DNA of 64,000 nt from Vagococcus jeotgali. Lineage in GTDB: Bacteria > Bacillota > Bacilli > Lactobacillales > Vagococcaceae. The notes under the pieces are model-generated. The model saw only the letters and a list, made by a program, of their open reading frames with translations, made no database searches and had not been told where the DNA came from. This document shows positions 1 to 64,000 of the stretch, one piece after another; the stretch's first letter is position 1, and every line of letters starts with the position of its first letter. The stretch spans positions 1,550,001 through 1,614,000 of the forward strand of contig NZ_CP142146.1 of NCBI RefSeq assembly GCF_035918315.1, given 5' to 3'. Made by a program: the position numbers and the translations under genes.

Positions 1-489
1 GTTAATGAGTTCAATTGTCTGATCTCTCCCACCAACCTCTTTCCAATTAGTTATTTTTCCAGTAAAGATTCCTTTTAAATCTTCGGAACTAATTGTTGTC
101 ACACCAACCTCAGGATTCACTACAGGTGCTACACCAACGACAGCTACTTTATGATCCTCAATTTTTGAAGCATCAATCCCATCTTTTTCTTCAGCATACA
201 CATCTGAATTACCAATATCAACAGCACCTTGGGAAACTTGAGTTAGTCCTGTCCCGCTTCCGCCACCTTGTACTGTAATTGTATAATTAGGATGATCCGT
301 CATGTAAATATCAGCTACTTTTTCTACTAGTGGTTGAAGCGCAGTAGAACCTACTGCTGTTATGTCAACTTTTTCATTTTTAGATGTTTCTTGACTACTT
401 GTCTCTTTTGTATCTGTTGAACCTGTGCCACAAGCTGCTAAGCCTACTACTGCTCCTAATGTCATAATTGATAACAAGAATTTTTTCAT
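1..489 (-). CDS. pstS: Phosphate ABC transporter substrate-binding lipoprotein PstS (3' part outside window)
   Basis: Extracellular lipoprotein that captures phosphate for the Pst ABC importer. The frame read leftward begins with a lysine-containing signal peptide and a lipobox (LAAC), so the mature protein would be lipid-anchored at that Cys. A Ser/Thr/Glu-rich linker follows, then the PstS core with [10 protein letters not shown] (phosphate-binding loop) and [12 protein letters not shown]. About 163 codons are visible; the rest and any pstCAB genes lie beyond base 1. Two adjacent ATGs (492 and 489) follow an AAGGGG ribosome binding site; I took the second because its spacing of 8 is better. 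Pho-box-like repeats lie just upstream, which fits phosphate-starvation control. Confidence 0.93.
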
Positions 490-538
490 CATCTTTTCCC
501 CTTAACTCTTTTTTGTTGTTTTCCTTACAAATAGAGTT

Positions 539-589
539 TAACAAGCTAATGTAAACTTAATTCTTATGACTATGTAAACTATCTGTAAA
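539..589 (-). promoter_or_regulatory. Putative PhoP binding region upstream of pstS (four TTTACA-like boxes)
   Basis: On the minus strand TTTACA occurs at 584-589, 573-578 and 550-555, with a degenerate TTGTTA at 539-544. Spacings are 11, 23 and 11 bases, so the boxes form two pairs of 11-bp-period direct repeats. Low-GC Gram-positive PhoP recognises TT(A/T)ACA-type repeats with 11-bp periodicity. The location 50-100 bases before the pstS start fits an activator site. Assigning it to PhoP is inference. Confidence 0.65.
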
Positions 590-642
590 TAATAAGACTA
601 ATCTTACCTTTTTTTTACAATAGTTTTACCTAAAATCTACAC

Positions 643-686
643 AAAAAAATAAGCGATATGATTTTTCATCACATCGCCTATTTTTA
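643..686. terminator. Bidirectional intrinsic terminator, originally downstream of clpX
   Basis: Arms at about 649-662 and 668-682 pair over roughly 14 bp with G-U pairs (AATAAGCGATATGA against AATAGGCGATGTGA). The loop is A/T-rich, with an A7 tract on one side and a T5 tract on the other. Removing the insertion element at 689-2179 puts this hairpin 10-20 bases after the clpX stop codon, so it was very probably the clpX terminator before the insertion. Confidence 0.8.
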
Positions 687-688
687 AT
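681..688. repeat. 8-bp target site duplication of ISL3 element 1 (second copy 2180-2187)
   Basis: TTTTTAAT occurs exactly at 681-688 and again at 2180-2187, directly abutting the inverted-repeat ends. Eight bases is the usual ISL3 duplication length. The sequence is the T tract of the hairpin at 643-686. Confidence 0.93.
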
Positions 689-702
689 GGGTCTATAATA
701 AA

Positions 703-739
703 TCGTGTTGATGGATAGTTTCCATTAATACGATTTTTT
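703..739 (+). terminator. Hairpin plus T6 at the left end of ISL3 element 1
   Basis: TCGTGTTGATGGA (703-715) pairs with TCCATTAATACGA (721-733), allowing G-U pairs, and TTTTTT follows (734-739). The left arm is the inner part of the terminal inverted repeat. The orientation would stop outside transcription from entering the transposase gene at 818. The other two ISL3 elements in this window have the same arrangement. Confidence 0.65.
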
Positions 740-817
740 GTTTTTAAATACAAAAAGGAACATCCAAACATGATAAAATAAAGTCGACAAAAACCAAATT
801 ATTAGGAGGATGTTCCC

Positions 818-2095
818 ATGGATAATCATACTAGAAAATTACTTAATTTAACAGACAAATCTATTATTTTTGAAAAAGATTGGTTAACTGAGGCTACTAT
901 TAGAGGTAGACGCTCAAATATAATAAGGGGAAGACTAACGTCTCCAGACAGAATATGCCCCTCTTGTCATCAGAATACGTGTGTTAAAAATGGTACTTAT
1001 ACTACTAAAACACAACTACCAGAGTTTAATAGGGTCACAACTTATTTAGAACTTAAAAGAGAACGATATCTATGTAAAGAATGTCATACAACATTCAGTG
1101 CTGATACTGCGTTAGTCGATGACTATTGTCATATATCGAAAACATTAAAGTATCAAATCGCCTTAGATTTGAAAGAAGATCGTTCAAGAAAAGAGATCGC
1201 TAGATTCCATCATGTTTCTGATAACACGGTACAACGTGTTTTATACGACTTTACCAACCACTGTCTAACCAACTTTCAACATCTACCAAAAGTACTATGT
1301 GTCGATGAATTTAAATCAACTAAGTCATGTCAATCTGGTATGAGCTTTATTTGTGCTGATGCTGAAAGTAAAAAGATTATTGATATTTTACCAGATAGAC
1401 GTCTCTTCTCTCTTATTAAGTACTTCCTGAAATACTCCAGAAAAGAGCGGTTAAAAGTGAAGTTTCTCGTCATGGATATGAATGCCAACTACGGTGGCCT
1501 TCTTAAAACTGTATTTCCACATGCAGAGATTGTGACAGATAGATTCCATATCATTCAGCATATCAATCGTTCTTTTAATCAACTAAGAATAAAAGAAATG
1601 AATCAATTAAAACGTTATGATAATGAAGAAGCAAAACAATACCGGAGAATAAAAAAATATTGGAAACTATTTTTAAAAGACTCTAGTCAATTAAGTGCCA
1701 CTACATATAGTAATTATCCTCTTTTCAATAAAAGTATGACACAAGTTGGTGTCATTGAAGAACTTCTTTCCTATAACTCAACTATAAAAATCGCATATGA
1801 TTATATACAAGAGTTAAAATATGCTTATGAAACAAAGGATTCAGACTTATTTTTAGAATTAACTCATTCTATCTCTAATGAGCTTCCTAAGGAATTTAAA
1901 GCCAAATTCAAAACATTCCAAACCTTCAGGCAAGGTGTTACCAATGCTTTAAATTATTCTTATTCAAATGGTTTTTTAGAAGGAATTAACAACCGAATCA
2001 AAGCTATCAAACGAACAGCCTATGGTTACCGAAATTTCTTAACTTTTAAGCGACGGATTTTCCTTATTCAAGGTCAATCATTTCAATTTAATTAA
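818..2095 (+). CDS. ISL3-family transposase (element 1), intact
   Basis: A 425-residue transposase catalysing movement of the surrounding element. N-terminal zinc-ribbon cysteines are visible (CPSC near residue 49 and CKEC near 94), then a helix-turn-helix region (RKEIARFHHVSDNTVQRVL). The DDE catalytic domain follows with VDEF, the VMDMNANY / TDRFHIIQ segment, and the C-terminal acidic residue in SNGFLEGINNRIK. The length is normal for the family. An AGGAGG ribosome binding site precedes ATG at 818. Its sequence differs strongly from the other two ISL3 transposases here, so they are separate elements rather than copies. Confidence 0.95.
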   Translation: MDNHTRKLLNLTDKSIIFEKDWLTEATIRGRRSNIIRGRLTSPDRICPSCHQNTCVKNGTYTTKTQLPEFNRVTTYLELKRERYLCKECHTTFSADTALVDDYCHISKTLKYQIALDLKEDRSRKEIARFHHVSDNTVQRVLYDFTNHCLTNFQHLPKVLCVDEFKSTKSCQSGMSFICADAESKKIIDILPDRRLFSLIKYFLKYSRKERLKVKFLVMDMNANYGGLLKTVFPHAEIVTDRFHIIQHINRSFNQLRIKEMNQLKRYDNEEAKQYRRIKKYWKLFLKDSSQLSATTYSNYPLFNKSMTQVGVIEELLSYNSTIKIAYDYIQELKYAYETKDSDLFLELTHSISNELPKEFKAKFKTFQTFRQGVTNALNYSYSNGFLEGINNRIKAIKRTAYGYRNFLTFKRRIFLIQGQSFQFN

Positions 2096-2097
2096 AA

Positions 2098-2127
2098 AGA
2101 AGAAGGAGGAAAAATCCCCCTTCTTCT
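2098..2127 (+). terminator. Hairpin after the element 1 transposase
   Basis: AGAAGAAGGAGGA (2098-2110) pairs with TCCCCCTTCTTCT (2115-2127) with one mismatch. It lies directly after the transposase stop codon. The T tract is poor, so it may only weaken transcription in either direction. Confidence 0.5.
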
Positions 2128-2193
2128 AATGCCCTTATTTTATCAATTTTTAAATATCAACACGATTTGACGAAGAGCCTTTTTAATTATATT

Positions 2194-3450
2194 CTAGCTA
2201 ACTCGTGTTTTAATCTCTGGATGAGATGTACCATCTACTGCTTCTTTTGTAATAATCACTTTCTCAACGTCATCACGTGTTGGTATGTCATACATCACAT
2301 TCATCATCACGTCCTCAATAATCGAACGCAAGCCACGAGCTCCAGTATCACGCTCAATAGCTAAGTTTGCAATAGCATCTAAGGCTCCTGGTGTAAAATC
2401 AAGAATCACATCATCAATTGCCATTAACTTTTTATATTGTCTTACTAAAGCATTTTTAGGCTCAGTCAGTATACGAACTAAGTCATCTTTAGTTAGTTTT
2501 TCTAAAGATGCCATGACAGGTAATCGTCCAATAAACTCAGGAATCAAACCAAATTTAAGTAAATCTTCTGGAATGATTTGAGACATAATACTTGCATCTT
2601 CATTTACCTGTTTGTTTGTTGTTCCTGTTCCAAACCCAATAATTTTCTCACCTAAGCGTTCTTTCACAATGGTTTCGATGCCATCAAAAGCACCACCAAC
2701 AATAAATAAGATTTCAGATGTATCAATTTGGATTAGCTCTTGTTGCGGATGTTTTCGTCCTCCTTGAGGTGGTACACTAGCAACTGTTCCTTCTAAAATT
2801 TTAAGTAAAGCTTGTTGAACCCCTTCGCCTGAAACATCTCTGGTAATAGAAACATTCTCACTTTTTCTAGCAATTTTATCAATCTCATCAAGATAGATAA
2901 TACCAGTTTGAGCTTTTTCAACGTTATAATCAGCTGCTTGAAGTAGTTTTAGTAAGATATTTTCCACATCTTCCCCTACATAACCAGCTTCTGTTAAACT
3001 TGTAGCATCAGCAATAGCAAATGGCACATTTAGTGTTTTAGCTAATGTTTGTGCTAAGAATGTTTTACCTGATCCAGTTGGTCCAATTAAGCAAATGTTA
3101 CTTTTTTGAAGTTCTACCTCATCAATTTCTTCTTCATCAGCACCTTCTAAATGAAGTTGTTGTATACGTTTATAGTGATTATAAACAGCTACTGATAAAA
3201 CCTTTTTAGCTCTTTCTTGACCAATTACATAGTCATTTAAGACCTCTAAAATTTCTTTTGGTTTCAACACATTAATTAAGTCAGATGCCATCTCATCTTG
3301 CATCTCTTCATCAATGATTTCTTTACATAAATCAATACATTCATTACAAATGTAGACACCTGGTCCAGCAACTAGTTTCTTCACTTCATCTTGAGATTTA
3401 CCACAAAATGAACAACGAACTTCTGAGCCATCATTGATATTGTCGTACAT
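2194..3450 (-). CDS. clpX: ATP-dependent Clp protease ATP-binding subunit ClpX
   Basis: Unfoldase that feeds substrates to the ClpP peptidase in the cytoplasm. The N-terminal C4 zinc-binding domain is seen as CSFCGKS and CNECIDLC. The AAA+ core has Walker A GPTGSGKT, pore loop GYVGED, Walker [11 protein letters not shown] and the GGRKHP loop. The protein has 418 residues, normal for ClpX. The frame opens at 3480, but the methionine at 3450 has a G6 ribosome binding site six bases upstream and matches the usual MYDN-type start. Its former terminator (643-686) is now 1.5 kb away behind an IS element. tig lies upstream, as often seen, but with a MarR/nitroreductase pair between them. Confidence 0.97.
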
Positions 3451-3467
3451 GTACGTCCCCCCTATAT

Positions 3468-3494
3468 AAAAAAAGACCATTCTAGGTCTCTTTT
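3468..3494 (-). terminator. Hairpin plus T7 immediately before the clpX ribosome binding site
   Basis: On the minus strand AAGAGACC pairs with GGTCTTTT around a six-base loop, followed by T7. It can end the upstream nitroreductase transcript. It also abuts the clpX G6 ribosome binding site by only a few bases, so clpX mRNA starting upstream would have to read through it. I see no convincing promoter between the hairpin and clpX. Confidence 0.65.
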
Positions 3495-3573
3495 ATCATC
3501 TTTTTCATAATAACATAAAGATTCTCACAATGCATTAAAAAAGAAAATAATGGGATAACTTATGATTTTTTTA

Positions 3574-4206
3574 TTATTTAAATGTTGTCACGTCACTAGC
3601 ATCTAATCTGCTCGACTCGTAACCATCAGTCATAGCTTTTCCTACTGAGATAATCATGACTGGAAGATATTGATCTTTATCAAGGCCAACTGCCTCAGCA
3701 AGTAAATCCTCTTCAAATCCTCCAATAGGGTTTGTTTCATAACCATGAGTACGGGCAACTAACATAAATTGCATGGCAGCAAGGGATGCATCAATTGTTA
3801 CGACACTTGTCATTTTTTCCTTAGAAAAATTCTCATAATATGGAATAATAGCAGCTAATTGTTCATCTCTCACATCACTTGGCATCTTACCTTGCTCTAC
3901 AGCTAAGTCATAAATCTCTTCTCCTCTATCATGACAACGCATATCACCAAATATTAAAACCATAGCAGATGATGTCTCATTTTGTAGTGTATTAAAACGA
4001 ATTAGAGGCTTTAATTTTGCTTTCATCTCATCACTTTCGACAACTACAAAACGCCATGGTTGTAGATTTACAGATGAAGGGGCTGTGATTGCCTCTTGAA
4101 TCATCTCAAGCATCTCGTCATGTGGTATTTTAAATGTCTCATCATAGTGACGTACTGAACGTCTTTCTAACATAATCTTTGAAAAATCATTATTTTTTTG
4201 GTTCAT
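3574..4206 (-). CDS. Nitroreductase-family flavoprotein
   Basis: A 210-residue FMN-dependent NAD(P)H oxidoreductase of the nitroreductase fold, likely reducing nitro compounds or quinones; the real substrate is unknown. Family features are the N-terminal RRSVRHYDE phosphate/FMN-binding motif, APSSVNLQPWRFVVV, and near the C-terminus NPIGGFEEDLLAEAVGLD. The start codon overlaps the end of the MarR-type gene by 17 bases with AGAGGA upstream, so the two are probably translated from one mRNA and the regulator probably controls this enzyme. Confidence 0.88.
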   Translation of the reverse strand: MNQKNNDFSKIMLERRSVRHYDETFKIPHDEMLEMIQEAITAPSSVNLQPWRFVVVESDEMKAKLKPLIRFNTLQNETSSAMVLIFGDMRCHDRGEEIYDLAVEQGKMPSDVRDEQLAAIIPYYENFSKEKMTSVVTIDASLAAMQFMLVARTHGYETNPIGGFEEDLLAEAVGLDKDQYLPVMIISVGKAMTDGYESSRLDASDVTTFK

Positions 4207-4639
4207 TTATTTTTCCTCTTTCCTTTGGTAAATGTAGTGTCAATTTATTTAGTAGCTTTTGTAGTTGATCCAATTCTTCTGAAGTTAAATTCAAAAAGGC
4301 TTCTGATAAAATGTTAGCTAATTGTGATTCACAAGCAGATAACTCATTAACAGCTTTTTTTGTTGCTTCAACTAAAACTTCCCGGTTATTGTCTGGATTT
4401 CTTAGTCTTATCACATAACCATTTTCCTCTAATTGTTTTAGGTGTCTCGTGACGGCTGCTCTATCTATCTTTAAATTTGTTTGTATCATTTGTTGGCTCA
4501 CTTGTGGCTTATTGATGACATACATCATCAGCTCATAACGAGTCAAGCTAAATCCTGTTTCCACTTCAAATTGATCTGTCACTTCTTGGCTTTTTGTTTT
4601 CATTAGATATAGTAGACCACTCATCGTACAAAGCTTCAT
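4190..4639 (-). CDS. MarR-family transcriptional regulator
   Basis: A 149-residue winged-helix DNA-binding protein. The centre holds the MarR recognition region (SQQMIQTNLKIDRAAVTRHLKQLEENGYV) and the wing RNPDNNREVLVEAT, flanked by dimerisation helices. AAGGAG lies eight bases before ATG 4639. It overlaps the nitroreductase gene downstream. Two tandem dyads in its own promoter region (4659-4685) are candidate operators, suggesting autoregulation and control of the nitroreductase, perhaps in response to an electrophilic or phenolic ligand (inference). Confidence 0.9.
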   Translation of the reverse strand: MKLCTMSGLLYLMKTKSQEVTDQFEVETGFSLTRYELMMYVINKPQVSQQMIQTNLKIDRAAVTRHLKQLEENGYVIRLRNPDNNREVLVEATKKAVNELSACESQLANILSEAFLNLTSEELDQLQKLLNKLTLHLPKERGKINEPKK

Positions 4640-4658
4640 TTTATCAACTCCTTTTAAA

Positions 4659-4685
4659 TTGACTTATCAACGATTGACTAGTCAA
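4659..4685 (-). promoter_or_regulatory. Tandem dyads, candidate MarR operator
   Basis: TTGACTTATCAA (4659-4670) and the perfect palindrome TTGACTAGTCAA (4674-4685) lie side by side, centres 15 bases apart, 20-46 bases before the MarR gene start. The second dyad also contains a TTGACT that could serve as a -35 element. MarR dimers commonly bind such dyads over their own promoters. Confidence 0.6.
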
Positions 4686-4745
4686 TTCTATGGTTATTTT
4701 TATTATTTGTAAACTAATTTGCTTAGAAATATGTGTTTAAGAAAC

Positions 4746-4777
4746 AAAAAAAAGAGACCGATTTACATCAGTCTCCC
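4746..4777 (-). terminator. Intrinsic terminator of tig
   Basis: On the minus strand GAGACTGAT pairs with ATCGGTCTC (one G-U) around a short loop and is followed by T8. It lies 20-50 bases after the tig stop codon. Confidence 0.85.
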
Positions 4778-4795
4778 TAAAGAATTAAAGAATCA

Positions 4796-6076
4796 TTATT
4801 TTTCAGTTGCTGTTTTTGTAATCATATCAATAGCATGTTTCATTTTAATATCATGAGCTAACATGTCATCAGTTAAGGCACCACGAACAGCTTCAACTTC
4901 CATGTTGTATTGCTCTGCTAAACTAGTAATTTCTGCATTGATATCGTCTTCAGTTACTTCATAAGCTTCTGCTTCAACGATAGCTTCAACAACTAAGCTA
5001 GTTCTAACACGGCTTTCTGCTTCACCTTCAAATTGTTTATGTAAATCTTCAGGAGTAGATCCTGTCATTTGGTAATATAATTCAGGTGAGATACCTTGAT
5101 TTTGCATGTTAGTCAAGAATTCGTTCATCGCGCGGTGAACTTCTTCATGAATCATTGATTCTGGTAATTCAACGATTTCTGCATTTTCTACAGCTAAACT
5201 AATAGCAGCTTCTTCAATAGCAGCTTCAGCAGCAGCAATTTTAGCTGCAACTAATTCTTCTTTGATCTTAGCAGTCAATTCCTCTAATGTTTCCACTTCA
5301 TCATCGATATCTTTTGCAAATTCATCATCAAGTTCTGGCAATTCTTTTACTTTCACTTCATGAACATGAACTTTAAAAACAGCTTCTTGACCAGCTAAAT
5401 CTTCAGCTTGGTACTCTTCTGGGAATGTCACAGTAACGTCAACATCATCTCCAGCTTTAGTGCCTACTAATTGGTCTTCAAATCCTGGAATAAATGAGTT
5501 AGAACCTAATTCTAATGAATAGTTTTCACCTTTTCCACCTTCAAAAGCAACATCGTCTTTGAATCCTTCAAAGTCAATAACAACTGTGTCGCCATTTTCA
5601 GCAGCAGCTTCTTTAATAACTAATTCTGCTTGTCCAGCTTGTTTTTGTTTAATGTTTTCTTCAACTTCAGCATCCGTTACGTCACGCTCTTGTTTTTCAA
5701 CTGTTAAGTTTTTGTACTCACCTAATTTAACTTCAGGTTTTACAGTAACTTCAGCAGTGATTACCCAAGGTTGACCTTTTTCCATTGACTCAACACCAAT
5801 TGTTGGTTGAGATACTGGATCAATTCCTGCTTCTTCAACAGCAACTGGATATACTGATGGTAAAATGTGGTTCAAAGCATCTTCATATAATGCTTCTTCG
5901 CCGTACATTTGGTTAAACATTTGACGTGGCACTTTACCTTTACGGAAGCCAGGTACGTTTAAATCTTTTTTAACAGATTTAAATGCTGCATCTAATCCTT
6001 TTTGAATATCTTCTTCAGAGATAGTGAATGTTAAGACACCATCATTTGTTCCTTTTTTTTCCCATTTTGTAGACAT
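4796..6076 (-). CDS. tig: Trigger factor, ribosome-associated chaperone / prolyl isomerase
   Basis: Binds the ribosome exit tunnel and shields nascent chains. The N-terminal ribosome-binding domain carries the signature [11 protein letters not shown]. The FKBP-type PPIase domain begins near [11 protein letters not shown] and contains GFEDQLVG. A long acidic helical C-terminal chaperone domain follows. The protein has 426 residues, normal for the family. An earlier in-frame ATG at 6103 exists, but ATG 6076 has GGAGG eight bases upstream and gives the usual MSTKWEKK start. Confidence 0.97.
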
Positions 6077-6134
6077 ATTCTGTACCTCCATATAATCGTT
6101 CATCTATGATATTTGTACTTCTTCATACCCAATA

Positions 6135-6163
6135 AGTCTACACTAAAGGGTATAAATTGTAAA
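6135..6163 (-). promoter_or_regulatory. Candidate promoter for tig
   Basis: On the minus strand TTTACA (6158-6163) and TAGACT (6135-6140) are separated by 17 bases, about 60 bases before the tig start. The match to the sigma-A consensus is moderate. Confidence 0.45.
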
Positions 6164-6182
6164 CCTTTTTACAATAGCTTCC

Positions 6183-7106
6183 TTAAAAATCAGCCATGTC
6201 ACTAATTTGTTTATCTAATAAGCGCATGATGTCCATTATTTCAGTGATTTTTTCTTGATCTTCAGGATAACTTGTTTTTTTCTTAACTTCAAAAGTTAAT
6301 AGATAAGCTTCAACCCATAAATCCACTGGTGACATTACTTTTAGACTGGCTGGGTATAATAGGCCCATATGCATGGTGATTGTTCCAATGACAAGATCAA
6401 TCAGTGATGGTTGATGATCAATTAAATATTCACGAGTCTTTCTTAAAACCTCTGATTCTAAAAAGGTTCGCTCTAAAGACACACAATCACTCGCTAATAA
6501 ACTCTGCACCTCACCAGAGTAATCAAGGAAACTTAATTCATTTACTTCCTTTAGTCTAATGATATAATCAGCCAGCTGAGGTCTAACAATAGCTGATAGA
6601 TTTGGCACTAGTAACGCTGAAGTCGCAAAATCTAAAAAATCACCAGGTGTTAAATAACTCATACTATGCATTAATCTTAGTTGGTCATTCTCACTTAATT
6701 TTTCTACATTTTCAAACTCTTTAAGAATAGCTCGGTACTCTTTTGTATCTAAAGTGGTCCAATAAATCATAGCTGATTTAAACATTTCTACATAAGGCTC
6801 TTTTTCCTCATCACTTAAATTATTTAACCACATGCCAACTCTTAAATATAGTTTTCGCTTAAGCATCAAGTTGAAATACATATCATATAACTGAGGCGTT
6901 GTTTGATAGATTTGGTCATATTCGAGAACTCTTAAAAACCCCTCATCCTCATCGCCACTTTTTAACAAAGCATCTACTAATAATGGGTGAACTTTAAAAT
7001 CTTGTGTTTTTTCAAAATATTCATCAAAAAGGGTAGCTGCTTGCTCATAATCACCCTGGTTTACACATAACTTTCCTTTTTCTAACAACTCTTTATACTC
7101 GTCCAT
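6183..7106 (-). CDS. TPR-repeat protein of unknown function
   Basis: A 307-residue, all-helical, acidic cytoplasmic protein. The N-terminus reads as tetratricopeptide helices (KELLEKGKLCVNQGDYEQAATLFDEYFEKT), and further paired helices follow. No signal peptide, membrane segment or catalytic motif was seen. Related proteins are annotated in lactic acid bacteria only as TPR proteins. It lies between tig and a YkuJ-like gene on the same strand. The function is unknown; a scaffold role is the most one can say. Confidence 0.7.
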   Translation of the reverse strand: MDEYKELLEKGKLCVNQGDYEQAATLFDEYFEKTQDFKVHPLLVDALLKSGDEDEGFLRVLEYDQIYQTTPQLYDMYFNLMLKRKLYLRVGMWLNNLSDEEKEPYVEMFKSAMIYWTTLDTKEYRAILKEFENVEKLSENDQLRLMHSMSYLTPGDFLDFATSALLVPNLSAIVRPQLADYIIRLKEVNELSFLDYSGEVQSLLASDCVSLERTFLESEVLRKTREYLIDHQPSLIDLVIGTITMHMGLLYPASLKVMSPVDLWVEAYLLTFEVKKKTSYPEDQEKITEIMDIMRLLDKQISDMADF

Positions 7107-7129
7107 ATCGCACCCCTACCTTACTATAT

Positions 7130-7155
7130 AAAAAAAGCAGGCCATTAAAGCCCAC
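7130..7155 (-). terminator. Intrinsic terminator after the TPR/YkuJ region
   Basis: On the minus strand GTGGGC pairs with GCCTGC (two G-U pairs) around TTTAATG and is followed by T7. It lies directly after the YkuJ-like gene, about 50 bases before the TPR gene. Confidence 0.65.
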
Positions 7156-7163
7156 TTCCTTGA

Positions 7164-7397
7164 TTAATCTTGTAATAACTCAAAGATTTCTAACGTAACT
7201 AAATCAATATCATCAAATTGGTAAACTTCTTGAGAGCCTGTTTCTGTTAATTCAAACATCTCATTGCTACCATCGAATGTTACGATACACTTTTCTTGTC
7301 CTTCTTTTTCAAAACGACGGACCTGTACTTCGCTATCACTAGCTTCTACCATAGCTGTTAAACGTTTGATAATTGCTGCTAATTGTGAATTTTTCAT
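7164..7397 (-). CDS. YkuJ-like (DUF1797) small protein
   Basis: A 77-residue protein. Its pattern KCIVTFDGSNEMFEL followed by the C-terminal YQFDDIDLVTLEIFELLQ closely matches Bacillus subtilis YkuJ, whose structure is known but whose function is not. The frame extends further upstream, but ATG 7397 has GGAGG eight bases before it and gives the family length. The terminator at 7130-7155 follows the stop. Confidence 0.82.
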   Translation of the reverse strand: MKNSQLAAIIKRLTAMVEASDSEVQVRRFEKEGQEKCIVTFDGSNEMFELTETGSQEVYQFDDIDLVTLEIFELLQD

Positions 7398-7477
7398 AGA
7401 ACTAGCCTCCTTCACATTTCTTCTGTTATATTGTAACAGAAAGTCCACCATTATGCATGAAAATTTTTGATTTTTTC

Positions 7478-8341
7478 TTAACCCCACCATAATTTTATTA
7501 AAGCTTGGGTACCATCGTCCCCGTCACCTTTATCTACTAAGAGTTCATATAATCGTTTAGCTTCTGTTGTAGCAGGTAAATCAATACCCATTTTATTTGC
7601 TTCATCTAAAGCTATCGTCAAATCCTTTAGAAAATGTTTCACAAAAAAACCTGGAGAATAATCTTCTTTTAAAATACGCGGAGCATAATTTGTTAATGAC
7701 CAGTTAGCGGCACTTCCCCCACCCACTGTATCAAGGACTTTTTCTAAATCTAAATTAGCTGATTTAGCATAAACTAATAATTCACACATTCCTGTCATCG
7801 TACCAGCTATCATAATTTGATTAGCCATTTTAGTATGTTGTCCACTACCTGCCTCCCCTTGTAAATTAATCTTACTACTGAAGCACTCTATAATAGATTG
7901 CACTTGATTATAAGTCGCTAAATCGCCTCCTACCATAACGGTTAAAGTCCCATTTTTAGCCCCTAAATCCCCACCAGAAACAGGTGCATCCAAACTCATG
8001 GCTCCTTTTTCTTTTGCTGTATCATAAATTTCTTTAGCAAGAGTTGGGGTACTTGTTGTCATATCTACTAATATTTTACCTGTGACGTCAGCGCTAAATA
8101 TACCATTCTCACCGTAATAAGTTTCCTCAACGTCTTTTGGGTAACCAACCATCGTAAAAATAACATCACTTACCTCTGTAATATCTGCTGGACTTTCTTG
8201 CCAAACGGCTCCTAAGTTGATCAACTCATCTGTTTTAGCCTTCGTTCTGTTATAAACATTAACACTATAACCTTTATTTAATAAGTGCTTTACAATAGAG
8301 GCACCCATAACTCCTGTTCCGATAAAACCAATTTTTGTCAT
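7478..8341 (-). CDS. NAD(P)-dependent beta-hydroxyacid dehydrogenase (3-hydroxyisobutyrate / tartronate semialdehyde reductase family)
   Basis: A cytoplasmic oxidoreductase acting on small 3-hydroxy acids; the exact substrate is not clear from sequence. It has the N-terminal Rossmann motif GFIGTGVMGASIVKHLL, the substrate signature DAPVSGGDLGAKNGTL and the catalytic-lysine region GSGQHTKMANQ. The length of 287 residues is typical. A GTG at 8353 is in frame, but ATG 8341 has AAGGTGG eight bases upstream and is preferred. It appears to be a single gene. Confidence 0.88.
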   Translation of the reverse strand: MTKIGFIGTGVMGASIVKHLLNKGYSVNVYNRTKAKTDELINLGAVWQESPADITEVSDVIFTMVGYPKDVEETYYGENGIFSADVTGKILVDMTTSTPTLAKEIYDTAKEKGAMSLDAPVSGGDLGAKNGTLTVMVGGDLATYNQVQSIIECFSSKINLQGEAGSGQHTKMANQIMIAGTMTGMCELLVYAKSANLDLEKVLDTVGGGSAANWSLTNYAPRILKEDYSPGFFVKHFLKDLTIALDEANKMGIDLPATTEAKRLYELLVDKGDGDDGTQALIKLWWG

Positions 8342-8411
8342 ATCCTTGTCCACCTTTTCTTTAATACTTATATTATAAAAGAAAGTGAATAAATAATAAA
8401 GGATATGTCCT

Positions 8412-8461
8412 AAAAGTAAAAGGAAAGTAGAAGCTAAACTTTAAAGGATAGCTTCTACTTT
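8412..8461 (-). terminator. Intrinsic terminator overlapping the end of the flippase-like gene
   Basis: AAAGTAGAAGCTA (8423-8435) pairs with TAGCTTCTACTTT (8449-8461), a 13-bp stem. On the minus strand it is followed by CCTTTTACTTTT. One arm overlaps the last codons of the gene that ends at 8441. Confidence 0.8.
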
Positions 8462-9508
8462 ACTTTTAGATTTTATATCAACAGATTGTGCTTTGGGATT
8501 TATATAGGGTTTTGGTTTAATTGTTAAAGCAATCAAACCTAATACAATTCCAAGGTAGTAAGTCACCACACGCCATAAAAATATCGCCAAAACGAGTTTA
8601 CTTTGAGTGGCAATAAACGTCCCGAAAAGTAATTTAAAACTATACTCAGCTCCACCAATCCCACCTGGAATGGGAAATAATGAGATGAATAAAATAATAA
8701 AGGCGTGTAGAACAATCACATGAATCACACTCATGTCTGTAATCCCTAAACCTCTTAAAATAAAATACGGTACAATATAATAAGCAATCAACTGTAAAAC
8801 TGTCAACACGCTAGCTTTAAACATCAAGCCTGGCTGATTTTTCATATACCGACTCTCATCATAAAAATTTTTCATCTTTGCTGTGGTTTTATCATATAGC
8901 CTCTCTGTAGCCTCGCCACTTTTCACATGTCTAATCCCTTTAAAAATAAAGTCTAATATTTTCTGAGTAAAAGTATACCAATACATGATCATAAGAAGGA
9001 CAATCACAACGACCAGATGAATTAAAAAACTCAGTACGATTAAAATCCCTAATTGAGGTAAATCTTTAGCCAGGTATGAATAACCAAATACCAAACAGAA
9101 TAAAAAGTTAATCACAATCCAAACTTGATACACAACAAATTTCATCAAACTAACAGATGTTGCTACACCCATATCAACTCCTGATTTACTTAACACTATG
9201 ATTTGAGCTGGCTGCCCTCCTGTTGAAAACGGAGTGATGGCATTAAATAAATGCTCAATTAATGGTATACGGTAACTGCTTTTAAAACTAAAACCCGGAT
9301 TGGTTCGCCTTAAAAACAACTGGATAATACTTGCCTCAATCCCCCAGTGAATGAGCATGCCACACACGGCAAGTAATATCCACGCCCAATTAATAATAAA
9401 AAATTCCCTAGTAATATCTTGCCAACTCACTGTTCGCATCTCATTACCTATTACTAACAGCCCTAAAACAAAGGCTAATAACAGGTACCATCGATTCTTC
9501 TTATTCAT
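8441..9508 (-). CDS. Lysylphosphatidylglycerol synthase TM-region / YbhN-like flippase-fold membrane protein
   Basis: An integral membrane protein of 355 residues with about eight hydrophobic segments. The family signature is visible as NAITPFSTGGQPAQI, and later FPIPGGIGGAEYSF. It resembles the N-terminal flippase half of MprF but lacks an aminoacyltransferase domain. It lies 16 bases downstream of two glycolipid glycosyltransferase genes, so a role in membrane glycolipid or lipid-linked polymer translocation is plausible (inference). A TTG start 12 bases upstream is possible; I chose the ATG with GGGAG before it. Confidence 0.85.
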   Translation of the reverse strand: MNKKNRWYLLLAFVLGLLVIGNEMRTVSWQDITREFFIINWAWILLAVCGMLIHWGIEASIIQLFLRRTNPGFSFKSSYRIPLIEHLFNAITPFSTGGQPAQIIVLSKSGVDMGVATSVSLMKFVVYQVWIVINFLFCLVFGYSYLAKDLPQLGILIVLSFLIHLVVVIVLLMIMYWYTFTQKILDFIFKGIRHVKSGEATERLYDKTTAKMKNFYDESRYMKNQPGLMFKASVLTVLQLIAYYIVPYFILRGLGITDMSVIHVIVLHAFIILFISLFPIPGGIGGAEYSFKLLFGTFIATQSKLVLAIFLWRVVTYYLGIVLGLIALTIKPKPYINPKAQSVDIKSKSKVEAIL

Positions 9509-9524
9509 GTACTCTCCCAACTCC

Positions 9525-10730
9525 CTACTTTTTAAATAATTTCAATGAATAGGCACTTTCAATATCTGTTAAATCTTGGTTGCCATCTTCATAATATTTT
9601 ATGGTCTCTTCATAAAATTCTTCCATACGCTTTCCAAAAGCTTGACTAGAAATATCGTATAATTTCTTATCTAAAATCACTGGATTATTTGGAACATCAC
9701 GTGTGACGTAATCAACAGCTGCTCCTGCAAAATCCTCATCATCTAAATAAGTCATACCTAAACTAATATCATTTAATAAATGATTTAGATAGTCATTTCC
9801 CTTTGCAATTACTTTTGTTCTAGCTGCCATAGATTCTGTATAAGTTAAACCTTGTGTTTCACTATCTGAGGCACTGACTAAATAATCAGCAGCCTGATAA
9901 AAAGGTGAAATTTTCTCATTTTCAATCTCTCCAGTAAAAATTACCGTATCAGACAAGGATAATTCCTCAACCAATGCTTCAAGTTTCCCCTTATAAGGAC
10001 CATCTCCTACAATCAGTAACTTCACATTGGGTATATTTTCTTTAACTGTAGGCATACCTTTCAAAACGGCTTGAATATTTTTTTCATATGAAATACGACT
10101 CACAGATAAAAATAAAACATCGTCTTCTTTAATCCCGTACGTATCCCGAATTTCTTTAGTCTCCTCAGCTGGTACTGATGTGAACTGTCCCACCTTAACC
10201 CCTGTTGGAATAATAGCCATCGGGCGATCAATACCGTACTCTAATAATTTCTTCTCCACACGCTCACTAGGACAAACTATCCCTGATAAATGACTAGTAT
10301 AGAGTTTCGACAATTGTCTCACGTGGCTTGGGCGAATAATTTTTCCTTTGGCGATGTAATGAAGGTAGTCTTCATACATCGTGTGATACGTGTGAATACA
10401 AGGTATCCCTAGAGATTTTGCTGTTTGTTTTCCCAGTATACCTAAACCAAATTCTGTATGAGTATGAACAAGGTCAATACCTATTTCTTTTGCTATATAA
10501 TAAGCATATAACATACCACGAACAATAATTCGGCGTTCTTTAAAAGAGACAAAAGGTATACTAGGCATACGAAAAATACCAGGCTCCACATCTTTTACGT
10601 TAGGATCTGTTGTGGTAAAAATATATACCTCATGACCGAGCGCTTCTAGCTCTTCTTTTAATATTCGAATAGATGTCGACACCCCACTAACTTGTGGAAA
10701 ATATGTATCGGTAAAAAATCCAATTTTCAC
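9525..10730 (-). CDS. bgsB: Diacylglycerol glucosyltransferase (BgsB-like, GT4)
   Basis: Probably adds the first glucose to diacylglycerol to form the monoglucosyl lipid used as membrane glycolipid and lipoteichoic-acid anchor. The 401-residue GT4 protein begins with MKIGFFTDTYFPQVSGV, typical of this lipid-acceptor group. It has the HTHTEFGLG acceptor-side motif and the C-terminal nucleotide-sugar motif ESxxxxxE-type in SETQGLTYTESMA. It is adjacent to a second GT4 gene, the arrangement known for bgsA/bgsB in enterococci and the equivalent pneumococcal pair. The symbol rests on similarity by eye and context. Confidence 0.8.
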   Translation of the reverse strand: MKIGFFTDTYFPQVSGVSTSIRILKEELEALGHEVYIFTTTDPNVKDVEPGIFRMPSIPFVSFKERRIIVRGMLYAYYIAKEIGIDLVHTHTEFGLGILGKQTAKSLGIPCIHTYHTMYEDYLHYIAKGKIIRPSHVRQLSKLYTSHLSGIVCPSERVEKKLLEYGIDRPMAIIPTGVKVGQFTSVPAEETKEIRDTYGIKEDDVLFLSVSRISYEKNIQAVLKGMPTVKENIPNVKLLIVGDGPYKGKLEALVEELSLSDTVIFTGEIENEKISPFYQAADYLVSASDSETQGLTYTESMAARTKVIAKGNDYLNHLLNDISLGMTYLDDEDFAGAAVDYVTRDVPNNPVILDKKLYDISSQAFGKRMEEFYEETIKYYEDGNQDLTDIESAYSLKLFKK

Positions 10731-10746
10731 TGTTTTACACTCCTTT

Positions 10747-11772
10747 TTATGCTTTTCTCGCTACTTTATGGTAGTAATCATCCCAAATTTTAGCTACATT
10801 TTCTTCACTATAATAACGAGCTGCTTCTCTAGATTTTTCCACGTATTCGTTTAATAAATCAGGTTGATTTTTAATTTTATCAATGGCTGCTTGCATTCCT
10901 TTAATATCATCTGTCGATATATACGTGTCTTTAATAATACTATGATACAACTCTAAATCCCTAAGCATCACAGGTGTACCGCAATTAAAAGCTTCTAGTA
11001 TACTCATGGGAAATAATTCATTGTAAGATGGCAGTAAAAAAACATCTGCTAAGTTATATAACTTCATAATGTCATCTCGCTCAACAATCCCTGTAAATAA
11101 TAAGTTTTTTGGCGGATTATCATAATACTCTTTATATCTGTCATAACCATCTGTTATTTTACCAAAAGAGAACCCACCAGCCCAAATAAATTGAACATCT
11201 GGATTGTCTTTAGCTAGTTGAATAAAATCATCAATTCCCTTACGTTGCTGAATTTGTCCCGTTCCTAAAATAACAAGAGCGTCTGGCTCAATCCCGTACT
11301 CATCACGGTAGCTTAGCTTGTCTTTACGACTTACTTCATGAAACTGCTCAGTAGAGACAAAATTTGGAATATAAGTAATTTTCTCCTCTGTCAAACCAGC
11401 CTCAACTAACTTTGGAATAAACGTTGGGTTTACTACTACTAATTCATCCATCCGTCCGTAGAACTTTATTAAATACCAATCAAAAATCTTTTGAAAGGGA
11501 GAAAATAATGACAAGCTTCCCTCTAATGTCTCAGGAAGAAAATGGACATAACCAACAGTGGTTCCTCTTCTTTTCTTTAAAAAAGTCGATAGAAAAAATT
11601 GAGGATCAACAGTATGATAATGTGAAACATCTGACGGCGTATAACGATTAATGTTAATAATAAACTCATCTGAAAAATATTTATCAAGCATGTTTAATAA
11701 CTCGGCATAAGCACTTCCGACACCTTGCCCCTTCACCTTGTCTGCAGATGAGAACATATTTATTTTTAACAC
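10747..11772 (-). CDS. bgsA: Diglucosyl-diacylglycerol synthase (BgsA-like, GT4)
   Basis: Probably adds the second hexose to monoglucosyl-diacylglycerol. The 341-residue GT4 protein has the characteristic N-terminus KINMFSSADKVKGQGVGSAY, the VDPQFFLSTFLKKRRGTTVGYVHFLPET segment and the C-terminal EX7E motif in YNELFPMSILEAFNCGTP. The start is GTG at 11772, preceded by GGAGAGGG six bases away; an ATG 15 bases inside is the alternative. It forms an operon with the BgsB-like gene (16-base gap) and the flippase-like gene. Confidence 0.8.
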   Translation of the reverse strand: MLKINMFSSADKVKGQGVGSAYAELLNMLDKYFSDEFIININRYTPSDVSHYHTVDPQFFLSTFLKKRRGTTVGYVHFLPETLEGSLSLFSPFQKIFDWYLIKFYGRMDELVVVNPTFIPKLVEAGLTEEKITYIPNFVSTEQFHEVSRKDKLSYRDEYGIEPDALVILGTGQIQQRKGIDDFIQLAKDNPDVQFIWAGGFSFGKITDGYDRYKEYYDNPPKNLLFTGIVERDDIMKLYNLADVFLLPSYNELFPMSILEAFNCGTPVMLRDLELYHSIIKDTYISTDDIKGMQAAIDKIKNQPDLLNEYVEKSREAARYYSEENVAKIWDDYYHKVARKA

Positions 11773-12073
11773 TGATTACCCTCTCCTTGTTTCACTATAC
11801 TGTATTGTTATTTTAGATACATCATACTTCAGTCTGATTTTATAACATCACTGTCCATTCTAACATGTTCTACTAAAAAAAAATAACAACTTATGATTTT
11901 TTAACCCACAAAAGGGACTTTTAATATTATCTAGAGTCTAAAACTAAATGATAAACAAGAAATAGTGATACAAAAATCCTGCTCAATTAAGCAAATGAAA
12001 ACGAATGACAAAGCATGATAGCTTTCAATTAAGTCATATTATTGTAAAAGTGGACTCTTTAACTTTGAATATG
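11773..12073. other. Intergenic region between bgsA start and the ptsI terminator
   Basis: About 300 bases of A/T-rich DNA with no credible open reading frame on either strand. It must contain the bgsA promoter, reading leftward. Several TATAAA/TATACT-like words are present, but I could not assign a convincing -35/-10 pair. Confidence 0.5.
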
Positions 12074-12110
12074 AAAAAAGAGGGTGACTAAGAAGTCATC
12101 CCTCTTTTTT
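12074..12110. terminator. Bidirectional intrinsic terminator, originally of ptsI
   Basis: AGAGGGTGACT pairs with AGTCATCCCTCT around a three-base loop. A6 precedes it and T6 follows. Excising the element at 12113-13602 places it about 15 bases after the ptsI stop codon. In the present arrangement it lies downstream of the element 2 transposase and could terminate both that gene and ptsI read-through. Confidence 0.88.
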
Positions 12111-12112
12111 AT
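12105..12112. repeat. 8-bp target site duplication of ISL3 element 2 (second copy 13603-13610)
   Basis: TTTTTTAT at 12105-12112 recurs exactly at 13603-13610, abutting both inverted-repeat ends. It is the T tract of the terminator at 12074-12110. Confidence 0.93.
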
Positions 12113-12154
12113 GGCTCTTTGTCAAATGATGTGGATGAGTAAAATTAAGTGAAT

Positions 12155-13474
12155 TTAGGCAGCAGAAACCGAATGGTTTTTGCTGCTTTTTTGTTTGTCT
12201 TTAAAACTAAGTAAAATTCTGTATTTATAGTTCTGAAAATTTCTATAGCCGTAAGCTATTCGTTTGATTAATTTAATTTTGTTTATGGAACCTTCTAAAC
12301 AACCATTTGAATAAGCGTATTTAAAGGTGTTTTCAATTCTTGGTAAATGCTTCTTTAGTGTTCGAATCGAGGTTTTCATTGGAATAGAGATATCTTCGTT
12401 AGCTAATAATAATAGATCAGAAAAAGTGTCAAAATCATTGTTTTTACTACAGTATAATAGTTCTTGATAAAGTTTATAAGTTTCTGATAACTCTTTGTTT
12501 AAGCTAAGTAAATAATCCATGACATCTGTTTCAGGTAAAATACTCTTAAATAAACGCTGATAACGATAATCTGTATAATTCAATTCATTAGAATCTTTTA
12601 AAAAGAGTTTCCAATATTTTTTTAGTTTTCGATAATTTTTCATGTCAGTTACATTCGATGTGCGATAACGATTCATCGTCTTAATTCTAGTTATGTTTAA
12701 AGAACGACTGATAAGTTGAACTAAGTGAAAGCGATCAATAATCACCTCAGCATTAGGAAATAGCCTTTTGGCTAATTTAAAATAGGCTGCATTCATATCA
12801 ACGACAATTGTTTTTACTTGGCGACGAACCTTTAGAGAGTACTTAAGAAAGTGTTTCTCTAGTGTTAGCTTTTTATTATCAATGAGAATATCGATAATTT
12901 GGTGTGTAGAGGAATCAGAGTAAATAAAACTGTACTTGCCACTATTGTTTTTAACCGAAGTAAATTCATCAAAACAAAGGTTTTGAGGTAAATATAAAAA
13001 TTGATTAGATAAGTCTTTACCACCAGATACTAAAATTCTATTAATCGTTGTTGATGAAACAAAATGTCTTTTAGCTAAATCTTTAAACGAGATAGCATCA
13101 CTTAACTCAATAAGAATTGATTGCTTCACTCTTTTAGCGATAAAACAATGTTTCTCAATTTCTGAAGATTCAGCTAGAAAAGAGGAGTCACAACGACGAC
13201 AAAGGAATCTCTGTTTCTTTAATAAAAGATAGGTTGGGTAGTGAGCCACACTTAACCACTTTATTCGAGAAGAAATAAACCCATTTTTCACAATAGAAAA
13301 TTGTTCATTTTTAATGCCACAACAAGGACAAGCCGAAGGAGTGTAAGTAAGAATACCTTTATAAATCTTGGATCTTATCCCTTTAATAAGCTGTTCCTCA
13401 CAAAAAATAGAATCGAAATAAATATTTTTATCTTTTAAATCTAGCGATAGTCGAATACAATGGTTATGAGACAT
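12155..13474 (-). CDS. ISL3-family transposase (element 2), intact
   Basis: A 439-residue DDE transposase. The N-terminal zinc-ribbon has CPCCG and CRRC pairs, followed by a helix-turn-helix (FKDLAKRHFVSSTTINRIL). The catalytic core contains CFDEFTSVK, VVDMNAAYF with VIIDRFHLVQ, and the acidic residue in SNGCLEGSINKIK. It is complete in length and clearly divergent from the other two ISL3 transposases in the window. No terminator is evident inside the element after the gene, but the captured ptsI terminator lies 45-80 bases downstream. Confidence 0.95.
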   Translation of the reverse strand: MSHNHCIRLSLDLKDKNIYFDSIFCEEQLIKGIRSKIYKGILTYTPSACPCCGIKNEQFSIVKNGFISSRIKWLSVAHYPTYLLLKKQRFLCRRCDSSFLAESSEIEKHCFIAKRVKQSILIELSDAISFKDLAKRHFVSSTTINRILVSGGKDLSNQFLYLPQNLCFDEFTSVKNNSGKYSFIYSDSSTHQIIDILIDNKKLTLEKHFLKYSLKVRRQVKTIVVDMNAAYFKLAKRLFPNAEVIIDRFHLVQLISRSLNITRIKTMNRYRTSNVTDMKNYRKLKKYWKLFLKDSNELNYTDYRYQRLFKSILPETDVMDYLLSLNKELSETYKLYQELLYCSKNNDFDTFSDLLLLANEDISIPMKTSIRTLKKHLPRIENTFKYAYSNGCLEGSINKIKLIKRIAYGYRNFQNYKYRILLSFKDKQKSSKNHSVSAA

Positions 13475-13550
13475 ACGAATCTTCCTTTCTAAAATTTGGT
13501 TTGGTCACTTTAATTTTAACGGGAAAGTTCGTATGTTTCTATTATTTTGT

Positions 13551-13587
13551 AAAAAAATAGATGCGAATGAATTTCTTCATCCACATC
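13551..13587 (-). terminator. Hairpin plus T7 at the transposase-proximal end of ISL3 element 2
   Basis: On the minus strand GATGTGGATGAA pairs with TTCATTCGCATC (one G-U and one A-C position) around a GAAA loop and is followed by a T-rich tract ending in T7. The first arm is the inner half of the inverted repeat. It faces the transposase gene and could shield it from ptsI transcription. Confidence 0.65.
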
Positions 13588-13616
13588 AAAAATTATACAA
13601 CCTTTTTTATACCACT

Positions 13617-15338
13617 TTATTTAGTATACTCTTCTACTAAAGCTACAACTTCTTCAGCTGTATCACATTCAGTAACCGCTTTGTTTGCTAACTCAGCCAT
13701 TTTTTTAGAGTCTAATTTTTTCATTAAGCTACGTGTTCTTAAAATACTTGTCGCACTCATTGAGAACTCATCTAGTCCTAAACCAACTAATAATGGCACA
13801 GCTGTTTGATCTCCTGCCATCTCACCACACATACCTGCCCATTTACCTTCAGCATGAGCTGCATCAATCACGTTTTTAATTAAACGTAGAATTGCTGGGT
13901 TATATGGTTGGTATAAGTAAGACACGCGCTCATTCATACGGTCTGCTGCCATTGTGTATTGGATTAAGTCATTTGTTCCAATACTAAAGAAGTCAACTTC
14001 TTTAGCAAAACGATCTGCAATCACAGCTGCTGCTGGAATCTCAATCATAATACCTACTTGAATGTCATCACTAACTTCAACACCTTCAGCAATTAGATTA
14101 GCTTTTTCTTCTAATAATAAAGCTTTAGCTTCTCTAAATTCTGTTAATGTTGCGATCATAGGAAACATGATTCGTAAGTTTCCATAAACACTTGCTCTAA
14201 GTAGAGCACGTAGTTGTGTACGGAACATAGCATCTTCTGCTAAACAGATACGAATCGCACGGTACCCTAAGAAAGGATTCATCTCTTCTGGGAATTTCAA
14301 GTAAGGTAATTCTTTATCTCCACCAATATCCATTGTACGAACGACAACAGGCTTATCTCCCATACCTTCTAAAACAGCTTTGTATGCTTCAAACTGCTCA
14401 TTTTCAGTTGGAAAGTCTGGTGAATCCATATATAAAAATTCAGTACGGTATAAACCAACTGCTTCTCCCCCGTTACCAAGAACACCATCTAAATCTTTAG
14501 GTGTTCCAATGTTACCAGCTAATTCAAAATGTTTGCCATCAGCAGTCACAGTTGGAGAGTTTTTAAGTTTTTCCCATTCAGCTTTTAATGCAGAGTATGC
14601 TTCAGCTTTTTGAGTAAAATCTGCAACTTGTTCATCAGTTGGGTTGATAATCACATCACCCTCACTACCGTCAATCGCTAATACATCACCTTCAAATACT
14701 AAGTCTGTGATTTCTTTTGTTCCAACAACAGCTGGAATCTCAAGAGATCTAGCCATAATAGCCGAGTGAGATGTACGTCCACCGATATTTGTTACAAAAG
14801 CACGAACAAAATTACGGTCTAATTGTGCTGTATCACTTGGAGTTAAATCTTCAGCAACAATGATCACTTCTTCATCAATCATTGATAAATCAGGTAATTT
14901 AATCCCTAATAAATGACTCATGATACGTTTTGTTACGTCACGAATATCAGCTGCTCGCTCTTGCATGTAAGGATTGTCTTCCATGCTTTCAAACATGCCA
15001 ATAAACATATCCGTGACATCTTTCAATGCAGACTCTGCATTGACTTTGTTATCAGTAATATTACTTTCAATAGCACCAACTAATTCTGGATCAGAAAGTA
15101 CCATTAAATGCGCATCAAAAACTTGTGCTTCTTCTTCACCTAATGTGTGAACTGCTTTGTCTCTAATTGCTTGTAATTCTTTAGTTGATTGACCAAGTGC
15201 ATCTGAAAGACGTGTGATTTCAGCTTCAGTATCCTCGATTGAACGTTTTTCAAATGACAAATCTGGTTCAACTAAAAGATATACTTTTGCAACTGCAATA
15301 CCGTCACTAACAGCAATACCTTTTAATTGTTTAGTCAT
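13617..15338 (-). CDS. ptsI: PTS enzyme I, phosphoenolpyruvate-protein phosphotransferase
   Basis: Transfers phosphate from PEP to HPr, feeding all PTS sugar importers. The 573-residue protein has the usual length. Its phospho-accepting histidine lies in [13 protein letters not shown] (about residue 191). The PEP-binding TIM barrel has [23 protein letters not shown] and the C-terminal [10 protein letters not shown] with the active-site cysteine. The start codon overlaps the ptsH stop, so the two genes are translationally coupled. Its terminator has been pushed 1.5 kb away by ISL3 element 2. Confidence 0.97.
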
Positions 15339-15604
15339 TATTCTGATAAACCTTCTTTTTTCATAGTTTCTTCGATTGCAGCGATTGCTTCAACTTCATC
15401 AGCACCCTCAGCAGTAATAGTAACATCAGCACCTTGACCAACACCTAAAGACATAACGCCCATGATTGATTTTAAGTTAACTGATTTTCCTTTATACTCT
15501 AAGTTAATATCAGAGCTAAATTTACTTGCTGTTTGAACTAATAATGTTGCTGGTCTTGCGTGAATTCCTGTGTCTGCTACTACGTGAAATGATTTTGTTT
15601 CCAT
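15338..15604 (-). CDS. ptsH: PTS phosphocarrier protein HPr
   Basis: Small cytoplasmic carrier of 88 residues. His15 in GIHARPA takes phosphate from enzyme I. Ser46 in VNLKSIMGV is the site of HPr kinase used for CcpA-dependent catabolite control in low-GC Gram-positives. A GGGGAAG ribosome binding site precedes ATG 15604. It forms an operon with ptsI and is driven by a clear promoter at 15696-15724. Confidence 0.98.
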
Positions 15605-15695
15605 ATCTATCTTCCCCTTTGTCTGTTAAGAAATTTAAATAAGGTTCATCTAACCGAGATTTCTGCCTCTTTAAATATAACCCTTTCAATCATAA

Positions 15696-15724
15696 AGAAT
15701 ACCATGTTTTCATATAACTGACAA
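15696..15724 (-). promoter_or_regulatory. Sigma-A promoter of ptsHI
   Basis: On the minus strand TTGTCA (15719-15724) and TATTCT (15696-15701) are separated by 17 bases. This gives a leader of about 85 bases before ptsH. No catabolite-responsive element was obvious. Confidence 0.7.
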
Positions 15725-15768
15725 CATTTTTCATCCTTCACTCATAAAACTTAAATAAATCCTGTTTC

Positions 15769-15957
15769 TTATAAATTTACCTTTGTATAAATAACACGAC
15801 CACCATGCCTAGCTTCTCCTAAAATATCTTTTTTATTAGGATGATTTAACCAAGCTTCACGAAATGTAAAAAAGTCTTCTTTTTCAATAATCAGTTCTTC
15901 TAGACTACCATCTACAAGATCTATAATCGCCTGATAATATTCTTTTGATGTCATCAC
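15769..15957 (-). CDS. Small hypothetical protein between ptsH and clpE
   Basis: A 62-residue protein with a good GGAGG six bases before its start, so probably real. It is helical, with a short basic C-terminus (EARHGGRVIYTKVNL); no signal or membrane segment. I do not recognise a family. It lies divergent from clpE and upstream of ptsHI on the same strand but with a separate promoter region between them. A second ATG immediately follows the first. Confidence 0.6.
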   Translation of the reverse strand: MMTSKEYYQAIIDLVDGSLEELIIEKEDFFTFREAWLNHPNKKDILGEARHGGRVIYTKVNL

Positions 15958-16039
15958 TTACCTCCGTTTTATAGTCTACTCCTTATCATAATATAACTTA
16001 TATTCAGTAAAATTTCCTCCTAAAAAGAAGACTTTTTTT

Positions 16040-16068
16040 TTGCTTAAATAAGTCAATCATCATATAAT
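16040..16068 (+). promoter_or_regulatory. Sigma-A promoter of clpE
   Basis: TTGCTT (16040-16045) and TATAAT (16063-16068) with a 17-base spacer. Transcription would start near 16075, at the edge of the CtsR site. Confidence 0.78.
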
Positions 16069-16076
16069 GGTATAAA

Positions 16077-16093
16077 GGTCAGGTTAGGTCAAA
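16077..16093 (+). promoter_or_regulatory. CtsR operator of clpE
   Basis: GGTCAGG TTA GGTCAAA matches the CtsR heptad direct repeat (GGTCAAA, three-base spacer, GGTCAAA) with two mismatches in the first half. It lies just downstream of the -10 element, so CtsR would block clpE initiation until heat or protein stress. Confidence 0.82.
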
Positions 16094-16124
16094 CTAAATC
16101 ACTTAGTTATTAAGGAGGAATATT

Positions 16125-18302
16125 ATGATGCTTTGTAAGAATTGTCAAGAACATGAAGCAACCATTCATTTATATACAAACGTTGAAGGACAACGTCAAC
16201 AAATTGATCTATGTCAATCATGTTATAGGGAATTAAAATCTCAAGAAGATCAATTAAATAGAGAAAAAATGATGCAAGACCCTTACGGATTTGGACAACT
16301 ACAAGATATTTTTCGTCAGATAGCTGCCCAGCAACAACAACAAGGGCAAACACCACCGACTCAATCAGGTCACACGAAACCTCCCATACCACCAAACCAG
16401 GGGTCTCACTCTATTTTAGCTCAGTTTGGTGAAAACTTAACCGAAGAAGCAAGAGAAGGTAAGATTGATCCTGTTATTGGTCGTGATAAGGAAATCACGC
16501 GCGTCATTGAAATATTAAATAGACGAACTAAAAATAACCCTGTACTAATTGGAGAACCAGGTGTAGGTAAAACTGCTGTTGTTGAAGGATTAGCTTTAAA
16601 AATAGTTGAAGGTGATGTGCCACAAAAATTAGAAAATAAAGAAGTCATCAGACTAGATATGGCCTCTCTTGTTCAAGGAACTGGCATTCGTGGTCAATTT
16701 GAAGAGCGCATGACTCAACTCGTTAATGAAGTTAGACAAAATCAACATATCATCTTATTTATTGATGAAGTACATGAAATTGTAGGAGCTGGAGCGACTG
16801 GTGAAGGTAATATGGACGCAGGTAATATTTTAAAGCCAGCACTTGCTCGTGGTGAATTGCAAATGGTTGGTGCAACAACTTTAAATGAGTACCGTATTAT
16901 TGAAAAAGATGCTGCTCTTGAGCGTCGTATGCAACCAGTTAGAGTAGATGAACCAACTGAAGAAGAAACCATCACTATTTTAAAAGGTATCCAAAAGCGT
17001 TACGAAGACTATCATCATGTTAAATATACAGACGAAGCTATTGATGGTGCTGTTCGTCTATCTAGTCGCTTCATTCAAGATCGTCATCTACCAGATAAAG
17101 CTATTGATTTATTAGATGAGACTGGCTCTAAAAAGAACTTAACTATTCGTACAATTGATCCTAAAGTTATTGAAAAACGCCTAGAAGAGGCCGAAACACA
17201 AAAACAGAAGGCATCAAAAGAAGAAGACTATGAAAAGGCTGCTTATTTTAGAGACCAACTAAAAAAATTAGAAGATTTAAAAGAAAAAGAAGTCGCTGAT
17301 GAGGACATTCCCACTGTTAAACTATCAGATATTGAAAAAACAGTAGAAATTATGACAAATATACCTGTTGGCGAATTAAAAGAAAAAGAGCAAACACAAA
17401 TGAAGCATTTAGCTGAAGATTTAAAAGCTGTTGTTATTGGTCAAGATGAAGCAGTTGATAAAGTATCCAAAGCCATTAGACGTAACCGAGTAGGATTAAA
17501 CAAGAAAAATCGACCAATCGGATCTTTCCTATTTGTTGGACCTACTGGTGTTGGAAAAACAGAACTTGCTAAACAACTTGCTAAAGAATTATTTGGTGAT
17601 GAAGATTCTATGATTCGATTTGATATGAGTGAGTATATGGAAAAACACAGCACCTCAAAATTAATCGGTTCACCTCCTGGCTATGTCGGTTATGATGAGG
17701 CAGGACAATTAACTGAGAGAGTGAGACGTCATCCTTATAGCTTAATTTTACTAGATGAAGTTGAAAAAGCTCATCCTGATGTCTTACATATGTTTTTACA
17801 AATACTAGATGACGGACGTCTAACAGATGCTAAGGGTCGTACCGTGAGCTTTAAAGATACGTTGATTATTATGACAAGTAACGCTGGAACAAGTGATGTA
17901 GAAGCCAATGTTGGTTTTGGTGCTATTAAAGAAGGAACAACGTTATCTGTTTTAGGTCAACTAAACCAATACTTCAAACCAGAGTTCCTAAACCGGTTTG
18001 ATGGGATTGTTGAGTTTGAACCTCTAAGTAAAGAAAACTTATTAGAAATTGTCACTCTCATGCTACATGATGTTAATGATATGTTGGTTGATCAAGATAT
18101 TACGATTGACACAACTGATGAGGTCAAAGAAAAACTCGTTGATTTAGGTTATGATCCAAAAATGGGAGCAAGACCTTTAAGGCGTGTGATTCAGGAACAT
18201 ATTGAAGACGGGATTGCTGATTATTATTTAGAAAACCCAACAACAAAAGAACTTCTTGCCACACTTGAGGACGATGAGATCATTGTCACGAAACAACGAT
18301 AG
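16125..18302 (+). CDS. clpE: ATP-dependent Clp protease ATP-binding subunit ClpE
   Basis: HSP100 unfoldase that works with ClpP in heat and stress proteolysis. The 725-residue protein starts with the ClpE-specific N-terminal zinc finger (MLCKNC and LCQSCY). A Gln/Pro-rich linker follows, then AAA domain 1 (GEPGVGKT), a UVR-like coiled coil ([19 protein letters not shown]) and AAA domain 2 ([20 protein letters not shown]). AGGAGG precedes two adjacent ATGs (16125 and 16128). It has its own CtsR-controlled promoter. Its terminator hairpin has been split by ISL3 element 3. Confidence 0.97.
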
Positions 18303-18320
18303 TCATTTAATTTAATATCT

Positions 18321-18333
18321 AAGGGAAGAATCA
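18321..18333 (+). other. Left arm of the split clpE terminator (right arm 21135-21147)
   Basis: AAGGGAAGAATCA (18321-18333) is perfectly complementary to TGATTCTTCCCTT (21135-21147), now 2.8 kb apart. Deleting ISL3 element 3 and one copy of its duplication restores a 13-bp stem with a 12-base loop about 20 bases after the clpE stop codon. The right arm is followed by the T-rich ATTTATGTT. The element landed in the loop. Confidence 0.9.
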
Positions 18334-18336
18334 AGA

Positions 18337-18344
18337 CTAAAACA
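18337..18344. repeat. 8-bp target site duplication of ISL3 element 3 (second copy 21126-21133)
   Basis: CTAAAACA at 18337-18344 recurs exactly at 21126-21133 and abuts both ends of the element. It is the loop sequence of the former clpE terminator. Confidence 0.93.
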
Positions 18345-18386
18345 GGCTCTTTGTCAAATCGGACTGATGAGACAAATATTGAAGAT

Positions 18387-18425
18387 GATGAATTTGAGAA
18401 TTTTCTCAAATTCATCACCTTTTTT
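18387..18425 (+). terminator. Intrinsic terminator inside the left end of ISL3 element 3
   Basis: GATGAATTTGAG (18387-18398) pairs perfectly with CTCAAATTCATC (18405-18416), then ACC and T6 follow. It faces rightward and lies about 85 bases after clpE, so it can replace the clpE terminator that the insertion destroyed. Confidence 0.8.
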
Positions 18426-18427
18426 AG

Positions 18428-18664
18428 TTATTCAATTGTGACAAGGCCATTTATCATAAAAATTCTTATCCTCATATTACTAAAAGATTTGAAGCCATAA
18501 GATACTCTTTTTAATGTCTTAATATGAGTATTTTTAGCTTCTATTTTTCCGTTAGAATACTTATACGTTAAAGCATTACGAATCCCTTCTTCATAATTAA
18601 TTAGATTTTCAATTTTCTGTTTAAATAGTGGATTTAAGGTAGTCGGTAAGTTCTTTAATAAATC
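18428..18664 (-). pseudogene. C-terminal fragment of the element 3 transposase
   Basis: The continuation of the fragment at 19904-20986, in the same frame once the IS30 element is removed. It begins DLLKNLPTTLNPLFKQ and includes the last catalytic acidic residue in SNGKIEAKNTHIK, the YGFKSFSNMRIRIF segment and the TAA stop at 18428. It has no start of its own and is dead by itself. Confidence 0.9.
18650..18664. repeat. 15-bp direct repeat flanking the IS30-family element (second copy 19904-19918)
   Basis: GTTCTTTAATAAATC occurs at 18650-18664 and 19904-19918, on either side of the IS30 element. The host transposase frame needs it only once, so it was duplicated on insertion. Fifteen bases is long for the IS30 family, where 2-3 bases is the usual figure as I remember it. 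Confidence 0.8.
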
Positions 18665-19903
18665 TAAATTGCAACATTAAGTTAGCCACTCTGGTAAAAA
18701 TATCTAAATATCAGTGTTATTTTATTGAACCCCTTACTTACCAACATGTTTTGATCTTTAGATTTTGAATTTCTTCTAAAAATAATGTTGCTGGTTGTCT
18801 ATAGTCTAAAATTTTACGCGGCAAAAGATTAACTTTTTCAGTAGCCAGTTGTATGAACTGCTTTGAGTAGTGACAGATAGGCGTTCCTTTCGGAACAAAT
18901 TGCCGTAATAAACCATTATGTCTTTCGTTTGTTCCTCGTTCCCAAGATGAATAAGGGTGAGCAAAGTAGATATCAGTCATTTGTTGCAGAGTATCATCAA
19001 GTGAGCTAAATTCACTGCCATTATCAGCAGTAATCGATTGAAATATGCTACTAAATCGGGCTCTTCCAAACTCATATTTTAACTGTTTAATAGCGTAACT
19101 AACAGACTCTTCAGTATGATCATCTAGAACAACAGTAATCATGTAGCGAGTTTTTCTTTCAACAAGTGTAAGTAGAGCATTATCATCTTTAGATTTTGAA
19201 CCAATGACACTGTCTATTTCCCAATGACCAAACTCTTGTCTAGAATCAATTTTGCTAGGTCGTTCATCAATTGATTTTCCAAGAGCTTTTTTATGCTGAC
19301 GACTTCTTTTCTTTTTAGGTGATAGTCTAACTTTCATCTTGAGATGATGATTTCTGACTGGTAAAAAACCTTTATCAATATAGTTATAAAGTGTCTTAGT
19401 AGAAACAATAGGTTTATCCCAAGTCCCTAAAGACTTGATAAAGCCAACAATTGCATCTGGTGACCAATTAAAGTCTATCATTTGTTTACAAGCATAATTA
19501 ATAAAATCAACAGCACTAACTAGCTTAGATTTCGAACCACAGCGTTTCCTGTTTTCTATGTATTTAGCTTGCCCCGTATCAGCAAAATAGAGTTGTTTAG
19601 GTTTCTTATTTTCTTTGATTTGCGTGGTCGTTCCTCGTTTAAGCTCATTACTTATTGTTTGATGGTGTCGGCCTAATCGTCTACCAATTTCTCTATTAGA
19701 GTCTCCCATATTATGCCAAACTTCAATAAGCTGCCTTTCCTTTAAGGAAAGATGTTTATAACTAGATGTCTTTGTGTTATTCTTAATTTTCACCATGATA
19801 AAAATTCCTTTCGTTGTTGGGTAGTTACTTCAATGATACACGAATTTTTACCATGGTGTTTTTTTATTATTTTAGAGTGGCTAACTTGATTTTACAACTA
19901 AGC
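18665..19903 (-). mobile_element. IS30-family insertion sequence (about 1.24 kb)
   Basis: The ends share the inverted repeat AAGTTAGCCACTCT preceded by TTGCAACATT on the left and TTGTAAAATC on the right. One intact transposase lies inside. It is inserted into the ISL3 element 3 transposase gene with a 15-bp direct repeat. The exact tips are uncertain by a few bases because the outermost positions of the two ends differ. Confidence 0.88.
18738..19796 (-). CDS. IS30-family transposase, intact
   Basis: A 352-residue DDE transposase. The N-terminal helix-turn-helix (LSLKERQLIEVWHNMGDSNREIGRRLGRHHQTISNELKRG) is the family hallmark. The rve-type catalytic domain has FGHWEIDSVIG, ITADNGSEFS and the HPYSSWERGTNERHNGLLR block with the catalytic glutamate. 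Length is normal and the start ATG 19796 has AAAGGAA upstream. Nothing suggests inactivation. Confidence 0.95.
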   Translation of the reverse strand: MVKIKNNTKTSSYKHLSLKERQLIEVWHNMGDSNREIGRRLGRHHQTISNELKRGTTTQIKENKKPKQLYFADTGQAKYIENRKRCGSKSKLVSAVDFINYACKQMIDFNWSPDAIVGFIKSLGTWDKPIVSTKTLYNYIDKGFLPVRNHHLKMKVRLSPKKKRSRQHKKALGKSIDERPSKIDSRQEFGHWEIDSVIGSKSKDDNALLTLVERKTRYMITVVLDDHTEESVSYAIKQLKYEFGRARFSSIFQSITADNGSEFSSLDDTLQQMTDIYFAHPYSSWERGTNERHNGLLRQFVPKGTPICHYSKQFIQLATEKVNLLPRKILDYRQPATLFLEEIQNLKIKTCW

Positions 19904-20986
19904 GTTCTTTAATAAATCAAAAAATGAGTCTGGATCTTTATTTCTAAAGTGATAGGTTAATAATTGAAACACGCCATAGGCTTCTTTTAAGTCTGTAGAA
20001 AATGATAAAAGACGATCAATCATCATTGATTCTGTTAGAGGGGGAAACTTAGGTGAAGGAAAGCTTCTCCAATTTTTATATTCTGAACTAGAAACAGTCA
20101 TTTGATTCTTTAATAGGTATTTCCAATTTACTTTTAGCTTATTGGCTTCAGAACGCTGGTGATTCTTTATTAATTCTTTCATTTCCCTGACTCTAAAGTC
20201 ATTAAAAGCTTGATTTAAGTGTTTAACGATATGAAACCTATCAATGACTAAAGCTGCACAAGGAAAGATTTTTTTAGTTAACTGAAAATAAGCCGCATTC
20301 ATATCTGTCACTAGAAATTTTACCTGTTCTCGTTTCTCCTTGGGAGAACGATTGAAGTAATTCATTAGTTTATCAAGTCTACGACTAGGAAGAACATCAA
20401 CCAGTTCACCGGTTTCACCATTGGCACAAATAAAACTCATTTTATCTTCATAGGTGGCATGAGATCTGAATTCATCAACCATTAGAACTTTTGGAAAAGA
20501 GCGTGGTTTAAGCGTTTCAGGTAAATGTTTTTCAACAGATTTAAGGACCCTTATAACGGTTGTGAGCGATACATGACATATCTTAGCGATAACGGTCATT
20601 GATATTTTCTGAGTTAATAATTCTAGTATTCTAAATGTTATGAATCGACTAATAAAACAATTTTCTTCAACGATAGAACATTGAGTTGTCCAATGTTGGT
20701 GGCAGTTTTTACAAAAATATCGTTGTTTTTTTAGCTTTAAAATAGTTGGAATGTTTTGATATGATTCCAAACGAATTGTCACTTCTTTTTTCCCATTTTT
20801 TACAATGGTTTTCTTTTCATCTGCATCGTTCGCATGAGACTGACAATACTTACAGGCCGTAAGCTTAGGTGAGTAGGTACCAGTGATAATTAATGTGTTC
20901 ACACCTTTGTATTTTCCTTCTTCAACACAAGTTAAATTTAAATCTTCATCTTTAATTCGCAACATTTTTTTGATATGATTAGTCAT
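19904..20986 (-). pseudogene. N-terminal fragment of the element 3 ISL3 transposase, truncated by IS30
   Basis: About 361 residues from MTNHIKKMLRIKDED to FFDLLKN, then a stop codon inside the IS30 end (GCTTAG) cuts the frame at 19898. Zinc-ribbon pairs (CKYC, CKNC), helix-turn-helix and the first two catalytic aspartates (VDEFRSHAT, TDMNAAYF, VIDRFHIVK) are present. The final catalytic glutamate is on the other fragment (18428-18664), so it should be inactive in catalysis. It may still bind ISL3 ends. Confidence 0.92.
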
Positions 20987-21075
20987 GACATGTCGTCCTT
21001 TCTATTTAAGATTTTGGTTGGTACTTTAATTTTACTAGATAGACGACATGTTTTTCTACTTAAATAAACTAAAAT

Positions 21076-21110
21076 AGGGCTGATGAATCAAAAAATGATT
21101 CATCAGTCCT
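21076..21110 (-). terminator. Hairpin inside the transposase-proximal end of ISL3 element 3
   Basis: On the minus strand AGGACTGATGAATCA pairs with TGATTCATCAGCCCT (15 bp, one G-U) around TTTTT and is followed by ATTTTAGTTTATTT. The first arm is the inner part of the inverted repeat. It faces the transposase start, as in the other two ISL3 elements. Confidence 0.6.
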
Positions 21111-21152
21111 ATAAATTATAGAGCCCTAAAACAGTGATTCTTCCCTTATTTA

Positions 21153-21161
21153 TGTTATAAT
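21153..21161 (+). promoter_or_regulatory. Extended -10 promoter of the DUF1827-like gene
   Basis: TGTTATAAT at 21153-21161 is an extended -10 element 40 bases before the gene start. No good -35 is present; the region where it would lie overlaps the right arm of the split clpE terminator. Confidence 0.6.
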
Positions 21162-21200
21162 AAGACTATATAGAAAGCGTTTAAAAAGGGGTGAAAAAAA

Positions 21201-21533
21201 ATGAAACTAGTCAATGTTACAAATAGTTACGCGACGCTTGTATCAAAACAACTTGAAAACACTGATGCTAGATTTGTAAGTGTGTACTCATATGGAAAAA
21301 CCTTAGTTGTTCATAGCACAGCTGACACTCATATTGATATTATTCTAATTAATAAATCCCGTGACATTAAGGAATTTGAAGTGGCCGAAGTATTGCAGGA
21401 GCTAATACAACGTCAGCCAAATGACCCTGAACTTCAAGTTCTAAGAACACCTGGTGTTGTCGAAATGACATTGCCTGTCCCCCTTCCCAAAAAAGAAACA
21501 GAGGATAAGGACATTGAAACAACTAAAGACTAA
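21201..21533 (+). CDS. DUF1827-like conserved protein next to clpE
   Basis: A 110-residue acidic cytoplasmic protein, MKLVNVTNSYATLVSKQLENTD at its start and a Pro/Lys/Glu-rich tail. It resembles the DUF1827 family of lactic acid bacteria, which I remember as a clpE neighbour in streptococci and enterococci; no function is known. It has its own extended -10 promoter and an AAGGGG ribosome binding site, and a terminator right after it, so it is transcribed alone. The insertion at 18345-21125 does not touch its -10 region. The family name is from memory. Confidence 0.68.
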   Translation: MKLVNVTNSYATLVSKQLENTDARFVSVYSYGKTLVVHSTADTHIDIILINKSRDIKEFEVAEVLQELIQRQPNDPELQVLRTPGVVEMTLPVPLPKKETEDKDIETTKD

Positions 21534-21539
21534 ATAAAA

Positions 21540-21583
21540 ACATTCCCATGCAATTAGTCACTCAACTGCATCGGAATGTTTTT
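21540..21583. terminator. Bidirectional intrinsic terminator
   Basis: ACATTCC-CATGCA pairs with TGCAT-CGGAATGT around a loop of about 14 bases, with A5 before and T5 after. It can end both the DUF1827-like gene from the left and the anti-sigma remnant from the right. Confidence 0.8.
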
Positions 21584-21590
21584 ATGTGTC

Positions 21591-21864
21591 TTATGCCACT
21601 GAAATGACTGTCCCATTCACTAAGATCTCACTAATCTCCTCTAAAGGAATATAATCATACTGAACACTTACTTCCTCACGCTCATCTGAGTAAATATTTA
21701 TAACATTATCATGAGATAAAATATCCAGCTCTTGTCCACTTGTTAATTTCAATTTGATATTTAAAGGCTCTTCTTTTGCGTTATCAGTTTTTGAAACCAA
21801 GGTTAAGTTTAACCCATTATGATACAAATCATTGGGGTACTTAACTAACAAATGCAGGAGCCCA
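21591..21864 (-). pseudogene. Anti-sigma-like C-terminal remnant
   Basis: Read from about 21864 (DGLLHLLVKYPNDLYHNGLNLTLV) to the stop at 21591 it looks like the C-terminal beta-rich domain of a secreted or membrane anti-sigma-type protein (charged strands, IPLEEISEILVNGTVISVA end). The upstream frame (21845-22171) runs into the same reading if one base near 21865 is restored. I take both as pieces of a decayed operon. A free-standing 86-residue protein starting at 21851 cannot be excluded. Confidence 0.5.
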
Positions 21865-22171
21865 TCTTTAAAGGTGTCTTAATCCAGTTGGTCCCTTCTT
21901 GGATTAATTCTTGCCAAGGAGGACTCACTCGCTCTGTTTTTTCTTCCAACCCACTTGTTAAACGACTCAGCTCAAACCCTTTTGGATTTTTCCAAAGCTT
22001 AATAAAGACATCATTAATTAACTCCTCGATGTGCTGAATATGTCCCCCTATATTTTGTGTTAAATATTTTGAAGCCACTGCCCACATTAAGGTTGAATAT
22101 TCTGTCATTAAAGAATCTAGAGCTTCTTCATCTTGATTTAGCAATGCAATGAGATACTCCTCATCTGTCAT
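21845..22171 (-). pseudogene. Sigma-70-like N-terminal fragment fused to an unrelated, frameshifted tail
   Basis: Residues 1-65 read like region 1.2-2 of a small sigma factor (DEEYLIALLNQDEEALDSLMTEY and ELINDVFIKLWKNPKGFE). The expected region 2.3-4 is missing. Instead the frame continues into EEKTERVSPPWQELIQEGTNWIKTPLK and then stops after SCIC. The tail fits better as the beginning of the remnant at 21591-21864. An internal deletion joining a sigma gene to its downstream anti-sigma gene, followed by a one-base loss, explains this. The ribosome binding site is still intact. Confidence 0.55.
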
Positions 22172-22238
22172 ATTCTTCTCCTCCTCTTGTTGTTCTTACT
22201 TACAGTACAAGTTAAAATCAATAATTCCTTAACAAAGC

Positions 22239-22270
22239 AAAAAAAGAGACTGACTCTTAGCCAATCTCTT
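22239..22270 (-). terminator. Intrinsic terminator of the serine hydrolase gene
   Basis: On the minus strand GAGATTGGCT pairs with AGTCAGTCTC through G-U pairs around AAG, then T7. It lies about 20 bases after the stop at 22282. Confidence 0.8.
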
Positions 22271-22281
22271 ATTATTATTAT

Positions 22282-24375
22282 TTATTTTAAAATATCATAT
22301 ACTTCTTTAGACAACTTAGAAATAGTCTCATAAGAAATACCATTTTTAGTCATGACAGATAACACATATGGCTCTTTAGCATAAACAATTGCCACGTCAT
22401 GGACATATGAGTTCACATCACCAATTTTATGAGCTACTTTTACAGGTAGATATTTAGGAATACGCTGATTATCAAATTGTGTGTTTGACATATAGTTAAT
22501 CAACTTACCATTTTGTTTGTAAATAGCTTCCATAAGTAAGGCATTTTCTTTTGCTGTGATATTAAATGGTGATACCCAGGTACGACCGATAATTTTACTA
22601 ATATCACGGCGCATTTCAGCATCATACTGACGTCCAGCATAATAGCCTAAAAAGTTAGCACCTTGATTATCTGAATATTTTGCCGTCCAGTTCATCATCG
22701 TATCAATTGAATAACTCGTACCATATGGTTTACCTTGCAAAATACCTGCCCCGTCTCGCTGATAAGAGTAATAAGGCATTTGGTTAATCGCATCTGTGTA
22801 CTTGTACTTTTTATTAGGGTCAATTCGTTTGTCATTAATCATTTTTTGAGAATAATACATGGCAGGTAATTTTCCAGTACTAGCAGCCACAAAAGATTGT
22901 GAGCCGTTAACTGAAGCTGTAGAGCCATCCACTAAACTCATCACATAAATCCCCATATTTGGCGTACGATATTTATTATCTAACAATTTTTGGACCTTCT
23001 TCATTTTTTCAGCTGTAAGAGATGTGGCATTGGCATTTAAATACCCTTGCCAAACACCTTTATTGTCATAAACTGAGAAATAAGCCTCACCATTCACATG
23101 ATAATAAATCCCTCTAGCTTGAAAGGTTTGATTAACGATTTTACTTGCTGGCTGTTTGACGTTCCAATTAAAATCACGCCATAAATTGGTACTACTTGAT
23201 GAGATGGTAACGTACTTACCATAATGATAATACTCACCTTGAGGGTCACTTACCGTTTTTAAGGCATCATCATTAATGTAGCCATAAAATGTGCCAGTTG
23301 AATCTGTAAGTGCAGCATATGTTGATGTATTAAAATGATGATACTCTTCTTTTACTATAAATGTTTTATGATTATAACGACTAGCTTTACCGTTTGATAC
23401 CCAATTAAACGAGCGCCACAGGTCATAATTTCCTTTAGCGATACTAACATATTTATTTGTCTTAACCGCCTCACCCCAAGGGCTATTTACTAAAGACACG
23501 TCACTTTCAGGAACATAGCCCATCCACTCATTTTTATCATTGTATAGCGAATAAAACACTGAGCCATTAATGTGATTGTACTGACCCTTAGCACGGTAAG
23601 TTTTTTGGTATAAAGAGGCAAATGAATGTTTCGCTTTCCCCTCAAAATCACTATAAGTTTGACCTGTTTTACGATTAATAGTTAAATAGTTACCATTGTG
23701 AATATAAACACCTTGTGGCCCATCAGCTATTTTAAGATCTTCTTTATTCACATAACCAACTAGCTTATCTTCACCATTAAATAAAGATACTGCTTCTTTT
23801 CTAGTAGTATCATCCACGTAGCTCTCTTTTGCAAAATACGTTTGATACTGAGGTAGTGTGACATTTGAAATTTGTGTTAAATGCTCATCTTTGTATACGA
23901 CTGTTTTTTCATTAATGGTTGAGACATATTTGTTAAGATTTGCTTGTCTCACTTTAGAAATATCATCTAAAGTAACCTCTCATTCTTCTACATATCCCAC
24001 TACTACTTCTTCTTGGTTTAATAATTGATAGTAATTAAGATGATGACTTGTTTGATATAATTTTTTTGTATACAGCTTTTTAGGTAATCCTTCTTGCTTA
24101 GCTAACGTCAAATCTTCCAGATCAAGGTAGATATCAACTTTAGGTTTGATAAATGTCACTTCTTTTAAATCCAGCTCTTTAATATCAAACGTCATTTTTT
24201 CAACAACTGGCTCACTTGTCTCTAAGGTTGATGAGTCACTTGTCTCTAAAAACAAACTACTTGATGTCTCACTAGTTTGAGATGTAGAAACATCTTTGGC
24301 CTGCACCACAACTTGAGTTAGTATACCAACTGACAATATGCTCCCACATAAGAACAAACTCAACTTCTTTTTCAT
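22282..24375 (-). pseudogene. Secreted class A beta-lactamase-fold serine hydrolase with SH3/GW-like repeats, interrupted by one in-frame TGA
   Basis: A 697-codon gene in a single frame, broken only by TGA at 23980-23982 after GYVEE; reading resumes EVTLDDISKVRQ. The 5' part has a signal peptide and a Ser/Thr/Glu-rich linker. Five or so repeats of 75-80 residues follow with the GYVxxxDL.. motif typical of GW/SH3 wall-binding modules. The C-terminal domain has the penicillin-recognising SxxK (STGK, residue 358 of the part after the stop), YSDN and KIGD motifs. A GTG codon at 23952 could start a product without signal peptide. It was probably a wall-bound peptidase- or beta-lactamase-like enzyme. 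Nonsense mutation or sequencing error are both possible. Confidence 0.82.
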
Positions 24376-24460
24376 AATTACCCCTCACTTTTTATGTACT
24401 CACCTATATTTTACCGTGAATTCCTTAGAAAAAAATGATTACCAAAATAATTATTTGAGG

Positions 24461-24498
24461 AAAATAAAATGAGGCTGACTCAAAGGTCAACCTCATTT
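24461..24498 (-). terminator. Intrinsic terminator of wecB (first copy)
   Basis: On the minus strand AAATGAGGTTGAC pairs with GTCAGCCTCATTT (one G-U) around six bases, followed by TATTTT. It lies just after the stop at 24518. Confidence 0.82.
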
Positions 24499-24517
24499 AA
24501 ATCAAAACATCAGCACA

Positions 24518-25624
24518 TCATGACTTTGATAAATATTCTTTTAAGATAGCCACAATTTGTTTCGAGGCTGTCCCATCACCATAAGGATTACTAGCTTCAG
24601 ACATTTGTTTATATAACACTTCATCTTCAAGCAAGGCTTTAAAATGTTTATAAATTACCTCTTCGCTTGTTCCAACTAATTTTAAAGTCCCCGCTGCTAC
24701 ACCTTCTGGACGCTCTGTTGTATCACGCATAACAAGAACTGGTTTTCCAAGAGAAGGGGCTTCTTCTTGAATACCACCGCTATCTGTTAAAATAATATCA
24801 CTATTAGCTAACAAATTATGAAAATCAATCACTTCCATTGGTGGAATCATTAATATACGATCAGTATTCACAAAAATATCATCTGCTAGCTCTCTAATAC
24901 TAGGGTTCATGTGAATAGGATAGACCACCTTAATATCCTCATGTTCATCAATAATTCTCTTAATAGCTTGAAACATATGACGCATGGGCTCACCATAATT
25001 TTCACGTCTGTGTGCTGTTAAAACAATCAGACGACTATCACCTACCCATTTAATTAAGGGATGTGAGTAATCTTTTTTAACAGTTGTTGATAACGCATCA
25101 ATAGCTGTGTTGCCTGTCACATAAACTGAATCTGGATTCTTGCCCTCTGCTAATAAATTATCTCGAGCTTGATTTGTCGGTGCAAAATTAATTTCAGAAA
25201 ACAAGCTCACAGAACAGCGGTTAAACTCTTCTGGAAAAGGTGAGTGAATATTATGAGTACGAAGGCCAGCTTCAATATGACCTACTGGAATACCTAAATA
25301 AAAACTAGCTAACCCAGCAGCATACGTTGTTGTCGTATCACCATGCACTAAAACTATATCAGGCTGCTCCTCTAATAATATCGGTTTTAATCTATCAAGA
25401 ATATTAATCGTTACATCAAATAAGTCTTGCTTATGTTTCATAATTTCTAAATCATATTTTGGAGAAATATGAAAGATAGGTAACACTTGGTCTAACATTT
25501 CACGATGCTGACCAGTTACACACACAACTGTTTCAATATCAGATTGCTTGTCAAGTTCTTGTACAAGAGGACCCATTTTTATTGCTTCAGGTCTTGTACC
25601 AAAAATAACCATCACTTTTTTCAT
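24518..25624 (-). CDS. wecB: UDP-N-acetylglucosamine 2-epimerase (non-hydrolysing), copy 1
   Basis: Interconverts UDP-GlcNAc and UDP-ManNAc, the latter needed for the teichoic-acid linkage unit and for some capsules. The 368-residue protein shows FGTRPEAIKMGPLV at the start, VHGDTTTTYA, GHIEAGLRTHN, and DSGGIQEEAPSLGKPVLVMRDTTERPE near the UDP site. AGGAGG precedes ATG 25624. It is downstream of prfC by 24 bases, probably co-transcribed. A second paralogue lies in the capsule operon (42557-43699). This copy, outside the capsule cluster, is more likely the teichoic-acid enzyme (mnaA). Confidence 0.93.
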   Translation of the reverse strand: MKKVMVIFGTRPEAIKMGPLVQELDKQSDIETVVCVTGQHREMLDQVLPIFHISPKYDLEIMKHKQDLFDVTINILDRLKPILLEEQPDIVLVHGDTTTTYAAGLASFYLGIPVGHIEAGLRTHNIHSPFPEEFNRCSVSLFSEINFAPTNQARDNLLAEGKNPDSVYVTGNTAIDALSTTVKKDYSHPLIKWVGDSRLIVLTAHRRENYGEPMRHMFQAIKRIIDEHEDIKVVYPIHMNPSIRELADDIFVNTDRILMIPPMEVIDFHNLLANSDIILTDSGGIQEEAPSLGKPVLVMRDTTERPEGVAAGTLKLVGTSEEVIYKHFKALLEDEVLYKQMSEASNPYGDGTASKQIVAILKEYLSKS

Positions 25625-25648
25625 ATTTCTTCCTCCTAATGACTATGT

Positions 25649-27226
25649 TTACAATAACGTTTTTAACTCCACATCTGGATACTTATCACTAAACCAACGC
25701 ATCGCAAATTGATTCTCAAATAAGAATAACGGCTGGTCAAAACGGTCACGAGCTAAAATATTACGACTTGAACTCATCTTCTCATCAAGTTGTGATGGAT
25801 CAATCCAGCGTGCTATTTTTGTTCCCATTGGCTCCATAATAATCTCTGTGTTGTACTCACCTAACATACGATGTTTAAATACTTCAAACTGTAGTTGACC
25901 AACAGCTCCAATAATAAAATCTTCTGTTAAATAGGTTTTATATAACTGGATAGCCCCTTCTTGAACAAGTTGGTTAATCCCTTTATAAAATGATTTTTGT
26001 TTCATCACGTTTTTAGCTGTGACTTTCATAAATAATTCTGGCGTAAATTGAGGTAAATCTTCAAATTCAATTTTATCTTTTCCAGTAAAAATCGTATCTC
26101 CAATTTGATAATTTCCTGTATCATATAACCCAATAATATCTCCTGCTACGGCTTCAACAACTGTTTCACGAGAGTCTGCCATGAACTGGGTAGAATTATT
26201 TAATTTGATTTTTTTCTCATCACGAGCTAGTTTAACATCCATCCCTTTTTCAAAACTACCAGAACAAATACGGACAAAGGCAATTCTATCTCGGTGAGCA
26301 GGGTTCATGTTAGCTTGAATTTTAAAGATAAATCCTGAAAAGTCTTCAGAATAAGGACTGATTTTCTCGCCAGCTTTTGTTTCATGATCTCCTGGTTTTG
26401 GTGCAAATTGTAAAAATGTTTCTAAAAAGGTTTCCACCCCAAAATTTGTTAAGGCTGAACCAAAGAAAACTGGTGTTAGCTGACCATTAGCTACTTTTTC
26501 CTCACTAAATTCATTACCAGCTTCAAGTAGTAGTTCTACTTCATCTTGAACTTGAGAGAATATTGATTCTTGACTGAGTGGGTGATCTGCCACTAACTGG
26601 TGCTCATCATCTAACTCTAAATAACGCTCTCCGTCAAAACGATCTGGACGGTAAACTTCTACTCGGTTATTATAAATGTCATAAATCCCTTCAAACCCTT
26701 TACCCATACCAATCGGCCAATTCATTGGATATGAATCAATCTCTAAAACTTCTTCTAGTTCTTCTAATAATTCAAGTGGTTCACGACCATCTCTATCTAG
26801 TTTGTTGATAAAGGTGAAAATCGGAATACCACGCATGCGACAAACTTGGAATAATTTCTTCGTTTGTGCTTCAATCCCCTTAGCACTATCAATCACCATC
26901 ACTGCACTATCCACAGCCATAAGTGTTCGGTACGTATCCTCAGAAAAATCCTCATGTCCCGGTGTATCTAATATGTTGACACGTTTATCATCAAAATCAA
27001 ACTGCATCACTGAACTTGTAACAGAAATACCACGTTGCTTTTCAATATCCATCCAATCTGATTTAGCAAAATTTCCTGATTTTTTACCTTTAACAGTTCC
27101 TGCATTACGAATGGCACCACCAAATAATAACAATTGCTCTGTAATCGTTGTTTTACCAGCATCCGGATGCGAAATAATTGCAAATGTTCTTCTTTTATCT
27201 ACTTCTGCCTGTTGATTGAATCCCAT
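25649..27226 (-). CDS. prfC: Peptide chain release factor 3
   Basis: Translational GTPase that recycles RF1/RF2 from the ribosome. The 525-residue protein has G1 SHPDAGKTT, the [14 protein letters not shown] switch, G4 [12 protein letters not shown], and the RF3 C-terminal region ending in [12 protein letters not shown]. The length is normal. It is followed closely by wecB. Confidence 0.96.
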
Positions 27227-27354
27227 ATAATTCCCCTTACTTCTTTCAAATTTATAAAGTCTGATTTAGTATAACACAATTATACCTTGTTTTTATAGCC
27301 TTTCTGTAGTGAAAGCTCCATGAAAAGATACTAACTACAATCAAAAAGTGTATA

Positions 27355-27390
27355 AAGTAAAAAGGAGTAGATTTCCCCACTCCTTAAAAA
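27355..27390 (-). terminator. Intrinsic terminator after the beta-helix protein gene
   Basis: On the minus strand AAGGAGT (7 bp) pairs with ACTCCTT around ten bases and is followed by TTTACTTTA. It lies 30 bases after the stop at 27415. Confidence 0.75.
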
Positions 27391-27414
27391 CTCATTTTTA
27401 AATGACTTAACACA

Positions 27415-28890
27415 TTACCTAAATAAATCTGACATAGTTTCTTTGATTCTCTCCCAAAATGTCAGTGTTTTTTGCGTGACATTTGCTCCGTTGTTTTCTT
27501 CTTTAACCTCAGGCATATTTTTTCCTTCACCTGCTTTAATCACGTCATTTAAAGTATTATTTTCCACTACAATCCCAACAGAATTTGGGTATGCAAAGGT
27601 CCCTGGTTGCGACCACTGATTTAAAATTGAGATATTTTGTTTTGGCATATTGTTATGCTCAATGGTGATATTCTCACTATAGCCAATCAGTATCCCCGCC
27701 TCAGGATATGAATTAGCTTCAAATCTAGCCTTTGTATTACCATTATCCATGCTTCCTAATGGCCTTGGGTTGATTAATTTATTATCTTTAACTAAAACAT
27801 TAGTTGCCCCAACAATCATCAGCTGACCATTAAAAGCTCCAAACCAGGCTCCGTCTTGGACATTTTGATGATTTGTATTATTGCCTTCAAATATGTTATC
27901 TAACACTTTGACGTTATCAATTATCGCTCGCTGCTGGTGACCACTCTCATCTTTATCATAAAAAATTTTCTCACCCATGCCATACATCAACACCCCGGCA
28001 TCATCATTATTTAAAAAATGATTTTGTGTTAAGGTAATGTTTTTAGCTGACCTTAAGCTATGGTTTTTAAAATCTGCTGGCTCAATATTAATTCCTGCTG
28101 AGGGATCTGTTCCTTTAGTATTTTCAATTAATGTGTTGGTAACAATTAAGCCGTTTACATTTTCAACTGAAATACCTTGCCTGCGGTTATTTGAAAGTGT
28201 TGAATTTTTTATGACAATTTGCTGGTTAGGCTGAGTCGCTTCTTTTGTTGAAAATAAATCAATCCCATCTCCCCACATATTAGAAATGCGAATACTATCA
28301 ATCACAATATTTTGAGATGAAACCATTAAAATACCCCAGCCAGTTTCACCGTTATACTCAGGATCACCTCGGCGCAATTTTGAATACTTATCAATATGCT
28401 CGTCTCGGTCCCCTACAATGTTACCACCATAAATATTAACATGACTAGCATCCTTTAAATTCAGTACCGTATAGCTATAAAATTCATTAGGAATTGCTTT
28501 TAAATAAGCTTTCTCATCCATTAAAATCGTTGTATTAGACTTCACGTGTAGACCAACATCAGTATTGACAAAGCGTTGGACCATCTCTTTAGAGGAGGGG
28601 GAATCATTGGTCTTAATCATGTACTCTCCCTCAGGAAGGTAGATAACACTTTTTTTATCCCCATCTATTTGATCTAACACAGCTTGAAGAGCTTTTGTAT
28701 CATCAGTTTTTCCATCTCCTGTGACACCTTCATCTTTAACATTAATAATCTTTTCATCACTTGTTTCAATAGAATATTGTTTTTTTAAATCACTAAGATC
28801 ACTTGCTCCAACCCTTGTTGTAGTTATCAACATAGCTGTTACAACGCTGATTATCAGCATGCTTAATTTGATATATTTATTTAATTCCAT
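27415..28890 (-). CDS. Secreted right-handed beta-helix protein (pectate-lyase-like fold)
   Basis: A 491-residue exported protein. The N-terminal signal peptide ends near RVGASDL. Residues about 45-90 carry the pectate lyase 3 entry motif (VTGDGKTDDTKALQAVLDQ). Numerous short parallel beta-helix rungs with N-ladders follow (DSIRISNMWGDGIDLFS, NRRQGISVENVNGLIVTNT). This fold is used by polysaccharide lyases, hydrolases and epimerases. The substrate is unknown. It sits next to a GT2 synthase and a CDP-glycerol-type polymerase, so it may process the polymer they make (inference). It has its own AGGAG site. Confidence 0.83.
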   Translation of the reverse strand: MELNKYIKLSMLIISVVTAMLITTTRVGASDLSDLKKQYSIETSDEKIINVKDEGVTGDGKTDDTKALQAVLDQIDGDKKSVIYLPEGEYMIKTNDSPSSKEMVQRFVNTDVGLHVKSNTTILMDEKAYLKAIPNEFYSYTVLNLKDASHVNIYGGNIVGDRDEHIDKYSKLRRGDPEYNGETGWGILMVSSQNIVIDSIRISNMWGDGIDLFSTKEATQPNQQIVIKNSTLSNNRRQGISVENVNGLIVTNTLIENTKGTDPSAGINIEPADFKNHSLRSAKNITLTQNHFLNNDDAGVLMYGMGEKIFYDKDESGHQQRAIIDNVKVLDNIFEGNNTNHQNVQDGAWFGAFNGQLMIVGATNVLVKDNKLINPRPLGSMDNGNTKARFEANSYPEAGILIGYSENITIEHNNMPKQNISILNQWSQPGTFAYPNSVGIVVENNTLNDVIKAGEGKNMPEVKEENNGANVTQKTLTFWERIKETMSDLFR

Positions 28891-29003
28891 GATTAATTCT
28901 CCTTTATTTAATCCTTTTTATCTATACAGTAACAAAATTAATATGACATGTTTTATTTTCGTTGTCAATTTATCTAAATAGCTAAAGTCTAACTATCCAA
29001 AAA

Positions 29004-29036
29004 ATAAAAAACTGACCCGAAAGTCAGTTTTTTATG
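29004..29036. terminator. Bidirectional intrinsic terminator
   Basis: AAAAACTGAC pairs perfectly with GTCAGTTTTT around six bases, with A-rich and T6 flanks on either side. It lies 15-50 bases after the stop of the CDP-glycerol-type gene at 29052 and separates it from the beta-helix gene. Confidence 0.88.
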
Positions 29037-29051
29037 TAGTCTAAGTTCCTG

Positions 29052-31010
29052 CTATGTTAGAGAACCTCTACATATATTATTCTTTTCATAACCTTCCATA
29101 GCTTTAACAACAATACGTTCTCTAGCTTGATTATCACGATAAAGAGATAGGTTATCTAATTTTTTCTCATGTTTTTTCTTAATCTGCTTTTTCTTGAAGA
29201 CTGATTTCAATTTACGATATAACCGTCTTCTTGACTTAATAATATCACCTGGTAAAAAAGCTTTTAAATTATTATCTTTTTTAGCTTCAGCTAAATTCTT
29301 ATCAAACTGATAGTAGATAACTGGTTTTTTAAGCAAAGCAAAATCAAGTGCCGCACTTGAAAAATCTGTGAGTAAGTAATCGTTTTTAACTAATTCATCT
29401 TGCAAAATATAATTGTCATAATCTGTGTCAATATAATCAGATGTAAACAAGTGTCTGTAGTGACTAAAGTTAGGATGTAATAAAAATTTAGCCTTGACAT
29501 GATTAGCTTTTAATAAATCAATAAACGTGTCATCATTTAATAGACTTTGAAACTCTTTATAAAAACTAGTGTCCATAAACTTCTCATCACTTAATCTATT
29601 TTCACCTTTTCGCCAAGACGGGAAGATTAGAAGGCTTTTTTGTCTATTAGCATGTGCCTGATTTAATTCCTGATATTTATTAAATAACTCGTCAAACCGA
29701 GAAAGACCTGTTAAACCGATTTCGTCTTCTGAATAGAAATAATCATTCATAATAATATTTTTTTCTCTTTCAGAACTACAAATGAATAAATTAGTAAAGG
29801 CCTTGTCACCTTTAGCATACATATAAGATAAATCTCTCACACCTAAAATACCATGTTGTAAAAAGACTCTAAATGTTTTTTCCATTTTATCTTGGAATTT
29901 TTTCATCTTCGTTGGATTAGCATATATCGAACTGTGCGAATGAAAAATCATATCTGCTTGCATAAATTTTTCAAAATGAAGTGGCTCTTTATAAAAAATC
30001 ACTTGGTCCTTGTATGGCTCTAAATTCACTAAATCTGGAGAATCAGCTTCAATAATATACCAACACTCAAACTGATCACTTAATTCATCACTCATATACT
30101 TAAATTGTGAGAAGGCTGTGTCTTGTGCTTTTTCAGGATACTCACAAAATAGCGCCACAAGTCTGTCGCTAGATCCCATGTTTGACTCTAAATTAAAACA
30201 CTCTTTCGATTCAAGAGGAATGTCTTCTAAGATAATCGATGATTTTTCATTCATAGTTTGATAAAATTTCACACCAGTTAATATATCTGGATGCTCCTGA
30301 ACAAAATATTCTTCATAATCATGCTCAAGACAAACTCTATGTCGTCTAGCAAATAAGTAATTGCTTTCTAATTGGAACATCAATGACAAATCAATAATAT
30401 TATTGAAATAATTAGAATAGCCATCAAACTCTCTCACTTTTGCCATATCAGCAGGTCTTATTTTAAAGAACAGTCTCGTTCTAAAAATATGGTCTTCTAC
30501 ACTTAATTTTTCAAACTTTGTTGTGCTCACATAGGTTTTTTCAATAGAACCTCTAAAAGTGAAAAATAAATCCCCTTCTGTGGCATGTGACACGAGGGTA
30601 TCTAAATCAATCGCTACTTCCACTGAGCCATCTCTAAGTTGTCTAGCAAAAATAAATTCTACCTTCTCAATAAACCGGTGACTAATTGGTAGCTCACCAA
30701 CAAGTAAACGTAGCGTCTTCTCTTTTGAAGGGTAGATAGAAATAAGCGTATCTTGGTACTGCTCTGTCAACATCTTCTCTGAACTAAATGACGTCAGCTC
30801 ATCAGAAAATAATACTTCCTCGCCAGCTTCATTTTGTAGCATTAAAATACTGGCACGCCCGTCAGTTAACATGTAGATATCATCAAAAGGGATTGAAATG
30901 ATACCATCTACTGCTTTGTATTCTTTTTTTGATTGTCTAAATTTTAAATAAATAGAATGTAAGTTAGATTCCTCAATTAAAAAGGCAACGGAATCTTTAT
31001 TAATTTTCAT
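29052..31010 (-). CDS. CDP-glycerol glycerophosphotransferase family protein (TagF/TagB-like)
   Basis: A 652-residue membrane-associated transferase that probably polymerises or adds glycerol-phosphate-type units. The N-terminal about 270 residues are a separate, unrecognised domain. The C-terminal half contains FHSHSSIYANP, FLQHGILGVRDLSY (the TagF family histidine motif), and LTDFSSAALDFALLKKPVIYY, which matches the family's second motif. The tail is strongly basic (RRRLYRKLKSVFKKKQIKKK), suited to membrane contact. ATG 31010 has GGAGGG upstream and is preferred to an earlier start at 31031. It is the third gene of a set with the GT2 synthase and the 204-residue protein. Confidence 0.86.
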   Translation of the reverse strand: MKINKDSVAFLIEESNLHSIYLKFRQSKKEYKAVDGIISIPFDDIYMLTDGRASILMLQNEAGEEVLFSDELTSFSSEKMLTEQYQDTLISIYPSKEKTLRLLVGELPISHRFIEKVEFIFARQLRDGSVEVAIDLDTLVSHATEGDLFFTFRGSIEKTYVSTTKFEKLSVEDHIFRTRLFFKIRPADMAKVREFDGYSNYFNNIIDLSLMFQLESNYLFARRHRVCLEHDYEEYFVQEHPDILTGVKFYQTMNEKSSIILEDIPLESKECFNLESNMGSSDRLVALFCEYPEKAQDTAFSQFKYMSDELSDQFECWYIIEADSPDLVNLEPYKDQVIFYKEPLHFEKFMQADMIFHSHSSIYANPTKMKKFQDKMEKTFRVFLQHGILGVRDLSYMYAKGDKAFTNLFICSSEREKNIIMNDYFYSEDEIGLTGLSRFDELFNKYQELNQAHANRQKSLLIFPSWRKGENRLSDEKFMDTSFYKEFQSLLNDDTFIDLLKANHVKAKFLLHPNFSHYRHLFTSDYIDTDYDNYILQDELVKNDYLLTDFSSAALDFALLKKPVIYYQFDKNLAEAKKDNNLKAFLPGDIIKSRRRLYRKLKSVFKKKQIKKKHEKKLDNLSLYRDNQARERIVVKAMEGYEKNNICRGSLT

Positions 31011-31045
31011 GATAACCCTCCTGAGACTCACAATAAGAAAATAAA

Positions 31046-32458
31046 TTAAACAACTTCATCACGTTTAATATCTCCCCAATCATGTTTTGCTTTTTTCCCT
31101 GTAAATAAAAACTTCACTGTTCCTTTAAATTTAGAATATAGCGAAACCCAATGATAACTAAAAGCTTCCACTAATCCTAGACACATTAAAAATAATTTAT
31201 CTTTATAAGAAATATTTTGAATTCTAGCATTTTGTAAAATAACTGCCATCGTAAAAAATAGATTAACAAAGTAAGATAATAGAAAAATATAGATAGCTTC
31301 TCGCCAGCTAATAATACCTGTTGCTAAAAAGTAACCACCAAGAACAAGACCTACTGTCTCCATTAAAAAACTAACAAATTCGGTAAAAATAAATAGTGGT
31401 AATCCAACCATCCCCACATTTTTATAGCGACGGTTAAACACCATCCCTTTATGTTTCCAAACAGTTTGTAAAAAACCAATTTGCCAACGAGAGCGCTGTT
31501 TTACTACATCACGAATACGTGAAGGTGGTTGCGTCCAGCAAACAGAGTCATATAAAAATATTTGACGTTTATCGATTTTTCTATCATTTAAATGCTTACG
31601 AATGGATAGTGTTAAGTCAAAATCCTCACCAATTGAGTCTGTATCAAGGCCATCAATTTCTCTTAAAATAGTAATGTCATATACACCAAAAGCACCAGAA
31701 ATAATCACAGTACTCTCAATTTTACTCAAACTTGAACGAAAGACTAAAACACTTCTTAAATACTCTAAATATTGAAATGAAGGTAAAATTTTTGTCGTTC
31801 TAATTTTCACTGAGCGCTTAGAAAAGTTTTCAATTCTTGTCATCGGTCTAATTTGCCCACCGATAGAGACAATATCATCTGAAAAATAAAAGGGCGACAT
31901 AAGTGTCACTAAGGCATCTTCTTCTACAAAAGAATCAGCATCCACAAAAGCCACGTAATCAGATGTGGCATAGTTCACCCCAACATTTAACGCATCACTT
32001 TTCCCACCATTTTCCTTATCAATTAAATAAATATTAGGATAATCCTGACTTTGATAAATCTCTTTTACAGGTTGAGTGAAAATGTCACTTTGCTGTTTAA
32101 ATAAAGGAATTTTTTCCATGTGAAAATAATCCAGACATTCCCTTTTGGTATTATCTTTTGAGCCATCATTAACCACATAGATTTTTAAATTATCATAACG
32201 CTGACTTAGAAAACTACTCACTGATTTACAAATCGTCTCTTGCTCATTATAAGCTGGAATGACTACTGTCAATTCTAAATTATTGCGTGAACTAATTAAT
32301 TGATTAAAATCGAGAATATTATCTTCCAGTAATTTTTTGTTTTTATTAACCTCTGTCACATCCCGGCTAGATAACCTTAGCTGAGTGATATAAATAATAA
32401 AGAATATATAGTTGATAATTAATGCTGTAATCCCTAGATAGAGTGAAATATTATTCAT
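31046..32458 (-). CDS. Processive GT2 glycosyltransferase (PgaC/IcaA-like) membrane synthase
   Basis: A 470-residue membrane glycosyltransferase of the exopolysaccharide-synthase type. One N-terminal TM segment, then the GT2 domain with VVIPAYNEQETI, VNDGSKDN, DADSFVEEDAL and the QRSRWQIGFLQ motif (Q/RxxRW), and several C-terminal TM segments. The acceptor and sugar are not clear; beta-1,6-GlcNAc-type polymers are made by close relatives. ATG 32458 overlaps the stop of the upstream gene by eight bases, preceded by GGGG, so the two genes are coupled. Confidence 0.88.
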   Translation of the reverse strand: MNNISLYLGITALIINYIFFIIYITQLRLSSRDVTEVNKNKKLLEDNILDFNQLISSRNNLELTVVIPAYNEQETICKSVSSFLSQRYDNLKIYVVNDGSKDNTKRECLDYFHMEKIPLFKQQSDIFTQPVKEIYQSQDYPNIYLIDKENGGKSDALNVGVNYATSDYVAFVDADSFVEEDALVTLMSPFYFSDDIVSIGGQIRPMTRIENFSKRSVKIRTTKILPSFQYLEYLRSVLVFRSSLSKIESTVIISGAFGVYDITILREIDGLDTDSIGEDFDLTLSIRKHLNDRKIDKRQIFLYDSVCWTQPPSRIRDVVKQRSRWQIGFLQTVWKHKGMVFNRRYKNVGMVGLPLFIFTEFVSFLMETVGLVLGGYFLATGIISWREAIYIFLLSYFVNLFFTMAVILQNARIQNISYKDKLFLMCLGLVEAFSYHWVSLYSKFKGTVKFLFTGKKAKHDWGDIKRDEVV

Positions 32459-33065
32459 AGATATCCCCAATTCTCATTAAATGGATATCAATATAAGCAT
32501 TTAGCTTTTTAAATAATGCTTTATCAAACTTCACTGGGCGATTACCGACTAAATACATATAATTATCCATATCATTATTTTGAACCATTGAATATAAAAT
32601 AAAAAACTGTGCTTGACCTGTGTAATGTTGAAAATTATTCAAGATAATATGTTGGCAAGATTGTACTTGAAGTAGATTAATAATAGTTAATGCTTCATAC
32701 ACTTCATAATCTTGCTTTTTATTTAACTTATCTTCTACTTTTGCTTCAATACCTATATCAGATAAATATTGAGTATCAGATATCTCATCACCAGTTAATG
32801 CTAAGTGAATGTCATGTTCTGAACGCTTTAATCTAGAGACAATCAATTCCAAATTTTTATTAGAACTTCGCTTGAGCTTCCTTCTTACTTTTCGTCTAAA
32901 ATATTTATACTGACCTTTCGTAACAAAATGATCGATATACTTATCAATTTTTCTCATCAACCTATCTTGTCTACTTGCTGTAATACCTTTACCTATAGGA
33001 CTTAGTATGATAAATATGATTAAAATACCACTAATAACCCCAACAACTTCTAATAGAAAAAACAT
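32451..33065 (-). CDS. Membrane-anchored protein of unknown function, first gene of the GT2 set
   Basis: A 204-residue protein. One N-terminal hydrophobic segment (about residues 4-25) is followed by a basic stretch (RRKVRRKLKRSS) and a helical soluble domain with possible HEAT-like helical pairs. I recognise no family. Its end overlaps the GT2 gene start by eight bases, so the two are translated together and probably work together as a synthase and its partner. An extended -10 element (33146-33154) lies 80 bases upstream. Confidence 0.7.
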   Translation of the reverse strand: MFFLLEVVGVISGILIIFIILSPIGKGITASRQDRLMRKIDKYIDHFVTKGQYKYFRRKVRRKLKRSSNKNLELIVSRLKRSEHDIHLALTGDEISDTQYLSDIGIEAKVEDKLNKKQDYEVYEALTIINLLQVQSCQHIILNNFQHYTGQAQFFILYSMVQNNDMDNYMYLVGNRPVKFDKALFKKLNAYIDIHLMRIGDIYE

Positions 33066-33145
33066 AAACTCTCCTTTTATTTATCTCATACTGACTTGAT
33101 TAGTTACTCACACCATCATATAGCAAAAATAACCATGTACTCTTA

Positions 33146-33154
33146 AGTATATCA
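33146..33154 (-). promoter_or_regulatory. Candidate extended -10 promoter of the GT2 operon
   Basis: TGATATACT on the minus strand, about 80 bases before the gene at 33065. The -35 region is only T-rich. The surrounding 33066-33337 stretch is very A/T-rich and holds no other feature that I can support. Confidence 0.45.
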
Positions 33155-33337
33155 TGTTTTTTTAAAACAAAAAGTGGTTTTTCATGAAAATATAGTAGCT
33201 TTTTATAAAACATCATAAAAATAGTAAAATAATAAAGTCAAAAAAAACAAAATATTATTCACTATAACACGGCTTAATATATTTATAAATATTTATTAAA
33301 ATCTGATAAAAAGAATTTTTATTTCCAAACTCTTATC

Positions 33338-33366
33338 AAAAAAAGCTAACCTGTTAGGCTAGCTTT
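33338..33366 (-). terminator. Intrinsic terminator of the CorC-like gene
   Basis: On the minus strand AAAGCTAGCC pairs with GGTTAGCTTT around five bases and is followed by T-rich sequence. One arm overlaps the last codons of the gene that ends at 33359. Confidence 0.82.
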
Positions 33367-34732
33367 CATCATTTTTATCTTTCACACTATCTTTTGACTT
33401 GTAATACTCCTCGTCATCATCCTCGTCGATTTCATTAACAATCACTAGGATTTCAAGTAAACGTGTGCCTTCAACTTTATGAGTGGTTAGTGTAATGTGA
33501 TCTTGCTCAATACTTAGAGTTTCATCACCATCGGGTATCACACCAAGCTCTGTAATCACACAGCCTGCCATCGTATCCACATCTGTCATGGCAATAGATG
33601 TTCCAAACTTATCATTAAAATCATCAATTGGCATACGAGCCTGAATGATATACTCATTATCACTAATTTGCTCATATAACTCTTCAATCGTCAGCTCATC
33701 TGACTCATCATCAATCTCACCGACAATCTCTTCTAGTAAATCTTCAAATGTTACGATTCCAGACACACCACCATACTCATCTAATAAAATAGCCATATGA
33801 CTTTGTGACTTTTTAAGTTCAAGTAATAAATCATCTATAAAAATAGTCTCTGGAACAAACAATGGTTCATGAATCACATCTAATAAATCAATGTCATCAA
33901 ATCCAACTTGTCTCGCTTCTTTCAACAAGTTTTTCAGATGAAGAATACCAATGATTTTATCCTTGTCATCATCATAGACAGGTATCCTTGAAAAACTATT
34001 TTGTAAAACCTTATCAATATTTTCAACAGCAGGGTCATGAATATCTACCATGAAGGCTTCTGTACGGGGAACCATCACTTCTCGTGCCATGGTCGAGTCT
34101 AAATCAAAAATCCCCTGAACCATCTCTAGTTCTTCATTATCTAATATCCCTTCGTTGCTAAGTAAATAAGTCATCTCTTCACGAGTCATTTTTTCCGTCT
34201 CATCATCAAGTGTCATTGGTGTGATACGACTTAGTAAATCAGTTGAACTTGATAATAACCACACAAAGGGTCTCATAACTGTCTCTAATACATTAATTGG
34301 CCCCATAACAAACCTAGCAACTTCCTCAGGTTTATTTAGTGCAATACGTTTTGGATAAAGCTCTCCAAAAACGATTGATACATACGTTAATAAAATTAAA
34401 ACAATTACTTGTGACGTTTGTTTTGCCCATATAACATCTCCAAAAACAGGTGCTAATTTTCTTGCAAAAGAGTTGGCAAGTGAGGCACCAGATATAATGG
34501 TCACTAGAGTGATTCCTACTTGGATAGTAGATAAAAAGTTACTTGAATCATTGACTAAACGTAATAATTTAGTCGCTTTTTTATCCCCCTCCTCAGACTT
34601 TGTCTCCAAACGATTTCGATTCACTGAAATCACTGAAACCTCCGCTGCTGCGAAAAAGGCATTTAACAAGGTCAAAACAATTAAAATAACAATATTAACA
34701 AATAATGACTGACTCTCAGGGTCAGCGTTCAT
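33359..34732 (-). CDS. HlyC/CorC family membrane protein (DUF21, CBS pair, transporter-associated domain)
   Basis: A 457-residue protein. Residues 1-190 form the DUF21 membrane domain with three or four TM segments. A CBS pair follows (about 205-330, VPRTEAFMVDIHDPAVENIDKVL and LLDEYGGVSGIVTFEDLLEEIVGEI). The C-terminal CorC/HlyC domain ends in a very acidic tail. Relatives act in Mg2+ or Co2+ handling or efflux; the old name hemolysin is misleading. GGAGAAC precedes ATG 34732. It lies 90 bases downstream of the AI-2E-type permease on the same strand. Confidence 0.92.
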   Translation of the reverse strand: MNADPESQSLFVNIVILIVLTLLNAFFAAAEVSVISVNRNRLETKSEEGDKKATKLLRLVNDSSNFLSTIQVGITLVTIISGASLANSFARKLAPVFGDVIWAKQTSQVIVLILLTYVSIVFGELYPKRIALNKPEEVARFVMGPINVLETVMRPFVWLLSSSTDLLSRITPMTLDDETEKMTREEMTYLLSNEGILDNEELEMVQGIFDLDSTMAREVMVPRTEAFMVDIHDPAVENIDKVLQNSFSRIPVYDDDKDKIIGILHLKNLLKEARQVGFDDIDLLDVIHEPLFVPETIFIDDLLLELKKSQSHMAILLDEYGGVSGIVTFEDLLEEIVGEIDDESDELTIEELYEQISDNEYIIQARMPIDDFNDKFGTSIAMTDVDTMAGCVITELGVIPDGDETLSIEQDHITLTTHKVEGTRLLEILVIVNEIDEDDDEEYYKSKDSVKDKNDES

Positions 34733-34822
34733 AAGCTGTTCTCTCCTAACATAATTTCATTTTGAAAATTTAATTCCTTGCAAAATCGTATCATAAAACC
34801 TAGTCAATATCAATGTTTAGCA

Positions 34823-35944
34823 CTAAGAGGCATTTTCTTTTGCTCTCTTTTGAGCTTTGGCTTTTTTATTGACTTGAAAAATATCATAAACATAAACCAC
34901 AATCGTTTTACACACCGCATATAGTGGTACTGCTAAAATCATACCTAGTAGACCAGCTAAATTACCTGCTACAAGTAAAATAACAATAATTGTTAGTGGG
35001 TGAATGTCAAGACTCTTACCAATCACATTAGGGTAGATGATATTACCATCAATTTGTTGTACGATAAGCACAACCACACAAGCTAAAATAGCTTTAAATG
35101 GATCAGTAAATAGGGTGACAAATAAAGCTGGTGCTAAACCAATGTAGGGTCCAATGTAGGGAATCAAGTTAGTCATTCCTGCAATAAAGCCAAAAAGGAA
35201 AGCATACTCAACACCAATCAACATATAACCAATGCTTGTTGCTACACCAACGAATAAACACTCAATCATTTGACCACTGATGTATTTAGAAATCGTTTGG
35301 CTCATTTTAACTAACAATTCACTAATTTCATCTTTATGTGATTCTGGGAAGAAACGTGAAATGGTTGGTAAAAATTTTTCACCATCTTTAAGCATATAAA
35401 ATAGCATAAATGGTACAGTTACAATTAGCATGACAATTCCTGCTACAGAAGAAATCAAAGTTCCTAAGCCACTATCCACGCCTGACAATGTGTTTTTAGC
35501 AATATTTGACATTGAGACGTTCCATTTATCCAAATAAGATTGAATATCAATATTATCTAGCATTGGATGATGGGCTAATTCATTTACCTTTTGTTCCACC
35601 ATAGCATAAAATCCAGGAGCCTTTTTCGTTAAGTTTGTCACCTGATTAATCAAGTTTGGAATAACTGAAATAATAAAGATCACAACTAGGACAATAAAAA
35701 GTAACGTAATAAGAGCTACTGCTAAGTTTCGCTTCATACCCTTTTTCACTAAAAATTTGACAATAGGATTAATACAATAGAATAAAAAACCAGATATTAA
35801 TATCGGGGCAAATAGGGTGGTAAATAGGGTCCCAATTGGTTTAAATAAGAAATTAATTTTTGTCCCTACAAAAATTAATGTCGCAATCACCAACAATTCC
35901 ACCGACCAAAACATAAGTTTAGATTGTTTCATTTTGTCTAACAT
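34823..35944 (-). CDS. AI-2E family transporter (PerM/YueF-like permease)
   Basis: A 373-residue integral membrane protein with about seven or eight TM segments. The family signature GAGMTNLIPYIGPYIGLAPA-type stretch is visible, with IQQIDGNIIYPNVIGKSLDIHPLTII near the C-terminus, then a basic cytoplasmic tail. Despite the family name, relatives include antiporters, so transport of AI-2 is not implied. A strong GGAGGAG precedes ATG 35944. Confidence 0.9.
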   Translation of the reverse strand: MLDKMKQSKLMFWSVELLVIATLIFVGTKINFLFKPIGTLFTTLFAPILISGFLFYCINPIVKFLVKKGMKRNLAVALITLLFIVLVVIFIISVIPNLINQVTNLTKKAPGFYAMVEQKVNELAHHPMLDNIDIQSYLDKWNVSMSNIAKNTLSGVDSGLGTLISSVAGIVMLIVTVPFMLFYMLKDGEKFLPTISRFFPESHKDEISELLVKMSQTISKYISGQMIECLFVGVATSIGYMLIGVEYAFLFGFIAGMTNLIPYIGPYIGLAPALFVTLFTDPFKAILACVVVLIVQQIDGNIIYPNVIGKSLDIHPLTIIVILLVAGNLAGLLGMILAVPLYAVCKTIVVYVYDIFQVNKKAKAQKRAKENAS

Positions 35945-36063
35945 TATTTTTCTCCTCCTTTTCTTCGTATAAACAAAGTAAATATATTATAATATATTTC
36001 TAAGAAAAAAACTCATTTTTGTTTAATCATTTTGTAAAAACAACGTAGAAGGAGCGGTTCAAT

Positions 36064-36501
36064 ATGACTAAATTTTTAAAAAGCACTGACTTAACAAGCA
36101 CTACTTATGAAGATGCCTTAGCTATTCGCATGGATGTCTTTGTTAAGGAACAAGAAGTACCAAAAGAGATGGAGCTAGAGTATGAAGATGAATGTATCCA
36201 TATTGTCATCTACAATGACGATGCTAAAGCGATGGGAACCGTAAGACTAAAACCACTAGAAGATTTAGTTATGAAAATCCAACGAATGGCTGTACTAAAA
36301 GAGTATCGCGGCCAAGGTGTTGGTAAACAGCTGATGCGTTATGCTGAAGAGGTGGCTAGAGCAATGGGGGCTACAACTTTATTATTAGGTGCACAAGTTC
36401 AAGCAATTCCATTTTATGAGTCTTTAGGCTTTAGTATTTGCTCTGATATGTACCTAGATGCAGGTATTGAACACAAAGATATGGATAAAAAACTAGTTTG
36501 A
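36064..36501 (+). CDS. GNAT-family N-acetyltransferase
   Basis: A 145-residue acetyl-CoA-dependent transferase. The acetyl-CoA loop RGQGVGKQLM is preceded by the beta strand IQRMAVLKEYR and followed by LLGAQVQAIPFYESLGF. The N-terminal IRMDVFVKEQEVP resembles the ElaA-like subgroup. The acceptor is unknown. AAGGAG precedes ATG 36064. It is one of the few plus-strand genes and is transcribed divergently from the permease. Confidence 0.9.
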   Translation: MTKFLKSTDLTSTTYEDALAIRMDVFVKEQEVPKEMELEYEDECIHIVIYNDDAKAMGTVRLKPLEDLVMKIQRMAVLKEYRGQGVGKQLMRYAEEVARAMGATTLLLGAQVQAIPFYESLGFSICSDMYLDAGIEHKDMDKKLV

Positions 36502-36507
36502 AGTAAA

Positions 36508-36542
36508 AAAGGAAGCTGACTAAACTGTCAACTTCCTTTTTT
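36508..36542. terminator. Bidirectional intrinsic terminator between acetyltransferase and ntdP
   Basis: AAAAAGGAAGCTGAC pairs with GTCAACTTCCTTTTT with one mismatch around a six-base loop. It ends the plus-strand gene and may also end ntdP transcripts from the right. Confidence 0.85.
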
Positions 36543-36582
36543 ACTCCAGCTCATCTTATCTTGAAAGTACAAACTGATAGTT

Positions 36583-37116
36583 TTATTTTCTTGATAGTTG
36601 TTGATAACGCTTATACCAGATGTCAACATATTCATCTGAAAAAGGCCCTTTTCCTTCATTAATCCAGTCTACCAATATTTTGACGTTTTCTTTTAGCACA
36701 ATATCAATTTCATTTGGATAATTCATCTCTTGACGGTGTTTTTCGTACTCATCTACATCTAGTAGCCTTTTTTCACCATCAGGAAAGACTTTGATATCCA
36801 AATCATAATCAATATATTTCAGCGCCTCATCATCTAATACGTAGGGAGAAGCAAGATTGCAATAATAGGATACACCTTTCTCACGTATCATTGTTACTAT
36901 ATTGAACCAAAATTTTGTATGAAAATATACAATTGCTGGCTCACGTGTCACCCATCGTCTACCGTCAGATTCTGTTACTAAAGTGTGATCATTTAGACCA
37001 ATAATAGAACATTCACTGGTTTTTAGTACCATCGTGTCACGCCAAGTTCGATGTAAACTACCGTCATGCTTGTAACTTTTTATTGTGATAAATTCGCCCT
37101 CTTTAGGTACATGCAT
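36583..37116 (-). CDS. ntdP: Nucleoside tri-/diphosphatase NtdP (DUF402)
   Basis: A 177-residue cytoplasmic phosphatase of the DUF402 family that hydrolyses nucleoside tri- and diphosphates in Staphylococcus and Bacillus relatives. The conserved [14 protein letters not shown] opening, [40 protein letters not shown] and DEYEKHR blocks are all present, with the metal-binding acidic residues in the middle. The length matches. The ribosome binding site is weak (AGGGTTATATAAG). Confidence 0.9.
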
Positions 37117-37221
37117 TCTTATATAACCCTACTTTCCTTGACAGTACTGCCAAATTTTACACTAGGGTGTTCATTACACCGATATCAAATTTATTATAGC
37201 ATAAACTTCATGAGGATATCA

Positions 37222-38391
37222 CTAATTATTCTCAACTTTCTTTAATAAGCTAAGCAATTTCTGTTGAGGTTTTGGAAATGGATAATCTTTAAATTTTTCT
37301 GGATAGACCCATTCTTCTCTTGGCTTTAATTGATACGATGACAATCCATCTACTCTACCTTCTAAAGCCAAAATATGCCACTTTCTATGACTAAAGACAT
37401 GTGTCACTTCCCCGTGATGATACTCCTTCATCTTAATATTAGGGTAATCTGTTAGCATAGCTGAAAACAAATAAACCTCTGACTCATCTGCCACTTGGTC
37501 AAATAAACTAAGCTCCTGATGATCAGCAAACTTCTCTTGGTGCTTTAGTTGCTTATAAGTCAGCTCATCTACCTCTACTAGAGGAAACGTCCACATATTA
37601 GCTAATAAGCCATCTGACGGGCGTTTTGTAAGTAAGTAAGCACCTAACTCATTTTGCAACACGATAGCCACATAATAAAGAGGAACTGGTTTTTCTTTTT
37701 TCTTTTTCACTGGGAGTTGATCCACTTGATTAGTTTTTAATGCTAAACAATATTCTTTAACTGGACAAGTCTTACAACTAGGTTTTTTAGGTGTGCAGAT
37801 TCTAGCACCTAAGTCCATTAAAGCTTGATTAAAATCTCCTGGTTCATCACGGGAAATCGTTTTTCTGACTTTCTCTTCAAATACCCGTCTTGTTTTTGGT
37901 AGCATAATATCATCATCAATACCAAACAACCGACTATAAACACGCATCACATTACCATCCACCGCAGGCTCAGCTAAATTAAATGCAATACTTGAAATGG
38001 CACCTCCTGTATAAGGACCAATCCCTTTTAAAGATAAAATATCTTGCGGGTTATTAGGCATGTGACCGTCAAACCGCTCCATGATGTCTTGGGCGGCTGC
38101 TTGCATATTTTTCACACGAGAATAATAACCAAGACCTTCCCACGCTTTTAATAGTTTATCTTCTGGGGCATTTGCTAAACCTTTGATTGTTGGAAATTCA
38201 CTTAAAAAATGATTGAAATAAGGAATAACTGTTACAACTTGAGTTTGTTGTAGCATAATTTCAGACACCCACACACGATATGGATCGGTATTTTTTCGCC
38301 AAGGTAAATCACGCTTTTCGCTATGATACCAAGCCAGTAGATCCTCCCTAAATTTTTCAGTTTTCTGATTGCTCCATGTTTCTTGTTTCAC
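37222..38391 (-). CDS. mutY: A/G-specific adenine DNA glycosylase MutY
   Basis: Removes adenine mispaired with 8-oxoguanine. The 389-residue protein has the helix-hairpin-helix LKGIGPYTGGAISSIAF, the catalytic aspartate in PAVDGNVMRV, the 4Fe-4S motif with spacing C-6-C-2-C-5-C (from CTPKKPSC), and a C-terminal NUDIX-like domain for 8-oxoG recognition. The start codon overlaps the end of recX by one base, so the two are coupled. Confidence 0.96.
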   Translation of the reverse strand: MKQETWSNQKTEKFREDLLAWYHSEKRDLPWRKNTDPYRVWVSEIMLQQTQVVTVIPYFNHFLSEFPTIKGLANAPEDKLLKAWEGLGYYSRVKNMQAAAQDIMERFDGHMPNNPQDILSLKGIGPYTGGAISSIAFNLAEPAVDGNVMRVYSRLFGIDDDIMLPKTRRVFEEKVRKTISRDEPGDFNQALMDLGARICTPKKPSCKTCPVKEYCLALKTNQVDQLPVKKKKEKPVPLYYVAIVLQNELGAYLLTKRPSDGLLANMWTFPLVEVDELTYKQLKHQEKFADHQELSLFDQVADESEVYLFSAMLTDYPNIKMKEYHHGEVTHVFSHRKWHILALEGRVDGLSSYQLKPREEWVYPEKFKDYPFPKPQQKLLSLLKKVENN

Positions 38392-39188
38392 TAGTCTAAC
38401 TCCATCTCTTTTTCATCAATATAGCGGTTAATATCATCCATTGAAAAGCCTTTTTGATATAGACTTTGTTTGATTTTTTGCTTGCGCTTATAAGGCTCTA
38501 AACGTTCATGACGACGCCATAACTTATCTCCTTGAGCCTTTAGCTTCTCATATTCTTCATCCTCATCTACCTCGGTAATCACCTCATCAATAACACGAGA
38601 AATAACCTCTGATGAAAATCCTTTGCCGTATAAGAACTGATTTAGTTTGTTTTTTGTTTCTTGTTGTGATTTTTGACGATTCTTTCGCATGTTTTTTTCA
38701 GCTAGATTTAATGCTAGTGGGTACTGGGAGTCTTCATCAAATAAAGAAAGAGCTTCTTGTATCTCCTCTTGTTTGATTCCTTTTTTAAATAAAAACTCCT
38801 TTACCCCACTAGGTCCTTTATCAGTAGTACGCATTGCTGTTCTGACATAGCTTTTAGCAAATTCAGCATCATTTAGTAATTGTAATTCTCTTAATTTATC
38901 AATCACAAGATATATCTGTTCCTCACTAACCTCATGCTTTTTTAGATGGTCTTTAATCTCTTTTTCACTACGAAGTTGATAACTTAAGTAAGCTAAAGCC
39001 TTTTGGTAACCAATATCAAAGTCAGCCTCTCTTTCAATCTGCTCAAGTAAAGACTTACTTAACTCTTGACCTTTTAGTAAACGATGCTTCACTAGAGAAT
39101 CCTCAGACACTCGAATCACCATACCACTTTCAGTCTTTATCTGATACCCACCACGCTTTAATTTCTTAGTACTCTTTATAATTTCCAA
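38391..39188 (-). CDS. recX: Regulatory protein RecX
   Basis: Modulates RecA filaments. The 265-residue protein is long as in lactic acid bacteria, with repeated three-helix modules (LAYLSYQLRSEKEIKDHLKKHE, GFSSEVISRVIDEVI, YQKGFSMDDINRYIDE). The start is TTG at 39188, supported by AGGAGG seven to eight bases before it; no in-frame ATG lies nearby. It is coupled to mutY. Confidence 0.92.
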   Translation of the reverse strand: MEIIKSTKKLKRGGYQIKTESGMVIRVSEDSLVKHRLLKGQELSKSLLEQIEREADFDIGYQKALAYLSYQLRSEKEIKDHLKKHEVSEEQIYLVIDKLRELQLLNDAEFAKSYVRTAMRTTDKGPSGVKEFLFKKGIKQEEIQEALSLFDEDSQYPLALNLAEKNMRKNRQKSQQETKNKLNQFLYGKGFSSEVISRVIDEVITEVDEDEEYEKLKAQGDKLWRRHERLEPYKRKQKIKQSLYQKGFSMDDINRYIDEKEMELD

Positions 39189-39240
39189 GATAACACCTCC
39201 TAGTCAAAAGCTACTATACCATAAAATACATAAGATGTTA

Positions 39241-40011
39241 TCAATACTCCTGTTCATTAAAATACTCTGAAATAGTAAGACTAGGATCTTTCACCTTGGC
39301 ATAAATAAAATTGATAGCCTTATATTGGCATTTGTTAAGTAATTCAATATCCACATTTTTGTAAACACCATAGATCAATTTTAAATGCTGACTGATATAC
39401 TCACCAGCCCACTGACTTTTCAAAGTTTGACTAACATAAGGGATATTAGCTATAAGACTAGGATAAAAGTAAGAAAAGTAGTAGCGAATACTCATCTCAA
39501 CTTGTCTATCATAAATCTTTTTATCAAAGGAATCCTCCACATCTAAGTGATTTGAAAACGATAGAATAGTCTTTTTACCAGGCATTTTTTTCAAGGCATC
39601 TAGGTGAGTGACATTAAAAAAATTGGCTTCTTGTTTGATACTACCAGTAGGGGAAATTAGGACACAATCCTTTGCTACATAGGGTGTTTTATAGGTTTGG
39701 GTACCATCATAATTAATCATCGTTATTCTGACTTTTTCAAAAATAAAATCATGGTTTCTCTCATAATCATTGATTAATTCTTTTGTTGTCATAGTCGTCA
39801 CCACAGGTAAATGATTGGCTGAAATAATTAAGGTATTGTGCTTTTTAGACATATCTGATACATCATGAATCAAGATTGTGCTAGTTGTAATATACGGATT
39901 GGATTTTTCAATAGAGCAAAAAAGACATTTTTCATATAATTCTTCCAATTTAATCGTCCCACCATGAACTAACTCTCTGTACCAATCCATTTTTTCTTTT
40001 TCTAAATCCAT
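39241..40011 (-). CDS. ComK-like protein (putative competence transcription factor family)
   Basis: A 256-residue cytoplasmic protein. The middle (about residues 115-175) shows a pattern like Bacillus ComK: ISPTGSIKQEANFFNVTHLD, then TILSFSNHLDVEDSFDKKIYDRQV, comparable to the FPT....W/HVHV.. and TFSN....S...F..QV blocks of ComK. The rest has no feature I recognise, and it is longer than ComK (192 residues). Its 5' end is divergent from a ComX/SigH-like sigma gene, with 186 bases between. The assignment is by eye and uncertain. Confidence 0.5.
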   Translation of the reverse strand: MDLEKEKMDWYRELVHGGTIKLEELYEKCLFCSIEKSNPYITTSTILIHDVSDMSKKHNTLIISANHLPVVTTMTTKELINDYERNHDFIFEKVRITMINYDGTQTYKTPYVAKDCVLISPTGSIKQEANFFNVTHLDALKKMPGKKTILSFSNHLDVEDSFDKKIYDRQVEMSIRYYFSYFYPSLIANIPYVSQTLKSQWAGEYISQHLKLIYGVYKNVDIELLNKCQYKAINFIYAKVKDPSLTISEYFNEQEY

Positions 40012-40197
40012 TTATAACACTCCATTCTTTTTTATCATACGTTTATTTTAACAATTTTCAAACAAAATTGTAAACGTTTTCTGCACAAAACGAATGATTT
40101 TGGTATTAATCTTTATTTTTTCGACTTTTACGATAAAGAAATTTTCTTTTATACTCTTTATGACTAGTCAAACCAACTACGGAGAGGACAATTTACT

Positions 40198-40710
40198 ATG
40201 GAAGAAGACATTTTCACAACCTATCACCCACTTATCTTAGGTGCTCTAAAAAAATGTCACATTTATCACCACCATCCAGACTTTGATGACTATATTCAAG
40301 CAGCACGGATTGAACTTTTGTTACTACACCGAGAATATGATGCCAAAAAACACCTTAACCAACCACCTTTTGCTCCCTATGCTTACCAAAAAATCTATTG
40401 GAGAACTTTAGATTTAATCAGAAAAGAAACAAAACGACTTGATAACCATCCACTTGATGATTTGATATTAGACGTCTATGAAGATACTAAAGAAGACACC
40501 TGCCTACATAAATTTGTAGAAACGAGTGATACCTACACACTCCTATGCCAAGAGCTGACACCTTTTGAAACCAAAGTGCTAGAAGATAGACTATTTAAAC
40601 AACTTTCTGTGACACAACTATCAAAAAAATATGACCTCTCACGCCAAACGATTTATAGAGTCATGGAGAGAATTCAAAAAAAATATCGAAAAATCGAAAA
40701 AAACCTGTGA
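40198..40710 (+). CDS. Small sigma-70-type factor (ComX/SigH-like)
   Basis: A 170-residue alternative sigma factor. Region 2 reads FDDYIQAARIELLLLHREYD with YAYQKIYWRTLDLIRKETKR. Region 4 at the C-terminus has a helix-turn-helix (LSVTQLSKKYDLSRQTIYRVMERIQKKY). The size and layout suit ComX/SigH competence-type factors of Lactobacillales. It is followed by DUF1659, DUF2922 and GH25 genes on the same strand, which may be its targets or operon partners. GGAGAGG precedes ATG 40198. Confidence 0.8.
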   Translation: MEEDIFTTYHPLILGALKKCHIYHHHPDFDDYIQAARIELLLLHREYDAKKHLNQPPFAPYAYQKIYWRTLDLIRKETKRLDNHPLDDLILDVYEDTKEDTCLHKFVETSDTYTLLCQELTPFETKVLEDRLFKQLSVTQLSKKYDLSRQTIYRVMERIQKKYRKIEKNL

Positions 40711-40743
40711 CACTTTGACGATTTCTTTCGTTTATAGGAGTGT

Positions 40744-40757
40744 AAGATGCGCATCTT
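40744..40757. promoter_or_regulatory. Perfect 14-bp palindrome upstream of the DUF1659 gene
   Basis: AAGATGCGCATCTT lies between the sigma gene and the DUF1659 gene, 28 bases before the latter's start. Its flanks TGT and TCA extend weakly. It could be an operator or a small RNA hairpin; no T tract follows, so it is not a terminator. Confidence 0.45.
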
Positions 40758-40784
40758 TCAAAAATAAAAAAGGACGTGACTATT

Positions 40785-40994
40785 ATGGAAAAAATTTCAG
40801 ACAGCAAAAAAACAGAATTCACTTATCAAGCAATCGGGACAGCTAATCCAAGAAAACAAAGCCTGACAAACTTACGACCAGATACAGAAGACAAAGATAT
40901 TCTAGCCCTATCAGATATTTTTCAAACACTAGCACCAAGTGAGGAACCGATGGAAAAACTAGCGATTATCAACACTCACCACTACTCAATCTAA
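40785..40994 (+). CDS. DUF1659 family small protein
   Basis: A 69-residue protein resembling DUF1659 (TNLRPDTEDKDILALSDIFQTLAPSEEPMEKLAIINTHH). Such genes commonly precede DUF2922 genes in Firmicutes; no function is known. The frame opens with GTG at 40776, but ATG 40785 with AAGGA ten bases upstream is better. It is 23 bases before the DUF2922 gene. Confidence 0.75.
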   Translation: MEKISDSKKTEFTYQAIGTANPRKQSLTNLRPDTEDKDILALSDIFQTLAPSEEPMEKLAIINTHHYSI

Positions 40995-41017
40995 ATAAAA
41001 ACTAGGAGGAATTTACT

Positions 41018-41230
41018 ATGAAAAAACTAACATTAACATTTTTAAATGAACAGGACAAACGTGTCAATATGATTCCAAAAGTTGTTAACCAAGACTTAGA
41101 AGGACCAGTTGTTAAGGAAGCCATGGAGATGATCTGTACGTTAGATATTTTCGAAAAAAATGGCGAAAAACTTTACGTGGAACCTCATACAGCCTTTTAT
41201 ACAGAAACAATTATCACACCATTAGTCTAA
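41018..41230 (+). CDS. DUF2922 family small protein
   Basis: A 70-residue protein opening MKKLTLTFLNEQDKRVNMIPK, with the VVKEAMEMICTLDIF block typical of DUF2922. A strong AGGAGG lies seven bases before ATG 41018. It is the usual partner of DUF1659; the function is unknown. Here the pair is inserted between a sigma factor and a lysozyme gene. Confidence 0.82.
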   Translation: MKKLTLTFLNEQDKRVNMIPKVVNQDLEGPVVKEAMEMICTLDIFEKNGEKLYVEPHTAFYTETIITPLV

Positions 41231-41253
41231 ATACTAAAAAGGAGGACTGACTT

Positions 41254-42054
41254 ATGTTATCAGTTATTGATTTATCCAATCACCAAAAAGGTATTAGACT
41301 AGAATCACTCATATGTGACGCTTTTATCTTTAAAGCAACAGAAGGAACATACTTTATTGATAGTGCTTGTGATGTCTTTGTACAAGAAGCCAAAGAACTA
41401 AATAAGCCGTACGGTGTTTATCACTTTTTAGATCAAAGTGACGTCAAAGAACAAGCTCACTTTTTCCTAGATCATATTAAAGGCTATATCGGTGAGGCCT
41501 TACTTGTTCTAGATTATGAGGGATACGGCAAACAAGGTGCTAAAAAAGCTAAAGAATTTTTAGATATCATCTACGAAGAAACAGGTGTTAGACCTCTCAT
41601 TTATATGAATGAAAGTGACGCCAATGGTGACGACTGGTCAGAGGTTGTTAGAGGTGATTATGACTTATGGGTTGCTAAGTACTCTAAACAAGAACCACAT
41701 ACCCCTCAGTGGCTAGATATCGCCATGTGGCAGTACACAGACACACCACTTGATCATAGTTATTTTTACGGTGACTCTACTGCCTGGTATGCTTATGCAA
41801 GATCTATAAAAGAAGATAACAAACATAAAGAAAACTATCACACAAAAGGAAAACGATTTAAAGCATTGAAAGATTTGATCCTAAAACTTGATGAGACATG
41901 GAAAGTCAACACCGGCATGACATTTTCCAAAAACACTATATTTGATATTGAGCAAATATGTCACACCAAAACAACAACGCATGCTCGTATACTGTATAAT
42001 CATACTCCGGTATTTGTTACACTTCATAAAGATTCTGTTGCACAAGTAAATTAA
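41254..42054 (+). CDS. GH25 lysozyme-like muramidase
   Basis: A 266-residue glycosyl hydrolase family 25 protein. Residues 1-190 form the catalytic barrel with DLSNHQKG at the start (catalytic-site Asp), FKATEG, LDYEGYG (DxE motif), VAKYSKQEPH and MWQYTDT. The C-terminal about 75 residues form a small SH3-like or binding domain (ARILYNHTPVFVTLHKDSVAQVN). There is no signal peptide, so release would need a holin or lysis. GGAGG precedes ATG 41254. It is the last gene of the plus-strand set starting with the sigma factor. Confidence 0.88.
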   Translation: MLSVIDLSNHQKGIRLESLICDAFIFKATEGTYFIDSACDVFVQEAKELNKPYGVYHFLDQSDVKEQAHFFLDHIKGYIGEALLVLDYEGYGKQGAKKAKEFLDIIYEETGVRPLIYMNESDANGDDWSEVVRGDYDLWVAKYSKQEPHTPQWLDIAMWQYTDTPLDHSYFYGDSTAWYAYARSIKEDNKHKENYHTKGKRFKALKDLILKLDETWKVNTGMTFSKNTIFDIEQICHTKTTTHARILYNHTPVFVTLHKDSVAQVN

Positions 42055-42058
42055 GAAG

Positions 42059-42102
42059 CAAAAAAGGAAGAAAAAGCGATTAGGCTTTTTCTTCCTTTTT
42101 GT
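42059..42102. terminator. Bidirectional terminator between the GH25 gene and the capsule operon
   Basis: AAGGAAGAAAAAGC pairs with GCTTTTTCTTCCTT around a loop of about five bases, flanked by A6 and T5. It ends the plus-strand set from the left and the capsule operon from the right. The right arm lies inside the last codons of tagD. Confidence 0.9.
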
Positions 42103-42493
42103 TAGAATCTAAATCTCGTTTAATTTGAGATGTTGAAATTTCAGGTGTACGCTCTAGGTAAACGACCTCAGCTCCAGTTTCCTCGACAAAGTCAAATTTA
42201 CCTTTCCAATCGTCCCCCATAACAAACACATCGACTTTAAACTCATCAATGTCAGTCATTTTTTGATCCCACTTATTTTCTGGGATAACTAAATCTACGT
42301 AACGAATGGCTTCAAGTAACATCTTACGCTTTTCATATGAGAAATAGCATTTCTTTTGCTTTTCATCCCAGTTAAATTCATCTGTAGATAAGGCAACAAT
42401 CAGGTAATCACCTTGTTCTTTTGCTCTTCTTAGTAGATTAATATGACCATAATGCAATAAATCAAATGTTCCGTATGTAATGACTTTTCTCAT
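42080..42493 (-). CDS. tagD: Glycerol-3-phosphate cytidylyltransferase
   Basis: Makes CDP-glycerol from CTP and glycerol-3-phosphate for glycerol-phosphate polymers. The 137-residue protein has the nucleotidyltransferase motif TYGTFDLLHYGHINLLRRA, the GDDWKGKFD substrate region and RTPEISTSQIKRD (ISTS motif). The frame extends further upstream, but ATG 42493 with AGAGGTG before it gives the family length. It is the last gene of the capsule operon, so the polymer may carry glycerol phosphate, or the product may serve the teichoic-acid genes upstream (58862 onward). Confidence 0.95.
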   Translation of the reverse strand: MRKVITYGTFDLLHYGHINLLRRAKEQGDYLIVALSTDEFNWDEKQKKCYFSYEKRKMLLEAIRYVDLVIPENKWDQKMTDIDEFKVDVFVMGDDWKGKFDFVEETGAEVVYLERTPEISTSQIKRDLDSNKKEEKA

Positions 42494-42556
42494 CTTTTCA
42501 CCTCTAGATTTGTTTAAAATTACCATACCATAAGTGGTGGGTAGGAGCAATGGGGG

Positions 42557-43699
42557 TTAATTAAACGGTGTAACATCCTCACCCGTTTCGCCAAAATAAT
42601 TAGCAATTTCTTTAATGATTCGCTTACTAGCTAAACCATCACCATAAGGATTTTTAGCTGTTGACATCATGTCGTATACTTCTTGATTTATTAATAAATC
42701 TTCCATATTTGTTTTAACCTCTTCATATTTTGTTCCTACTAATTTCAAAGTACCTGCTTCAACGCCTTCTGGTCGTTCTGTTGTGTCTCTAAGAACCAGT
42801 ACAGGAACATTCAGTGAGGGTGCTTCTTCTTGAACACCACCAGAATCACTCATAATAAACAAACTTCTTGAAGCAATATTATGGAAATCGAAAACATCTA
42901 ATGGCTCAACTAAATGCACTCTCTCATGAGAGCCAAAAATTTTATTGGCTGACTCTTGAACTTTGGGATTTAAGTGGACAGGATAAACTAAATGGAGACT
43001 CTCATCTTTATCGATCACTTCTTTAGCCGCACTAAAGACATCTTCCATTGGCTGACCTAAATTCTCTCTTCTATGCATAGTCATTAAGATAAATCTATCT
43101 TGATTTGGAATACTATTTAATATCTCATGAGTATAATCGGACTTAACAGTTTCTGAAAGTGCATCAATTACTGTATTACCTGTGATGTAAATATTTGTAG
43201 AGTCCTTACCTTCACGTAATAAATTTTCAGCACTGGTTTGTGTTGGTGAGAAATACAAATCAGTAATAACATCAATCATCTGTCTGTTTGCTTCTTCTGG
43301 AAATGGTGAATACATATTCCAAGTTCTAAGTCCTGCTTCTACATGACCAATCTTAACCTGATTATAAAATGCAGCCAAGGCTGCAACATAAGCTGTTGTT
43401 GTATCACCATGTACTAAGACAATATCTGGTTGAACTTCTTTTATAACAGTGTCTAATTTTTGTAAAGCAATACTTGTAATATCTGCTAATGTTTGATTTT
43501 TTTTCATTATATTTAAATCAAAATCAGGTACTATATCAAAAATTTCTAATACTTGATCAAGCATTTCTCTATGTTGCGCAGTTACCACAACAATAGATTC
43601 GAATAACTCTGATTGACGATTTAATTCTAAAACAACTGGAGCCATTTTAATAGCTTCCGGTCTAGTACCGAATACAGACATTACTTTAATTTTTTTCAT
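42557..43699 (-). CDS. wecB: UDP-N-acetylglucosamine 2-epimerase (non-hydrolysing), copy 2
   Basis: A 380-residue paralogue of the enzyme at 24518, with FGTRPEAIKMAPVV, VHGDTTTAYVAALAAF, GHVEAGLRTWNMYSPFPEE and DSGGVQEEAPSLNVPVLVLRDTTERPEG. It supplies UDP-ManNAc for the capsule repeat unit. A GTG six bases upstream is also in frame; ATG 43699 has GGAGG nine bases before it. No ManNAc dehydrogenase specific for it is seen, because the neighbouring dehydrogenase is of the Ugd type, so ManNAc itself is probably incorporated (inference). Confidence 0.93.
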   Translation of the reverse strand: MKKIKVMSVFGTRPEAIKMAPVVLELNRQSELFESIVVVTAQHREMLDQVLEIFDIVPDFDLNIMKKNQTLADITSIALQKLDTVIKEVQPDIVLVHGDTTTAYVAALAAFYNQVKIGHVEAGLRTWNMYSPFPEEANRQMIDVITDLYFSPTQTSAENLLREGKDSTNIYITGNTVIDALSETVKSDYTHEILNSIPNQDRFILMTMHRRENLGQPMEDVFSAAKEVIDKDESLHLVYPVHLNPKVQESANKIFGSHERVHLVEPLDVFDFHNIASRSLFIMSDSGGVQEEAPSLNVPVLVLRDTTERPEGVEAGTLKLVGTKYEEVKTNMEDLLINQEVYDMMSTAKNPYGDGLASKRIIKEIANYFGETGEDVTPFN

Positions 43700-43728
43700 T
43701 ACCACAGACCTCCTATTACCAGTATTCT

Positions 43729-44895
43729 TTAGTCTTTATTAAAAATATCTCTTGTATAAATTTTTTCAATCACATCTGATAATTCTGATTCTAGACGATT
43801 TGTCACAATCACATCTGATAAATTTTTAAATTCATCTAAGTTTTTTACTACCTTAGAATTATAAAAATCATCCTCATCAAGGGTTGGCTCATAAACAACT
43901 ACTTCAACCCCTTTGGCTTTAAGACGCTTCATCACACCTTGAATAGATGAATACCTAAAATTATCAGAATTTGCCTTCATAGTCAGACGATAAATACCAA
44001 CGACTTTGGGATCCTTAGCTAAAATTTGATCTGCTATAAAATCTTTTCGTGTTCTATTTGAGTCAACTATCGCCCCAATAATATTATTTGGTACTTGATC
44101 ATAATTTGCAAGTAACTGTTTTGTGTCTTTTGGCAAACAATATCCACCATAACCAAATGAAGGATTATTGTAATGACTACCAATACGAGGATCAAGTCCG
44201 ACACCTTCGATAATCTGCTTAGTATCTAATCCCCTAATTTCAGCATAAGTATCAAGCTCATTAAAATAAGATACACGGAGTGCTAAATAAGTATTTGCAA
44301 ATAACTTAATTGCTTCTGCCTCTGTTGAATGAGTGAAAAGAGTAGGTACTTCTACTTCTTCAGAATTACACAACAAAGCTCCAGCAAATAATGCTGCTCG
44401 CTCCGATTGCTCCCCTACAATAATACGTGACGGATGTAAATTATCATATAAAGCTTTTCCTTCACGTAAAAACTCGGGTGAAAAGATAATATTATCTGTC
44501 CCGTATTTTTCTTTGATACTCTTTGTATAGCCTACTGGAACAGTTGATTTGATAATAAAAACGGCTTCTGGATTAATAGCTAATCCCTTTTCAATCACAT
44601 TTTCTACCGTAGACGTATCAAAGTAATTGTTAGTCGTATCGTAATCTGTTGGTGTCGCAATAATACAAAACTCACCATGTTTAACTGCTTTTTCAAAATC
44701 TGTGGTGAAATCAATTTTTAGGTCTTTATGCTCTAAAAACTCTGAAATATCTTTATCCACAATAGGCGATTCTTTCTTATTTAATAAATCTATCTTTTCC
44801 TCCACAATATCATAAGCTACAACATTCTCATGCTGAGCTAATAATACCGCATTAGCAAGACCAACGTAACCTAAACCGAAAACTGAAATGTTCAT
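43729..44895 (-). CDS. ugd: UDP-glucose 6-dehydrogenase
   Basis: Oxidises UDP-glucose to UDP-glucuronate with two NAD+. The 388-residue protein is close to E. coli Ugd along its whole length: [59 protein letters not shown] and the catalytic-cysteine block [17 protein letters not shown]. It is 12 bases downstream of the UDP-glucuronate epimerase gene, a natural pairing. Confidence 0.95.
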
Positions 44896-44906
44896 ATGAA
44901 AGACTC

Positions 44907-45917
44907 CTATTTTTTATAATATTCTTTATACCATTCTACAAATTTAAACAATCCATCATCTAATGAAGTACTTGGCGTATATTTTATTTTATCCACAAGG
45001 TCAGAAATATCAGCATATGTTTGAACAACATCGCCATTCTGCATTCCTACAAATTTTTTATTTCCTTCAATTCCTGTGTGCTTTTCAATAAATCCAATAA
45101 AATCTATCAAAGTTTCTGGTTGATTATTCCCAATATTATAAATTTTATATGGAGCAAAACTACTACTAATTTCTGCTTGATTCCATTCATCATTCTTCTC
45201 AGGAACAATATCTATTAATCTCACAATTGACTCAACAATATCATCAATATAGGTAAAATCTCTTCTCATTTGACCATTGTTATAAATTTCAATTTCATTG
45301 CCTTCTATAATATTCTTTGTAAATGAATAATATGCCATATCAGGTCTACCATATGGTCCATAAACTGTAAAGAAACGCAATCCAGTTGTTGGAATTTTAT
45401 AAAGATGACTGTATGAATGAGCTAATAATTCATTCGATTTTTTTGTTGCTGCATACAAGCTAACTGGATGATCAACATTATCATTAGTTGAAAATGGTAC
45501 CTTATCATTACCACCATAGACTGAACTAGATGATGCATATAGTAAGTGTTCCACCGGAAAATGACGACAAGCTTCTAATATATTCATGAAACCAATTAAA
45601 TTTGATTCCACGTAAGCATCTGGATTTTCAATCGAGTACCTTACTCCTGCTTGTGCAGCTAAATTAATAACAACTTTAGGAGACTCCTCTTTAAAAATTT
45701 TAAATATAGCTTCTTTATCAGATAAATCCTTTTTAAAAAAATTAAAGTTGCTATGTTTTTCTAACTGTGATAATCTATCATGTTTTAATTCTACATCATA
45801 ATAATCATTTAAATTATCTATACCAACTACTTCAAAACCTTCTTGACATAATCTGTTAGTTAAGTGATATCCTATAAATCCTGCTGTACCTGTAATAATA
45901 ACTTTTTTACTTTCCAT
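44907..45917 (-). CDS. UDP-glucuronate 4-epimerase (NAD-dependent SDR)
   Basis: A 336-residue extended SDR. The Rossmann motif [10 protein letters not shown] is followed by [22 protein letters not shown], the hallmark of the UDP-glucuronate 4-epimerases. The catalytic triad is seen in SSSVYGGND and YAATKKSNE. Together with ugd it yields UDP-galacturonate for the capsule. Confidence 0.9.
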
Positions 45918-45942
45918 AATAAATCATCTCCCCATCTTTAAA

Positions 45943-47199
45943 TTAAAGGAATTTTTTTATCTTTTGTATTTTTCTATAAAGTAGAATTGTTAATAGTAAT
46001 TCTGAAAACATAGAGGAGTATGCTATACCAAAAGCCCCATAAAAATAGCCTAATAGAAGCATAGATACTAACATAAAAATGATACTTTTTTGAAATTCTT
46101 TACTATATTCTTTCTGATACCCTGCAGCAACCAAAGATTGAATTCCTAAAAAATTATTCACTATTCCTCCCATTACCCATATAACAAAAGGAACTAATAG
46201 CATTGAATAAGCCACATACTGTTCTCCGAATAAAATCAAAATTAATTGCTTATTGAATATAATCAGGAAGGTACTTGGAATCAAAAATAAGATAATAACA
46301 GGGATAGAAATTTTTTTTAACATGTTAAAACCATTAACTTTTGAAATTGAAAACTGCTCGCACATGTATGGATAAATGGCTTGACTCACAGCTGCAAAAA
46401 AAAGAGTTAGAATTAAGGGTATTTTATTAATCGCTGAATAAACTCCCACTTCACTTTTAGTTGCCGTTATACCTAATATCGTTATACCAATTCCACTAAA
46501 AATTTTTGACATCGCTGAAGAAATAAATAAGTACCACCCCTCTTTAATTTCAGTAATAATATGGTTCCATCTCACAAAGATCAATCGTACATTATATTTT
46601 TTATAAACAATTATATAACCTATAATACTAGCTATTAAAAAATTTGATATGTATAAGAAACAATATAAATATAAATCCTTAGTATCATTAACTAATGAAA
46701 AAATTAGAATAACTGAAATAATCCTACTAACCATGTTTATAATTGCTATTGGTTTCATATCCGACATTCCTTGAAATAACCAGTTTTGTTGAAAAACTGT
46801 TGCTAAAACCATTAAAAATAGAATTAGCATACTTAAAAATTGTTCACGGGGTACTGAAAATAAAAAACTTATAAATATTAGGAGTACAAAACTTAATAAC
46901 ATCAACAATAATCTCGAATAAAGGATATTACTATGTATAAAGCTTAACTCCTCATCACTATCTCTTCTTGCTACTTTTCTAGCTCCTGTTAATCCAAAAC
47001 CAAATTCTACAATAACTTGAAAATATCCTATCCAGTTTAATGCCAAAGAAAACTCACCATATGAATTAATACTCAATACTCTTGTAATATAAGGTAAGGT
47101 AACTAAAGGAACAATTGTATTAAAACTTTGTAAAACAACCAACCAAAATCCATTTGTTACAACCTTTGATGTATATATTTTTTTAAACAATTTATTCAT
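45943..47199 (-). CDS. wzx: Wzx-type oligosaccharide flippase
   Basis: A 418-residue integral membrane protein with about 12 hydrophobic segments, starting FKKIYTSKVVTNGFWLVVLQSFNTIVPLVTLPYITRVL, typical of the polysaccharide-transport (MOP) superfamily. It flips the undecaprenyl-linked repeat unit. It is two bases from the Wzy gene. The symbol is functional, not based on close identity. Confidence 0.88.
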   Translation of the reverse strand: MNKLFKKIYTSKVVTNGFWLVVLQSFNTIVPLVTLPYITRVLSINSYGEFSLALNWIGYFQVIVEFGFGLTGARKVARRDSDEELSFIHSNILYSRLLLMLLSFVLLIFISFLFSVPREQFLSMLILFLMVLATVFQQNWLFQGMSDMKPIAIINMVSRIISVILIFSLVNDTKDLYLYCFLYISNFLIASIIGYIIVYKKYNVRLIFVRWNHIITEIKEGWYLFISSAMSKIFSGIGITILGITATKSEVGVYSAINKIPLILTLFFAAVSQAIYPYMCEQFSISKVNGFNMLKKISIPVIILFLIPSTFLIIFNKQLILILFGEQYVAYSMLLVPFVIWVMGGIVNNFLGIQSLVAAGYQKEYSKEFQKSIIFMLVSMLLLGYFYGAFGIAYSSMFSELLLTILLYRKIQKIKKFL

Positions 47200-47201
47200 A
47201 A

Positions 47202-48461
47202 CTATATCCTTATTCTAAATATTTTTAAAAAGTGAATTGCAGGTATTAAAAGTAAAACTGGTATAATAGCATCTAGACTCTGTGTTAACAATGCAATTAA
47301 TAATAATAAATATAAAATTTTTAGTGGAACCGAACCTGATTTATCTCCACGATAAATCAAAAATATTAAAAGTCCACCGGTAAACAAGATTCCTAAAGTT
47401 ACACCAAGATTAGCAATACTCATTTCAAATAGGGAAGGAGTCATTCCTGAATGTAGAGTTTCAGGTGTTGAACCAAATAACTCAGCAGTGAGATATCGAT
47501 AATGAGGATAAGGCTTATTATGCCAAATAAATCTTGGTACCCAAAAAAAGAATGTTGATAAAAATGTTTGTAGTCTATAATCGATAATCATATTATGTTC
47601 AATTAGTTCTTTATATAATACAAACTTAGTCACATCATCTCTTCCAAAGTCTATCCTATAGTTCAAATACATTAAGCCACTTTCGGATATAGTCGTGTAG
47701 TCACTAACTTTATATTTAACAGTAATAAAACTATATGTAAAAATAAATACTATTGATGCAATTATTAACATGGTTCTCAAAGGAATTTTTTTCTTAATTG
47801 AGTAAACACTATTTTGATAAAAATATATAAAAAGAAGTATTATTGTCACTATTAAATATCTCTTACCATCTATCCAAATAATCAATAAGGAGTACAGAAG
47901 TAATAGTAAATAAGAATGTTGTTTTTTAGTATCTCTAAAAAACCAACAATAAAAAGATATCAGTCCTAGTAATTCAAAAAATACTAGTAAAACCGCTTTT
48001 CCCCCATCAATTCCTCTCATTGAATATGATTGAAATGTTAGGTATTCTCCATAATTGCCAAATGAAATAACTAGCAATATTGGAATTAAAGAAATATAAA
48101 GTAAAATATTACTATTTAAAAACCTACTATCAAAAGTTCTATATATCAATTGCTTATGTGTTGTTTGTTTTCTATAAAATACATATAGTTTTATTAAACT
48201 CAAAACAAACAATATGTATAAGTTATAAACATTGTTTACTAAAGAATTATTAGTGGCTATTTCAAAATAACCATACCATGGATAAATCAAATAATTTGGT
48301 TTGGAGTATACAACATTTAATAGTAGTGGGAGACAATTAAATATATATATAATTATAATAATATAGTCTCCTAATGAGTTAGATTTATTATTTAAAATAT
48401 TTCTAACTGAGTTTAAAAACCATATTGAAGAAACAACTATAAGTATCAGTTCTATAATCAT
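47202..48461 (-). CDS. wzy: Wzy-type repeat-unit polymerase
   Basis: A 419-residue membrane protein with about ten TM segments and a large outer loop (about residues 280-350, FWVPRFIWHNKPYPHYRYLTAELFG). This topology between glycosyltransferases and Wzx is typical of O-antigen/capsule polymerases; sequence conservation in this family is low, so the call rests on topology and context. Unusual codon use and high A/T content point to a serotype-specific, horizontally exchanged region. Confidence 0.82.
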   Translation of the reverse strand: MIIELILIVVSSIWFLNSVRNILNNKSNSLGDYIIIIIYIFNCLPLLLNVVYSKPNYLIYPWYGYFEIATNNSLVNNVYNLYILFVLSLIKLYVFYRKQTTHKQLIYRTFDSRFLNSNILLYISLIPILLVISFGNYGEYLTFQSYSMRGIDGGKAVLLVFFELLGLISFYCWFFRDTKKQHSYLLLLLYSLLIIWIDGKRYLIVTIILLFIYFYQNSVYSIKKKIPLRTMLIIASIVFIFTYSFITVKYKVSDYTTISESGLMYLNYRIDFGRDDVTKFVLYKELIEHNMIIDYRLQTFLSTFFFWVPRFIWHNKPYPHYRYLTAELFGSTPETLHSGMTPSLFEMSIANLGVTLGILFTGGLLIFLIYRGDKSGSVPLKILYLLLLIALLTQSLDAIIPVLLLIPAIHFLKIFRIRI

Positions 48462-48465
48462 TTTT

Positions 48466-49575
48466 TCACTCTCTCATTTTTTTAAGTTTAGTCACAACAT
48501 CTTCCATAACCATTAAATTATTTGTTTGCTCAAAAAAAACTTTAGCATTTGCGGAATAATCCTTTTGGTTTTCTATAATTTTATGTAATCCTGCTGAGAT
48601 TGACTTCGTATCTTCGAAATCACAACAAATACCAGCTTTCGCATCACCAACTGTATTTTCCAATCCGATAACATTACTGCATAACATAGGAATATCAAAT
48701 CCACTATATTCATATATTTTATTAGGAGCACAAAATAAGTTATTCAATGATGAATCATCATAATTTGCAATCCCAATATTTGCATAACTTGTAATTTCTA
48801 AATGTAATGGAGCTGGAACGAACCCTAAGTAAATTGTCTTGGGATATAGTTCTCTGATAATTTTAACACTATCAAAAAATTCTTGTCCCATTAGAACAAG
48901 ATAATAATCACTGTCCATCTGTTTTAAAGTCTTAGCTAGTATGTACAAATCCCTATCTGCAGAAATAATTCCTTGGTACAAGATAATTTTTTTTCCTCGA
49001 ATTTGGTCAATTAAATCTTTAGTTAGAGAGGTACTCCCTATGATATGTTTTTCTCTAGGGTGTGTATAGGGTTTGTTAGGAATAGTTGTTGGTACTTCAT
49101 CTAAATTCCACCAGCTTTTCATAATTCTAGATCTCATATATTCACAAGCAATTACGAGTTCTGCTCTATTAATATATTTCCCTATTTCTTTACGATAAAA
49201 ATCATTATCATCATATAGCTCCAAAATACTCATAACATATCGCTTTGATTCTACAATTTTTTTTAGAAAAAAAATACTATCTGCTGTTCCAAACCATAGC
49301 ACATCTTTTTCATTATATTTAGAGTCTAAAACTTCTTTAACTTTTTTTCTATATAAAGAATAACTTTGAATTTTACCCAAATATTTATTTTTATTCCTTT
49401 GTATATTAAAATCAATGTATTCAATATTTCGTTCATCTAATATTTTTTTTACAGTAGGATCACAACTACCAAAACAAACAAGTAGGTCTTGCCCTAAATC
49501 ATCTAAATATAATATTTGTGATAAACAAGGTGGATACATATGTAAGCTATTCCTTATAAAATAAATTATCTTCAT
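48466..49575 (-). CDS. Capsule glycosyltransferase (GT4-like)
   Basis: A 369-residue cytoplasmic glycosyltransferase. The C-terminal half carries KKIILYQGIISADRDLYILAKTLKQM, LVLMGQEFF and NIGIANYDDSSLNNLFCAPNKIYEYSGFDIPMLCSN, a nucleotide-sugar-binding Rossmann domain of GT-B type. The N-terminal half is poorly conserved. The donor and acceptor are unknown. It lies four bases after the Wzy gene in the map, and 14 bases from the next glycosyltransferase, in the variable A/T-rich part of the operon. Confidence 0.78.
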   Translation of the reverse strand: MKIIYFIRNSLHMYPPCLSQILYLDDLGQDLLVCFGSCDPTVKKILDERNIEYIDFNIQRNKNKYLGKIQSYSLYRKKVKEVLDSKYNEKDVLWFGTADSIFFLKKIVESKRYVMSILELYDDNDFYRKEIGKYINRAELVIACEYMRSRIMKSWWNLDEVPTTIPNKPYTHPREKHIIGSTSLTKDLIDQIRGKKIILYQGIISADRDLYILAKTLKQMDSDYYLVLMGQEFFDSVKIIRELYPKTIYLGFVPAPLHLEITSYANIGIANYDDSSLNNLFCAPNKIYEYSGFDIPMLCSNVIGLENTVGDAKAGICCDFEDTKSISAGLHKIIENQKDYSANAKVFFEQTNNLMVMEDVVTKLKKMRE

Positions 49576-49589
49576 AAACCTCTCCCTAT

Positions 49590-50735
49590 CTATAAATTTT
49601 CTATAAAATCAATATAAAAATTTTGCCTTTTTGATTCGAGTTTGTTTTTTTGAAATAAAAGAGATTTCTCATAATTAATCTTACCTGATTTAAATGCCTC
49701 ATCAGTATTGAAACTTCCCAATAATGTTGCTATTTCTTTATAGTTCGATTTTTTATTACTAAAAATATATTTTTCCTCTAGTAGTTCAGGTATTCCCCCT
49801 GTTTTACTACCTAAACAAAAAGCACCAGTACTCATAGCTTCTACAACTGCTCGTGGTAATCCTTCTTGTTTACTAGGCTGGATATATATATCTAGCGTAC
49901 TTAACCATTCAAATACTTTATTATGAGGCAATGCTCCTAAGAAGACAACTTGATCTTCAACATTATTTTCTTTAGCTATTTGTTTCAAGTATTCATTGGA
50001 ACCACCACCTACCAACTGATATATAAACTCTGTATTACCTTGTTTTTTTAAATAACCTAAAGCTTTTATAACACAGTCTTGCCCTTTAAATTTTACATTG
50101 ATAGCGGCTAATGTTCCTATTATTTTTTTTTTCTTATTTCTTTTTTTATATCTATCAAAATTTGGCTCTGTATCATTCAATAAAACATCTGAACAACCGA
50201 TTGAAAAACCAGTTGTTGGATAATTTTTTTGAAGATACTCATTTGTCACATAAAGCACATAAGGTGCTTCTTTTACAGCCTTTTTATTGAGTAATGTGAC
50301 CAATGGAGCCATAACTTTTCCTTTATATGAATGGTTCCAAAATGAGTGCCAAGGATCTGCTACAAATTCTACCATATACTTCTTATTATATTTTTTTGCC
50401 ATTTTGATTGCTGAAAGACCAATAAAGCTAGGTAACCTAACAATTATTAAATCTGAACTTCTAACAGAATTTTCTATTATTTTAGAACGCTCATTACTTT
50501 TATTTATATCTTTAAAAACATCAGGAGTAGGAGTAACTTTTAAATTATTTAAAGATAATTTTGAGAAATTAGAAATTTTATCTGTATCTCGAAATGGGGT
50601 TGTTCTAATTAATACTTCTAAAGTATCCGATGGAGTGTTAATATACCTCTCAAAAACTTCATCGGTATGGGATACTCCATAATAAGCACCTGCTTCTTCA
50701 CGTAATGGACCATCATGACAAAATAATATTTTCAT
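49590..50735 (-). CDS. Capsule glycosyltransferase family 4
   Basis: A 381-residue GT-B enzyme. The C-terminal domain has KKIIGTLAAINVKFKGQDCVIKALGYL, the YQLVGGGSNEYLKQIA strand and the EX7E-type motif in QPSKQEGLPRAVVEAMSTGAFCLGS. It adds one sugar of the repeat unit; the sugar is not predictable. The start overlaps the end of the neighbouring gene (50732) by four bases. Confidence 0.85.
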   Translation of the reverse strand: MKILFCHDGPLREEAGAYYGVSHTDEVFERYINTPSDTLEVLIRTTPFRDTDKISNFSKLSLNNLKVTPTPDVFKDINKSNERSKIIENSVRSSDLIIVRLPSFIGLSAIKMAKKYNKKYMVEFVADPWHSFWNHSYKGKVMAPLVTLLNKKAVKEAPYVLYVTNEYLQKNYPTTGFSIGCSDVLLNDTEPNFDRYKKRNKKKKIIGTLAAINVKFKGQDCVIKALGYLKKQGNTEFIYQLVGGGSNEYLKQIAKENNVEDQVVFLGALPHNKVFEWLSTLDIYIQPSKQEGLPRAVVEAMSTGAFCLGSKTGGIPELLEEKYIFSNKKSNYKEIATLLGSFNTDEAFKSGKINYEKSLLFQKNKLESKRQNFYIDFIENL

Positions 50736-51633
50736 TTATTATCTCTCCTTATTTCATTTATATTTATTTTCTCACCCAATAAAACATCACATTCCTCAGG
50801 ATCAAACTTTACATAACCACTCCACGGATAAAATGTTAATTCACCAAAATAAATTTTCTTATTTACACAATATAAGTCCACTCTAACAAAAGGAAAGTCC
50901 TCTGATAACTTAGTAGCAATTCTTAGCATTTCATCTAACAACAAAGGTTTTTCAATACTTTCTTCTATTTTTGGAACATCCGTCGTACACGGAATCAAAT
51001 TCCAATCTATATCGTAAATGTTTCGTTTGTGTCCAGAAAACCTATCTTGATCATAAACTATATAACGTGGTTGACCTTGATAACATAAAAATTTATAATC
51101 TACAATATCTTGTTTTCCTGTATCATCTTCCAGTAACTCTTCTATAATAATCTTAGATGGTATATCTTTATACGCCCACTCTCTACTATAAACATATAAG
51201 TCTTGTTTCAACCAATTATCGATAGTTTCTGAATGTTGCTTTATATCAAATGTTGATTTATCTCTAACGATAAGATTCGTTCCACTACTATTTGTTGTCT
51301 TTAAATAAATTTTTGAGGTAATTTACCTATATCAATCTTATCGGTTTGATCACAAACTTGATATAAATCAACCAAAATTTCTTCAAGATTTTTTTTCTTT
51401 ATAAAGTTCCTAACTTCGTACTTATCTACACATATTTTCATCTCTGGATTTCTATAATTTAGTTTCATCCATTGAATTTTCTCAGTGAAGTTTTTTGGTT
51501 TTTTTAAATTTAAAAATTTATTTAGTTTCATAAAATATTGTATCTTTATCATCATAGAATCTGGTACACTACTTAATGAGTTTAATATTTTGAATCTTAC
51601 ATCCTGAGATTTTAAAATTTTTTTATAATCCAT
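50732..51633 (-). pseudogene. TupA-like ATP-grasp polysaccharide protein, frameshifted
   Basis: Two frames make one protein: residues before the break (MDYKKILKSQ to GKLPQKFI, ending in TAA near 51301) and after it (LKTTNSSGTNLIVRDKSTF to INEIRRDNK). Restoring one T around 51303-51306 gives KFILKTTNSSGTN, the normal phosphate-loop region of this family. The C-terminal part has FPFVRVDLY and FGELTFYPWSGY, typical of TupA-type ATP-grasp proteins found in capsule clusters. Inactivation in this strain or a sequencing/assembly error are both possible. The start overlaps the upstream glycosyltransferase gene. Confidence 0.85.
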
Positions 51634-52744
51634 TTTCTTCTCCCGCAATAATAGCTATTTTTTTTAAATAACTTTCCACTACATATTTCCTATCAAAATT
51701 AGAAACTACATACTCTCTACCTTTTTTCCCCATAATTTCTTTTGTTAACCTTGAGGTATTGATAAATTTATCTACTGCTTCTACCAAATCACCTTGATTA
51801 TTTTCTTCTATAAGATATCCATTTTCTTCTCTATCAACTACTTCACGACAACCACTTCTATTGGTTGTAATAATAGGTCTGCCAATAGCTGAACTTTCTA
51901 ATAAAACATTTGATAAGCCTTCTGGATAGTAGGTTGGATGTACAGTACAGCTCATTTGTCCCAACAATGGTTTTATATCCTTGATCATTCCATGATATAT
52001 GATAATGTTTTTTTCCTCATATTCTTTAAGAGTATCTTCATAATCTTCTTCACAAAAACCACAAATATGAAATTCTAAATTATCATATTTTTTCATCATT
52101 ATTGTTGCCATTTCTAAATATAGATCTATCCCTTTCTCTTTCATTATTCTTGAAATAAAAATAAATTTAATTTTATCATCCTGATTTGGGTAATCTACAT
52201 ATACGAACTCTTCCAAATTAACTCCCGATCCAGGTAATAAAACATATTTGTTTTTAGAAGATATCTTTTTTTCTAAGAAAAACTCTAGATTTTCTTCGTT
52301 TTGAAAGAAAATTGTATTTATTTCTTTAAAAGCATATTTATAAAGAGAAATAGTTATAAATTGTAATATTGATTTTTTCTCCACTGCCGTTCCTAGGCCA
52401 GTTATATTTGCTAAACATGGTACATTATATTTTCGACAAGCTATCGCACCAAAAATATTAGGTTTAATCGTATATGTTAATACACACAAAGGATTGATAT
52501 CCTTTATAATTTGTTTATATTTTTTTAATAATTTTAGTTCATCTATGGGATTTTTACCATGACGATTTACATCAGTTGGAATATACTTACATCCCCAGCT
52601 AATTAATATTTCAATTTTTTCACCGTACGGAGAAGACACATACACTTCATACCCCTGGTCTAATAATTCTTGTACTATTTCTTTTCTAAAATTATAAATA
52701 ACCAAATCATGATTCACTAAAAACAACACACGTTTATTTTCCAC
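51623..52744 (-). CDS. Capsule glycosyltransferase family 4 (PglA/CapM-neighbour type)
   Basis: A 373-residue GT-B enzyme. The N-terminal FLVNHDLVIYNFRKEIVQELLDQGYEV and ANITGLGTAVEKKS are shared with enzymes that extend undecaprenyl-diphosphate-linked amino sugars. The C-terminal EX7E motif lies in HPTYYPEGLSNVLLESSAIGRP. It lies next to the priming transferase and its sugar genes, so it may add the second sugar (inference). The start is GTG at 52744 after GGAG (spacing 8), overlapping the upstream stop; an earlier GTG at 52750 is also possible. Confidence 0.85.
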   Translation of the reverse strand: MENKRVLFLVNHDLVIYNFRKEIVQELLDQGYEVYVSSPYGEKIEILISWGCKYIPTDVNRHGKNPIDELKLLKKYKQIIKDINPLCVLTYTIKPNIFGAIACRKYNVPCLANITGLGTAVEKKSILQFITISLYKYAFKEINTIFFQNEENLEFFLEKKISSKNKYVLLPGSGVNLEEFVYVDYPNQDDKIKFIFISRIMKEKGIDLYLEMATIMMKKYDNLEFHICGFCEEDYEDTLKEYEEKNIIIYHGMIKDIKPLLGQMSCTVHPTYYPEGLSNVLLESSAIGRPIITTNRSGCREVVDREENGYLIEENNQGDLVEAVDKFINTSRLTKEIMGKKGREYVVSNFDRKYVVESYLKKIAIIAGEENGL

Positions 52745-53625
52745 TAACACTTCTCCGTTCTTTCAATAGAAGGCTTCATTTCTATTACTCCAACAAATTT
52801 ATCACTTTTCTCATAAACCAGATTCCCAAAAGCTTTATTACTCAAATCACCAATTTTACCTGGAATCTTTCCTAAAAGATAAACACTCCAGTTCATCCAA
52901 GAAAATAATTTGATATCTTTACCATGGAATCTTGCTATTTCTTTTACCATATGACTGGTTCTGACATATTCCATATTTTGTGGAAAAAAGATTCCTGACT
53001 CATGTTTATCTATAATTTGTTTAATAAACATTGATAAATTATCAACAAATAACATCGATCTCTCATTAGGTATGTCAGGGAAAACAGGTAACTTTAAAGC
53101 TAGTTTTCTTAGTTGAGGGTAATTCCCCTTACTGTTTGGTCCATAGATCATCGGGGGTCTGATAATAGCTAATTGAAATATATTACTTTCTAGAGGGGCC
53201 AATTTTAATTCTGCTTGAAGTTTACTATCTCCGTAAAAATTAGAGGGTTTGGGTTTTGTAAGAGGTGTAATGACTCTTTTTTTAGTCATACTCACCTGAT
53301 CACCGTAAATAATAATAGAGCTCATATAGATAAACTGTGATTCTTTTCCCCCACGGTCTTGCTTATATTTTTCTGCCACTTCTACAGATAAATCACAATT
53401 TATATCATAATACTTTTGTTGTTCTTCTTTACTTATTGTTCCAACATCAGCATGAGCAAGTCCTGCGACATGAAATACCACATCATAATCAGAAAAATCC
53501 TCATCCTTCCATTCGTCACCTCTAACAGAAATCATATCAATCTCGTACTCTGGATAGTCTTTCATATATCTTTCAAAAGAGGTTCCAATATAACTCGATT
53601 TCCCAGTTATTAAAATACGTGTCAT
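52744..53625 (-). CDS. NAD-dependent sugar epimerase/reductase (CapN/WbpV-like SDR)
   Basis: A 293-residue extended SDR. It has an N-terminal LITGKSSYIGTSF Rossmann motif, HVAGLAHAD, and the catalytic YGDSK in SNFYGDSKLQAEL. Relatives reduce the 4-keto product of the CapD-type dehydratase to UDP-FucNAc or UDP-QuiNAc. The gene lies between the dehydratase/priming transferase genes and a glycosyltransferase, which fits that role. The stop overlaps the downstream GTG start; its own start overlaps the priming transferase by four bases. Confidence 0.82.
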   Translation of the reverse strand: MTRILITGKSSYIGTSFERYMKDYPEYEIDMISVRGDEWKDEDFSDYDVVFHVAGLAHADVGTISKEEQQKYYDINCDLSVEVAEKYKQDRGGKESQFIYMSSIIIYGDQVSMTKKRVITPLTKPKPSNFYGDSKLQAELKLAPLESNIFQLAIIRPPMIYGPNSKGNYPQLRKLALKLPVFPDIPNERSMLFVDNLSMFIKQIIDKHESGIFFPQNMEYVRTSHMVKEIARFHGKDIKLFSWMNWSVYLLGKIPGKIGDLSNKAFGNLVYEKSDKFVGVIEMKPSIERTEKC

Positions 53626-54242
53626 AACTTCTCCTCCTTAGTTGGATCAATTTGACCAGTCCCACCTTCAACAACACCATCTGACTTGGTCACAGAAATA
53701 ATAGTTCCGACAAAGCACTTCACATCCATTGAAAAACTCTCATGCTCTACATAATAGCCGTCAAGTTCAGCTTTTACATCAATATCAAGTTCGTCACGTC
53801 CATTGATTTGTGCCCACCCAGTTAAACCTGGTCGAATATTATTAGCACCATACTTATCACGCTCTTCAATTAAATCTTCTTGATTCCATAAAGCTGGTCT
53901 TGGTCCGATAATCGCCATATTACCAATTAAAATATTAAATAATTGGGGCAATTCATCTAAACTAGTCTTTCTTAAAAATTTACCTACTTTAGTAATAAAA
54001 AAGTCAGGGTTATCTAACAAATGAGTAGGCATCTCTTTTGGCGTATCAGTTTTCATTGTTCTAAATTTATAAATCGTAAACAATACTTTGTCTTTACCTA
54101 CTCTTCTTTGAGTGAAAAGAACAGGTCCTTTTGAATCTAATTTAATAGCAATCACTATAATAATCAGTAATGGGGATAAGACTATAATACCCACTAAAGA
54201 CAATATAAAATCTAGTATTCTTTTAATGCCATGTTTGTACAT
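53622..54242 (-). CDS. Undecaprenyl-phosphate sugar-1-phosphate transferase (priming transferase)
   Basis: Starts each repeat unit on undecaprenyl phosphate. The 206-residue protein is of the monotopic PglC type: one N-terminal re-entrant hydrophobic helix (ILDFILSLVGIIVLSPLLIII), KGPVLFTQRRVGKD, the YKFRTMKT motif, the catalytic DELPQLFNIL and GPRPALW, and RPGLTGWAQINGRDEL. Given the neighbouring CapD- and CapN-like genes, the first sugar is probably a 6-deoxy-HexNAc such as FucNAc or QuiNAc (inference). Confidence 0.93.
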   Translation of the reverse strand: MYKHGIKRILDFILSLVGIIVLSPLLIIIVIAIKLDSKGPVLFTQRRVGKDKVLFTIYKFRTMKTDTPKEMPTHLLDNPDFFITKVGKFLRKTSLDELPQLFNILIGNMAIIGPRPALWNQEDLIEERDKYGANNIRPGLTGWAQINGRDELDIDVKAELDGYYVEHESFSMDVKCFVGTIISVTKSDGVVEGGTGQIDPTKEEKL

Positions 54243-54245
54243 TAC

Positions 54246-56060
54246 TTACCCCTCACTTGATAAATTAGCAAACTCAATTAATTCCTTCGCTAATTCCTCA
54301 TCATTTTTTGATAGACTCTCCACTCGTGTCATGACTTCATCAAATGTGAACCCGTTGACATTTCCGACAAAAATTTTATCATACACTCTGTCTTCTGATT
54401 TTTCTTTATCTACTAGTAGCTCTTCATACAGTTTTTCACCTGGTCTAATCCCGCTTTCGACGATACCGATTTCTTCTTCTGTATAACCACTTAGCAAAAT
54501 GACTTTTTTAGCAAGATCGACTATTTTGACAGGTTCACCCATATCTAAGATAAAAATTTCCCCGCCTTGAGCTAACGCACCTGATTGGATGACCAATCTG
54601 CTTGCTTCAGGGATAGTCATAAAGTATCTCGTCATTTCAAAGTCTGTCACAGTAACAGGTCCACCTGCTGCTATTTGTTCTTTAAAAAGTGGTACTACAC
54701 TACCACGACTTCCTAGTACATTACCAAACCTAACTGCTGAAAACTTAGTACGGCCTTTACCGTTAAGTCCAGTAACAATCATCTCTGCTACTCGCTTGCT
54801 AGCCCCCATAACATTAGGCGGGTTCACTGCCTTATCCGTTGAGACCACGACAAAGCTTTCTACATTATTAGCAAGAGCTGCTTCTGCTACGTTTTTTGTT
54901 CCGTAAATATTGTTTTTTAGTGCTTCTCTTGGATTATATTCCATTAAAGGAACATGTTTATGAGCTGCTGCGTGGTAGACAATACTTGGTTCATATTCAC
55001 ACATCACCTCATCCATACGTTTAGCATCTCTAATATCAGCAATAACAGGAATAAACTCTGTCTGATTACTTGAAAAATGTTGATTTAACTCTTTTAAAAT
55101 CAGATAAATAGAATTTTCACCATGTCCTAATAAAATCAAGCGCTTAGGAGAAAATTCTATCAGTTGGCGACAAAGTTCTGAGCCAATCGATCCACCTGCT
55201 CCTGTGACTAAAATCGTTTTGTTTTCGATTTGTTCACTAATAGCACTCATATCTAATTTGACCTCATCACGTCCTAGAAGATCAATCACATCCACCTCGC
55301 GAAGTTTCGTCACAGCCACACTTCCCACTGCCAACTCCTCAAGAGACGGGATAGAGTAAACCACAACCTCACTATCTTTAATCACATCTAACAAATGCTC
55401 ATACTCGTGAGGCGTCATAGAGGGAATAGCAACTGTTAAAACATCGATATCATAAGCCTCAATCAACTTTGGTAATTCATCAATTGTTCCTACTACTTTT
55501 AGACCTGAGATAATAGTATTTGCTTTGTTTGGATCATCATCAACAAATCCCTTAAACGTTAATTTCACACTACTTAGTTTTCTTTGGATACTATCATAAA
55601 ATAATTGACCACCTTCACCAGCTCCAATGATGAGTGCATTAGGACAATTGCTACGATCTACATGACTCTTATTTTGATAACTAATAAGCACTCTCCAAAA
55701 TAATCGTGACGTCACGATTAACAATAATGTCATAAAATATGACAATAAGGCGTGCCCTATGGCAGTTTTTTCCACGTGAAAAAGCCCTAGAGAAACAATC
55801 TCTACGGCACTTGAATACGTCACAGCTAAAGATATCGCAATGACTGAATTTAAACTAGTATAGCGTGTGATACGGTTAAATACCTTAAAATAACTTCCAA
55901 ACAATAGATATAGGACAATTTGGGATAGACAAGATATCACAACAGTCCTACTTGATGTCATAGAAAAAGAATTCATAAAAAAATAACTTAATAAATTGGC
56001 TACTACAATTAAACCTGTGTCTATGACTAGGATCATTGCTATCTTAACTTTTCGACTCAT
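54246..56060 (-). CDS. capD: CapD/EpsC-like UDP-GlcNAc 4,6-dehydratase (membrane-bound)
   Basis: A 604-residue protein with four N-terminal TM segments, a first Rossmann domain (ALIIGAGEGGQLFYDS) and a second catalytic SDR domain (ILVTGAGGSIGSELCRQL). The family's modified catalytic triad reads VVSTDKAVNPPNVMGASKR, with Met in place of the usual Tyr. It makes the 4-keto-6-deoxy sugar. The frame opens earlier (56222), but ATG 56060 with GGGGGAG seven bases upstream is the real start. Neighbouring downstream genes are the priming transferase and reductase. Confidence 0.92.
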   Translation of the reverse strand: MSRKVKIAMILVIDTGLIVVANLLSYFFMNSFSMTSSRTVVISCLSQIVLYLLFGSYFKVFNRITRYTSLNSVIAISLAVTYSSAVEIVSLGLFHVEKTAIGHALLSYFMTLLLIVTSRLFWRVLISYQNKSHVDRSNCPNALIIGAGEGGQLFYDSIQRKLSSVKLTFKGFVDDDPNKANTIISGLKVVGTIDELPKLIEAYDIDVLTVAIPSMTPHEYEHLLDVIKDSEVVVYSIPSLEELAVGSVAVTKLREVDVIDLLGRDEVKLDMSAISEQIENKTILVTGAGGSIGSELCRQLIEFSPKRLILLGHGENSIYLILKELNQHFSSNQTEFIPVIADIRDAKRMDEVMCEYEPSIVYHAAAHKHVPLMEYNPREALKNNIYGTKNVAEAALANNVESFVVVSTDKAVNPPNVMGASKRVAEMIVTGLNGKGRTKFSAVRFGNVLGSRGSVVPLFKEQIAAGGPVTVTDFEMTRYFMTIPEASRLVIQSGALAQGGEIFILDMGEPVKIVDLAKKVILLSGYTEEEIGIVESGIRPGEKLYEELLVDKEKSEDRVYDKIFVGNVNGFTFDEVMTRVESLSKNDEELAKELIEFANLSSEG

Positions 56061-56085
56061 AATGCGTCTCCCCCAAAACTTTAAA

Positions 56086-56853
56086 CTAAGAAAACAGCTT
56101 AAATTTCTTTTTGTATGGCTCAACTGGTAACGTTTCAACCGGATCCCCGTTAACAATATCTTTAGCTGTTTGCTCAAATTCTTCTCTTTTTTCTCTCCCG
56201 TACTGTTTTTCAAGTAGGGCATATGCTTCTTTTACATAAAAACCACGTCGTTCTGTATTATGAGCGTCACTAGCTAAACAGTGAGCCATATTGTGACTAA
56301 TCATAATCTCTGCTGCTTTTTTGACGTGCTTACCAAATTTACCTAGATAACTTCCACACGTTACCTGTGTCAAACATCCCATCTCCAAAAAAGGCAGTAA
56401 GCGGTTTGGATCTTCCATAAACTTCGCATTACGCTCTGGATGGACAATCACAGGTGTACACCCTCTTGATACTAAATCAAATAACACTTGTTTACTATAC
56501 AAAGGAATCGTAGAAAAAGGAAACTCGATTAAAATATAACGATTGCTCATATCAGCAAATAACAACTCATCTAAGGCTAATCTTGAAATCAAATCTCCTG
56601 ATATTCTAATTTCTTGTCCCTCAAAAAGAGTCAAAGGAATTCCTTCATTATCTAGTTCTTTTTGTAAGTCTGCTACACTTATAATAATGTTATCTTTTTT
56701 ATTCATATACTCACCATTGTTATAGTGAGGGGTACAGAGTATATGAGAAATCCCTTCTGAAACAGCAACACGTGCCATATCAAGTGAATCATCAATTGTT
56801 TGTGCCCCGTCATCTATGCCTGGTAGTATATGACAATGTATATCAACTAACAT
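56086..56853 (-). CDS. cpsB: PHP-family tyrosine-protein phosphatase (CpsB/Wzh)
   Basis: Manganese-dependent phosphatase that dephosphorylates the capsule tyrosine kinase. The 255-residue protein starts MLVDIHCHILPGIDDGAQT (PHP motif I) and has further metal ligands in CTPHYNNGEY, VIVHPERN and SDAHNTERRGF. The order here is Wzz, kinase, phosphatase; in pneumococcus it is CpsB first. A spacing of 23 bases to the kinase gene suggests one operon. Confidence 0.94.
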   Translation of the reverse strand: MLVDIHCHILPGIDDGAQTIDDSLDMARVAVSEGISHILCTPHYNNGEYMNKKDNIIISVADLQKELDNEGIPLTLFEGQEIRISGDLISRLALDELLFADMSNRYILIEFPFSTIPLYSKQVLFDLVSRGCTPVIVHPERNAKFMEDPNRLLPFLEMGCLTQVTCGSYLGKFGKHVKKAAEIMISHNMAHCLASDAHNTERRGFYVKEAYALLEKQYGREKREEFEQTAKDIVNGDPVETLPVEPYKKKFKLFS

Positions 56854-56876
56854 GTCTTATCCTCCCTTATTTGATG

Positions 56877-57572
56877 TTAGTCAACTCCGTAATAGGAATA
56901 ATAACTATTAACACCTTGTGTTTTCCCAACAAAGACGGCCCCAATAATATCAGCTTTCACATTATTTAACAAACTTTTAGAATGTAGTAATACACGCTTA
57001 TCTGCTACTCCTTCACGTATGACTAAAATAACCCCATCAGCATGACTTGCAACTAACTGCGCATCCGTAATTTTAGCTACAGGTGGCATATCATAGATGA
57101 TAATGTCATATAATTGTTCTAAAATGTTCATCACCTTAGTCATTCTAGAGCCAGCTAGTAGCTCTGATGGATGAGGTGATTTAGGACCACTGGTTAAAAT
57201 AGATAGGTTCGGGGCATTAGTATGCTGTACTACATCTCCGATAGATAATTGTTTCACACTTAATAAGTTAGTTAATCCCATATTATTAGGTAATTCAAAA
57301 GTTAAATGAGCAGTCGGTCTTCTCATATCTGCATCTACTAATAATACATTATTTCCAGACTGAGCAAAAGCTACCGCTAAATTTGCTGCTACTGTTGATT
57401 TTCCTTCTCCTGGAATAGATGAGGTCACAACAATACTTTTCATGTCTTGCCCTTTTTTTGAAAACTGGATATTTGTTCTAAGCGTTCTAAATTCTTCAGA
57501 AATAGATGCATTAGGTTGTGTGATCATAAATAATGGCACAGCTGATGGATTGGAAAGATTTTTTTTCTTCAT
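56877..57572 (-). CDS. cpsD: Capsule tyrosine-protein kinase (CpsD/Wze, BY-kinase)
   Basis: A 231-residue cytoplasmic BY-kinase. Walker A SSIPGEGKSTVAANLA, Walker A' LLVDADMRRPT and Walker B IIYDMPP are present. The C-terminal tyrosine cluster VNSYYSYYGVD is the autophosphorylation site. It needs the Wzz-type partner encoded by the preceding gene as membrane activator, and controls chain length and export. Confidence 0.95.
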   Translation of the reverse strand: MKKKNLSNPSAVPLFMITQPNASISEEFRTLRTNIQFSKKGQDMKSIVVTSSIPGEGKSTVAANLAVAFAQSGNNVLLVDADMRRPTAHLTFELPNNMGLTNLLSVKQLSIGDVVQHTNAPNLSILTSGPKSPHPSELLAGSRMTKVMNILEQLYDIIIYDMPPVAKITDAQLVASHADGVILVIREGVADKRVLLHSKSLLNNVKADIIGAVFVGKTQGVNSYYSYYGVD

Positions 57573-57590
57573 ATGTCTTGGCTCCTTATT

Positions 57591-58514
57591 TTAATTATCT
57601 ATATCGTCTTGATGTGTATGGTTATCATCAGAGTGAGATGAGCTACTAGACTCGTCTTCTTCAAAAGACACATTATAAAATCTACTCATGTCTTCTGCTT
57701 CTCTAAGCATTTTAGCATCCAGATCTAAGCCATCACCCGTGTCTTCTGTCATATTTGTTCCACTATTTTCTAAGCTAAATATCATATCCTCATCTAATAC
57801 AAGTCCTTGATTTTTTAATGACTTATTCACATCATCAGTATTCACAATAGATACCGTTCCAAGTACTGGGAGCTCTAGTGTTTCTATAATAAAATCTTCA
57901 TTTTTAACTGTACGGTCAAAGAATTCAAGTAAAAGAGCTAATAGCACACCTACAACTAAACCAAGAACAGCACCAATGGCGGTGTTGATTTTTTTATTAG
58001 GCGATACTGGATTACGATTAATTTCTGCTTTAGAGGCAATCGTTACCTTTTTAGTGTCAGTTAATTTTGTTCCCTCTTTTTGGAAAACTTTTGCTACAGT
58101 ATTTGCAACTGCTGCTGCTTCTTCTGGACTTGTTGATGTCACAGTAATAGAGAACATTTGGGAGTTTTGTGTTTGATTCACTGAAATCATTTGAGAAATA
58201 TCACTAGCTGACCCTTGAAAACCATAGTCTTGAGCCATATCTTCTCTTACTTTATCAACAATCACTTGGCTTTTAATTAAATCTTTATAGGTATTAATCA
58301 TCAGCAAGTTAGTATTAATCGCTTCTTGACTCACACGATTATCTACTACTGGAGTTTGGGTGATTAATTGCGTACTAGCACTATATTTAGGCGTCATAAA
58401 AAAAGTTGTTACGCCAAATGCTGCTCCTAACCCAACAATCATACAACCTATAATAAGTAACCATCTCTTCTTTAATAGATTAAAAATCTCTTCTAAACTA
58501 ATTGTCTCTTCCAT
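57591..58514 (-). CDS. cpsC: Polysaccharide chain-length/kinase-activating membrane protein (CpsC/Wzz)
   Basis: A 307-residue two-TM membrane protein. TM1 lies at about residues 20-42, a Wzz domain follows, and TM2 lies near residue 180 (NTAIGAVLGLVVGVLLALLLE), preceded by NPVSPNKK. The cytoplasmic C-terminus is acidic and Ser/His-rich. It anchors and activates the tyrosine kinase. A TTG 12 bases upstream is in frame, but ATG 58514 after GGAGG is preferred. First gene of the operon. Confidence 0.92.
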   Translation of the reverse strand: MEETISLEEIFNLLKKRWLLIIGCMIVGLGAAFGVTTFFMTPKYSASTQLITQTPVVDNRVSQEAINTNLLMINTYKDLIKSQVIVDKVREDMAQDYGFQGSASDISQMISVNQTQNSQMFSITVTSTSPEEAAAVANTVAKVFQKEGTKLTDTKKVTIASKAEINRNPVSPNKKINTAIGAVLGLVVGVLLALLLEFFDRTVKNEDFIIETLELPVLGTVSIVNTDDVNKSLKNQGLVLDEDMIFSLENSGTNMTEDTGDGLDLDAKMLREAEDMSRFYNVSFEEDESSSSSHSDDNHTHQDDIDN

Positions 58515-58681
58515 AACATCCTCCAACTATTCATCTACTTATTTACAATGCTTTATTATAGCATATAGCTAATTATTACTTCTACAAAAATGATGCTTCT
58601 CTTAAGTCCTCTATTGACTTTTCTAAATTACATTTTTTACTCTATACCTTTTTTTATAATAACCAAGTTTTTTTAAAATAA

Positions 58682-58710
58682 ATTATAAGTTAATTCTATT
58701 TAATTGACAA
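58682..58710 (-). promoter_or_regulatory. Sigma-A promoter of the capsule operon
   Basis: On the minus strand TTGTCA (58705-58710) and TATAAT (58682-58687) with a 17-base spacer, nearly consensus. It gives a leader of about 160 bases before cpsC. A weaker TATAAT lies about 40 bases before cpsC without a good -35. No strong attenuator hairpin was seen in the leader. Confidence 0.78.
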
Positions 58711-58797
58711 TATCCGCCATTAATAATATCACAAAACGGCTTAAAATGTAATCCATTAGCTAATAAATTATATAAAATTAACCAATAATAAAACAAG

Positions 58798-58849
58798 AAA
58801 GGCATAACATATTGGATTTTAAAAATAATCCTATATGTTATACCCTTTT
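58798..58849 (-). terminator. Large hairpin terminator after the 1179-residue transferase gene
   Basis: AAAGGCATAACATATTGGATT (58798-58818, near its end) pairs with the region 58827-58848 over about 20 bp with a few mismatches around a short A-rich loop. On the minus strand it is followed by TTCTTGTTTT. It separates the teichoic-acid genes from the capsule promoter. Confidence 0.7.
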
Positions 58850-58861
58850 AATATAAACTGT

Positions 58862-61800
58862 CTACTTTACAACAAGACCTGTCACAGCATCAAAACTTTC
58901 TATCGCTTGATTTGTGTATATGGTCACATCAAACGTTTCAAAAGAAACCTTGTCATCTAGGCTTAAAAGCATCGCTTGGTATACGCCGTCTACATCATTT
59001 GTTTTAGTCAACATACCAAGTCTACCATCATCTAAAACTTGTCTACAAGCCGGAATATCTGTTGAAATCACTTTATTTCCTAGTGTCATTGCTTCTAACA
59101 AGACTAAAGATTGGCCTTCATAGTCTGATGTTAAAACAAACGTGTCACATTGAGCTACGAAATCATAAGGGTGATTAATTTGACCTGTTAAAGTAACTTG
59201 ATTAGCTAAATCTAAGTTTTTAATTAACAATTCTAAATTCTCACGCTCTGGTCCTTCACCGATAATATAAAGGTGAGCATTAGGATAATCTAAGCTTAAT
59301 TGTTTGAAAGACTCAATAAGTAAAGCTTGATTTTTTTCTTTTGAGAGGCGACCAACTGTCACAAAATTAGGGACATTGGGGTTTGGGTAGGAAACTGAGA
59401 TACCCTCTGTATTTAAAACGGCGGTATCTGTATTAAGACGAACATCTGACTGACTAACCCAAATTTTTGTATCCTCAACATCTAGATGTACATAACTGTC
59501 TCCATCAGTTAACTCAGCTATTTCTAATACTCTAGCTTCTGGCATAGCACTCACTAAAATCCCCTTTTGGTCAATCACTTGCTGGATGTTAGCATAAGCC
59601 GTAATCTCATGACTTGGTATGATAATGTCATAACTCGTCTCCACTCTTTTAATGACCTCTCTTTTAAACTCCTTTGTCACGTGGAGATTTTCTTTTAAGA
59701 TATACCACTGGCTACCATCACTTAAGCTTAGAAATACCCAGTTTTCATTGCCTTTAGTGTAGACTTTTTCTAAATAAATCAGCTCACCTTTTGGTAAAGG
59801 CATAGAGCTTGAATCCTCAGACATCTGACTTCTAGCTATCATGTCTTGTGTGACTTTAACATATTCTTCTAGACTAGCTGTCACATCACTCACTTTTTTA
59901 ATATCAGCTTGTTGTTTCCTAAAGCTATTTTTTAAAATAAAACGCAATGTGTTAGTCATCATTTTTTTAGGTAAGCTACCTTTAGCATTTAATACATGAG
60001 TTGCTTTAAATTCACGCTCAGGAATCCAACCAATTAATGTATTTCCCACATTGATTTGAAGTGAGGTATCTGTAAGTGTTATAGCTCTTTTACTTGCTGT
60101 CATATACACCTTGTTAAATGTTTTGTTACCTGATTTTTCTTGTGACTCGCTAAGGCCAACTGGTTGAGTATAAATGTGGCCTGGTCTAGTTAAATCAAAC
60201 TTTCCAAACTTATCAATGACTTCTTCTTTAATAATCATATCATCTAAGATATCGATATCTGTTAGTTTAATCCAACCCAAATATTGGTAGTTTTGAGTAA
60301 TTTTAGCATAAGTCACACCATCAAACATATATGTTCCTAAAACAAAGACATCAGGTGTCTTAAAATCAACTTGACTCAAATAAGCATATGAGCTGTCAGG
60401 TCGTGTGTTATACAAGTCGTGAGAGGCTTCTAGGTCTTTGATTTTAGCTTGTCTAAATAATGTATTGGTTTCGTTATTTTCTTTTACTATAACCTCTGGC
60501 TTGTTCATCAAACTTTCCACATTTATCACATTTTCAGCATAGGTAAACTTACTAGCATCAGCAAATTGTGTCAGGTTATCCTGATTGATATCTCGAATAA
60601 CTTTAGAAACAGATACTAATTCATCATAGCGATCATATACACTCATAATACCTTTAACATTCATCTTATGAATCTTTCTACCATTCACTACACGGTTCAT
60701 ATCCTTTAGCATGTCACTGTGCAAATAACAAACTTTTTTGTTAGCCTGAGTAGCTAATATTAACTTAGTCCAATAAAGACTATAACCACTAAAATCAATA
60801 CTTGTATCATAAGTTTGATTACCTAAAAGTCTAGTTACTTCACGCTCGTAAACAGCCATTGGGAAGTTTTCTTCTTTCCCTTTTTTAACACCATTCATGT
60901 GATAGTAAAGATCTTGGTAGGATTCTTTTAATGTATAAAGTGGCAAACCAAACCTAAATAGAAAAGAAACTTCTTTTGGCAAGGCTCTTATATTTTCTGA
61001 CCTTTCTCCAATAGTTCCCACATCAAGTAAACACGTGACCGCATATTTATCATAATCAATCATAGAGACTAGGTTTAAAAAGCTAGAAGTTATACCATTT
61101 TTTCTTAACCCTCCAGGATAAATCAGCAATCTGATTTTATCTTTTGGCTGGATAATTTGTGTCACTTTATCTGATAGAGGTTGAGAAAAAAACAAATAGT
61201 CCACGTAACGCTTTGTGACATGGCCATCGTCATAAGGCACGTAAAGTCTAGTAAATCTATCATAATTCCACTGGGTTTCTTCTAATTTTTGATCTAGATT
61301 ATCTAATATGTCACATAGCTCACTAAGATTGAAAGCTACCGGCCCTGGTAGTTCATCGTATTCAAAATATTTTCCGCGCTCATTACTATATAAATCATCA
61401 TCCCAGCAGTAAAAAACAATCGGCTTTCCAGTTACTAAAAAATCAAAAAAGATACTGGAGTAATCTGTGATTAATAAATCTACTAAACCTAATACTTTAT
61501 TAGTATCCATTCCATCAGGTACTAGATAAGGGATTAATTTTTTTTCCTGGCTAGCTTTGTCATATAAAAAAGGGTGAACTTTCACTAGTACGTTATAAGA
61601 ATCACCGTACTTTTTTCTAAGAATGGCTGACTCATGGATAATCTGTTGTAGTTCATTATTAATATAAGCCTCGCTACCACCTTTCCAAGTCGGACAATAA
61701 AGCATCACATCTTTACTTAAATCAAGCTGAACACCTCTATCATGTAGTGTCCGGATAGTATCATCGTGATTTTTTGAAAATGTCTGATCTATCCTAGGGT

Positions 61801-62401
61801 ATCCCCCTTCTAGAATCTCCCCTTGATAATTGTGGCGCAACTTAAAACTATCTAGAAACATATTTGTTGTGTGTTGGTTAGGACTAATCAACACATCTGC
61901 CATAAAAAAGTTACGAACAACATTTTTAGCAACGTTTGGATGACCTGGTATATCAAACCCTATCGTTTTCAGCGGCGTACCGTGCCATGTATTAATATAA
62001 GTTTGTTCTTTTTTGATGGTAACAAAAGGTTGAAAGGTAGCATTGTTAATTAAATATTCTGCTTTTGTAAGCCACTTTAAATACTCATCTGAGTTTCTTG
62101 TAACAAAGTGAACATTGGTGACACCTTGGTAGCGATTCATAAAATATCTTAATTCATCTGTTGGTTGAACACTCCAAATATGTGTATACTCTTTGTCTTG
62201 ATCTTTTTCTAATAAATACTCAAAAATAGCAAAAGGTGAGTCTGTTAAGGACTTACCATCCCGGCTTTCATAAAGAATTGTTTTTGATTGAATGTCTTCT
62301 GTCTTATAATACTGTGTGTATGTTGCTACACGTTTTCCAATAGATACCTTGGTTGTTAAAAACGGATTAACTAGACGATTAACCTTAGCCATAACTCCCA
62401 T
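58862..62401 (-). CDS. Giant fusion: CDP-glycerol glycerophosphotransferase plus split GT4 glycosyltransferase with inserted SH3/GW-like modules
   Basis: A 1179-residue cytoplasmic-face enzyme of wall polymer synthesis. Residues about 40-405 form a TagB/TagF-type glycerophosphotransferase (WHGTPLKTIGFD, LITDYSSIFFDFL). Residues about 424-635 look like the acceptor half of a GT4 enzyme, and about 1012-1140 are its nucleotide-sugar half (NFVTVGRLSKEKNQALL, EX7E in DYEGQSLVLLEAMTLG). Between them, about 655-1000, lie three or four SH3/GW-like beta modules (GWIKLTDIDIL, GWIPEREF, WVFLSLSDGSQWYIL). Its start overlaps the upstream stop as TGATG; ATG 62392 is an alternative. The partner genes are TagB-like and tagG. 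Confidence 0.85.
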   Translation of the reverse strand: MGVMAKVNRLVNPFLTTKVSIGKRVATYTQYYKTEDIQSKTILYESRDGKSLTDSPFAIFEYLLEKDQDKEYTHIWSVQPTDELRYFMNRYQGVTNVHFVTRNSDEYLKWLTKAEYLINNATFQPFVTIKKEQTYINTWHGTPLKTIGFDIPGHPNVAKNVVRNFFMADVLISPNQHTTNMFLDSFKLRHNYQGEILEGGYPRIDQTFSKNHDDTIRTLHDRGVQLDLSKDVMLYCPTWKGGSEAYINNELQQIIHESAILRKKYGDSYNVLVKVHPFLYDKASQEKKLIPYLVPDGMDTNKVLGLVDLLITDYSSIFFDFLVTGKPIVFYCWDDDLYSNERGKYFEYDELPGPVAFNLSELCDILDNLDQKLEETQWNYDRFTRLYVPYDDGHVTKRYVDYLFFSQPLSDKVTQIIQPKDKIRLLIYPGGLRKNGITSSFLNLVSMIDYDKYAVTCLLDVGTIGERSENIRALPKEVSFLFRFGLPLYTLKESYQDLYYHMNGVKKGKEENFPMAVYEREVTRLLGNQTYDTSIDFSGYSLYWTKLILATQANKKVCYLHSDMLKDMNRVVNGRKIHKMNVKGIMSVYDRYDELVSVSKVIRDINQDNLTQFADASKFTYAENVINVESLMNKPEVIVKENNETNTLFRQAKIKDLEASHDLYNTRPDSSYAYLSQVDFKTPDVFVLGTYMFDGVTYAKITQNYQYLGWIKLTDIDILDDMIIKEEVIDKFGKFDLTRPGHIYTQPVGLSESQEKSGNKTFNKVYMTASKRAITLTDTSLQINVGNTLIGWIPEREFKATHVLNAKGSLPKKMMTNTLRFILKNSFRKQQADIKKVSDVTASLEEYVKVTQDMIARSQMSEDSSSMPLPKGELIYLEKVYTKGNENWVFLSLSDGSQWYILKENLHVTKEFKREVIKRVETSYDIIIPSHEITAYANIQQVIDQKGILVSAMPEARVLEIAELTDGDSYVHLDVEDTKIWVSQSDVRLNTDTAVLNTEGISVSYPNPNVPNFVTVGRLSKEKNQALLIESFKQLSLDYPNAHLYIIGEGPERENLELLIKNLDLANQVTLTGQINHPYDFVAQCDTFVLTSDYEGQSLVLLEAMTLGNKVISTDIPACRQVLDDGRLGMLTKTNDVDGVYQAMLLSLDDKVSFETFDVTIYTNQAIESFDAVTGLVVK

Positions 62402-63576
62402 CAACTCACCACTTTCTGATTAATAATCTCTGCAACTTGTCTTGATGCTTGTCCTGTTTCATAAGTATTGAACTCTTCTCTAAATTCTAGATACTTATCC
62501 TGATAACGATTTTCCTGCTCGTCTATATATGATAAAGCACTTAGTAAGGCGTGTTTGGTTTCAACAATCGGCCCAGGTAATGTAGACTCAATTGGAAAAT
62601 AAAAACCACGTAACTGAGTTTCATAATAGTCCTTGTCAGGGATATAGAAAATCATTGGCTTATTTGTCAGACTAAAATCAAATAAACATGAAGAGTAATC
62701 AGTGATTAAAATATCACTGACAGCTAATAACTGACTCATGTCATAACCAGTTGAAACGTCTAGCACAACTGATTTTGGCCACTTGCTAAAATCTAAATTC
62801 TCAGCGACTAAGTAATGCATTCTAACTAAGAGAATCGAGTCTTCTCCGTAAATACTAGTAAAGTCACTAAATGGAAAATCGATACTGAAACCATATTGAT
62901 TAGCCCCTTTTGAATCACTCTCTCGCCACGTTGGAGCATATAATACAACTCGTTTGTCTACAGGAATCTCTAGTTGCTCTTTTAGTCTATTTTTTAGCAG
63001 CTTGTCATACTTCACATCAATAAGTAAATCATTACGAGGGTAACCACTATCTAATACTTCTCCAGTATACATAAATGCTTCTCTAAAGTGCTTAGTTGTA
63101 TAAGGGCTTGATGATAATAAATAATCCCATCTCTGACTTTCATTTGCAAATTCTGTTGTGTAACTTTCTTTTGTGTACCCTGGAATATTTACATCCCCAA
63201 TATCAGCACCCAACCTTTTTAACGGCGTGCCGTGCCAAGTTTGAATATAGGTGGTCTTTTTACTTTTAGTCAACCATAGCGGCGTTCTTGTATTAGTTAC
63301 CCAAACACATGCTTTAGGCATAGTGAAAAACCAGCGTAAGGAAAAACGACGAACAAAAGGAACCTCTTCTTTTAGAAAAGGTGCCTCATATCCCTTCGTT
63401 ACTCCCCACACTAGTTCTAAATTCGGGTATTCATTTTTTAGACAATCGTAAATAGCTTTTGGATTATCACTGAACTGCTTGCCATGGAAACTTTCAAAAT
63501 AAATCACATCTTGAGTCTTTGACTTGCCTATCCATTTAAATAAGGTGGCAATGATTTTTTCTACTAATCGTTTCAT
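62401..63576 (-). CDS. CDP-glycerol glycerophosphotransferase family protein (TagB-like)
   Basis: A 391-residue peripheral membrane transferase. The N-terminus is basic and amphipathic. Family motifs are TYIQTWHGTPLKRLGADI and LITDYSSCLFDFSLTNKPMIFY, with VVLYAPTWRES between them. It probably primes or extends poly(glycerol-phosphate) on the linkage unit. The stop overlaps the start of the giant fusion gene (TGATG), so the two are coupled; the ABC exporter gene lies 11 bases upstream. Confidence 0.9.
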   Translation of the reverse strand: MKRLVEKIIATLFKWIGKSKTQDVIYFESFHGKQFSDNPKAIYDCLKNEYPNLELVWGVTKGYEAPFLKEEVPFVRRFSLRWFFTMPKACVWVTNTRTPLWLTKSKKTTYIQTWHGTPLKRLGADIGDVNIPGYTKESYTTEFANESQRWDYLLSSSPYTTKHFREAFMYTGEVLDSGYPRNDLLIDVKYDKLLKNRLKEQLEIPVDKRVVLYAPTWRESDSKGANQYGFSIDFPFSDFTSIYGEDSILLVRMHYLVAENLDFSKWPKSVVLDVSTGYDMSQLLAVSDILITDYSSCLFDFSLTNKPMIFYIPDKDYYETQLRGFYFPIESTLPGPIVETKHALLSALSYIDEQENRYQDKYLEFREEFNTYETGQASRQVAEIINQKVVS

Positions 63577-63587
63577 GGTTTCTCCTT

Positions 63588-64000
63588 TTACATAAAATCT
63601 ACAAATCTCGCTCTAAATTTCATATGAATGTGACTTCCCACAATCAATAACACACCAACTACTAACCAGAAAAAGATTGTTTGAGTGCCTTTTTCCCAGA
63701 ACCAAACATGATACAACAATGAATCTCTAAATCCGTTAATGATATAGTAGATTGGATTTAATTCTAATAATTTTATAAACCAAGCATGACTTGTTCCTTT
63801 AAACATGTCTTTAAAGTCCCAAATTGGACCAGATAAATAAAATAATAACCTTAAAACAGATTGCAACATAATATGATAGTCACGCACTAAAACTGTGATT
63901 GTTGAATTTAAAATACCAAAGGCAAATAAAAATACAATCATACAGAAGAAATAATAAAAAAACTGTAACCAGTAAATATTCGGATAAATACCAAAACCAA
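63588..64000 (-). CDS. tagG: Teichoic-acid ABC transporter permease TagG (5' part outside window)
   Basis: C-terminal about 137 residues of an ABC-2 type permease that exports wall teichoic acid. The frame is open to base 64000 (GIYPNIYWLQFFYYFFC precedes the first internal Met at 63941, so that Met is not the start). Typical C-terminal sequences are VLRLLFYLSGPIWDF, LLELNPIYYIINGFRDSLLY and KFRARFVDFM. At least three TM segments are visible. The position before the TagB-like gene supports the call. Confidence 0.88.
   Translation of the reverse strand, partial: GFGIYPNIYWLQFFYYFFCMIVFLFAFGILNSTITVLVRDYHIMLQSVLRLLFYLSGPIWDFKDMFKGTSHAWFIKLLELNPIYYIINGFRDSLLYHVWFWEKGTQTIFFWLVVGVLLIVGSHIHMKFRARFVDFM

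Follow-up and report, generated by a model that had tools for sequence, protein, structure and literature searches.

A Vagococcus locus pairing a putative ComK-family protein and a SigS-type sigma factor with SroA/SroB-like genes and an exchangeable lysis-type gene

A five-gene cassette at positions 39241-42054 of the window, the 64,000-nucleotide stretch of Vagococcus jeotgali DNA analyzed here (contig positions 1550001-1614000 of a complete 2.02 Mb genome), raises the question of what a ComK-like protein and an alternative sigma factor control when they are encoded back to back, with a lysozyme gene at the end of the set. The preliminary description had taken the two for competence master regulators of different bacterial groups, and had proposed either a competence-linked lysis module or a decayed prophage or stress module. 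All five open reading frames are open at the positions and strands first described. The 256 aa ComK-family (ComK2-like) protein is encoded on the minus strand (39241..40011). Divergent from it, the gene for a SigS-type sigma factor of 170 aa (40198..40710, plus strand) does head a compact plus-strand set, which comprises a small DUF1659/SroA-like protein (40785..40994, alternative start 40776), a DUF2922/SroB-like protein of 70 aa (41018..41230; PF11148, 1.6e-17) and a 266 aa GH25 muramidase of the phage-endolysin type (41254..42054; PF01183, 7.1e-28; phrog_291 endolysin, 7.7e-41).

In each of the 17 relatives searched with phmmer, which include Vagococcus and other Lactobacillales, the ComK-like gene and the sigma gene are adjacent. 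In the same relatives DUF2922 is found in 16, DUF1659 in 15 at the same position and GH25 in 10, with no GH25 found by phmmer in the fetched stretch of the other seven. The genes recX (38391-39188) and mutY (37222-38391), already remarked on as neighbors, adjoin the cassette here and in 13/17 relatives. Because the ComK-like/sigma pair and its partners recur in this way, the gene arrangement is not due to chance.

Whether the 256-residue protein is truly related to ComK cannot be read from the protein itself, which by itself has no match in Pfam or NCBIfam; the proposed relationship stands by way of its orthologues. These were found in 18 of the 60 genomes searched and diverge fast, with 17-28% identity to the window protein. 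When the rows of the orthologue alignment are scanned singly, 13/18 match PF06338 (ComK), the best with 1.5e-6 and 28.5 bits against a cut-off of 22.3. Profile-profile comparison with hhalign aligns the orthologues to true ComK proteins with 97% probability (P ~1e-11), compared with less than 1% for unrelated profiles used as negative controls. As judged from these alignments, the protein is a diverged ComK homologue whose resemblance is real but remote and whose membership in the family passes through its relatives.

Structure prediction adds a second resemblance. The best of five AlphaFold2 models, and the sole confident one (pLDDT 79, pTM 0.78), is matched by Foldseek to LytTR DNA-binding domains with a probability of 0.97 and an E-value of 0.046. 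With VIA-align the top six matches are all LytTR domains (Z 5.1-6.1, the next match being at 2.8), among them those of S. pneumoniae ComE and S. aureus AgrA. No ComK structure is among the Foldseek matches from the PDB. The model thus suggests a LytTR-like fold and a DNA-binding function for the ComK-like protein. If the likeness holds for true ComK, competence regulators believed to be unrelated would share one fold.

The sigma factor has Pfam sigma domains that score just below their cut-offs and matches the NCBIfam sigma70-ECF model with 48.9 bits (cut-off 42.9; 5.5e-13). In a maximum-likelihood tree, SigH/ComX-type factors form one clade with support of 98/92, which includes the S. aureus SigH-like gene and a separate SigH-like gene of the V. 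jeotgali genome itself (at ~269,200). The window sigma falls outside this clade and groups with the other sigma factors of the module (98/95). The earlier label of ComX-like therefore fails, and an assignment to ComX/SigH was rejected: what the window sigma shares with competence sigmas is being a small alternative sigma-70 factor of a Gram-positive coccus, whereas its clade and its -10 element differ. As the sigma does not belong to the ComX/SigH type, the locus does not pair two competence master regulators but places a ComK paralogue next to a SigS-type sigma. Both the window sigma and SigS lie outside SigH, but in separate supported groups. Elsewhere in the window, at 21591-22171 on the minus strand, a short open reading frame with a partial Sigma70 region 2 (108 aa) is followed by one of 86 aa; the two resemble an ECF sigma gene that has been truncated and its partner.

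The BotR model is weakly matched by five of the module sigmas. Sigma factors of the clostridial TcdR/BotR/UviA group are small and activate a product along with a holin-like protein. The likeness lies in a small sigma with holin-like partners; unlike these systems, the Vagococcus cassette has no toxin or bacteriocin gene, and ComK and DUF1659/DUF2922 are not known from them.

A candidate target of the sigma factor lies at the end of its own gene. The DUF1659-DUF2922-GH25 operon is preceded by a conserved promoter, GTAACACTTT-N12-CGTTA, which in the window reads ACACTTT-N12-CGTTTATA (40710..40736, plus strand). Between the sigma stop codon and DUF1659 the relatives share ACAYTTT (or ACAAAA)-N12-CGTTA with the 12-base spacing fixed. 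Its own operon carries the single exact match in the V. jeotgali genome. With one mismatch allowed, genome-wide counts equal those of the reversed pattern, and therefore no further regulon targets can be named. A strict form, ACA-N15-17-CGTT, precedes the DUF1659-DUF2922 pair in 24 of 57 loci, most of which belong to other genera. Shuffled sequences give 2.0 and the reverse strand gives none. The strict form also occurs where the sigma gene is not adjacent (14/26 loci). A related-looking element, TTTCGATATAT, is present at staphylococcal sroA. We consider it likely that this promoter is read by the cassette sigma. In one relative the promoter occurs exactly at another site too, after which no clear gene follows.

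Further elements lie between the divergent genes and behind the operon promoter, all given here on the plus strand. A -10-like element of the sigma gene, TATACT (40150..40155), is conserved in position across the genus. Between it and the sigma start codon lies a palindrome, TGACTAGTCA (40161..40170), and another, AAGATGCGCATCTT (40744..40757), lies just downstream of the operon promoter. At both sites the place of the palindrome is constant, in most relatives for the first, while the sequence depends on the lineage, with cores such as TCATGA, GCGCGC, GTCGAC and TTGGCCAA flanked by TAAG and CTTA (window and loci L298-L354). The palindrome after the operon promoter folds no better than shuffles as an RNA hairpin. 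One idea is that the variable palindromes are bound by a regulator that itself diverges quickly, for instance the ComK-like protein. ComK boxes (AAAAN5TTTT) show no enrichment in the regions separating the divergent genes (present in 3/18, with 2.6 expected). A possible cre-like (CcpA) site, TTGTAAACGTTTTCT (40068..40082), belongs to the strict cre matches found in 2/18 intergenic regions (0.1 expected), those of the window and one relative only.

We compared the cassette with the S. aureus sigS locus, which was located through published primers (PMC2585143). The sigS start primer matched one genome with a single mismatch, and eight further sigS/SACOL1828 primers matched the S. aureus locus exactly, one of them after its engineered restriction site had been reverted to the wild-type letters given in the same paper. 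SACOL1828, the gene directly behind sigS, is a ComK by Pfam (6.2e-9, 36.2 bits, cut-off 22.3); it had earlier been tried as a candidate anti-sigma factor, with no effect seen. As S. aureus carries ComK1 and ComK2 (PMC10182052) and SA0882 is its first-known ComK (PMC3486894), SACOL1828 is almost certainly ComK2. Eight of eight Staphylococcus genomes have exactly two ComK genes, and the second adjoins a SigS-type sigma in 7/8 loci read. In the literature examined, ComK goes unmentioned in the SigS papers, as does sigS in the ComK2 paper; the exception is one paper in which a sigS mutant was tested for comK induction and showed no difference.

The small proteins extend this parallel. SroAB is a direct SigS target (PMC13192611), and the staphylococcal SroA locus encodes one DUF1659 and one DUF2922 protein. 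The window DUF1659 protein matches Pfam weakly (0.039), as it does the NCBIfam model for SroA, a SigS-regulated protein (0.0068, far under the equivalog cut-off). DUF1659 and DUF2922 correspond to SroA and SroB. The pair stands here behind the conserved ECF-like promoter, which makes it a candidate for control by the sigma factor. A homology of DUF1659 and DUF2922 to each other was rejected (hhalign 4.6%), and the structure model of DUF2922 is of low confidence (pLDDT 63). The closest known system to the Vagococcus cassette is that of S. aureus SigS, with which it shares a SigS-type sigma adjoining a ComK paralogue and a DUF1659-DUF2922 pair, which in Vagococcus is a likely sigma target. The two differ in arrangement: in Staphylococcus the ComK gene follows sigS in tandem and sroAB lies elsewhere with no lysis gene after it, whereas in Vagococcus the ComK-like gene is divergent from the sigma and everything is in one locus with the GH25 gene.

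The association of ComK with such sigma factors recurs across Bacilli. Of 40 distant Bacilli loci for which the sigma score was the only criterion of choice, 25 carry a ComK-family gene at most ~3 kb away, with the two genes divergent, in tandem or convergent, against a chance expectation of ~0.15 estimated from one to two ComK genes per genome. No convincing ComK was found near SigH genes. DUF2922 is present in 180/295 Lactobacillales genomes. In the 57 DUF2922 loci that we read, mostly one per genus, DUF1659 directly precedes DUF2922 in 45; a module-type sigma is present in 31 and a divergent ComK in 17. Bacillaceae have sets of DUF1659, DUF2922 and YvrJ, in which a small coil-containing membrane protein likewise comes after the same pair; unlike in the single Vagococcus locus, the ComK gene often lies at another place and the sigma gene does not always adjoin the set. 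Two other gene neighborhoods were noted. In some Staphylococcaceae and a neighboring family, an sbcD-like nuclease gene, as read from the sequence, follows DUF1659-DUF2922. Genome G028 (5.7 Mb, 10 DUF2922 matches) has two DUF1659-DUF2922 pairs with a GH25 gene between them in one stretch, which may be multiplied copies or a mixed assembly.

The gene behind DUF2922 is the exchangeable part of the cassette. We defined the next gene as an open reading frame of at least 60 aa on the same strand starting within 250 bases of DUF2922; this yields 43 of the 57 loci, a few of them probably spurious. In 22/43 Lactobacillales loci this gene is of a lysis type (10 membrane-coil proteins, five GH25, five amidases of two kinds and two glucosaminidases), and in about half it is unrelated. 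The lysis theme of the preliminary description recurs across the order. Representatives searched against Pfam and PHROGs match endolysin families down to 4e-57 for the amidase, 3.5e-49 for GH25 and 5e-31 for the glucosaminidase. The membrane-coil proteins (64-109 aa, one hydrophobic stretch and a coil) match only phrog_1009, a family of unknown function, and none was found in phage records. In other Bacilli, the gene after the pair encodes a membrane-coil protein of the YvrJ type; Pfam confirms one case, and the others were recognized by reading the sequence.

The window GH25 reaches 98.6 bits (cut-off 27), has the invariant catalytic residues D6, D87 and E89 and begins directly with the catalytic domain. 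As first described, it has no signal peptide, and no holin is recognizable beside its gene. It shares 35% identity with Enterococcus phage endolysins across 250 residues, and as much as 43% with others over shorter stretches. Outside the module, its closest relatives are endolysins of prophages, encoded after small open reading frames that occupy the usual holin position. To the GH25 that takes this place in another family, its relationship is remote. Alone of the cassette genes, GH25 looks recruited.

How these observations bear on the function of the locus depends on which of several readings is adopted. A competence module, in which the sigma would be a ComX/SigH orthologue turning on DNA uptake together with ComK and the lysozyme would be a fratricide enzyme, could draw on the ComK homology described above and on the influence of S. 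aureus ComK2 on the competence programme (PMC10182052, PMC12491500). However, the SigH/ComX clade excludes the window sigma and contains another gene of the same genome. Upstream of comGA we read AGCGAATA, a ComX-box-like element, and not CGTTA. Because the operon motif has its one exact match in the genome at its own operon and the comGA element differs, the proposed competence link is not supported, and we regard this reading as very unlikely. A decayed prophage, with a phage sigma-like factor and an endolysin left on the chromosome, would fit the closeness of the GH25 to phage endolysins outside the genus, but appears extremely unlikely: all cassette genes are intact, their chromosomal place is constant throughout the genus, with recX/mutY adjoining in 13/17 relatives, and phage structural genes were not recognized beside the locus, so that this reading too is left unsupported; DUF2922, moreover, has no match in 50,697 phage records.

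A SigS-type stress module without lysis is a more serious contender, albeit one that we consider rather unlikely. Here SroA/SroB-like regulators would serve stress or metabolism, and the wall enzyme would act in repair or turnover or be a passenger. In S. aureus, SigS and SroA do influence both metabolism and resistance to stress (PMC13192611, PMC2585143), and no lysis gene stands behind sroB in the Staphylococcus loci read. Against this, different families have, at one and the same place, wall hydrolases of several sorts (amidases and GH25 enzymes of two kinds each and a glucosaminidase) or small membrane proteins. That wall-cutting genes were independently recruited to this place is what chiefly supports an output in lysis or wall remodeling. 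We favor, with a probability of roughly 60%, a ComK-family/SigS-type switch that drives SroAB-like proteins and an exchangeable lysis effector and is the Vagococcus form of S. aureus SigS/ComK2/SroAB. Several of the results given above weigh against this reading: the GH25 has neither a signal peptide nor a recognizable holin nearby, seven of the 17 relatives yielded no GH25, the Staphylococcus loci read have no lysis gene behind sroB, roughly half of the next genes are unrelated, the membrane-coil proteins match only a family of unknown function, and ComK boxes are not enriched.

According to this ComK/SigS-type reading, the putative DNA-binding protein and the sigma factor would form a chromosomal regulatory and effector cassette in which the ComK-like protein controls the sigma gene. 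Probably switched on by stress or nutrient limitation, the sigma would recognize the promoter where the sigma gene ends (-35 ~GTAACAC, -10 CGTTA) and drive the SroA/SroB-like pair, then the lysis effector. The SroA/SroB-like proteins would probably feed back on sigma activity. The effector would here be a cytoplasmic phage-type GH25 muramidase and, in other genera, an amidase, a glucosaminidase or a membrane-coil protein. Cells may thereby weaken or open their wall and release their contents or remodel their envelope. A broader and more tentative proposal, to which we give somewhat less than even odds, is that a programmed-lysis or content-release cassette is widespread in Lactobacillales, with the ComK-family protein and SigS-type sigma firing the SroAB-like pair and an exchangeable endolysin or holin-like gene, and that S. 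aureus SigS/ComK2 is a branch that lost the local lysis gene.

Our analysis links three things that have been studied separately: S. aureus SigS, its neighbor, which is a ComK homologue, and ComK2, whose role is debated. It suggests a little-noticed and widespread lysis or wall-remodeling switch, related to the SigS system, across lactic acid bacteria, in which the promoter defined here and the associated wall-cutting genes make the role of the SigS branch testable in harmless species.
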